Source: Candidatus Wildermuthbacteria bacterium RIFCSPHIGHO2_02_FULL_45_25 (GTDB lineage Bacteria; Patescibacteriota; Minisyncoccia; Minisyncoccales; UBA10102). Taken from it: a stretch of 35,304 nt of DNA. Made by a program: the position numbers and the translations under genes. Every line of letters starts with the position of its first letter. The stretch's first letter is position 1. Below, piece by piece: positions 1 to 35,304 of the stretch. The stretch is from NCBI GenBank assembly GCA_001823215.1, contig MHTV01000006.1, positions 1-35,304 of the forward strand, read 5' to 3'. The notes beneath the pieces were generated by a model. That model saw only the letters and a program-made list of their open reading frames with translations. It did no database searches and was not told where the DNA came from.

Positions 1-299
1 GTGGTGCAACTTGCAGTTTGCTTCAATCCAGAACTGTCGGCAAAACTTGTTCCGCCGCTTTCCTCGAATTTCCAGATTGCTTTGGCATCCGCGCCCAGGA
101 CATGAGATACCTGCCCATAAAAGCTTTTTGCTTTCGCAAGCTTTCCTTCGTCCATCGCTCCCTTCAAACTCACCATCACGATGGACGACAACAATCCAAT
201 AATAGAAATTACCACGAGCAATTCAATAAGCGTGAACCCATGCGTCAAAGAAAACACCGTATTTGCGCGTTTACGGTTTAGACCAGTGTTGCGAGACAT
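1..299 (-). CDS. Type IV pilin-like protein, possibly LamG-type (3' end truncated by window edge)
   Basis: Reverse-strand translation from ATG at 299: MSRNTGLNRKRANTVFSLTHGFTLIELLVVISIIGLLSSIVMVSLKGAMDEGKLAKAKSFYGQVSHVLGADAKAIWKFEESGGTSFADSSGLKQTASCT. It has a GFTLIELLVVISIIGLL class III signal peptide and a W-[KF]-F-[ED]E-G-T-x-x-D-SSG motif like the start of LamG domains. Open through base 1, so absent from the ORF track. Confidence 0.85.
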   Translation of the reverse strand, partial: MSRNTGLNRKRANTVFSLTHGFTLIELLVVISIIGLLSSIVMVSLKGAMDEGKLAKAKSFYGQVSHVLGADAKAIWKFEESGGTSFADSSGLKQTASCT

Positions 300-352
300 T
301 GCTAAGCAAAATTTTTTTCTCATATTACCGCTTGTCCCTGTTGTGTGTATCT

Positions 353-361
353 ATTATACCA
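353..361 (-). promoter_or_regulatory. Extended -10 promoter (TGGTATAAT) for the pilin-like gene
   Basis: Minus strand reads ...gattttggTATAATagata..., ~54 nt upstream of the ATG at 299. Confidence 0.5.
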
Positions 362-390
362 AAATCTATTCCTGCTTCATAGTGAACTGA

Positions 391-443
391 AAAGAAGTGA
401 TACAAAAATCCCTCGTTCCGAGGGATTTTTGTATCACTTCTTT
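391..443. terminator. 25-bp perfect inverted repeat with 3-nt loop, probably a bidirectional terminator
   Basis: aaagaagtgatacaaaaatccctcg-ttc-cgagggatttttgtatcacttcttt. Confidence 0.8.
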
Positions 444-452
444 GAAAAATTC

Positions 453-481
453 GGCAGTCGCTGAAAATTCCAGCGACTGCC
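453..481 (-). terminator. Intrinsic terminator after the zinc-ribbon gene
   Basis: Minus strand GGCAGTCGCTG-gaatttt-CAGCGACTGCC followed by gaatttttc. Confidence 0.75.
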
Positions 482-486
482 TTTGT

Positions 487-675
487 TCAAGCCGCACCCC
501 TTTTCAAAACTTTTTCTTTTTTCTCCCCAAGAATATCCCCCTCCCCTCCGGGAGCTTGCACTTGGCTCAAATCCTTCAAAAAACCGCACTGCGCGCAACT
601 GACGTACTTCCCATCCTTGTCCTCCACCACCCATAAATCCCCATGACACTTGGAACATGCCTTAAACAGTATCAT
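487..675 (-). CDS. Small zinc-ribbon protein
   Basis: MILFKACSKCHGDLWVVEDKDGKYVSCAQCGFLKDL...: two CxxC knuckles. The internal Met fits better than the longer ORF start. Confidence 0.65.
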   Translation of the reverse strand: MILFKACSKCHGDLWVVEDKDGKYVSCAQCGFLKDLSQVQAPGGEGDILGEKKEKVLKRGAA

Positions 676-746
676 ATCGCCTCCTTTCCCTATTGCACTC
701 CTTTTACCTGCATCAAAAAGAATTGTCAAACAAGAACAGGCCTCTC

Positions 747-959
747 TTAGTTCTCTTTCTCCACCTCCAATTCTTCTTTTAGCTTGATAAACTCATTTTC
801 CGCGCTTTTTAATTGTTGGCGGCAAAATTTAATAAGGGAAACCCCTTCGCGGAAATGTTCCAATCCCGCTTCCACATCCACGTCTTTCTTGCCGAGATCA
901 TTCACAATGATTTCTAACTTTTCCAATGCTTCTTGAAGCGTTTGTTTTTCTTTTGGCAT
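747..959 (-). CDS. xseB: Exodeoxyribonuclease VII small subunit
   Basis: MPKEKQTLQEALEKLEIIVNDLGKKDVDVEAGLEHFREGVSLIKFCRQQLKSAENEF: XseB family, adjacent to xseA. The upstream extension in the ORF track is translation of a hairpin repeat. Confidence 0.9.
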   Translation of the reverse strand: MPKEKQTLQEALEKLEIIVNDLGKKDVDVEAGLEHFREGVSLIKFCRQQLKSAENEFIKLKEELEVEKEN

Positions 960-972
960 TTTGAAATTTACA

Positions 973-1116
973 TTACTTGCATTCCGAAATTCTTTCGCGC
1001 ATGAGGATATGGATCGCGCACGGAGCGCGACTGGCGCGAGTAAGAACAAAAATTCAGCAGAATTTTATGTGGTGATTCATACCCTCATGCGCGAAAGAAT
1101 TTCGGAATGCAAGTAA
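973..1116 (-). repeat. Hairpin-flanked intergenic element, copy A
   Basis: Arms 973-1015 and 1074-1116 are inverted repeats (41/43 match). Core 1016-1073 contains GGAGCGCGACTGGCGCGAG and AAATTCAGCAGAATTT. Confidence 0.9.
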
Positions 1117-1141
1117 ATACGTTAAAAAATTTCTTTAACCC

Positions 1142-2524
1142 TCAAAATCCCTCATCAATTTTTTCAACTTGAGAACTAAACTTTCCTCTGAACATTTTCA
1201 CATCCACCATATCCCCTCTTTTTAATTGACGAGATTCTTTTACCACCTTTCCTCCTGTTTTATATACTACACTATATCCTCTTTTGAGTACATTTTCAGG
1301 GTTTAAAGAATGTAAGGCAATTTCGCATTTGTCCACTCTCGCTCTTTTCTCTTCCCATATCGTCTCGCTTAAAGCATATACGCGCAAGACCGATGCCTGC
1401 ATCCTTGCTGAAAAAGATTGCAAACTCGCTTGTTGAACATACAAAACGTTCCGGAAGCGTCTTTCTAAATTCGCAAATTGTTCAAACACGCTCCCAAGGG
1501 AACGATGAAGTTGTTCCGCTTTATGAGTTATGCGATGGCGTGAATAATCGAAACTTCTCTGAAAACCCCCATACAAATTATGTCGCAAAAACTCTATTTT
1601 CTCTTCTTTGCCAGAGAGAATTTCCGCCATTTTCCTCTTCACCTGTTCAGATCGTTCTTTCACCAGACGAATGAGCGATTCTCTTTGCGTCCGCAAAAAA
1701 TCTGCGACAGCAGTTGGCGTAGAACATCGGAAATCCGCCACCAAATCAGCAATGCTTTCATCTTCTTCATGTCCGATTCCCGTTATCACGGGAATGCGCG
1801 AGGAAGCTATGGTTTCTGCGATTTTTTCTGAATTATACGCTTTGAGATTTTCCCATCCGCCGCCGCCTCGAATCACCGCCAACACATCCATATCCGGCCT
1901 CCGCGCGTTAAACCAGCGAATCGCATTCACAATACTTTTTTCAGCATACTCCCCTTCCACCCATACCGCATGAAAACATATTTGAAACCCATATTCCCCC
2001 AGATTTCGCCGAAAATCAAAAATCGCCTGCCCTTCTGCTGAAGTAATCAACCCGATGCGCTGAACATAAGCTGGAATCTTCCGTTTCCTCGCCAGATCAA
2101 AATATCCCATCTGCTCCAGCTTTTTCTTCAGCTGCTCCAACGCTTTCTTCCACGCTCCTTCGCCTGCGGGCTCAATATTTTCCACCACCAAACTAAACGA
2201 CCCGGTTTTGTACATTTTTGGCCTGCCCGTAATGATCACCTCCATTCCATCGGCCAATAAATGACTAAATTGCTTGAATTGCGATCCAAACAAAGAACAT
2301 TTGAGCACAAAATCTTTTCCTCTGGCATCTTTCATATCAAAGAATGCCATGCTTCCCCGCACGCGTTTAGCGTCGTTAATCTCTCCTTTTACCCGAATCC
2401 TCCCCAACTTGGAAACAGCTTCATTGATGATAAAATGGCACTCTTCCACCGAAAAAATAGCGTTCCCGTCCGCGTCAAATTCGGGCTGTATCATATTGTC
2501 GTCATTGAACATAGAATCTTGCAT
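1142..2524 (-). CDS. xseA: Exodeoxyribonuclease VII large subunit
   Basis: OB-fold N-terminus plus GLITSAEGQAIFDF, VIRGGGGWENLKAYNSEKIAETIASSRIPVITGIGHEEDESIADLVADFRCSTPTAVADF, typical of XseA. Confidence 0.96.
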   Translation of the reverse strand: MQDSMFNDDNMIQPEFDADGNAIFSVEECHFIINEAVSKLGRIRVKGEINDAKRVRGSMAFFDMKDARGKDFVLKCSLFGSQFKQFSHLLADGMEVIITGRPKMYKTGSFSLVVENIEPAGEGAWKKALEQLKKKLEQMGYFDLARKRKIPAYVQRIGLITSAEGQAIFDFRRNLGEYGFQICFHAVWVEGEYAEKSIVNAIRWFNARRPDMDVLAVIRGGGGWENLKAYNSEKIAETIASSRIPVITGIGHEEDESIADLVADFRCSTPTAVADFLRTQRESLIRLVKERSEQVKRKMAEILSGKEEKIEFLRHNLYGGFQRSFDYSRHRITHKAEQLHRSLGSVFEQFANLERRFRNVLYVQQASLQSFSARMQASVLRVYALSETIWEEKRARVDKCEIALHSLNPENVLKRGYSVVYKTGGKVVKESRQLKRGDMVDVKMFRGKFSSQVEKIDEGF

Positions 2525-2560
2525 AAGGATATTGCGCCAAAGATTCCATAATAAACAGCG

Positions 2561-3514
2561 TTAATCAAAAATCGTGGGCAGATATTCGTCAATCTCCCGT
2601 TGCTCTAAGTCGTAAAAGTATTTATTTCCTTCGTGAAGGTATGTCGCAAGATTGATCCCCACATATCTCCAATGCCACGGCTCAAAGATATAATACCCAT
2701 TCTTTTCAGGATACGAGAGCACAAACCCGTACTTGTACGCGTTTTTCCGCATCCATTCGTATGCCTGTGTTTTCTCAAAACCAGTAAGTTCGCCTACAAG
2801 CCCGGTCGTAATCAAATCAACCGTAGTCCCAAGCTGATGTTCAGAATATCCCTGATCGGCAGAAAACTGATTGGCGCTCCCTGCCCCGTATGTTACCGTA
2901 TAGGCGGATTTGATTGATGCCTGTTCGTCAAACGAACGATACGCGGATTTCACATACACATCCACGACATCTACCTTTGCCGCATCCAAAAGATCTTTGA
3001 GATGCGGCCACACAAGCATGTGAATCTGCTGGATTGAACGATCGCTGTACACATAATCACTATGAATTTCCACAAGTCGTTCTGGAGCATAATGTTCGTT
3101 TAAGAAAAACACTTTGGAATATTTTTGCAAGAGTTCCGGGTCTGTTTTGCTTAATTTTTCGAGCGTAATAACAGCTCCTGAAATCTCGCCTACGGTTTGC
3201 TCAAAGCCGCCAAGCCGATTCTGCACCGCTTCCAAATTTCTCCGCAAGTTCTCAATTGTTTGTTCTGCGGTATATAAAGTATCTGAAAGAGTTACTGTTT
3301 TTTGTTCCAAATCGAAAGCTCGCATGGAAAGCGCATCAGTTTTTTCAGAGAATGACACGTTGGCAGCAGCAAGCTCTTCCGTAAGGTGTTCTGCATACAA
3401 AGAAAGCTCTGAAATGCGCAGATAGCCATACGTAAAAAGCCCGCCCAGTATGATCAGAGCAAAAAAAATCGACAGACCAATGGCAATCCAACGATTAAGA
3501 TTTCTGTGCTTCAT
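2561..3514 (-). CDS. D-alanyl-D-alanine carboxypeptidase, VanY/M15B type, membrane-anchored
   Basis: SAYRSFDEQ...GYSEHQLGTTVDL...EPWHWRYVG M15B motifs. N-terminal TM helix after MKHRNLNRW. Confidence 0.88.
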   Translation of the reverse strand: MKHRNLNRWIAIGLSIFFALIILGGLFTYGYLRISELSLYAEHLTEELAAANVSFSEKTDALSMRAFDLEQKTVTLSDTLYTAEQTIENLRRNLEAVQNRLGGFEQTVGEISGAVITLEKLSKTDPELLQKYSKVFFLNEHYAPERLVEIHSDYVYSDRSIQQIHMLVWPHLKDLLDAAKVDVVDVYVKSAYRSFDEQASIKSAYTVTYGAGSANQFSADQGYSEHQLGTTVDLITTGLVGELTGFEKTQAYEWMRKNAYKYGFVLSYPEKNGYYIFEPWHWRYVGINLATYLHEGNKYFYDLEQREIDEYLPTIFD

Positions 3515-3518
3515 ATAC

Positions 3519-3651
3519 TTTGAATTACGAAACAAGTACTTATGAGGTTTAGAGAACGTTGGGAGCGCGACTGGCGCGAGCACCAGGAATTTTTCAGCAG
3601 AAAAATATCCGTGTTCTCAAAACCTCATAAGTACTTGTTTCGTAATTCAAA
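3519..3651 (-). repeat. Hairpin-flanked intergenic element, copy B
   Basis: Arms 3519-3557 and 3613-3651 (38/39 match). Core 3558-3612 contains GGAGCGCGACTGGCGCGAG and TTTTTCAGCAGAAAAA. Confidence 0.9.
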
Positions 3652-3714
3652 ATCATATACGAATTGTACCACAACAAAACGGAATGGAAATCTTCTCCCT
3701 ACCTAAAAAGAAAC

Positions 3715-3738
3715 GGCGGCCCAGAGACACGGGCCGCC
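3715..3738. terminator. Intrinsic terminator hairpin
   Basis: GGCGGCCC-8 nt loop-GGGCCGCC, followed by gtttcttttt on the minus strand. Confidence 0.8.
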
Positions 3739-3753
3739 TTATTTGAGTTTTTA

Positions 3754-4200
3754 TTAGGGGATTTTTCGCACCTCCACCAACACTGGAAGACCAAAATAGG
3801 AACGCACACTAGACGGGAGAATGTTCTTCGGATTAAGCAATATAATATCCTGACCATCCTTCCGCGCCCTTTCCCAGTAGAAAACTGCCACCCCACCCTC
3901 CTCCCACCATTCCTTTAAGCTCCTCCTTATCTTGAGTTTGCGCTGTTGGGACGTGATAAAAACGACCGTCCCCTGCTCCTGTTGAGTACCATGGAGATTG
4001 ATCAACCCATTCTCCATGCTTACTCCCCACGGGAAGCAGCATTTCGCGACTTCCCCACCAGTTATGGTCTGTACAAAATGCACCTCCGCCCCAGTTGACT
4101 CTTTCAACCATTTGGGCGCGCCGGGCAGTTGAACTGACCCAGCCAATACAACAAGAAATTCCGGTTCCTCCTTTTCGCCCAACATTCCTCCAATATTCAT
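3754..4200 (-). CDS. Hypothetical protein
   Basis: 148 codons; ribosome-binding site GAGGAGG upstream of ATG; terminator downstream. No family recognised. Confidence 0.65.
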   Translation of the reverse strand: MNIGGMLGEKEEPEFLVVLAGSVQLPGAPKWLKESTGAEVHFVQTITGGEVAKCCFPWGVSMENGLINLHGTQQEQGTVVFITSQQRKLKIRRSLKEWWEEGGVAVFYWERARKDGQDIILLNPKNILPSSVRSYFGLPVLVEVRKIP

Positions 4201-4313
4201 TGGTACGCCTCCTCTACATAATACATTCGGTCAGAATCTTACCACTATCAAGATGGTACACACTCTTTATTCATTTGTCAAGGATTTCGCATTTTTAATT
4301 CACCTAATGGACC

Positions 4314-5087
4314 CTACTTTGACGAAATGAATATATGCAAAAACCGCCAGCGATGGTACTGATCCTTGGAAAACTGCCAATCTGCGTATGCGCATTGTTT
4401 GAGAATCTCTTCGATCTTCTCTTTTTCTGGTTCGTCAAATTCCATATAGATCACGCCGTTCGGATTGAGAAATTTCTTTGCCTCTTCCAAGAATACGCGA
4501 ATATACTCCAGACCGTCTCGTCCTCCAAAAAGCGCTTCTCTTGGCTCTTGCCTTAAGACAGATTCCTGCACGCTCCCCTTTCTCGTGATTGGAATATACG
4601 GCGGGTTTGCCAGAATGAAATCATATTTGCCAATAATGTTTGAAAAAACATCAGATTGAATAATCTGGTACTGATCTGGCGCGATACTATTCAGTTGAGC
4701 GTTTATCCTGATTTGTTCTAAAAGTTTTCCATCTTTTTCCGCAAAATCTACCGCCGCCTGCGGGATATGTTTCGCTACCGCAACTCCGACACAACCAGAT
4801 CCCGCAAAGATATCGAGAATTTTGACACTTTTCCAATTTCCAATCGCACATCGTTGTTGCATTTCTTCTATTGCCTTCTGCGTCCAGTATTCTGTTTCTG
4901 GCCGAGGGATAAGCGGCTTAAAGGATAAATCAATTGCGCATTCTAAAAAATCCACCCAGCCGATCACATAATCAATATGCTCCCCTCTTTCAAGGCGAGC
5001 AATATCTTTCTGGGCTTCCGGTGTTAACTTGCCTTCATACTTCTCTTCCAGAAGCCAGCAAATTTCCTTTTGAAGCTGGTCATCCAT
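4314..5087 (-). CDS. prmC: Peptide chain release factor N5-glutamine methyltransferase-like (PrmC/HemK)
   Basis: PLIPRPETEYW, ILDIFAGSGCVGVAVAK, FILANPPYIP motifs. Confidence 0.88.
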   Translation of the reverse strand: MDDQLQKEICWLLEEKYEGKLTPEAQKDIARLERGEHIDYVIGWVDFLECAIDLSFKPLIPRPETEYWTQKAIEEMQQRCAIGNWKSVKILDIFAGSGCVGVAVAKHIPQAAVDFAEKDGKLLEQIRINAQLNSIAPDQYQIIQSDVFSNIIGKYDFILANPPYIPITRKGSVQESVLRQEPREALFGGRDGLEYIRVFLEEAKKFLNPNGVIYMEFDEPEKEKIEEILKQCAYADWQFSKDQYHRWRFLHIFISSK

Positions 5088-5301
5088 TGATTTGTACAAT
5101 TTTCTTTTTGGCTCCCAATCCAGACACAATACGAACATTATTCTTTGGCGCATCAAAATATTCAGACAACAAATCTATTACGGCCAAGTTTGCTTTCCCC
5201 TCTTTCGAGGGCTCTTTTACCGTAACCTTGAATTCGTTCGCCCCGATTTTCTCCACTATATTTTGTTTCGCTCCCGCTTTTACTGTTACAAAAAGTTTCA
5301 T
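5080..5301 (-). CDS. DUF167 (YggU-like) protein
   Basis: MKLFVTVKAGAKQNIVEKIGANEFKVTVKEPSKEGKANLAVIDLLSEYFDAPKNNVRIVSGLGAKKKIVQI. Confidence 0.88.
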   Translation of the reverse strand: MKLFVTVKAGAKQNIVEKIGANEFKVTVKEPSKEGKANLAVIDLLSEYFDAPKNNVRIVSGLGAKKKIVQING

Positions 5302-5325
5302 ATCTTTGGATATTGCGCGATCACT

Positions 5326-5856
5326 TTATTCCATCAATTCAGGATATTTCATACGAGCCAACGCCGCGATCACCGCGTCTGTATATTGCCTTTCTCTCGT
5401 CAGCGCGTTCCCGCTGATAACCCCAAAATATCCTTCTTGATGTTTCAAATTTGTTCTTCCGGTAATAATATCTCCCGCCTTCCCCAATTCATATCCTTGC
5501 CGGATCAAATCAAGAAACTTCTTCCCCAAGGGAGCATGAATACTCGATGCCATCCCCATAACGCCCTCATCACTTATCACCACTGCCCAAGCTCCTGTGA
5601 AAAATTGCCCGTCAATTTCCCAAATTCCTCCTTCCAATCCCACGCCAAAATCCCCCTTGCTTTGTTCTTGAGCCAAGCTCGCTCGAGTTTTCGCTCCTTG
5701 GAGAGTTTCCTGAACACTCATGGGCTGCTCGGCAACTCCGGAAGCAACCGATATCCCTTCAAAAAGAAATTCCTCCCCTTTCCATAGCGCCCCAAACGCA
5801 TTTTGAACCGCACTGATTTTCACGGGATTTTGAGATCCGATCGCGATTTTTTTCAT
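5326..5856 (-). CDS. DUF84 / inosine-xanthosine triphosphatase-like protein
   Basis: MKKIAIGSQNPVKISAVQNAF..., GVGLEGGI, RTNLKHQEGYFGVISGNALTRERQYTDAVIAAL. Confidence 0.85.
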   Translation of the reverse strand: MKKIAIGSQNPVKISAVQNAFGALWKGEEFLFEGISVASGVAEQPMSVQETLQGAKTRASLAQEQSKGDFGVGLEGGIWEIDGQFFTGAWAVVISDEGVMGMASSIHAPLGKKFLDLIRQGYELGKAGDIITGRTNLKHQEGYFGVISGNALTRERQYTDAVIAALARMKYPELME

Positions 5857-5860
5857 ATGG

Positions 5861-6229
5861 TTAGTTGATATCTCTTTTCAATCTTTCTCTGATGAAATGT
5901 TGTAATTCCTCCATGTTCTTTTGTTCTTTCAACTCTGCCGCATTGATCGCCAAAGAAAAAGTTCCGTTTTCTCCTAGGAATACCGCAGGCAATTCCATAT
6001 CCTCATATTGCGGATAATTTCTTTTCCATTCATCTTTATGAAAAAATTCCACATCATAGGGCAATTCTGCCACAAACTTTTTCCAAAGCGGATTCACCGC
6101 CATACCTTTAGAGATAAGCAAACAAAGATTGCAGGAAACAGAATTCGGAAAAAATGTTCTTTTCCAATAGTTTATTGTCTGGGCAATCAAAGAAGAATTC
6201 GCGTTATGGACAAAATATAATTGCTTCAT
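5861..6229 (-). CDS. Conserved hypothetical protein
   Basis: 122 aa, contains SVSCNLCLL and DELPAVFL-like segments; frame fits the operon spacing. Confidence 0.6.
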   Translation of the reverse strand: MKQLYFVHNANSSLIAQTINYWKRTFFPNSVSCNLCLLISKGMAVNPLWKKFVAELPYDVEFFHKDEWKRNYPQYEDMELPAVFLGENGTFSLAINAAELKEQKNMEELQHFIRERLKRDIN

Positions 6230-6247
6230 ACAAATACTGCTTAGTAA

Positions 6248-6799
6248 TTATCGGGGCAACCAAGGGAAGAATGTTTCTTTAAGCCAATTCCAGGGAGCCG
6301 CTTGCTGAACATGCAGAATCCACTCCTGACCGAATTTTGGAATATACAACAACACAAGCGCGATTGCCATGCGTTTCTTTGTTTTTACTTTCCATTCGGG
6401 TTTGAACGTACGCATAGCGGCATAGAACAAGAAAAAGTTTTCAAACAGATTGGGAGCAAGAAACAAGAAAAATCTGATTTGGGTAATTTCAAAAAGAATA
6501 ACCCCAATCGTTCGCCACGCAAACAGCATGATACTTGTGTTACGAGCGATCTTTTCCTTCCAGGAAAGAGAAATCCAGAACATCACCGAAAGATAGTACA
6601 TATCCAACATTTTATCAATCGAATGATAACGAGGGAAATACGCTTCCTCCAATCCGGGGAATAGCCCCTTTCCAACGACATCAATGATAATCACGTCCGC
6701 TCCGTCCAGCAACATGGCGATTACTCCGCCCGCAAACGGCCATCTGACAATCAAGAGGGGCACCAATAACCGCAATACCAACATCAATGGAAGTCCCAT
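6248..6799 (-). CDS. Hypothetical integral membrane protein
   Basis: Multiple hydrophobic helices in a 183-aa ORF; promoter upstream. Confidence 0.7.
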   Translation of the reverse strand: MGLPLMLVLRLLVPLLIVRWPFAGGVIAMLLDGADVIIIDVVGKGLFPGLEEAYFPRYHSIDKMLDMYYLSVMFWISLSWKEKIARNTSIMLFAWRTIGVILFEITQIRFFLFLAPNLFENFFLFYAAMRTFKPEWKVKTKKRMAIALVLLYIPKFGQEWILHVQQAAPWNWLKETFFPWLPR

Positions 6800-6805
6800 A
6801 ATTGT

Positions 6806-6834
6806 AGTATACGATAAATGTTACTCTCTTCCAA
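6806..6834 (-). promoter_or_regulatory. Promoter TTGGAA-17-TATACT, 6 nt from the ATG at 6799
   Basis: Minus strand ttggaa gagagtaacatttatcg tatact acaatt ATG. Confidence 0.55.
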
Positions 6835-6871
6835 CTTCGAGAGTCATTGCTCTCGCATCAGACCTTTTCCA

Positions 6872-7005
6872 AAAGAAAGAAGGACGGCAGTGAGCCGTCC
6901 CCTTCTCTCGCGTAGCGATATCTTGTCTCTTGGCATAAAGACAACATATCGCTACGCGAGAGTTTCCGTCAGATAAAGAAAAGAACTTCTGGTACCCTCG
7001 AAGAA
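6872..7005 (-). ncRNA. Candidate small RNA or leader with 24-bp hairpin and terminator
   Basis: Promoter TTGATA (7036-7041)-18-TATCAT (7012-7017). Hairpin arms 6905-6928/6939-6962 (23/24). Then GGACGGC-tcact-GCCGTCC-TTCTTTCTTTT (6871-6900), all on the minus strand. Confidence 0.5.
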
Positions 7006-7090
7006 GTGTTGATGATACTTCTTATGTACTTATTGTATCAAGACAAGAATCGGGGTCAAGGGGAGTTTTCCACAAGCAATGCTTGCGCGC

Positions 7091-7411
7091 TTACTTTATG
7101 TTCGCCCCTACGGAAACTTCACGATCTGGCTCCAAAACCACCGGCCCTCCAAGAGTATCCGCGGCCAAAAGCATGCCCTGGCTTTCCAAACCCATAAGCT
7201 TTCTGGGTTCGAGATTAGCCACAATGATAATTTCTTTCGCAATTACATCTTCAGGATTATACATCTTGCCGATACCGGCTATAATTTGGCGTTTTTCTTC
7301 TCCAAGATCAACCTGAAGTCGCAGAAGCTTATCTGAACCTTCCACGCGCGCAGCTTCAAGAATCTTTGCGACGCGCAACTCAAGTTTTTGAAAATCAGAA
7401 TATGGAATCAT
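7091..7411 (-). CDS. Stand-alone tRNA-binding (OB-fold) protein, MetRS C-terminal/Trbp111-like
   Basis: MIPYSDFQKLELRVAKILEAARVEGSDKLLRLQVDLGEEKRQIIAGIGKMYNPEDVIAKEIIIVANLEPRKLMGLESQGMLLAA. Confidence 0.93.
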   Translation of the reverse strand: MIPYSDFQKLELRVAKILEAARVEGSDKLLRLQVDLGEEKRQIIAGIGKMYNPEDVIAKEIIIVANLEPRKLMGLESQGMLLAADTLGGPVVLEPDREVSVGANIK

Positions 7412-7440
7412 ACGTTTTCTTCTATCATTTCCCCGTTCTC

Positions 7441-7475
7441 AAGCAAAGAGAGCTCCGCGCTCTCTTTGCTTTTTT
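7441..7475 (+). terminator. Hairpin with T-run on the plus strand
   Basis: aagcaaagagagc-tccgc-gctctctttgctt followed by tttt. Confidence 0.6.
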
Positions 7476-7479
7476 CTTT

Positions 7480-7917
7480 TTATTCTGCAGGTAGCGTATC
7501 CGATGAAGATTGCTGAACTTTGCTCTCGCGCTCATTTTTTCCTTTCACGGATGGTTTCTTTCTTTTTCCCCCTTCAATTTCTCGCCGCACATTCCGCCAG
7601 TGTTTCTTCATTTCGGCAACTATCTGTTCCACATCCATTTGGTCTATACTCTTCATCTTGCGATATTTTTCCGCGACTGTTTCCACCGCGCGATGATAAG
7701 CTTCTTCATTGATCTCTTTCAATTTCTCAAGTTGCTCGATAACTTCCCCTTTCATCTTAATCGCCCATCCTCTTAATTTTTTGCGTTGGCTTGCTCCCTT
7801 CGACGTTCCATAAAGAAAATATGCCCCCGCAGCCGCCGCGGCAACCAATGCGGTACCGATCCCCAATGTTTTGCCAATGCTTGAATGCTCTTTCTTCTTT
7901 GAAACCATAGATTCCAA
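7480..7917 (-). CDS. Hypothetical membrane-anchored, charged protein
   Basis: N-terminal TM segment GTALVAAAAAGAYFLYG then a K/E-rich helix. Confidence 0.65.
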   Translation of the reverse strand: MESMVSKKKEHSSIGKTLGIGTALVAAAAAGAYFLYGTSKGASQRKKLRGWAIKMKGEVIEQLEKLKEINEEAYHRAVETVAEKYRKMKSIDQMDVEQIVAEMKKHWRNVRREIEGGKRKKPSVKGKNERESKVQQSSSDTLPAE

Positions 7918-7926
7918 AGTGAACTA

Positions 7927-8238
7927 CTATTCAGAAGTAGATTCACTGTCTTTTTTTCTTCGGGCCGACCTTTTTCTTTTTCCCCATACGGTACTGCCAA
8001 ACTGCAGCAACTTGCCAATGTTGAAAGCTTTTTTCCCTTCTTCCTTTACATAAGAGCGCAAATCCTCAATATCGTTGATAATCTGATCGCTTTCCTCCCG
8101 AAATTTTCGCACAATATATCGCAGATCGCGTAAAATCTGAACAACGTAGAAAAGGGCGACACAGCACACAAGAGTAATGAGAACTGCCGCAATGCTCGTA
8201 ATAAAGAAGAAAATATCCGCTTTGACGAGTGTATCCAT
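7927..8238 (-). CDS. Hypothetical single-TM protein (DUF948-like topology)
   Basis: TM at N-terminus (ITSIAAVLITLVCCVALFYVV) followed by a coiled-coil segment. Confidence 0.6.
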   Translation of the reverse strand: MDTLVKADIFFFITSIAAVLITLVCCVALFYVVQILRDLRYIVRKFREESDQIINDIEDLRSYVKEEGKKAFNIGKLLQFGSTVWGKRKRSARRKKDSESTSE

Positions 8239-8242
8239 AAGA

Positions 8243-8524
8243 TTACAAAGATTGCATTTCCCGATCTATTCCTTGAAGTTCTGCTTCCAGTCCCGCATCC
8301 AATTCAATCGCTTCTAAATCTTTTTCAATCGCACCAGTCAGATCAGAAGGAGGCGCCGAAGGACTTGTTTGCAAGGTGGGAGTCGGCAGAGGAGAAACCG
8401 CAGGATATGCCTGAAACTCATTCTGCAATTTTTTTTGTTGCGTCAGAAGAAAAGCAAGCCCTCCAATCAAGATGAGAACTCCTCCCACTCCAAGAACGCT
8501 ATAGATAATTTTTTTGTTATTCAT
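8243..8524 (-). CDS. Hypothetical single-TM protein
   Basis: TM IIYSVLGVGGVLILIGGLAFLL, then a Pro/Thr-rich linker. Confidence 0.6.
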   Translation of the reverse strand: MNNKKIIYSVLGVGGVLILIGGLAFLLTQQKKLQNEFQAYPAVSPLPTPTLQTSPSAPPSDLTGAIEKDLEAIELDAGLEAELQGIDREMQSL

Positions 8525-8527
8525 ATA

Positions 8528-9331
8528 TTATTCGATTTCAGTTTCCGAATCTTCGACCTCAAGCTCATCCACGCGTGGAATCTTCGCCAGAGATTTCAAG
8601 GATTCATGCGCCGCGTCTCGCGCTAAAGAAATGCTTGTTTTCACTGCCTCCAAATCCGCGCGCAACCGATCGCGTTCCGCTTGAATATCGGTCTTGAGCT
8701 CTTGCGCATTATCCGCTTGAAATTCGTACACTTTTCCGGCTTGCGTCTGAACTGAACTTCGCGCGGCTTCAATTGCCGCTTTCGCCTCCGCAATCTTCGC
8801 TCGAACCTCCGCGACATCCTGTCCATTGGCCGCAGCTTTATCCGCTCTTTGTTCAATACGCTCAACAGCTTCCGTCAGTTTGTCGGTAACTTTTTCAAAA
8901 TGCTTGGTTATTCTGTCATTCACTTTATTAAGAGCATCATACAAATGCTCTGCCGTTTTTCTCTTTTTACTATCCTTGATACCCTCCAAGCGTTTTTTCA
9001 CTTCTTCCCTTTTTTCCTCCAGACGAGTTTTCACTTCTTCCCGCTTTGCCTCAAGTTTTGCCTTGAACTCTTCTTTCTTTTTCTCTACTTGATCCTTCGC
9101 CATTTCCCGCCGTTCATTGAACGCTTTTACTGTTTCCTTCTCAATCTTGGAAACACGGTGAATCGCATTTTCCCGCATTGCCCGCTCTGTTTTTTCATTC
9201 ATCTGATTCTGCGCCTCCTTCAAATGATTTTCCGCGTCCTCTTTCACTCGTAAAGAATCGAATATCTGCGCGTGTACGCTCTGCCCTATCGCAAGTGCCA
9301 TGATCGCCATAAGAAAAATAATTCGCTTCAT
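8528..9331 (-). CDS. Secreted coiled-coil protein
   Basis: Signal peptide MKRIIFLMAIMALAIGQSVHAQ; repeated (K/R)EEVK(T/K)RLE heptads. Confidence 0.7.
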   Translation of the reverse strand: MKRIIFLMAIMALAIGQSVHAQIFDSLRVKEDAENHLKEAQNQMNEKTERAMRENAIHRVSKIEKETVKAFNERREMAKDQVEKKKEEFKAKLEAKREEVKTRLEEKREEVKKRLEGIKDSKKRKTAEHLYDALNKVNDRITKHFEKVTDKLTEAVERIEQRADKAAANGQDVAEVRAKIAEAKAAIEAARSSVQTQAGKVYEFQADNAQELKTDIQAERDRLRADLEAVKTSISLARDAAHESLKSLAKIPRVDELEVEDSETEIE

Positions 9332-9398
9332 GAAAAATTAAAATACATTAATTATATACAAACAAAAACCTTTGCGACAATCTTGGATTATCTTCAAG

Positions 9399-9427
9399 TT
9401 GCCGATTTTCACTCCTATAGTTATAAT
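9399..9427 (+). promoter_or_regulatory. Promoter TTGCCG-17-TATAAT for the plus-strand reductase gene
   Basis: ttgccg attttcactcctatagt TATAAT, ~32 nt before the ATG at 9459. Confidence 0.6.
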
Positions 9428-9458
9428 TATACCAAGCCATTCTTGAAGAACAAGCGCT

Positions 9459-10145
9459 ATGAAACTTACCTTTGTGGAAAAACAGCGGGAAACGAAAGAT
9501 TGCTTTTCTTTTTTCTTTCAAACCGAACAACCCATTTCATGGAAAGCAGGGCAATATCTTCATATTACCCTCCCTCACCAGAATCCAGATGCCAGAGGGA
9601 TTAAACGATATGTTACGATTGCTTCCGCTCCTTATGAAGGCCACATTCGGATTACCATGCGTATTGATCCCCTCCATTCAAGCAGTTTTAAAAAAGCTCT
9701 TATGGACTTGCGCAAGGGTGAGAGTATGGAATCCAGCGATCCGCGAGGCAATTTTACTGTAGATGACCCATCGCAACCTATGATTTGGATCGCGGGAGGA
9801 ATCGGCATTACCCCTTATCGCTCGATTCTTGCAGATTTAGATTATCGCCGCGAACCAATCAACGTACAACTTTTATACGCCAACCGAGACCGGGATATTG
9901 TCTTTAAGGATACTCTGGAAAACATCGCGCGCACTCATGAACATTTTCGCATCTCCTACGCGGTGGATCCGATACGCATCAACGCCGATTTCATACACAA
10001 AAACGTTCCCGATCTTGCCCTCCCCATTTTTTATCTTTCAGGCCCTCTGTCAATGGTCAATATGTTGGAGCAAGAACTTCATGTCCTCGGTATTCCAGAT
10101 ACCCGCATCAAGACAGATCATTTCCCTGGATATGAAGCGATCTAG
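9459..10145 (+). CDS. Ferredoxin-NAD(P)H reductase-like FAD/NAD-binding oxidoreductase
   Basis: WKAGQYLHITLPH, RYVTIASAP, WIAGGIGITPYRSILADL, YLSGPLSMVNMLEQEL. Confidence 0.88.
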   Translation: MKLTFVEKQRETKDCFSFFFQTEQPISWKAGQYLHITLPHQNPDARGIKRYVTIASAPYEGHIRITMRIDPLHSSSFKKALMDLRKGESMESSDPRGNFTVDDPSQPMIWIAGGIGITPYRSILADLDYRREPINVQLLYANRDRDIVFKDTLENIARTHEHFRISYAVDPIRINADFIHKNVPDLALPIFYLSGPLSMVNMLEQELHVLGIPDTRIKTDHFPGYEAI

Positions 10146-10188
10146 CATCGAGAAGTAATCTTCTTCCAAAAAGATTCTGAACTAACTA

Positions 10189-10216
10189 TTGACTTTAGGC
10201 CCCCACAATCTACAAT
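10189..10216 (+). promoter_or_regulatory. Promoter TTGACT-16-TACAAT
   Basis: tTTGACT ttaggcccccacaatc TACAAT. Confidence 0.6.
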
Positions 10217-10222
10217 AGATAG

Positions 10223-10417
10223 TGAGAAGCGATATCAAATCAATGCGCGAATTTTCGCAAGGGTCCTCGCGTAACTTCTCTAATATGTGGACTCTGAAAG
10301 TTTTCAAAGCATTTCCCTTTGAAAACTATAAGGAAGTTCATATCTCTATATGTTCGGAGATAAAAAACAGCCCGCCTAGTCATCACGCTTCAGGGCGCCT
10401 CACGGCGCCCTGTTTTT
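10223..10417 (+). ncRNA. Candidate structured ncRNA of unknown family
   Basis: Promoter upstream. Hairpins AGTTTTCAAAG-7-CTTTGAAAACT, TATCTC-10-GAGATA and AACTTC/GAAGTT; closing GAAGCG/CGCTTC. Ends in terminator CAGGGCGCC-tcac-GGCGCCCTG-TTTTT. No plausible CDS. Confidence 0.6.
10391..10417 (+). terminator. Intrinsic terminator
   Basis: cagggcgcc-tcac-ggcgccctg-ttttt. Confidence 0.85.
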
Positions 10418-10478
10418 ATTGTTTCCCATGAGAAAAAGCGCGCGGATTCATCTCTGCGCGCTTTTTCTCATTCACTTT

Positions 10479-10640
10479 CTACTCTCCAATCTCTTTCTTG
10501 AGCTGTTCAAACGTATGTTTCTTTGCTTCCATTACTGATTGTCCGCTTGCCTTCGAGGCCTGCTCAAACGTTTTTTCGGTAATATTTTGTGGATTGCCCA
10601 TATCATCTTTGGGCATTCCGCATCCGCAGTTGTAACACAT
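10479..10640 (-). CDS. Small Cys-rich protein (53 aa)
   Basis: Reverse translation MCYNCGCGMPKDDMGNPQNITEKTFEQASKASGQSVMEAKKHTFEQLKKEIGE*. Too short for the ORF track. Confidence 0.75.
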   Translation of the reverse strand: MCYNCGCGMPKDDMGNPQNITEKTFEQASKASGQSVMEAKKHTFEQLKKEIGE

Positions 10641-10703
10641 AGCTTTGATCTGATGGTATCACTCAAACCAATTTATATTCCAATATCGTCTGACCTTTGT
10701 GCT

Positions 10704-11588
10704 TTACTCTTTTCCTTCTACGTCAACTAATTCCACTTCAAAGATAAGTTTTGCGTTTGGAGGAATAACATCCCCATAACCAGCTGGCCCATATCCTAAT
10801 TCCGAAGGAATAATCAGCTTCCGCTTCCCCCCCTCTTTCATGCCTCCAATCCCTAATTCCCATCCTCGAATCACACGCCCGGCTCCCAATTGAAACGTAA
10901 ACGTTTCCCCCCGATCATACGAGCTATCAAATTTTTCCCCATTTTCCAGCCGCCCTTCATAATGCACCTTAAGAACATCCCCTGTCGCCGCCTCGGCTCC
11001 GTCCCCTTGTTCAATATCCTGAATAAGCAATTCAACGTTCGTTCCGACTTGCGCCGTAAGTATTTCTCCGCAGGAAATGATCACGTCTTTTTGCTCTTCT
11101 GATTGGCGTAGCGTCAATGAAAGAGGCAGTCGCGCGAGCAAATCTTTCAAAGGAGCTTCTACCGTAGTGGTAGATCCTCTGATTTGAAACTGCTCCAACC
11201 ACGCGGCAGATTCCAGATCGAAGAGGCGCTCTCCTGCTTCATGGCATGTTCCCTGATACAGAGCAGCCGGCCGCAACACCGCATCCCCGTCTCCTTCCAC
11301 AGCAAACGTAACTTCGGTGGCACCATCTGTCTTGCCAACAAACATCGCCCTTCCTCCTGCTTTCAAGTCCTTTTGAGGATGCATGTCAAAAGCGATCGCC
11401 CTGGTTTCCAATGCCGCCATCGCAGATGAAGGAAGAGGATTTACCGATCCCAAATAATCAGAACTATCTCTCGACAAGAATGTTCTGCTCGTATAATACA
11501 AAGCAATTCCTCCGCCGATAATGAGCGCAAATATCAATGGGATGAGAGGCAATGTCCGTCCGCTTTGGAATTTCATGGGTATATTCAT
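10704..11588 (-). CDS. Membrane-anchored FKBP-type peptidyl-prolyl isomerase with extra N-terminal domain
   Basis: [86 protein letters not shown]. Confidence 0.93.
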
Positions 11589-11619
11589 AACTATCTAATT
11601 GATTTATAATACCTCGCTT

Positions 11620-12330
11620 TTATTGTTTCACCATTTGAGAGATCGCGTCAAATGCCTCGTCCGCGTTTTCGACCAACTGATAAATCTTCATGTCGTCTTT
11701 AGCTATCGCTTCGTATGTTTCGTACAAATTCTGCTCGATCCAAGTAAGCAATGGCGACCAATAATCTTTTCCGATTAAGATAATCGGAACTGGTTCAATT
11801 TTTTTTGTTTGCACCAATGTTACGATTTCGAAAAATTCATCTAATGTTCCAAATCCTCCAGGGAAGAATACGTAGACTTCCGAGGCAAATGCCAACATCA
11901 CCTTCCGGACAAAAAAGTAATAAAACGCTGCTGATTCTTTCACATATTCATTCGTTCGCTGTTCCGCCTTCAATCGGATATTTAACCCTGCGGATTGTCC
12001 TCCCGCTTGCCATGCTCCTCTGTTCGCGGCCTCCATAATTCCAGGCCCTCCCCCCGTAATAATCGCGAAGCCCGCCATGGAAAGTTGATACGCTAATTTG
12101 GTAGCTTCCTGATACAGAGCATGCTCGAATCCGTAGCGGGCGCTTCCAAAGAAAGTTGCCGTTAAACCGTAATTGCGCAAGAAATGGAATCCCGTCATGA
12201 ACTCTTCCATGATCTTCTGCAGACGTTCCGATTCCTCAAGTTCGTTTGGATCGGAAAGATTGAGTTCTTCAATACGGGAACCGGTAAAGCAAATTTGATT
12301 CGGCTGACGTTTTGTTTTTTTGTGAGCCAT
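11620..12330 (-). CDS. LOG-family (TIGR00730-like) protein
   Basis: ITGGGPGIMEAANRGAWQAGGQSAGLNI and FFPGGFGTLDEFFEIVTLVQT. Confidence 0.92.
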   Translation of the reverse strand: MAHKKTKRQPNQICFTGSRIEELNLSDPNELEESERLQKIMEEFMTGFHFLRNYGLTATFFGSARYGFEHALYQEATKLAYQLSMAGFAIITGGGPGIMEAANRGAWQAGGQSAGLNIRLKAEQRTNEYVKESAAFYYFFVRKVMLAFASEVYVFFPGGFGTLDEFFEIVTLVQTKKIEPVPIILIGKDYWSPLLTWIEQNLYETYEAIAKDDMKIYQLVENADEAFDAISQMVKQ

Positions 12331-12354
12331 ACAGAGATTTCATCATTACATCAA

Positions 12355-13494
12355 TTATGAAGAAGATTTGATTGCCAGACGCGCGGCTCCCAAACCAAAC
12401 AGGACTGCAAAGAAAGAAAGCGCCCATCCCATGACAGGCACGGACGCAAGCAAAGAAAAGACAAGCAATCCTGCAATGAATTTTCCATATAAGGGAACTT
12501 GCCAACGGATACGTGCCAAATCAAACAATACCACACCAATCCACATCATCACAAGGATACGCGCGGTATACAAGATCAGGGAGGAAAGCGTCAGTAATAT
12601 AACCCCCAAAGGGATTCCCACAATTGTAAGAATCAGCAACCCTGCCACAATGGGAATAATAAGGAGCGCGGAAATACCCTTGCGAAACACTTGCCATTTG
12701 CGATGAGAAAGAGCTTCAATGCTTCGTTGAGAAAAACCAGGGAAAAACCGCGTTACAACGAACCCCAACACAAGCGTGGTAAGAAAATGAATCGCTGCCA
12801 CGATTGGTTGCCACATACTCCAACCAGACCAGCCAAGCCATTGCACAATGCTCTGTGCGCCAAGCGGTTCATACTGGCTTACGATTCCTCCAAGACCGCT
12901 GGGATTGGCGATGGAAGCGGAATTCTTGCTCCAATACGTAATGTCTTTCTGCACCGATGCCCCATGAGTAAACCGAATCGTATCCACCGCAGCTTCAATG
13001 GCGCCGCCCACCGGCCCGGCGATCGTAAGCGAACGGCCGCCGGTTTTGATATTTCCAAACACCGACCCTTCCAAAGTCATATTCCCTCCGGCTGTTATAA
13101 CATTCCGCCCGACAGCCGAAGAATTGGTAGCATCAATGTTCATCGCAGCTACCGTAAGATTTCTTCCGACAGTTCCGCTTAAAATAAACTGACCTGCAAG
13201 CGCTCTCACATTATTCTGCACAGTTCCAGAAATGGTTACCATTCCCCCGGCGGCGATCAAATCTCCCGTGATAATTCCAGAAACAATCACTTGTCCTCCC
13301 GCCGCATACACATCTCCATCAACCATGCCAGCGATTTCCACCGCTTCTCCAACCGCCGCGTAATCTCCTTCATAGAGCTGGCCCGCTTCCACAACTCTTC
13401 GTCCCGCTCCCCCATCTTGGTTGGCAAATACAAACGCCCCTCCAAAACAAGAGCTCGCAATAATAAATCCAGTTATCCAAAGAAATATTCGCAT
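12355..13494 (-). CDS. Bactofilin-like polymer-forming protein with C-terminal membrane domain
   Basis: Repeating beta-helix-type segment (GDVYAAGGQVIVSGIITGDLIAAGGMVTISGTV...), then several TM helices. Confidence 0.8.
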   Translation of the reverse strand: MRIFLWITGFIIASSCFGGAFVFANQDGGAGRRVVEAGQLYEGDYAAVGEAVEIAGMVDGDVYAAGGQVIVSGIITGDLIAAGGMVTISGTVQNNVRALAGQFILSGTVGRNLTVAAMNIDATNSSAVGRNVITAGGNMTLEGSVFGNIKTGGRSLTIAGPVGGAIEAAVDTIRFTHGASVQKDITYWSKNSASIANPSGLGGIVSQYEPLGAQSIVQWLGWSGWSMWQPIVAAIHFLTTLVLGFVVTRFFPGFSQRSIEALSHRKWQVFRKGISALLIIPIVAGLLILTIVGIPLGVILLTLSSLILYTARILVMMWIGVVLFDLARIRWQVPLYGKFIAGLLVFSLLASVPVMGWALSFFAVLFGLGAARLAIKSSS

Positions 13495-13535
13495 TGCATT
13501 TATTATACCTTTTTCCTTTTGTCGCACAATTGAGC

Positions 13536-14396
13536 TTAAAAACCTTGAACACATACATTAAACTCTTGAACCTGCGTATTGTATTGGTCTGTATCGCTTT
13601 TCTGGCGCTCCGCATCGGTATTATACTCCTCCCCCAATGATTGATACGCGCGAACGAGTTCTTGATAATACGCGTCGTTCACCAGATACGATTGAAGCTC
13701 TTGGCGCATCTGTTCCAAGCGCAATCGCCGCTCTTGCAAGATCATATCCATTAATTTGATTTGCATGCCCAATGATTCATCTATTCGGGGGCATGAAGAT
13801 TTAGGCAAACCAAAAACCTGCACCGCGAGCCAAGTTTTTTCTCCTTCAAACGTTCCTTCTCTTGCCGCAATTCCAATTTCCGTGAATCGCGAATGCAAGA
13901 TATTCGCGCGATGCCCGGGACTATCCATCCATGCTCGCACGATATCTTTATCATCTTCATAATTTCCCAGAGCAAGATTTTCCCCCACCGCAATATATGC
14001 ATATCCTGCATTATTCGCAAACCATATTACGTTCTTGCCGGTCGGCGTTTCATGCGCAAAATACTGTTTCTCAAACATATCTTGAACTTTTCTCTCTGCG
14101 GCTTCATTGAGTTTGTCATTTTGCATGAAATCTTCTAATCCCGCCGCTCGGCGATACGAATTCGTCCATTGCAAAATGCCCTCTAAAGTAAGCACACTCT
14201 GACTCGTGCCGCCTTGAAGCCGTCTTAAAGAATCCGGAGCAAGCGTCTGATCCCCAGATTCCGACTGACGAGAAGAGAAACCATCTTTTATGGATTGAAC
14301 CTCAAGCAAAAAATTCCCGGGCAATCCGTTTTCGATCCCCGCAAATACCAGCGCAGCCATTCCCAGAACAAGAAAAACCAGAACAGCGAATTTCAT
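13536..14396 (-). CDS. Secreted CAP (SCP/PR1) domain protein
   Basis: LNEAAERKVQDMFEKQYFAHETPTGKN...VGENLALGNYEDDKDIVRAWMDSPGHRANILHSRFTEIGIA. Confidence 0.92.
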   Translation of the reverse strand: MKFAVLVFLVLGMAALVFAGIENGLPGNFLLEVQSIKDGFSSRQSESGDQTLAPDSLRRLQGGTSQSVLTLEGILQWTNSYRRAAGLEDFMQNDKLNEAAERKVQDMFEKQYFAHETPTGKNVIWFANNAGYAYIAVGENLALGNYEDDKDIVRAWMDSPGHRANILHSRFTEIGIAAREGTFEGEKTWLAVQVFGLPKSSCPRIDESLGMQIKLMDMILQERRLRLEQMRQELQSYLVNDAYYQELVRAYQSLGEEYNTDAERQKSDTDQYNTQVQEFNVCVQGF

Positions 14397-14488
14397 ACTA
14401 TACCTATACTATCAAACAATCACCGCGAGGGCGATTGCTCTATTCCTGTGAATGCATTTTCTCATGCAATCCCGGAAACGATATTTCT

Positions 14489-15385
14489 TTATCTTGCTAC
14501 CTGTTTGATAATATCTTTTACAAAATCAATCGGCACCGCAAAACTGATATTTTCCGATCCTCGCACAGTCGCCACATTTACCCCAATCACTCTCCCCTGC
14601 AAATCAGCAAGCGGACCTCCTGAATTTCCCGGATTAATCGCAGCGTCTGTTTGAATCACGTTTTGCAACTTTTCCGTGCCAGAGTTGCCCATAGCTTCCA
14701 GATTGCGATTTAATCCGGAAACAATACCAATAGATACCGAATTACTGTACTCACCTAACGCATTTCCTACGGCAAATACAAACTGTCCTAATCGCAAATT
14801 GGAAGAATTTCCCAATTCAGAAGCGGGATAGTTTTCGCCGTCAATCTTCAAAACCGCAAAATCCAAATCAGAATCCCGATACATCACTGCTCCCTGCTTT
14901 TGCGTTCCATCTGAAAGAAGCACCGTATAATCCGCTTGAGTATCCTCCACAACATGGCGATTGGTGGCAATATATCCATCGGAAGTAATCAAAAAGCCAG
15001 TGCCAGCTCCCACTTGTTGACGTTCCGTTCCGCGCTGACGATATCGCGGGATACGCAAATCAAAATCACGGAAAAAAGGATCTTCTCCAAATGGATTCTC
15101 ATACACAATTTCAAGTTTTGGCACATCTTTGGTAATCACCACCGACACAACGCTCGGGACTACCCGCTCCACTGCCAAAGGCAGCTGATCCTCGGGAGAT
15201 CCGGCCTGTTTATCATTCTCCGCAGATTTCTGCATTTGCGTTTCCAGATGCTCCACACGCGCACGCAAATCCCGCAAAGCGGCGTACGCATTGAAGGGAG
15301 CAATATATCCTTCAAACTGCGCGACATACAGCGTCGCAATGAAAAGCGCCAAAACCATTCCAATGACTAAAGATAAGAGTTTCAT
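14489..15385 (-). CDS. HtrA/DegP-like trypsin-type serine protease (no PDZ evident)
   Basis: TGFLITSDGYIATNRHVVED, DLDFAVLKID, NVIQTDAAINPGNSGGPLADLQGRVIGVN. Confidence 0.93.
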   Translation of the reverse strand: MKLLSLVIGMVLALFIATLYVAQFEGYIAPFNAYAALRDLRARVEHLETQMQKSAENDKQAGSPEDQLPLAVERVVPSVVSVVITKDVPKLEIVYENPFGEDPFFRDFDLRIPRYRQRGTERQQVGAGTGFLITSDGYIATNRHVVEDTQADYTVLLSDGTQKQGAVMYRDSDLDFAVLKIDGENYPASELGNSSNLRLGQFVFAVGNALGEYSNSVSIGIVSGLNRNLEAMGNSGTEKLQNVIQTDAAINPGNSGGPLADLQGRVIGVNVATVRGSENISFAVPIDFVKDIIKQVAR

Positions 15386-15410
15386 GAGAATAATTCAAAG
15401 TTGAAGAGCC

Positions 15411-15433
15411 AAAACGCCCTCCAGGGCGTTTTA
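15411..15433 (-). terminator. Intrinsic terminator-like hairpin after the large surface protein gene
   Basis: aaaacgccct-cc-agggcgtttt. Confidence 0.65.
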
Positions 15434-15449
15434 GCTTTATCAATCTTTC

Positions 15450-17567
15450 TTAGGACGGCAATATGGCAGTTCCGTCAATATACTTAAATCGTTGATACCC
15501 GCGTCGTACTAAGAAAAATAGAAAGAGCAAAGAAATCGAAAAGAGCATAAAAAGCGGTAAACTAGAATCCCACAGAGAACCTATAACTCCAGCTGCAGCT
15601 GTGAAGGCGCCTGTGAATCCTTGAAAACCTCCTTTGCCTCGCGAAAGAACGTTTGAAGATCCGAGTGCCTTAAGCACATCCCTCACTTCAATTTGCCGTT
15701 CACTTTCGGCCGTGTATCCTCCTCTTGTTACCTGTACTCTTGCTTTGTATGTTCCAGGAGTTTCATACAAGCAAAGATTGTATTCCGTAAGCGTGGTGCT
15801 AGTGAGCGTGCGCACGCTATCCCATGCTTCTCCTTTCCCGCACGAAATACGATATGTGATTTCCCCTTGCGCAGTCCCGATAACATCAGCTGTTAACACA
15901 ACATCCAACGGGCTATCCCCTATTGTTGGTTCTACCCGCAATCCTACCGCTAACGGTTCCCCTCTTCCCTCTTTTTCGGAGATTATATCTCTATTGGATG
16001 GAAAAGATGAAACATACAGAATGGCAGACGCGGTACTTGCTTTCTCGGTATTATACACTCCCACGACATTCATAAGCTGCATTACGTCGGGAGGTAATAC
16101 ATCGAGTGAAGCAATTTGCGCACGGAAAAGGATAACCTTTCCTTCTCCGCCCGCTATATCTCCCAGAAAGAACGTCTGCGTAACATCTTGCAGAAGAGCT
16201 ACTCCGTCAATCTGGGCATTCCCTGCGTACGAGAGATATTCGGGAAGAAAATCGCGCAGATAGACGTTCTCTGCTTTCCCTTCTCCGGTAGAATATACTT
16301 CAATACGAAACTCCACGATGTCTGAAGGATGAACAGTTGCGCTTTTCTGCCATCCGTCTTCCCCTCTTGTTACGTTCCTCACGCTTTTTATTACCTGTAA
16401 CCCCGATGAAACCTCTGAACTCGGGATCGGACTCACCGTCGGAATCGCGCTCGGACTCGGCGAAGGTGAAACACTGGGCACCGGAGAAGGGCTTGGAGTC
16501 GGCGAAGCAGATGGAACCGGACTGTTTCCTCCGATGGATACTGAAACAGGATTTGAATTCGGAAGCGGAGTACTCGTAGCAGGCGGGCTTCCCCCTGACC
16601 TTGCTATCGGGCTCGGACTCGGACTTGGCTCTACTGTTGGAGTAGGACTTATTTCCGGCGTGGGACTTGGGGTCGGAATTGCGCTTGGTGAAGGCGATGG
16701 ACTTGGAGTCGGTGAAGAGCTTGGAGTCGGCGTTACTGTCGGAATCGGTGTTGGTGTTGGCAATGCAGTTGTTTCTTCTTGGTTTCCAAAATTCCTCCAG
16801 ATATTTCCATCCTCCACCGTTGCATGATGGCAACCGTCATCTGTCGCGGGAAACGTTTGAATCCATCCCTCTCGCGTTTCTTCGCATATCTTGTACCCTC
16901 CAGGAGCTAATCCGTAGAACCCATAAAATCCATCTGCTCCGGTTGTTGTGGAGATACTCAATCCTTCCGGCCCTTCAAGAATAATTTGCCATCCATTGAG
17001 AACAGCTTCCGTATCTTTATTCCATTCGCCATTACCGTCCATATCATCGAACTTCTTTCCGGTAATTTTGAACCCGCTCCCGCCGCACGCTTCACGCCCT
17101 TCGATTACCTTTTCGGCATCAAGAAGTCTTTCTCCATAGCGATTCAATCCTCCCCCGAAATCATTGATGACATCTCCGTAAAAGATATCCAATTGATAAC
17201 GGCAGCTTGGCCAGTCAATCTGCAATTGAAGAGATTCGCCAGGATTGATTGTTTTCGTTATGCTATCGAACAGCTGCTGCTTATCCCACAAGCCAACTTG
17301 ATAGACCGCAAAACCGACCGGATACGAACACTCTTCGGAGGCATTCGCTATACTGGCAGAAGCACTCCCCGGCATAATGGATCCGCTTAAATCATCTTCG
17401 GGATTCGGCACACAAACAGTTTGCGTTTGCGAAGTTTCTTCCAACTCTTCTGAAGCGTACGCAGGAGATGCTGTCAGAATAAAAGACTGCATAAGTATTC
17501 CGATACAAAGCAGACTACTCACGAAAAATCTCCCAGCTTTTGGATGAAGCGATGTATTGAATTCCAT
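15450..17567 (-). CDS. Large cell-surface protein: SdrD-B-like domain, Pro/Ser/Thr linker, DUF11-like and PKD-like domains, C-terminal TM
   Basis: Signal peptide after MEFNTSLHPKAGRFFVSSLL; GKKFDDMDGNGEWNKDTEAVLNGWQIILEG; PTPSPSPSPS repeats; C-terminal LFMLFSISLLFLFFLVRRG. Confidence 0.85.
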   Translation of the reverse strand: MEFNTSLHPKAGRFFVSSLLCIGILMQSFILTASPAYASEELEETSQTQTVCVPNPEDDLSGSIMPGSASASIANASEECSYPVGFAVYQVGLWDKQQLFDSITKTINPGESLQLQIDWPSCRYQLDIFYGDVINDFGGGLNRYGERLLDAEKVIEGREACGGSGFKITGKKFDDMDGNGEWNKDTEAVLNGWQIILEGPEGLSISTTTGADGFYGFYGLAPGGYKICEETREGWIQTFPATDDGCHHATVEDGNIWRNFGNQEETTALPTPTPIPTVTPTPSSSPTPSPSPSPSAIPTPSPTPEISPTPTVEPSPSPSPIARSGGSPPATSTPLPNSNPVSVSIGGNSPVPSASPTPSPSPVPSVSPSPSPSAIPTVSPIPSSEVSSGLQVIKSVRNVTRGEDGWQKSATVHPSDIVEFRIEVYSTGEGKAENVYLRDFLPEYLSYAGNAQIDGVALLQDVTQTFFLGDIAGGEGKVILFRAQIASLDVLPPDVMQLMNVVGVYNTEKASTASAILYVSSFPSNRDIISEKEGRGEPLAVGLRVEPTIGDSPLDVVLTADVIGTAQGEITYRISCGKGEAWDSVRTLTSTTLTEYNLCLYETPGTYKARVQVTRGGYTAESERQIEVRDVLKALGSSNVLSRGKGGFQGFTGAFTAAAGVIGSLWDSSLPLFMLFSISLLFLFFLVRRGYQRFKYIDGTAILPS

Positions 17568-17614
17568 AGCGACAGTTATTATGTTGATGAAACGACCTTT
17601 TGAACTTATAAAAG

Positions 17615-17653
17615 TTCTCCTTGAATGCACCTCCTTTTTGCATTCAAGGAGAA
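17615..17653 (-). promoter_or_regulatory. Leader hairpin with an SD-like sequence in its loop
   Basis: Perfect 14-bp arms ttctccttgaatgc/gcattcaaggagaa; minus-strand loop aaaaaggaggt. Confidence 0.55.
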
Positions 17654-17864
17654 GGAGGAATTCGTCCGCTCTTTGAAAGCGCAAACTCCCCCTCATAATT
17701 TCAAAAGTCGGTTCCCTCTGTCGCCAATGGGATTTCATGAAAGGTACTTGCGGGCTCCAAAGTTTTGAGGACTCTTGAACCCATATTGAGAAGAAACAAA
17801 ATACGGCCGGAATGATTCTTCCCAATATTGATCCAAGAAAATTTTTCGTCTTCCCTGTACTTTT

Positions 17865-17893
17865 TTTATATAGTGGCAATCTGCACTTGTCAA
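17865..17893 (-). promoter_or_regulatory. Promoter TTGACA-17-TATAAA for the large surface protein
   Basis: Minus strand TTGACA agtgcagattgccacta TATAAA. Confidence 0.75.
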
Positions 17894-17916
17894 ATTTTTC
17901 CTATATCTTTGAATTA

Positions 17917-17952
17917 CGAAACCAAAAAACCGACCCCCGCCGGTTTTTGGTT
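17917..17952 (-). terminator. Intrinsic terminator of the RNase H gene
   Basis: Minus strand AAACCAAAAACCGG-cggggg-tCGGTTTTTTGGTTT. Confidence 0.75.
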
Positions 17953-17957
17953 TGTTG

Positions 17958-18572
17958 CTATACCGCACGCCGATGAAATCCGAGATCCGCAGGATTTTCG
18001 TTGCCCGAAATATGCTTGAGTTTCCCTCCGTTTTTTTCAAATTCCCGCCGAATCCTTGCAACCTCCCACGCAAGTTTTACGGTTTCTGGCGCCACCTCAT
18101 CTTTTTTAATAAATCCCTTTGACCAATAATCCAAAATCAGTTTGCTGTCTCCCGATACTTCTTGTAACCTTTTTTGGATTGCGATTTCCATTGCGTATTT
18201 GCAACCCAACAGCTCTCCGTAGTTATTTGTCGCATTCTTAATCGTCTGTTTTCCGAATTTATTTATATCTTTTGCATGCACCGCAAGCGATAACAGGTCT
18301 GTCCCTTTTTCATCGGTAACACTTACCTCCACGCCATCCCCTCTTCCCGTGCCGGCATCAAAATAAATTCCTTTGGGCAATTCTTTTTTAAAACCGTAGT
18401 CGGCGCCCGCTTTCAGCCATTCCTCTGCTTCCTTCCGGGAAGAAAAAGATTTGAACCGCGCGCCTGCCACTCCTTTGACTTTTTCTCCGCACTCTTCCCA
18501 TTCTAAAGCAATTCCTTGAACATGGTTGAACGGCACTATGTACGCATAATATTTTGGTTTTCCTTTTGCCAT
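17958..18572 (-). CDS. Ribonuclease H with N-terminal viroplasmin-like domain
   Basis: MAKGKPKYYAYIVPFNHVQGIALEWEECGEKVKGVAGARFKSFSSRKEAEEWL, then GIYFDAGTGRGDGVEVSV...NNYGELLGCKYAMEIA...ISGNENPADLG. Confidence 0.85.
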   Translation of the reverse strand: MAKGKPKYYAYIVPFNHVQGIALEWEECGEKVKGVAGARFKSFSSRKEAEEWLKAGADYGFKKELPKGIYFDAGTGRGDGVEVSVTDEKGTDLLSLAVHAKDINKFGKQTIKNATNNYGELLGCKYAMEIAIQKRLQEVSGDSKLILDYWSKGFIKKDEVAPETVKLAWEVARIRREFEKNGGKLKHISGNENPADLGFHRRAV

Positions 18573-18616
18573 AGACGTCTTCTGCTTCCTTCTAGCCACA
18601 AGCAACATATTCCTTG

Positions 18617-18949
18617 TTACTCTATTTGGGTATCTGGAATGAGTATCGGCAGTCTCATTTCATCCGCGTTTTCCTGTAAACCCGAAGGATTATCTTTTTC
18701 GAACACCAGAAATCCTTTCTGCGCCTCGGAGGATTCGAATGACAAAACAGCTTCAAAAGGAACAAGCGCTTCCGCCATCCACTCATCTTGAGCTTGCGCG
18801 ATTGCTATTCCAAGTTCCTCGCCATTTTCTCCTACCAGACGAATGGGGAATGACGCCTCAAAATACCAAATCCCCATTTCTTGACCCTTTAGAGAAAGAG
18901 GATACGCATAGCTATACGTTATTTTTATTATGCTTTTCAACTTGCGCAA
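18617..18949 (-). CDS. Gmad2-like immunoglobulin-fold domain protein
   Basis: GIWYFEASFPIRLVGENGEELGIAIAQAQDEWMAEALVPFEAVLSFESSEAQKGFLVFEKDNPSG. The start overlaps the ppsA end and is uncertain. Confidence 0.6.
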   Translation of the reverse strand: MRKLKSIIKITYSYAYPLSLKGQEMGIWYFEASFPIRLVGENGEELGIAIAQAQDEWMAEALVPFEAVLSFESSEAQKGFLVFEKDNPSGLQENADEMRLPILIPDTQIE

Positions 18950-21344
18950 TATGCAAAAGAGTGGGAATAACTGCGTCCGGATTTAAGGATATACTCTCTA
19001 TTCCCTTGTGAACCAAAAACCGCGCGAATTCCGGATAATCGGACGGAGCTTGCCCACAGATTCCAACATATTTGTTGCGCTCTTGGCATTTGGCAATCGC
19101 GATTTCCACAAGTTTGAGCACCGCGGGATTTGTCTCGTTTGCAACCGCAGCGCCAAATCCCGCATCCCGATCCAAACCAAGTGTCAGTTGCGTCAGATCG
19201 TTGGAACCAATGGACATGCCATCAAAAATATCAAGAAATTCATCGGCAAGCAGTACATTCGATGGAATCTCGCACATCACATAGATTTTCAAGCGCTCAT
19301 CGAGCGCACGATCTAACCCATACGCTTTCATAACCTCCACAACTTTTCGCCCTTCTTCCGGAGTCCGGCAAAAAGGAATCATAGGGACTACATTTGTCAG
19401 ACCCATTTGCTCTCTCACTTTTTTGACAGCCAGACACTCCAAGCCAAAAGCGTCTCGAAATCGTTCATCGGCATATCTCACCGCTCCCCGCCAGCCCAAC
19501 ATGGGATTCTCTTCGTGCGGTTCAAAAAAGTCTCCTCCAATCAAACGCCGGTATTCGTTGCTCTTAAAATCCGAGAACCGAATAATCACTTCGTAAGGCC
19601 AGAACGCGCTTGCGATTCTTCCAATTCCTTCTGCCACTTTCTCCACATAATACATTTTCTTGTCCTGATATCCTCGAGTCAGATCATTGATCTGCTTGAG
19701 CATCCCCTTCACTTCTTCCTGGTCCGCACGAGATAAGAAATTTTCATATCCAAGAAGCGCGTTCGGATGAATTTTCACATAGGACGCGATAATAAATTCC
19801 AGTCTTCCCAGACCCACTCCTTTCACCGGCAACCTCGCGTATTTAAATGCTTCGCCAGGAGACCCGATATTCACCGCGATTCTTGTGTTTGTTTCCGGCA
19901 ATTCGGCGAGCCGATGCTCTTGAATTTCAATATCCAGCGTTCCCTCGCATATTCTTCCTCTTTCTCCGGAAGAGCAATCAATCGTAAGCTCGAATCCCGT
20001 TTCGATCAGCGTTGTCGCCCCTTCACACCCAACAATCGAAGGGATGCCCAACTCTCTTGAAACAATCGCCGCATGACTCATTCTGCCTCCTTTTTCCGTT
20101 ACAACCGCGGAGGCGTGTTTCATATATGGCTCCCAATCGGGATCGGTAATTTCGGCAACAAGAATTTCTCCTTTTTGGAAATTCCTTAAATCGCTCTCGT
20201 GGCGAATAACGCGCGCTTTGCCCGTAGCCGCCTTTGACCCCACCGCGATTCCCTCCGCAATCACCTTCCCCTCGCCCGATACGCGATACACCTGCCGCAC
20301 ATGCGCCGGCTGTTTTCGATGAACTGTTTCAGGACGCGCCTGAACAATATACAACTCCCCGGTTTTTCCGTCTTTTGCCCATTCAATATCCACCGGAACA
20401 GCGAAACCAGAGATATCTGAAAAATGCTTCTCAATTTGAAGCCCCCATGCGGCAAGCTGAAACACTTCTTCATCCTCGAGACAAAAACCATTCTGTTCTC
20501 GGATATCCGTCAGTATTGTTTCAACATCCCCATGCTCATCATAGACAAGTTTTTCCTTTTTTTCGCCGAGTGTTTTTTTCACCAATGGCCGAAATCCCGC
20601 TTTGAGCCCTGCTTTCCATACCATCCATTCATCGGGTATCACTTTACCCTGCACAATAGCTTCTCCCAAACCAAACGATCCATTCAGCGTTACCACGCCG
20701 TCAAAACCGCTTTCAGGATCCAGCGTAAACATCACTCCACTACACGACAAATCCGAACGCACCATCAATTGAACTCCTACCGCTATCGCGGCTTGCTCAT
20801 GAGGAATATGATTACGGTAACGATATGAAATTGCGCGATCCGAAAAGAGCGAAGCCATTACGTCTTTTACCGCTTTCAGAACACGCTCGCTCCCCTGCAC
20901 ATGCAAGTACGTCGCCTGTTGTCCCGCGAACGATGCTTCCGCCGTATCTTCTGTCGTGGCTGAAGAGCGCACCGCGACATCACACTCGCTTTGGTTTTGG
21001 GACACGCAAAGTTTGTCGTACGCTTCCTTAATGGTTTGACTTACCTGATCTGGAAAATTTGTCGCGCATATCTTCTGTCGAATTTTTTTTGCTCTCTCTT
21101 GTAAATTCTGAATATCTTCCATATCCAATCCTTCAAGCTCCTCTCGAATCGCTTCCTTCAGATTATCCTGCTCCAAAAACAATTCGTACGCTTGCGTGGT
21201 AACCGCAAAGCCATTCGGAACACGAATGCCAAAACTCCCCAATTGAGAATACATCTCTCCCAACGAGGCGTTTTTTCCGCCAACAGTCCCTGCATCTTGA
21301 ACGCGGATGGTCGAGAACCACTGAATCAAATTCATAGCAGACAT
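18912..21344 (-). CDS. ppsA: Phosphoenolpyruvate synthase (pyruvate, water dikinase)
   Basis: VGGKNASLGEMYSQL, GQQATYLHVQG, GGRMSHAAIVSRELGIPSIVGC, SIGSNDLTQLTLGLDRD, CGQAPSDYPEF. Confidence 0.96.
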   Translation of the reverse strand: MSAMNLIQWFSTIRVQDAGTVGGKNASLGEMYSQLGSFGIRVPNGFAVTTQAYELFLEQDNLKEAIREELEGLDMEDIQNLQERAKKIRQKICATNFPDQVSQTIKEAYDKLCVSQNQSECDVAVRSSATTEDTAEASFAGQQATYLHVQGSERVLKAVKDVMASLFSDRAISYRYRNHIPHEQAAIAVGVQLMVRSDLSCSGVMFTLDPESGFDGVVTLNGSFGLGEAIVQGKVIPDEWMVWKAGLKAGFRPLVKKTLGEKKEKLVYDEHGDVETILTDIREQNGFCLEDEEVFQLAAWGLQIEKHFSDISGFAVPVDIEWAKDGKTGELYIVQARPETVHRKQPAHVRQVYRVSGEGKVIAEGIAVGSKAATGKARVIRHESDLRNFQKGEILVAEITDPDWEPYMKHASAVVTEKGGRMSHAAIVSRELGIPSIVGCEGATTLIETGFELTIDCSSGERGRICEGTLDIEIQEHRLAELPETNTRIAVNIGSPGEAFKYARLPVKGVGLGRLEFIIASYVKIHPNALLGYENFLSRADQEEVKGMLKQINDLTRGYQDKKMYYVEKVAEGIGRIASAFWPYEVIIRFSDFKSNEYRRLIGGDFFEPHEENPMLGWRGAVRYADERFRDAFGLECLAVKKVREQMGLTNVVPMIPFCRTPEEGRKVVEVMKAYGLDRALDERLKIYVMCEIPSNVLLADEFLDIFDGMSIGSNDLTQLTLGLDRDAGFGAAVANETNPAVLKLVEIAIAKCQERNKYVGICGQAPSDYPEFARFLVHKGIESISLNPDAVIPTLLHIAQVEKHNKNNV

Positions 21345-21461
21345 TGTTTGTATTTTTCATATTACCCCGACTCGCGAGGAATGCAAGGATGCAAAGAGTT
21401 CCATGCAGACACGAAACAGATGCCCAAACCTTTCCACATCGAGCAGAATAATTGCGATATC

Positions 21462-22286
21462 TTACTTCTGGAGCATAATCTGGCTAAGCTCAGCAAACCT
21501 TTGCGGCATTATTTCCTTGAGAAATTTTTCTTGTTCTCCCCCAGTCAACTCAAGCGCTTCTTGCCACAGACCTCGCCCCGCAAGAAATCCTCGGCAACCC
21601 TCTGTTGCGGCAACCTGCAATTGCTCTTTAAACACATCAAATAGTACCCCGCGCGTAAGTAAAATCCATGGAGTTCCTTGCGTAAGTTCGCTTACTCTTC
21701 GACATCCATGCGCATCTGAAGGAAATTCGAGTTTCCATACGGCAGGATCCACTCCGTTTTCTTTTAACATTTGAATAGCACGCAAAACTGCGCTGGCGCT
21801 ATTCTCCCCTTCGCCATACGTAACAATTTCCAAGAAAAACGGCAACTCTTGTTCATTCGCCTCTTCCAATGCTTGACGGGTAATGCGTATCTGATGCTTT
21901 GCCGCATCTGCTGTCGCATTAAAATATAGCAAAAGCTTTGCTCCTTGTGCCCCCATTTCTTTTATCTCCCGCGCAGAATATTGAAGTTGAGATTTTCGAT
22001 TTTCTTTGCCTCCTTCATATCCAGTCTCCTCCATAGGAAGCAGGAATGGAACATTCCCCGAAGGCACTGCCTTGCGCAGCGCCGGCAATCCATACACAGC
22101 ATCAATTAAGATGCCACTGCAATAATTGGCAAGAGGCGCGATAATCCGCGCTTTCATTTGGATTGCCTCTTCGTTGGTTACGGAATCCGGATTATCCGGC
22201 CTCATCATCTTCACAAAACTCCCTCGATGGTCAAACGCAAGCATCACATACCTTCCGTTGCGGGTAAAGTTGGTTGTATCTTTCAT
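21462..22286 (-). CDS. Class I aldolase, LacD/tagatose-1,6-bisphosphate aldolase-like
   Basis: MLAFDHRGSFVKMM..., GILIDAVYGLPAL, AQGAKLLLYFNATAD, WKLEFPSD, WILLTRGV. Confidence 0.75.
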   Translation of the reverse strand: MKDTTNFTRNGRYVMLAFDHRGSFVKMMRPDNPDSVTNEEAIQMKARIIAPLANYCSGILIDAVYGLPALRKAVPSGNVPFLLPMEETGYEGGKENRKSQLQYSAREIKEMGAQGAKLLLYFNATADAAKHQIRITRQALEEANEQELPFFLEIVTYGEGENSASAVLRAIQMLKENGVDPAVWKLEFPSDAHGCRRVSELTQGTPWILLTRGVLFDVFKEQLQVAATEGCRGFLAGRGLWQEALELTGGEQEKFLKEIMPQRFAELSQIMLQK

Positions 22287-22376
22287 AGAGTTTGGCAGCG
22301 AAATATCTTTCGTATTTCAAATTCACTTTGCATATCCACTATCAAAAGTATACCTCACATCTCAAGTTTTCCCAAA

Positions 22377-22404
22377 CGCAAAACCCCCTTTCGGGGGTTT
22401 TGCG
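22377..22404 (-). terminator. Intrinsic terminator-like hairpin downstream of the RRM gene
   Basis: cgcaaaaccccc-tttc-gggggttttgcg. Confidence 0.7.
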
Positions 22405-22420
22405 CGAGAAAGAATCGAAA

Positions 22421-22756
22421 TTACTCCCGATCCCAATTTCTCTGACGATTGAAAGGCCGTCGAGGAGCTCGTTCCTGCAAAGGACGTGCTTCGTTGACAG
22501 TCAGAGTTCGGCTGTCCATCTCCTGGCCATTGAACATTTCAATTGCCTTTTGAGCGCCTTCGTCTGTTGCCATTTCAACGAATCCAAATCCTTTGGAGCG
22601 TCCGGTTTGTCGGTCGGTAATGACCATCGCAGAAGAAACTTCTCCTGCTTGCGCGAACGCTTCCTCCAATGTCTGCGCGGTTGTGGAATATGAAAGATTC
22701 CCCACGTAGAGCTTCTTTGGATTCGCAGCTCCTGAACCCATTTGTTCTTGGTCCAT
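22421..22756 (-). CDS. RRM-type RNA-binding protein
   Basis: KKLYVGNLSYSTTAQTLEEAFAQAGEV...GRSKGFGFVEMATDEGAQKAIEMFNG. A longer start at 22849 is possible. Confidence 0.93.
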   Translation of the reverse strand: MDQEQMGSGAANPKKLYVGNLSYSTTAQTLEEAFAQAGEVSSAMVITDRQTGRSKGFGFVEMATDEGAQKAIEMFNGQEMDSRTLTVNEARPLQERAPRRPFNRQRNWDRE

Positions 22757-22928
22757 AGTATACAACTTGGCTTTTTCTGTAGGCCGACCTACCTTACTTC
22801 TTCCTGGCCTACGGAATAGGCATGCATCGCTTAAACGCGAGGGAACCATAAGGAATATCCTACAACTCCTCTTATATCATATCTTTCCATAAAAAGCAAC
22901 CCTTCTTCATGATCAGAAAGACCGCTTT

Positions 22929-23441
22929 CTATCTTGCCGCCTTAATTTCTTCTCCGGAAGCTCCGCCCTCATATTCGCACGCGCGAATAGTAATTGTTCC
23001 GATAGAGGCCTTCTGCAACGTGTACCCTGTACTGCTCGCGCTCCAGGATCCTGCTCCATTCGGACTTATTGGAACCTCTGCCAAATATCCCTCCGTAATA
23101 ATGCTGTCCGCTCCGCTCGCGAGATTTAGACACGCGGTCTGCGTGGGATCGGTCACGCAATTACCTGTTACCGCGCTTGCGGTTGCTCCCGATGCGCATG
23201 TTCCAAGCAGATAAACTTCTCCGGCAGTCGCATTTTGGATAACAGAGGCGTAACTTCCTCTGTTGTCCACCTGATCAGTCTTAATTGCCGTAATAAAATT
23301 ATCCGCATCAGAAAATCTTCGGGCATCTCTTGCGTCTTGGAACCTCTGCAAGGGATCTAATGCGACAAATACAACACCCGCAATAATCCCAATAATAGCA
23401 ACAACGATCAGCAATTCAATGAGCGTAAATCCTCTCTTCAT
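22929..23441 (-). CDS. Type IV pilin (major pilin-like)
   Basis: MKRGFTLIELLIVVAIIGIIAGVVFVALDP; C-terminal region with Cys pairs. Confidence 0.93.
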   Translation of the reverse strand: MKRGFTLIELLIVVAIIGIIAGVVFVALDPLQRFQDARDARRFSDADNFITAIKTDQVDNRGSYASVIQNATAGEVYLLGTCASGATASAVTGNCVTDPTQTACLNLASGADSIITEGYLAEVPISPNGAGSWSASSTGYTLQKASIGTITIRACEYEGGASGEEIKAAR

Positions 23442-23542
23442 AAAAATGACGGAATATTACTTTTTATATAATGAATCTCGACTTTATCGTAATGTATTTC
23501 AAACATACAAATCTTCTTTAAAAATCCCTCCTTGCATTGTTT

Positions 23543-25522
23543 TTATTTTTCTTCTTTCGCCGCATGCCGGACAACAACCCAACCAACCAGATCTTCTTTT
23601 AGTTGTATTTTATACCAGCCGTTTAACTCCTCCAACAAAACAAACTTTTCCCCTGGATATACTCTGCCGATTTGTTCGTAATTTGTGCCTGCGCCCGCTC
23701 TCGCATTCAACCAACCAGTGGGAGTTTTCGTAATTACAACTCGCGCAACAGGTTCAGGAGAGGGAAGAGGGCTTGGAGACGGAAATTCAATCAATTCGTT
23801 CAAAGAAATCGAAAGAGAAACATCTAAAAGATAGCGATCTGCCTCTTGAGTGACCTGAAGACGCGTTGCTTCAATCTCCCGCAATATGAATTTTATTCCT
23901 CGAGGATTTAACTGCTCCACGTTGTCTAAAAGAAGACGAGCCACATCATCTTCCCGATACACAAGCCACTCGAGCTTTTTTGCTTCTTCCTTTTCCGCCG
24001 CATTGCCTTTACCCAAGGGCTTTCCCCATACTTTTTCTCCTTGCGCGACTTGCTCTTGAAGCTCCTTTCCCATAGAGGAAATGAATGCTTCTTCACCTGC
24101 TCCTTCCGGAATGATTGTTTCAATAATACGCCCCCTTACTTGTTTATCTCCATACTTTGCGGGGCTCGCCGCAATAGGAACTTGAAACTCAAATACTTGC
24201 GTATTCCCATACTCCGTCTCAATAACGGAAGTCTGCGCGATATCCCCTTTTTCTTCTTCCTTTCGATACCAAAAAGATAAGGAAAGAAGAATAATCCCTC
24301 CTCCCAACACACCCAACAAAAACAATTGCCGCCTTGCCGCATCTCGAGGTTTCGGTTTGGAAGAAGACGGAAAAGGCATGACTTTTGAAATTTGGCTCAA
24401 TGGAGATAAGCCCTCCAAAGAATCTTCCTGCCCCTCGCTTCTTTGCATATTCTGCGGAGGTGCCTGCTCCTCTTGAGATTGCTCTGTCTCACTACTGATC
24501 AGAGGATCAGATTCCCACGCATCATCAAGCGCACGCACCGCCAGACCAATCGCTCCCAAATACACCAAGGGAGTCTTTTGAGTTCGAATCGCGGATTTAC
24601 CCAACTGCACAGGCAAACCGGTTTTCTTCTGAATATATTTGGGCAATCCTTTTAATTTTGCCGACCCCCCGGCCAATGCGATCTCTTTCACGTCAATCTG
24701 ATATTCCTTGCGCACATACTCAAGTCCCGATTGAAGCTCCGCGAATACCGGCTCAAGCTTATCAAGAATAAGAGCGCTTACCTCATTTTTTGGATTTGCG
24801 ATTCCTGCCTCTTGTTTTCGTTGTTCAGCTTCTTCGTAAGAAATCTGAAACGTCTTGGCAATTGATTCGGTAAACGCATTTCCTGCTTCTCGCACCGCAT
24901 ACGAATATCGCAGTCCCGTATCGTCAAAAATCGCAAGAGCGCTTGTCGCGGCTCCCAAGTCCAACACGCATACAGGATACCCTGGCTTCTTTCCATATAT
25001 CCCTCGAAAGACCGCAAGAGTTTCGATGTCAAACCCTTCAATCCTCAATCCGCTTTCTCTAAAAAATCGCCCCCATTCTTTGATTACTTCATTGGAAGCT
25101 GCCACAACAAAAATTTGCGCGCCGCGCGCGTCTTCATAAAGCACCCGATAAGCATAGCTCAAGTCGAGGAGCGCAAGTGGAAAAGAGCGTTCGATCGCAT
25201 TTCTCACCAATTGCTCCCGTTGTTTTTTGGTATGCGCCTTAAGCGCGATAACATCAGTATATACATGGCTTTCAGGCAAGCTCACGGAAATATCTCTCCC
25301 TTCGATTTTTTGCGGCTTTGCCTTCGAGAACGCGGATTCAAGCGCCAGACGCAATCTTTTCTCGTCAAGAATTCTTCCATTTTCCACAATACCTGAAGCA
25401 ATCCGAACGCGGGAGTAATTCAAAATCTCAAGAGCTCCTCCTTGCTTGGAAAGCTGGACTACTTCAATACTGTTATCTGCGATATCCACCCCTATACCTG
25501 TTTGTTTCAAGAGAGAAATCAT
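23543..25522 (-). CDS. PilM-like ATPase fused to a TM segment, an extracytoplasmic region and a C-terminal SH3b domain
   Basis: GIGVDIADNSIEVVQLSK..., VCVLDLGAATSALAIFDD, EIALAGGSAKLKGLPKYIQKKTGLPV; TM LFLLGVLGGGIILLSLSFWY; SH3b WLNARAGAGTNYEQIGRVYPGEKFVLLEELNGWYKIQLKEDLVGWVV. Confidence 0.9.
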   Translation of the reverse strand: MISLLKQTGIGVDIADNSIEVVQLSKQGGALEILNYSRVRIASGIVENGRILDEKRLRLALESAFSKAKPQKIEGRDISVSLPESHVYTDVIALKAHTKKQREQLVRNAIERSFPLALLDLSYAYRVLYEDARGAQIFVVAASNEVIKEWGRFFRESGLRIEGFDIETLAVFRGIYGKKPGYPVCVLDLGAATSALAIFDDTGLRYSYAVREAGNAFTESIAKTFQISYEEAEQRKQEAGIANPKNEVSALILDKLEPVFAELQSGLEYVRKEYQIDVKEIALAGGSAKLKGLPKYIQKKTGLPVQLGKSAIRTQKTPLVYLGAIGLAVRALDDAWESDPLISSETEQSQEEQAPPQNMQRSEGQEDSLEGLSPLSQISKVMPFPSSSKPKPRDAARRQLFLLGVLGGGIILLSLSFWYRKEEEKGDIAQTSVIETEYGNTQVFEFQVPIAASPAKYGDKQVRGRIIETIIPEGAGEEAFISSMGKELQEQVAQGEKVWGKPLGKGNAAEKEEAKKLEWLVYREDDVARLLLDNVEQLNPRGIKFILREIEATRLQVTQEADRYLLDVSLSISLNELIEFPSPSPLPSPEPVARVVITKTPTGWLNARAGAGTNYEQIGRVYPGEKFVLLEELNGWYKIQLKEDLVGWVVVRHAAKEEK

Positions 25523-25541
25523 TACGCGAGTTTTGCTTATC

Positions 25542-25958
25542 TTACCATTCTTGCCATGAATCTACTACAATCGAATTTTCCAGAAGAGTAACTTGAGCTT
25601 CAATTCTGCGATGATACTCTTTGAAAATTCCCTCTGTTTCCACCGTTCTCTGACCTCCGCCTCTGTCAATAATATTTATTGTACACGATCCATCGGAAAC
25701 CGCCAGAACTATAGTTCCCAATCCCAACCCATAGGAGGCGTTTTCTCTTACACTCTCCAGCGCTTCTTCCATGCAACCCTCCGCAATGGACAAAGAGGAT
25801 TCCCCGTTTTCAAAGTCATACGCAGATTCCAATTCTCCCAGTCCAAGGAATGCGGCCGAAGAAGCCATAATTAAACCTGATGCCGCAAGAACCAGCACAA
25901 TCAATAACATGGCAAAACCTCTTCTTTGGCAGTATGATGTTGAATTCTTCATATCCAA
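25542..25958 (-). CDS. PilX-like minor pilin
   Basis: RRGFAMLLIVLVLAASGLIMASSAAFLGLGELESAYDFENGESSLSIAEGCMEEAL. Confidence 0.75.
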   Translation of the reverse strand: MDMKNSTSYCQRRGFAMLLIVLVLAASGLIMASSAAFLGLGELESAYDFENGESSLSIAEGCMEEALESVRENASYGLGLGTIVLAVSDGSCTINIIDRGGGQRTVETEGIFKEYHRRIEAQVTLLENSIVVDSWQEW

Positions 25959-25962
25959 AACT

Positions 25963-26460
25963 TCATCTTCGAATATTTACCGATGTGCGCGCTTCTCTTC
26001 GAGTATTCAACAGATCATTCCCATACCCCATTTCAATCTCGATACCAATTGTTTCTTTTGAACTGCCCTCGACAGTGCGATTTTCAAATATGAGACGAGT
26101 TATGTTCACTTCATCTGATGTTAACCTCACGGGAACCAGCATCCCTTCCTGAATAAAGACGGTGTTCTCGGCAGTATCAAGTAAAAGAACAATCGGATTT
26201 TTGCTCGCCTCTGCGCTGAAAAGCTGAATGCGCCCCGCATCGCTTTCAAAGATCGAATTCTCTTCATCTACTCCGTCAGATTCTCGGATTGCCCTTCCCA
26301 TGATATCTAATACAAAACGCATATTCGCCTGCACCTCCTGCTGCGCAAATGTTTTCTCTCTTGCCTGTGAAAGCGAAAGTCCAAAGGAAATCAAAGATCC
26401 CATAACCATTCCCACGATTGCCAAATAGATAAGCGTTTCGACAAGAGTAAATCCTTTCAT
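25963..26460 (-). CDS. PilW/GspJ-like minor pilin
   Basis: MKGFTLVETLIYLAIVGMVMGSLISFGLSL... Confidence 0.88.
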   Translation of the reverse strand: MKGFTLVETLIYLAIVGMVMGSLISFGLSLSQAREKTFAQQEVQANMRFVLDIMGRAIRESDGVDEENSIFESDAGRIQLFSAEASKNPIVLLLDTAENTVFIQEGMLVPVRLTSDEVNITRLIFENRTVEGSSKETIGIEIEMGYGNDLLNTRREARTSVNIRR

Positions 26461-26462
26461 GT

Positions 26463-27560
26463 TTACTTGTAATTGATTCGGACTGCTTCAAGAACGCTTG
26501 CCGAAACGCCATCTCCTTCTAATATTGCTCGATAGCGAATCCACTGATCCCCATTGTGGTCTGTATGAATTGTTTCTCCTGTCGAAATTGTGTAGAAATC
26601 AGTTTCATCTCCGTCTTCTCCTTCGGGCCCAGACCAGCTCGCAGACCAAATCCCCGGAGAACCGGCCGCATCAGGCGCCGTTTGAATTTGAAGTTTCACC
26701 ACGCAAGAGACGCAACTTTCATTCGTTTTACTCCACTCCCATTCAATAATTTGAAAGGCGCTCGGTTTTCCCGTATCAAATTCCGAAGAAATATATGTGC
26801 CGGTTAATGGATATGAAGGCATCCCGGAACTCGCTTGATTAATGTTGAAGCCAATTATAATCCATCTTCTGTTTGATTGACTAAGAGACCAAGTCATCTC
26901 CGCTAAAGAACTTCCTTCCTGCGTGCTTGCCGCGCCGTAGTGATTTGTTTCTCCCGATCCCCCAAGCTCTTCTTGAAGTTGTTCTGTTTGATCAGCGCCG
27001 ACCACAGCCATACCATTTGCGTTCGACACCAGAAAATCCTGCACCAGATCATTTTCCTCGCTTGAGATAACAAGCGATGGACTCCCGCCAATACCCTTTC
27101 CCGTGTTAATTCCCTCAATAGGATTACTCAAAGAAACACCGCTATAAGAGATGGCGGCGACCGCAATTTTGTCTTTCCCATTTCCAACAATATCCACATC
27201 AATCGCTTGCATTCCTATCGAAGGATGTTCCAGCTTCCATACGCCTAAGGTTGGTTTTCCTCCCAATTGCTTCTCCTCGGCAATTCGAGAAAGCGATTGC
27301 GCTCCAAAAGTTACGCTCGCGATATTCCTTCCCTCTTCTGAAAATACCGTAACCACCAAGAGAGGATTTGCTCCTGAAACTTCATGCTGAAAATTCAATC
27401 GAGAACAATCGCACCCATTTGCGGAAACATGCTCGATCAAAGGAGGAGCCGCGCTCGCCGTCTGTACAGGAAACAAATACGCAATGAAAAAAACAATTGC
27501 GCTCAACCCCATCACGCTCTTACACAACTTACTTGTTATCTTTGGATTTCGACACTTCAT
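26463..27560 (-). CDS. Secreted beta-rich protein of unknown function inside the pilin operon
   Basis: Signal peptide VMGLSAIVFFIAYLFPVQTASAA; start codon overlaps the upstream pilin stop (ATGA). Confidence 0.75.
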   Translation of the reverse strand: MKCRNPKITSKLCKSVMGLSAIVFFIAYLFPVQTASAAPPLIEHVSANGCDCSRLNFQHEVSGANPLLVVTVFSEEGRNIASVTFGAQSLSRIAEEKQLGGKPTLGVWKLEHPSIGMQAIDVDIVGNGKDKIAVAAISYSGVSLSNPIEGINTGKGIGGSPSLVISSEENDLVQDFLVSNANGMAVVGADQTEQLQEELGGSGETNHYGAASTQEGSSLAEMTWSLSQSNRRWIIIGFNINQASSGMPSYPLTGTYISSEFDTGKPSAFQIIEWEWSKTNESCVSCVVKLQIQTAPDAAGSPGIWSASWSGPEGEDGDETDFYTISTGETIHTDHNGDQWIRYRAILEGDGVSASVLEAVRINYK

Positions 27561-28201
27561 AATTCTTGCAGCGTTATTGCCCCATCTCCATCGCCCAATA
27601 CAGGAGAAATTGCCGTGCCATTGAATGTTCCATCCGAAAAATCTCCTTCAGTATCTTCAATCCATTCTTTGCTCTCCCAATTGGCAAGGTACATTGTCCG
27701 CATAAGTTCCTGGGATTGACCATGGCTTGTTTCCCATTGCACGCGCACAATTGCTTGTTTTGAATGCGCGTCCGTAAACAATCCCGGGCACGAGGTTATC
27801 TGATTTGAGGCGTCCAGGCACACAGGATATAGAAAGATCGTTCTTGTGAAATTTCCTGCGATATCAAAACTTCCCTCTCCCTTTAGCGTCCATTCCCCGT
27901 TCTGGATATCCACTCCGCTTTCGCTGTATTTCAGTTCATTCCATCCCTTATTCCGAATAGACAACAATGCTTCCATGCCTTCCTGCGCGACAAATCCCGC
28001 TTGCGCGTATTCATCCCCGCGCGTAAGCGCGGTAAATCCTCCCGTTGCCAAGCTCCCGAAAGCGGTAACAAACAGCGCAAACAGCGCCAACGCGAGAATT
28101 ACCTCCAACAAGCTTTGTCCTTTTGTATGAAAAAACTTTGAATTACAAAACTCTTTCCACGACGGCTTTTCAGTATGCAAAGCAACAAAACATTTGCGCA
28201 T
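27557..28201 (-). CDS. PilV/GspI-like minor pilin
   Basis: KGQSLLEVILALALFALFVTAFGSLATGGFTALTRGDEYAQAGFVAQEGMEALLSIRNKGW. Start codon uncertain. Confidence 0.85.
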   Translation of the reverse strand: MRKCFVALHTEKPSWKEFCNSKFFHTKGQSLLEVILALALFALFVTAFGSLATGGFTALTRGDEYAQAGFVAQEGMEALLSIRNKGWNELKYSESGVDIQNGEWTLKGEGSFDIAGNFTRTIFLYPVCLDASNQITSCPGLFTDAHSKQAIVRVQWETSHGQSQELMRTMYLANWESKEWIEDTEGDFSDGTFNGTAISPVLGDGDGAITLQEL

Positions 28202-28219
28202 AAAAGTTTTCTACTTTTT

Positions 28220-28355
28220 CTTGAATTACGAAATACTTTGCGCCACAGGGTATGAAGCGCGCACGGAGCGCGACTGGCGCGAGTAAGAACAAAAATTCAG
28301 CAGAATTTTATGTGGCGCTTCATACCCTGTGGCGCAAAGTATTTCGTAATTCAAG
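28220..28355 (-). repeat. Hairpin-flanked intergenic element, copy C
   Basis: Arms 28220-28260 and 28315-28355 are a perfect 41-bp inverted repeat. The core is almost identical to copy A. Confidence 0.93.
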
Positions 28356-28358
28356 GAA

Positions 28359-28838
28359 TCATTGTTCCGCCATTCCCTTCTCGTTTACCGTAATAATGCT
28401 TTCTCCGTAGACCTCATGCGTTACCTTCGCACTGCCCTCCTCAAAAGGAAGTCCGACACCTCGTTGAAAGCGAATCTCTCCATTCACAAAAGTGGTTTCT
28501 ACGTTGAGCGTCCGATCCAATTTCAAAATCTCATCAAACTCGACATCCCTTTCTTGGTATGTATCCCCTTGATATAAGATGATATTCCAAGAATCCTCTT
28601 CCATTTCAAATTTGACACCATGTCCCCTGCCATTCAATCCCGCCGCCGCCTGATCTCTCGCGCTTCGTATCATTTGCGTAATCTGTATAGACACCTCCTG
28701 TAATTGCGCATGTTCCTGCAGACGTCCATACACGCCAATCCCAACCCCAACAAACAAAAGCGACACCGCTACCACTACTAATAATTCAATCAGCGTGAAT
28801 CCCGGTGAAAAATGGCTCGACATACGCGTATGCATCAT
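28359..28838 (-). CDS. GspH-like pilin
   Basis: SPGFTLIELLVVVAVSLLFVGVGIGVYGRLQEHAQLQEVSIQITQMIRSARDQAAAG. Confidence 0.9.
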   Translation of the reverse strand: MMHTRMSSHFSPGFTLIELLVVVAVSLLFVGVGIGVYGRLQEHAQLQEVSIQITQMIRSARDQAAAGLNGRGHGVKFEMEEDSWNIILYQGDTYQERDVEFDEILKLDRTLNVETTFVNGEIRFQRGVGLPFEEGSAKVTHEVYGESIITVNEKGMAEQ

Positions 28839-29924
28839 TTATCTTTGAATATTTCCTGTAATGTCGTAAATCGGGGTAATGATAGAAAGCGCCAAAAACG
28901 CCACAATCGAACCAATCAGAAGAAGGAGAATGGGCTCAATAGCCGCAGATAACGATTTCGTGGCGGTATCCAATTGATCTTCATAAAACTCCGCAGTAAA
29001 GAAAAGTGTTTCTTCAAATTTTCCCGAATCCTCCCCCACTCGAACCATTTGCACTAAAAGCTGCGGGAACAGATGAGGAAATTTTTCCAAGTTGTCTGCA
29101 AGTTTTGCTCCCCCTTGTACCGCCTCTTCCATCCGTTTCATTGCTTTTTGATAATGATAATTCCCCATCACACTGCTCGTAACATGCAAGGACTCGTCAA
29201 TATCTATCCCGCTCTGCAAAAGCATTCCAAGCGTGTAAGAAAATCTCACCAGGTTCGAACTTTTTACGATCGGTCGGCTGATCGGAATATGCAACAGCAT
29301 CCAGCTAATTGCCGGCCGCAAAAAGGTTCGATGAGCAAGCCACCAAAGCGCAACAATTCCCACACTCATTCCTCCCAAAAGAAAACCCCCATATCTATCC
29401 ACAATATCAGCCGTTGCAATCAACGCTCGCGTCGTAAAAGGCAAATCAATTCGAAGCCCCTTAAAAAGAGGAGTAACTTGCGGCAAAATGACAAACGCGA
29501 ACACTACACCAAGAATGATGCTGCCAGCTAAAATAATGCTGGGATACACCATCGCGCTTTTAATCTTTTCGCGCAACTGGCGTTCTTTTCCCATCTGTTT
29601 GGAAATTTGCTCAAGGTTTTCCACCAACGTGCCGGAGATTTCTCCGGCTTTCACCATATTAAGGAATAACCCGTCAAATGCGCTTGAATGATCCGCCATT
29701 GCCGAAGAAAGCGTTCTGCCTGATTCCACAGCGGCGCGAATGTTCCGTATCACGTCCGCCAAACGTCCGGTGGAAGATTCTTCCGCAGTCGCAAGCGTCT
29801 GCGAAATAGGAACACCAGATTTTAACATCACCGCTAAATGCTTCGCCAATATCCCTTTTTGAGACAGTGAGATTCCTCTTATGGAGATTTCAGTCGTGAA
29901 GATATGATGAGATTTCATACACAA
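28839..29924 (-). CDS. pilC: Type IV pilus inner-membrane platform protein
   Basis: LAKHLAVMLKSGVPISQTL..., FLNMVKAGEISGTLVENLEQIS, LLVQMVRVGEDSGKFEETL, IEPILLLLIGSIVAFLALSIITPIYD. Confidence 0.95.
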   Translation of the reverse strand: MCMKSHHIFTTEISIRGISLSQKGILAKHLAVMLKSGVPISQTLATAEESSTGRLADVIRNIRAAVESGRTLSSAMADHSSAFDGLFLNMVKAGEISGTLVENLEQISKQMGKERQLREKIKSAMVYPSIILAGSIILGVVFAFVILPQVTPLFKGLRIDLPFTTRALIATADIVDRYGGFLLGGMSVGIVALWWLAHRTFLRPAISWMLLHIPISRPIVKSSNLVRFSYTLGMLLQSGIDIDESLHVTSSVMGNYHYQKAMKRMEEAVQGGAKLADNLEKFPHLFPQLLVQMVRVGEDSGKFEETLFFTAEFYEDQLDTATKSLSAAIEPILLLLIGSIVAFLALSIITPIYDITGNIQR

Positions 29925-29932
29925 AATATGCC

Positions 29933-31651
29933 TTACGTTTTTATCACACGCAACACTTCTTCAATCGTGGTAATGCCTTCCATCGCTTTTCCCAACCCAT
30001 CCTCAAGCATTGTCTGCATTCCATCCTTTTTCGCCTGCGCCATAATCTCATCGCTCGAGGATTGTTTTAAGATAAGTTTTTTAACTTCTTCCCGCATTTC
30101 TAAAATTTCAAAAATGCCAATTCGCCCCGCGTATCCGGTGTTTCCGCAAACCTCACACCCGATTCCTCGAAATACAATCAATTTGGAAAGATTTTCATAC
30201 CCCTTGCTCTTAAAGAAATCTTCGATTTCCTGCTCTTGCATGATAAAACGTTTTTCCTGAACAGAAAGGGATGCGGAAGCGCGGCACTGCTCGCAAATCT
30301 TCCGCACCAGACGTTGGGCGATAACCATATTTACTGTTGAAGTCACCAGAAATGGATCTACTCCCATCTCCAGCAACCGAGGCAAGGTAGTCGCGGTATC
30401 GTTCGCATGAAGAGTAGACAGTACGAGATGCCCGGTCATCGCCGAATTCACCGCGATATTCGCCGTCTCCTCATCGCGGATTTCTCCGATCATAATAATA
30501 TCGGGATCCTGGCGCACAATCGCCCGCAATCCTTTCGCAAATGTTAAATTAGTTTTGGGATTCACCTGAATCTGGCTCACGCCTTCAATATCGTATTCCA
30601 CGGGATCCTCAATCGTGGAAATATGCACTTCCCTCTGATTTAAAATTTTCAAAACGGCGTAAAGCGTAGTAGTTTTTCCGCTTCCCGTCGGTCCTGTTAC
30701 GAGGATCATTCCATGCGGATTTCTGATCGCTTTTCTCACTCGTTCCAAATCTTTTTCCCCAAGCCCCAATGCAAAAAGATCAAATTGTCTGCCATGCGCA
30801 GAAAGCAAGCGTAAGACGGCATTCTCCCCTTGCGTTACCGGCACAATAGACACACGCACATCCACTTGGGAATTGCTCGCAGAAACGCGATCGCCATAAA
30901 ACACCGGCGAAAAACGAAATTTCCCATCTTGTGCCGCCCGATGCTCGTCGGTGCGCAGATGAGCAAGAATTTTAATGCGGGTAATGCTTGGCTCTCCAAT
31001 TTCTTTGGGCATTTCCAGCACATCGTGCATCACCCCATCAATACGAAAGCGTATTCCCACTTTCTTGACATAAGGTTCGATATGAATATCGGACGCTCCG
31101 TTTTGATATCCATACTGCAATAACAAATCCACAATTTGCGTAATCGCGTTATCCCGTTCATGAGCGGGGATGGAACGATTGGCAAGCTGTTCCAACGCGC
31201 GCTGAACTTCCCCTCGCAATCCGAGTCGGTAGCGCCCCAATGCTTTTTCCAGATCGCTTTTAGTTATGTATCCCGCGATCAAGGGTTCTCCAAGACGCTT
31301 CTCTATCAGATGCCTTGCGCGCAATGATTCGGGATCTCGCATCCCAACCTTGATTCCGTTTTGAGAACGCCCAAGAATAACGAGCGCGTTCGCACGCGCC
31401 ATAAGTTCAGGAATTTTGAGAAGGAGCGTCTCATCAATCCGTTCTCGCTTTAAATCAAAAAACGGGACTCCCTTGGATTCTGCCACAAGTTGCCCCATTT
31501 GATTCTCTTGAATGAATCCTTCTTGAATAAGGACATCTTCGATATCCTTATTCTCTGACTGCGCAAGTTCCGCGGCGCGATCAAAATCCCGATCTTCCAC
31601 ATGACCCGGAGTTACCAAAAGCATTTTAAGCGCATCTTTTCCTATTGCCAT
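29933..31651 (-). CDS. pilB: Type IV pilus assembly ATPase
   Basis: MILVTGPTGSGKTTTLYAVL, ISTIEDPVEYDIEGVSQIQVN, AIVRQDPDIIMIGEIRDEETANIAVNSAMTGHLVLSTLHAND; N-terminal GspE-N/MshEN-like region; CxxC pair near the C-terminus. Confidence 0.97.
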   Translation of the reverse strand: MAIGKDALKMLLVTPGHVEDRDFDRAAELAQSENKDIEDVLIQEGFIQENQMGQLVAESKGVPFFDLKRERIDETLLLKIPELMARANALVILGRSQNGIKVGMRDPESLRARHLIEKRLGEPLIAGYITKSDLEKALGRYRLGLRGEVQRALEQLANRSIPAHERDNAITQIVDLLLQYGYQNGASDIHIEPYVKKVGIRFRIDGVMHDVLEMPKEIGEPSITRIKILAHLRTDEHRAAQDGKFRFSPVFYGDRVSASNSQVDVRVSIVPVTQGENAVLRLLSAHGRQFDLFALGLGEKDLERVRKAIRNPHGMILVTGPTGSGKTTTLYAVLKILNQREVHISTIEDPVEYDIEGVSQIQVNPKTNLTFAKGLRAIVRQDPDIIMIGEIRDEETANIAVNSAMTGHLVLSTLHANDTATTLPRLLEMGVDPFLVTSTVNMVIAQRLVRKICEQCRASASLSVQEKRFIMQEQEIEDFFKSKGYENLSKLIVFRGIGCEVCGNTGYAGRIGIFEILEMREEVKKLILKQSSSDEIMAQAKKDGMQTMLEDGLGKAMEGITTIEEVLRVIKT

Positions 31652-31654
31652 AGT

Positions 31655-32080
31655 TCATTGCTGCGTTGCAGCTCTTGTTCCTGCTAAGCATTCCCTTACT
31701 TTCGCGATCACATCTTTCATGGAATAATCCGATTTCACAAGATAATCGGTTGCTCCCATGCTTTTTCCTTTTTCTATGTCCGCCTCTTGACCAAGATTGG
31801 AAAGGATAATCACCGGAATGCTCTTCAGCTCTTTTTCTAGTTGAATATCCTCAAGCACCTCAAAACCATTTTTCACAGGCATAATAAGATCTAGCAAGAT
31901 GATATCCGGCTTTTTTCTTCGAATTTGTTCCATCGCGTCTTGCCCGTCTGGAGCTACCAATACCTCAAATCCATCACGCCTCAAACCATCTTGATACGCT
32001 CTCGCGATAAACTCATCATCTTCAGCCAAAAGAATTGTAATCTTTTTGTTCTTCATGATAGAAAAGCGGTTATCTCTCAA
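31655..32080 (-). CDS. Stand-alone CheY-like receiver
   Basis: ILLAEDDEFIARAY...DIILLDLIMPVKNG...VIILSNL...YLVKSD. Confidence 0.92.
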   Translation of the reverse strand: MRDNRFSIMKNKKITILLAEDDEFIARAYQDGLRRDGFEVLVAPDGQDAMEQIRRKKPDIILLDLIMPVKNGFEVLEDIQLEKELKSIPVIILSNLGQEADIEKGKSMGATDYLVKSDYSMKDVIAKVRECLAGTRAATQQ

Positions 32081-32466
32081 AACTGGCGTTCCACTCTTTC
32101 AACAATTTCCTCCGGAGTAAGATTCACTTTCACCAGATAATCCGCGCTTCCCGCCGCTCTTGCTTCTTCCGCGCGTTCTTCCACTTGCAAATTAGTCAAT
32201 ACCACAACTGGTATTGATGAAGTTTGCCGATCTTGTTTGAAGTTTTTTATAAGAGATATTCCGTCTGTATCTGGCAACATAATATCAAGAATAATCACGT
32301 CGGGATTCAAACTCTTTCCCTTGCTCAATCCTTCAGTTCCGCCCGATGCCACTTCCACCTCGTATCCTGCCGCTTCAAACTGGCGCGTAAGAATACGCGT
32401 CATTATTTCATCTTTATCAATAAGCAATACTTTTTTTGTCATATCGTTAGCGAAGAATATCGCCAA
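32077..32466 (-). CDS. Stand-alone CheY-like receiver with DKD acidic triad
   Basis: VLLIDKDEIMTRIL...DVIILDIMLPDTDG...VVVLTNL...YLVKVN. Confidence 0.92.
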   Translation of the reverse strand: MAIFFANDMTKKVLLIDKDEIMTRILTRQFEAAGYEVEVASGGTEGLSKGKSLNPDVIILDIMLPDTDGISLIKNFKQDRQTSSIPVVVLTNLQVEERAEEARAAGSADYLVKVNLTPEEIVERVERQF

Positions 32467-32815
32467 TCCACTTGTTTAACCGCGCCAGCGAAGCGTTCGC
32501 CTTGACGAAATACAATACGCTTCCCGCTTTTGAAGCCGCAACAAGATTTTCTTCGTTGCTTAAATTAGTCAGCATGATCACGGGAATCTGCTTCGTTTCT
32601 TCCGCTTCCTTCAATTCCCTCAAAACCGTCAATCCATCTTTTTGAGGCAAGAGAATGTCCAATAGCACAAGATCCGGGCGCCATGCGCGCGCTTTCTCCA
32701 GACCTTCGTTCCCGTCTGCCGCAATCTTTATTTCATACCCTTCCCGCTCCAGATGATCGGCGTATGCTTTCGCGATCTTACTCTCGTCTTCCACAATAAG
32801 AATTTTTTTGGCCAT
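32447..32815 (-). CDS. Stand-alone CheY-like receiver
   Basis: ILIVEDESKIAKAY...DLVLLDILLPQKDG...VIMLTNL...YFVKANAS. Confidence 0.92.
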   Translation of the reverse strand: MAKKILIVEDESKIAKAYADHLEREGYEIKIAADGNEGLEKARAWRPDLVLLDILLPQKDGLTVLRELKEAEETKQIPVIMLTNLSNEENLVAASKAGSVLYFVKANASLARLNKWIGDILR

Positions 32816-32831
32816 ACGATATACGGTGTTG

Positions 32832-34046
32832 TTACATTTCTGCTAATCCCACTTCTCCTTTTATAGATTTTATACCTTTTAGAGGAATTGTAACAGAGAA
32901 TGTCGTTCCTTTCCGTTCCTCTGAAACAAACCAGATCAAGCCGCCTACTTTTTCAAGAATTAATTTGTTCACGTACAATCCCAACCCCGAACCCTCGGCT
33001 TGAGCGCGCACGGCGTTATCGGCTCGAAAGAATTTCTCAAAGATGCGAGCTTGGACTGCTTTGGGAATCCCCAAGCCATGATCTGTTACTTGAATAAGCG
33101 CGTACTCTTCTCTTGGCTTTACTTCTCTCGCGCTCTGATAGGAAACTCCTTTCATTTTGGCGATTTCTCTGCCGCTTATCCTTCCCGCGCTTACCTGCAC
33201 TAAACAATGTTCCCCTGTCGAGTATTTGATCGCATTGGTCACCAAATTATGCACGGTCTGGCGAATCAACGTGGCATCGAGCAAAATAGTCGGCAACGAC
33301 ACACTTGGCTTGAGAAATTCAATCGAACATGAGCGTCCCTTCGCCAAAGGAGCCACTTCATCCAACACGCCTTGAATAAGATTCTCAAGCTGTACGGGCG
33401 TTGCCTCAATTTTCACTCGCCCCGCCTCCACTCTCGACACATTCAGCAAATCATTGACCAACGAGATCATGCGCTCGGTGGATTGCTGGACATTATCAAT
33501 ATACTCCTTCTGCTTTTGATTCAATTTCCCCACCTCTTCATTCCAAAGCATTTCCACAAAAAGCTTAATCGCCGTAAGCGGAGTTCGCAGTTGATGAGAG
33601 GCAACCGATACAAATTCCGTCTTCATCTGATCAATTTCTTTGAGCTGGGTAACATCGTTGAAGATAATCACTCCTCCGATATTTCCGTAATGCAGCAAAC
33701 CCGTTACGGAAGCCGTAATCGGAAAAAGTTTGCCCGAGCGATTTTTACAAAACAAGTCGTCTTCCAAGCCGATCACCACCGTGCTTACCTCTTCGAGTGC
33801 CTTCCTCAAGGGAGAATCAGGAGAGGAAATTTCTTCATTACCTTTCACAAGCCGGAAAATTTCTTGGATGGGCTTTCCTTTTGCTTCTGCCGGAGCAATA
33901 CGTAAAAGGATGCCCGCCGCCTGATTCATAAGGAGAACTTTGCTTGCCTTATCAATCAAAATCAAACCTTCTCGCATCGAGGATAAAATTGCGCTTAATT
34001 GAATATTCTCTTCGTCGCGGCGATATTGGGGAAAAAAGAATCTCAT
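32832..34046 (-). CDS. PAS-domain sensor histidine kinase
   Basis: PAS segment ILSSMREGLILIDKASKVLLMNQAA; H-box SVASHQLRTPLTAIKLFVEML; N/G boxes LVTNAIKYS, VTDHGLGIP, GSGLGLYVNKLI. Confidence 0.95.
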   Translation of the reverse strand: MRFFFPQYRRDEENIQLSAILSSMREGLILIDKASKVLLMNQAAGILLRIAPAEAKGKPIQEIFRLVKGNEEISSPDSPLRKALEEVSTVVIGLEDDLFCKNRSGKLFPITASVTGLLHYGNIGGVIIFNDVTQLKEIDQMKTEFVSVASHQLRTPLTAIKLFVEMLWNEEVGKLNQKQKEYIDNVQQSTERMISLVNDLLNVSRVEAGRVKIEATPVQLENLIQGVLDEVAPLAKGRSCSIEFLKPSVSLPTILLDATLIRQTVHNLVTNAIKYSTGEHCLVQVSAGRISGREIAKMKGVSYQSAREVKPREEYALIQVTDHGLGIPKAVQARIFEKFFRADNAVRAQAEGSGLGLYVNKLILEKVGGLIWFVSEERKGTTFSVTIPLKGIKSIKGEVGLAEM

Positions 34047-34105
34047 ACGCGGATTTTTCTATCATACTATACTCTGTACCCAAAGAAAATCGCTTTGCGC
34101 AAAAA

Positions 34106-34128
34106 ATCGGCGCGGACAACGCGCCGAT
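34106..34128 (-). terminator. Intrinsic terminator
   Basis: Minus strand ATCGGCGCG-ttgtc-CGCGCCGAT-TTTTT. Confidence 0.85.
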
Positions 34129-34143
34129 CTCTGCAATGCTCTC

Positions 34144-34347
34144 TTATTTCTTTACTTTCCGCAAGTGACGGAAACTTTCCACCGCCATAAACGCGGCCAG
34201 TGCTCCCGCCGCCCAGCTTAACCACAATGGAACTTCCCAACCTTGCACCCATGCCTGCCATTGAAGAAGACTTCTTGCTCCATGTATCGCAAAAATCGCG
34301 GTAAAAATAATCCCCGCGGCGACAAAAAAGTTTTTCTCTTTCAACAT
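34144..34347 (-). CDS. Small two-TM hypothetical protein
   Basis: 67 aa with two hydrophobic segments; terminator downstream. Confidence 0.6.
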   Translation of the reverse strand: MLKEKNFFVAAGIIFTAIFAIHGARSLLQWQAWVQGWEVPLWLSWAAGALAAFMAVESFRHLRKVKK

Positions 34348-34451
34348 GCATTTTGTAATACACCCTTTCTTATATATTCATTATATGACAAAACATTTTT
34401 TTGGCAATCCAAAGAAAGCAACATTACAATCTAAAAATCAAAATAAAAAAG

Positions 34452-34498
34452 AGGCGCTTGGCGCGATTGGAACAAAGTTCCTTGCGCGGCAAACGCCT
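34452..34498 (-). terminator. Intrinsic terminator of the Nudix gene
   Basis: Minus strand aggcg...gttccaatcgcgccaagcgcct followed by cttttttattt. Confidence 0.65.
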
Positions 34499-34538
34499 TT
34501 AGACTGAGAGATTCTCATGCGACATAATTGTCGCGGTC

Positions 34539-35139
34539 TTACCTCTCTTGGGCAATAATGCAAGCGGCTTCCAATCCACGAAGGATTAGGAAGCGCATGC
34601 GGGGCGATACAATGTCGATTTGCCCCAGTTCTTGGGGAGTGCAAAACCTCAGTTCCCCAAGCGCCAACTTGTTCTGGAACTCAGGAGTTTCCTCCACAGC
34701 ATCCCAGAAAATCGGAGTTACAAACGCCAGGTCAATACCAGTCCTCGGTTCATCCTCCTTTCCTTCCTCCTTACGAATAGAGTCCCTCATCAGGAAAGCT
34801 GGGTAAAGAGGCAACAGGCCAACGAACGAATTAATCTTCAATCCGGCCTCTTCCTCGAACTCCTGGCGAAGCGTTCGCTTAATCACTTCTTGGTAGTCCC
34901 CCGGGGTAATACCTTCGAAGTGCACCAGTTCTAACCCCCCCACCGGTCAATTCCCATTTCCCAGAAAGATCCTGCTGGTAAATGGAATCTGTTTCCAGAC
35001 GCCGACGGAGGAGAACAGACAAATCCCCGTTCTCCATCGGACGCACTACCAAACCAAACAGGCCAATGCCTGTGGCAATTGCGCGTCCACGAGTTACATT
35101 CATCCGAGCTTCAGCTAAAATCCGTTCGATATCTGCCAT
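34539..35139 (-). pseudogene. Nudix hydrolase-like gene split by an apparent frameshift at a 7-G tract
   Basis: Upstream frame ends QQDLSGKWELTGGG; downstream frame resumes LELVHFEGITPGDYQEVIKRTLRQEFEEEAGLKI (Nudix box). Removing one G from C7 at 34935-34941 joins the frames. RBS GAGGAGG precedes ATG 35139. Confidence 0.75.
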
Positions 35140-35178
35140 GAAAACCCTCCTCTCATTGAATTCCTGAACAGCTATACA

Positions 35179-35207
35179 ATTATGTCATATTGCAAAATTT
35201 TAGTCAA
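35179..35207 (-). promoter_or_regulatory. Promoter TTGACT-17-CATAAT for the Nudix gene
   Basis: Minus strand TTGACT aaaattttgcaatatga CATAAT. Confidence 0.65.
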
Positions 35208-35210
35208 CCA

Positions 35211-35239
35211 TTGACAAATTTATATAATGGTGCTATACT
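35211..35239 (+). promoter_or_regulatory. Strong divergent promoter TTGACA-17-TATACT
   Basis: TTGACA aatttatataatggtgc TATACT. Confidence 0.8.
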
Positions 35240-35304
35240 TTTCTTAACCTTCGAGAATTCTCTGGACAGAGAGAACCCCGCAAGGAGCACATTTTATCGC
35301 CAAA

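Follow-up and report, generated by a model that had tools for sequence, protein, structure and literature searches.

A dispersed family of short palindromic elements with IS982-type ends and a conserved two-hairpin core in Patescibacteria

Like the element described here, ERIC, Correia, RUP, and BOX repeats are short, multicopy intergenic palindromes whose middle is conserved and may take an optional insert; their ends and target duplications are unlike its own. Integron attC sites resemble it as palindromes of variable sequence in which unpaired features of one strand are conserved. MITEs derived from IS982 are known in Cardinium, for example, MITECca01 of ~240 bp (PMC9769881). The present element occurs three times (copies A, B, and C) in the window, the whole 35,304-nucleotide stretch analyzed from a Candidatus Wildermuthbacteria genome. 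A search of the literature on Patescibacteria MITEs, structured RNAs, and non-autonomous elements found no relevant paper. We consider it probable that the copies are non-autonomous IS982-type MITEs of ~120 to 165 bp, a length that leaves no room for a transposase gene, and that they carry an older, Patescibacteria-wide folded module.

Copies in the window and in its genome

The initial annotation described three intergenic copies with long inverted arms around a shared core, and all three were located where it placed them (Table 1). They are the window's three longest inverted repeats (44 nt at 98%, 43 nt at 95%, and 39 nt at 97%). The reported near-identity of cores A and C is borne out, GGAGCGCGACTGGCGCGAG and TTCAGCAGAA are present in core B, and the predicted fold is indeed a long stem capped by a two-hairpin head (z = −5.7 and −3.9 for cores with short arms versus shuffled sequences). 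The limits of copy B are refined because a 7-bp target duplication bounds it. Copy A lies upstream of the gene for the exonuclease VII small subunit, and two genes of a pilin-type operon flank copy C. The window also holds two coreless palindromes, a perfect one of 25 bp with a 3-nt loop at 391 to 443 (AAAGAAGTGATACAAAAATCCCTCG-CGA-...) and one of 24 bp (96%) with a 10-nt loop at 6905 to 6962.

Table 1. Coordinates and parts of element copies and solitary ends in the window
Feature	Position	Strand	Parts and remarks
Copy A, type-2 core	973–1116	+	43-bp arms, 41 matched, flank core; ends degenerate TTGCATTCCGAAAT
Core of copy A	1022–1067	+	P2 hairpin GCGC-GACTG-GCGC (1025–1037)
Core of copy A, P4	1049–1066	+	AAAATTC-AGCA-GAATTTT; conserved bulged A at 1067
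Left target-site duplication of copy B	3511–3517		TCATATA
Copy B, type-1 core	3518–3652	+	IS982-type terminal inverted repeats CTTTGAATTACGAAAC / GTTTCGTAATTCAAAA, arms, core
Core of copy B	3562–3607	+	P2 GCGC-GACTG-GCGC; P4 ATTTTTC-AGCA-GAAAAAT (3589–3606); bulged A 3607
Right target-site duplication of copy B	3653–3659		TCATATA
Solitary exact end, coreless	17907–17921	+	CTTTGAATTACGAAA; probable truncated relative
Solitary end, 1 mismatch	28136–28150	+	CTTTGAATTACAAAA; 70 bp ahead of copy C
Copy C, type-2 core	28220–28355	+	Arms 41/41 matched; ends CTTGAATTACGAAAT
Core of copy C	28265–28310	+	P2 GCGC-GACTG-GCGC; P4 AAAATTC-AGCA-GAATTTT; bulged A 28310

With up to three mismatches allowed, GGAGCGCGACTGGCGCGAG matches 60 places in the genome's own 868-kb assembly against 3 for a reversed control, which excludes chance for the family; one of the 60 (C7) proved not to be an element. 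About six further, divergent copies came from a covariance model built on 26 copies, and the genome search proposed in the initial annotation thus uncovers a dispersed family of ~65 copies in 868 kb. The majority core, that of copy B, is type 1 (GAGAACGTTGGGAGCGCGACTGGCGCGAGCACCAGGAATTTTTCAGCAGAAAAATATCCGTGTTCTC), and copies A and C have type 2 (GCACGGAGCGCGACTGGCGCGAGTAAGAACAAAAATTCAGCAGAATTTTATGTG). Several copies combine mismatched arms of two subfamilies (e.g., L043); short-read metagenome assembly may have scrambled some arms, so single chimeric copies should not be overread.

Transposition and IS982-family partners

Most copies terminate in the 16-bp sequence CTTTGAATTACGAAAC. An exact 7-bp direct repeat stands at the boundary of 9 of the 44 two-ended copies, against 0.26 expected with shuffled flanks; at most 3 exact 7-bp repeats were seen in any one of 5,000 shuffles, and flank base identity is highest at length 7. 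The initial annotation had also proposed comparing orthologous sites, and this yielded a clean empty site in a sister genome: the element at C1:17160-17298 of G019 is absent from the orthologous site of G018 (related genus), the filled site having ATAATATG twice and the empty site a single ATAGTATG. The empty site has no palindrome, so arms and core insert together. The same site contradicts a model in which arms are always copied from the target upon insertion. More orthologous sites in these two genomes vary in element presence, in both directions. Together, these results show that the main-type copies, which bear the terminal inverted repeats, transposed as units with 7-bp duplications. At one pair of orthologous copies in G018 and G019 (L110 versus L099:6319-6456), the P4 tip differs by compensatory pairs and loop (TCCAGCAGGA versus CTCAGTAGAG), which suggests conversion between copies.

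Of 389 genomes sampled across the phylum, 8 contain the 15-mer TGAATTACGAAACTC. Four genomes, G384, G557, G604, and G242, have ~1-kb elements with an IS982-family transposase that are bounded by this 15-mer or its variant CTTTGAATTACGAAAC. The G384 and G557 proteins match PF13612 at 93 bits and NF033520 at 111.5 bits (below the equivalog cutoff of 130), and the copies in G242 and G604 were identified via similarity to the G557 protein. Three IS copies in G242, which is of the same order as the window's genome, have ends identical to CTTTGAATTACGAAAC at 16 of 16 positions (L322, L325, and L327); AAAATTA occurs twice around one and TTATTG around another. The target duplications elsewhere are CTCTATA (G604), CTATAAG (G557), and CTAATGGG (G384). 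Duplications at the IS copies thus measure 6 to 8 bp, mostly 7, the same length as the 7 bp of our copies. Target duplications, the empty orthologous site, and an IS982-family partner with identical ends show mobility and support the non-autonomous mobile element that the initial annotation had listed as one option.

No match to an IS982-family transposase was found in the window's genome (G000), G018, or G019. Because the ends are shared with IS982 elements and the transposase is absent here, the copies behave as orphan IS982-type MITEs. Beyond the 16-bp ends, no match was found between IS and element interiors when compared by eye; lacking both a parental IS982 in this genome and an IS-like interior, the copies are not simple deletion derivatives. 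These two points weigh against the MITE reading, as does the finding of no clear target duplication at copies A and C. An IS982-family transposase, now absent from this genome, would have recognized the ends and mobilized the element in trans, with insertion into AT-rich intergenic gaps.

A search of four genomes for DDE_Tnp_1 (PF01609) found nothing, and a half-site pair on contig C21 that resembled an IS was rejected since it has no transposase inside. Other sequences share the ends. Short elements in G521 (L311, L317, and L318) have GTCATTGCGA-type interiors replacing the core; a coreless perfect palindrome in the window's genome (L037, G000:C40:28924-28961) has the same ends and reads GACTTTGAATTACGCAA-GCAA-TTGCGTAATTCAAAGT, with a similar one in G252 (L297); and one IS982-type end (L310, G384:C16) lies inside a reading frame resembling, by eye, an IS1595-type transposase.

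The 7-bp duplications also bear on mobilization as a REP/REPIN-type repeat by a resident Y1 (RAYT) transposase, a reading that we regard as very improbable. RAYT genes are present in G000, G018, and G019, but they are flanked by unrelated hairpins of their own (GTGGGGAC/GTCCCCAC and others) rather than by this element, and 7-bp target duplications do not agree with Y1 chemistry. A REP/REPIN identity is thus contradicted, the RAYT genes being tied to other REPs. The hairpins at the RAYT loci L132, L133, L135, and L136 are GTGGGGAC/GTCCCCAC, GGCAAG..TTATCCCCACCTTGCC, and GGGCACCTTGTGCTTAG.

Fold, distribution, and possible strand preference of the core

The head of the element consists of two hairpins, one with a GAC(U)G loop and the other with an AG(C/U)A loop and a bulged A. 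Across 38 diverse sequences (an earlier covariation set held 37), 99.2% of cells are paired and both sides have changed in 11 of 13 pairs; none of 500 shuffles matches this covariation, and slid controls fall far lower. P2 varies around its GAC(U)G-type loop as GCGC/GCGC, GCTT/AAGC, GCCC/GGGC, ACGC/GCGT, and GCAC/GTGC, and the P4 stem is variable along its length while the AGCA or AGUA loop and the bulged A are kept. A scan against Rfam found no family above its gathering threshold in the window and no plausible weak match in L009 or six relatives. The structured core proposed in the initial annotation is therefore a covarying two-hairpin fold with no Rfam match; further copies exist, and the likeness to an IS is confined to the ends. 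A second internal loop lies ~20 to 25 bp from the core in several lineages outside the window's genus. For the internal loop beside P2, a kink-turn was considered and, by eye, does not fit.

An exact-pattern scan with one genome per species matched Nomura-, Yonath-, Vogel-, Taylor-, Kaiser-, Adler-, Zambryski-, Yanofsky-, Magasanik-, and Collierbacteria and WWE3. With strict filters, the model matched at least 15 of the 247 genomes searched in the order and at least 50 of the 389 sampled from the phylum, both counts being lower bounds. Most of these phylum-wide copies have arms unlike the window type. No exact core match was found in viral contigs, and three pattern matches outside Patescibacteria (two in Acidobacteria and one in Anaerolineae) lack the fold and appear to be chance matches. 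Thus, about one in every eight genomes sampled from this phylum, which is known almost solely from metagenomes, contains a structured element that Rfam lacks, and the family offers a case of a transposon carrying a deeply conserved fold.

The loop conservation and helix covariation seen across the phylum would also suit a structured RNA, cis-regulatory or small, under selection at each copy, with dispersal incidental. Nearly all copies are intergenic, often only tens of bases from genes, and this tight placement fits such an RNA, as does an additional hairpin (CCCCTCACC-GNRA-like-GGTGG.AGGGG) at one place in 23 of 57 aligned copies, all of type 1. However, same-strand neighbors run against the element's direction in 24 cases and with it in 13 (crude ORF calls), which is no strong bias in orientation, and the distribution is patchy even inside one family. 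The arms, too, are unlike selected RNA in having A-C mismatches (100) as frequent as G-T (87). We therefore consider this reading unlikely; of the structured intercistronic RNA suggested in the initial annotation, the covarying fold stands, while a fixed role between genes is not supported, given the orientation data.

Without a G-U bias, arm pairing looks like a property of DNA, and the mismatch ratio is as expected for DNA-level pairing followed by neutral decay. Within the core, G-T mismatches outnumber A-C by 15 to 3 (P = 0.0075), a modest hint of strand dependence; these 18 cells share common ancestry, which counts against their use for the MITE reading. Because the phylum-scan pattern favors G-T over A-C in P2, these counts were redone on a restricted set, namely, copies found by the model or core pattern in the window's genome, G018, and G019. 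Under the preferred MITE reading, the cargo would be a separate, older module of ~60 nt, one strand of which folds into the two conserved-loop hairpins, and its role would most likely be that of a folded single strand (RNA or single-stranded DNA) recognized by a host or element protein.

Arms, tRNA-side copies, and related systems

Beyond the IS982-type subfamilies, most copies have arms unrelated to those of other copies yet near-perfectly paired; L084 to L086 have almost identical cores and unrelated arms. IS982 ends are missing from L041, L057, L085, L086, and other copies whose arms are unrelated, a point against the MITE reading. Other copies stand beside tRNA genes. At L175, L178, and L256 and in family f35 (G150, G156, and G157), a copied T-arm of the neighboring tRNA surrounds the core, the left arm being the inverse of the T-arm and the right arm its 3′ half plus acceptor end and flank; the adjoining tRNA is intact. 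L232 has a direct repeat of ~50 bp, three cores overlie two tRNA-Ser genes at L218, and L192, L176, L182, and L168 have copies of the tRNA 3′ end in place of the T-arm arrangement. A tRNA lies within ~100 bp in 3 of 19 automatically drawn loci, against roughly 0.3 expected by our estimate. At L216 (G150, 880 to 1090), the core interrupts the T-arm of a tRNA-Arg-like gene, possibly a broken tRNA gene. At L192 (505 to 880), a tandem second element downstream of tRNA-Lys has its loops swapped, with AGCA in the first hairpin and GACG in the second.

These copies suggest a second way of moving, and we can name no known element that explains it. One possible, if doubtful, account is that the core is or was itself the mobile unit, a folded single strand entering hairpin loops (tRNA T-arms, terminators, and palindromic MITEs), with the target or its inverted copy as arms and with IS982-type copies arising when the core entered a palindromic MITE. 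Such entry would explain the tRNA copies and the unique arms; the nearly identical cores within unrelated, near-perfect arms (L084/L085/L086), the cores inside T-arm copies at L175, L178, L216, L218, L231, L232, and L256, the direct repeats of tRNA 3′ ends of up to ~50 bp, and the coreless palindromes with IS982 ends (C40:28926 of the window's genome and L297 of G252) are all in its favor. However, the single fully resolved empty site had no prior hairpin and received arms and core together, so hairpin-loop entry is not the route by which the IS982-type copies spread. Moreover, the left arms of tRNA-side copies are closer to the inverse of the right arm than to the T-arm itself, and a comparison covering roughly one-third of the genome found, for the unique-arm copies, no empty hairpin whose arms match. 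More tentative still is the proposal that the core is an undescribed Patescibacteria mobile, strand-specific folded nucleic acid that enters hairpin loops, tRNA T-loops among them, and gains or rebuilds its palindromic arms at each site, with IS982-type ends as a later vehicle that amplified it here.

Returning to the MITE reading, long palindromes may be made and corrected at the DNA level via hairpin intermediates or template switching; the arms could then drift freely while the core stays conserved. Drifting yet perfectly paired arms against a fixed core make the family a natural test of DNA-level palindrome upkeep.

By its IS982-type ends and mobility, the element joins a known kind as a new member; its core fold belongs to no known kind. 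It shares with IS982 and IS982-derived MITEs the IS982 ends, the lack of a transposase gene, a high copy number in a reduced genome, and here a duplication of ~7 bp. It differs from those MITEs in that no parental IS is present in the genome and the interior is not IS derived but is a conserved two-hairpin fold, which occurs across Patescibacteria, often without these ends. Like REP/REPIN sequences with RAYT, it forms dispersed intergenic hairpins in a genome with RAYT genes, but those genes adjoin other REPs, and this element has target duplications and other hairpins. The duplications near tRNA T-arms recall the att sites of tyrosine recombinases. Finally, its conserved center and variable arms are the reverse of the integron attC arrangement.
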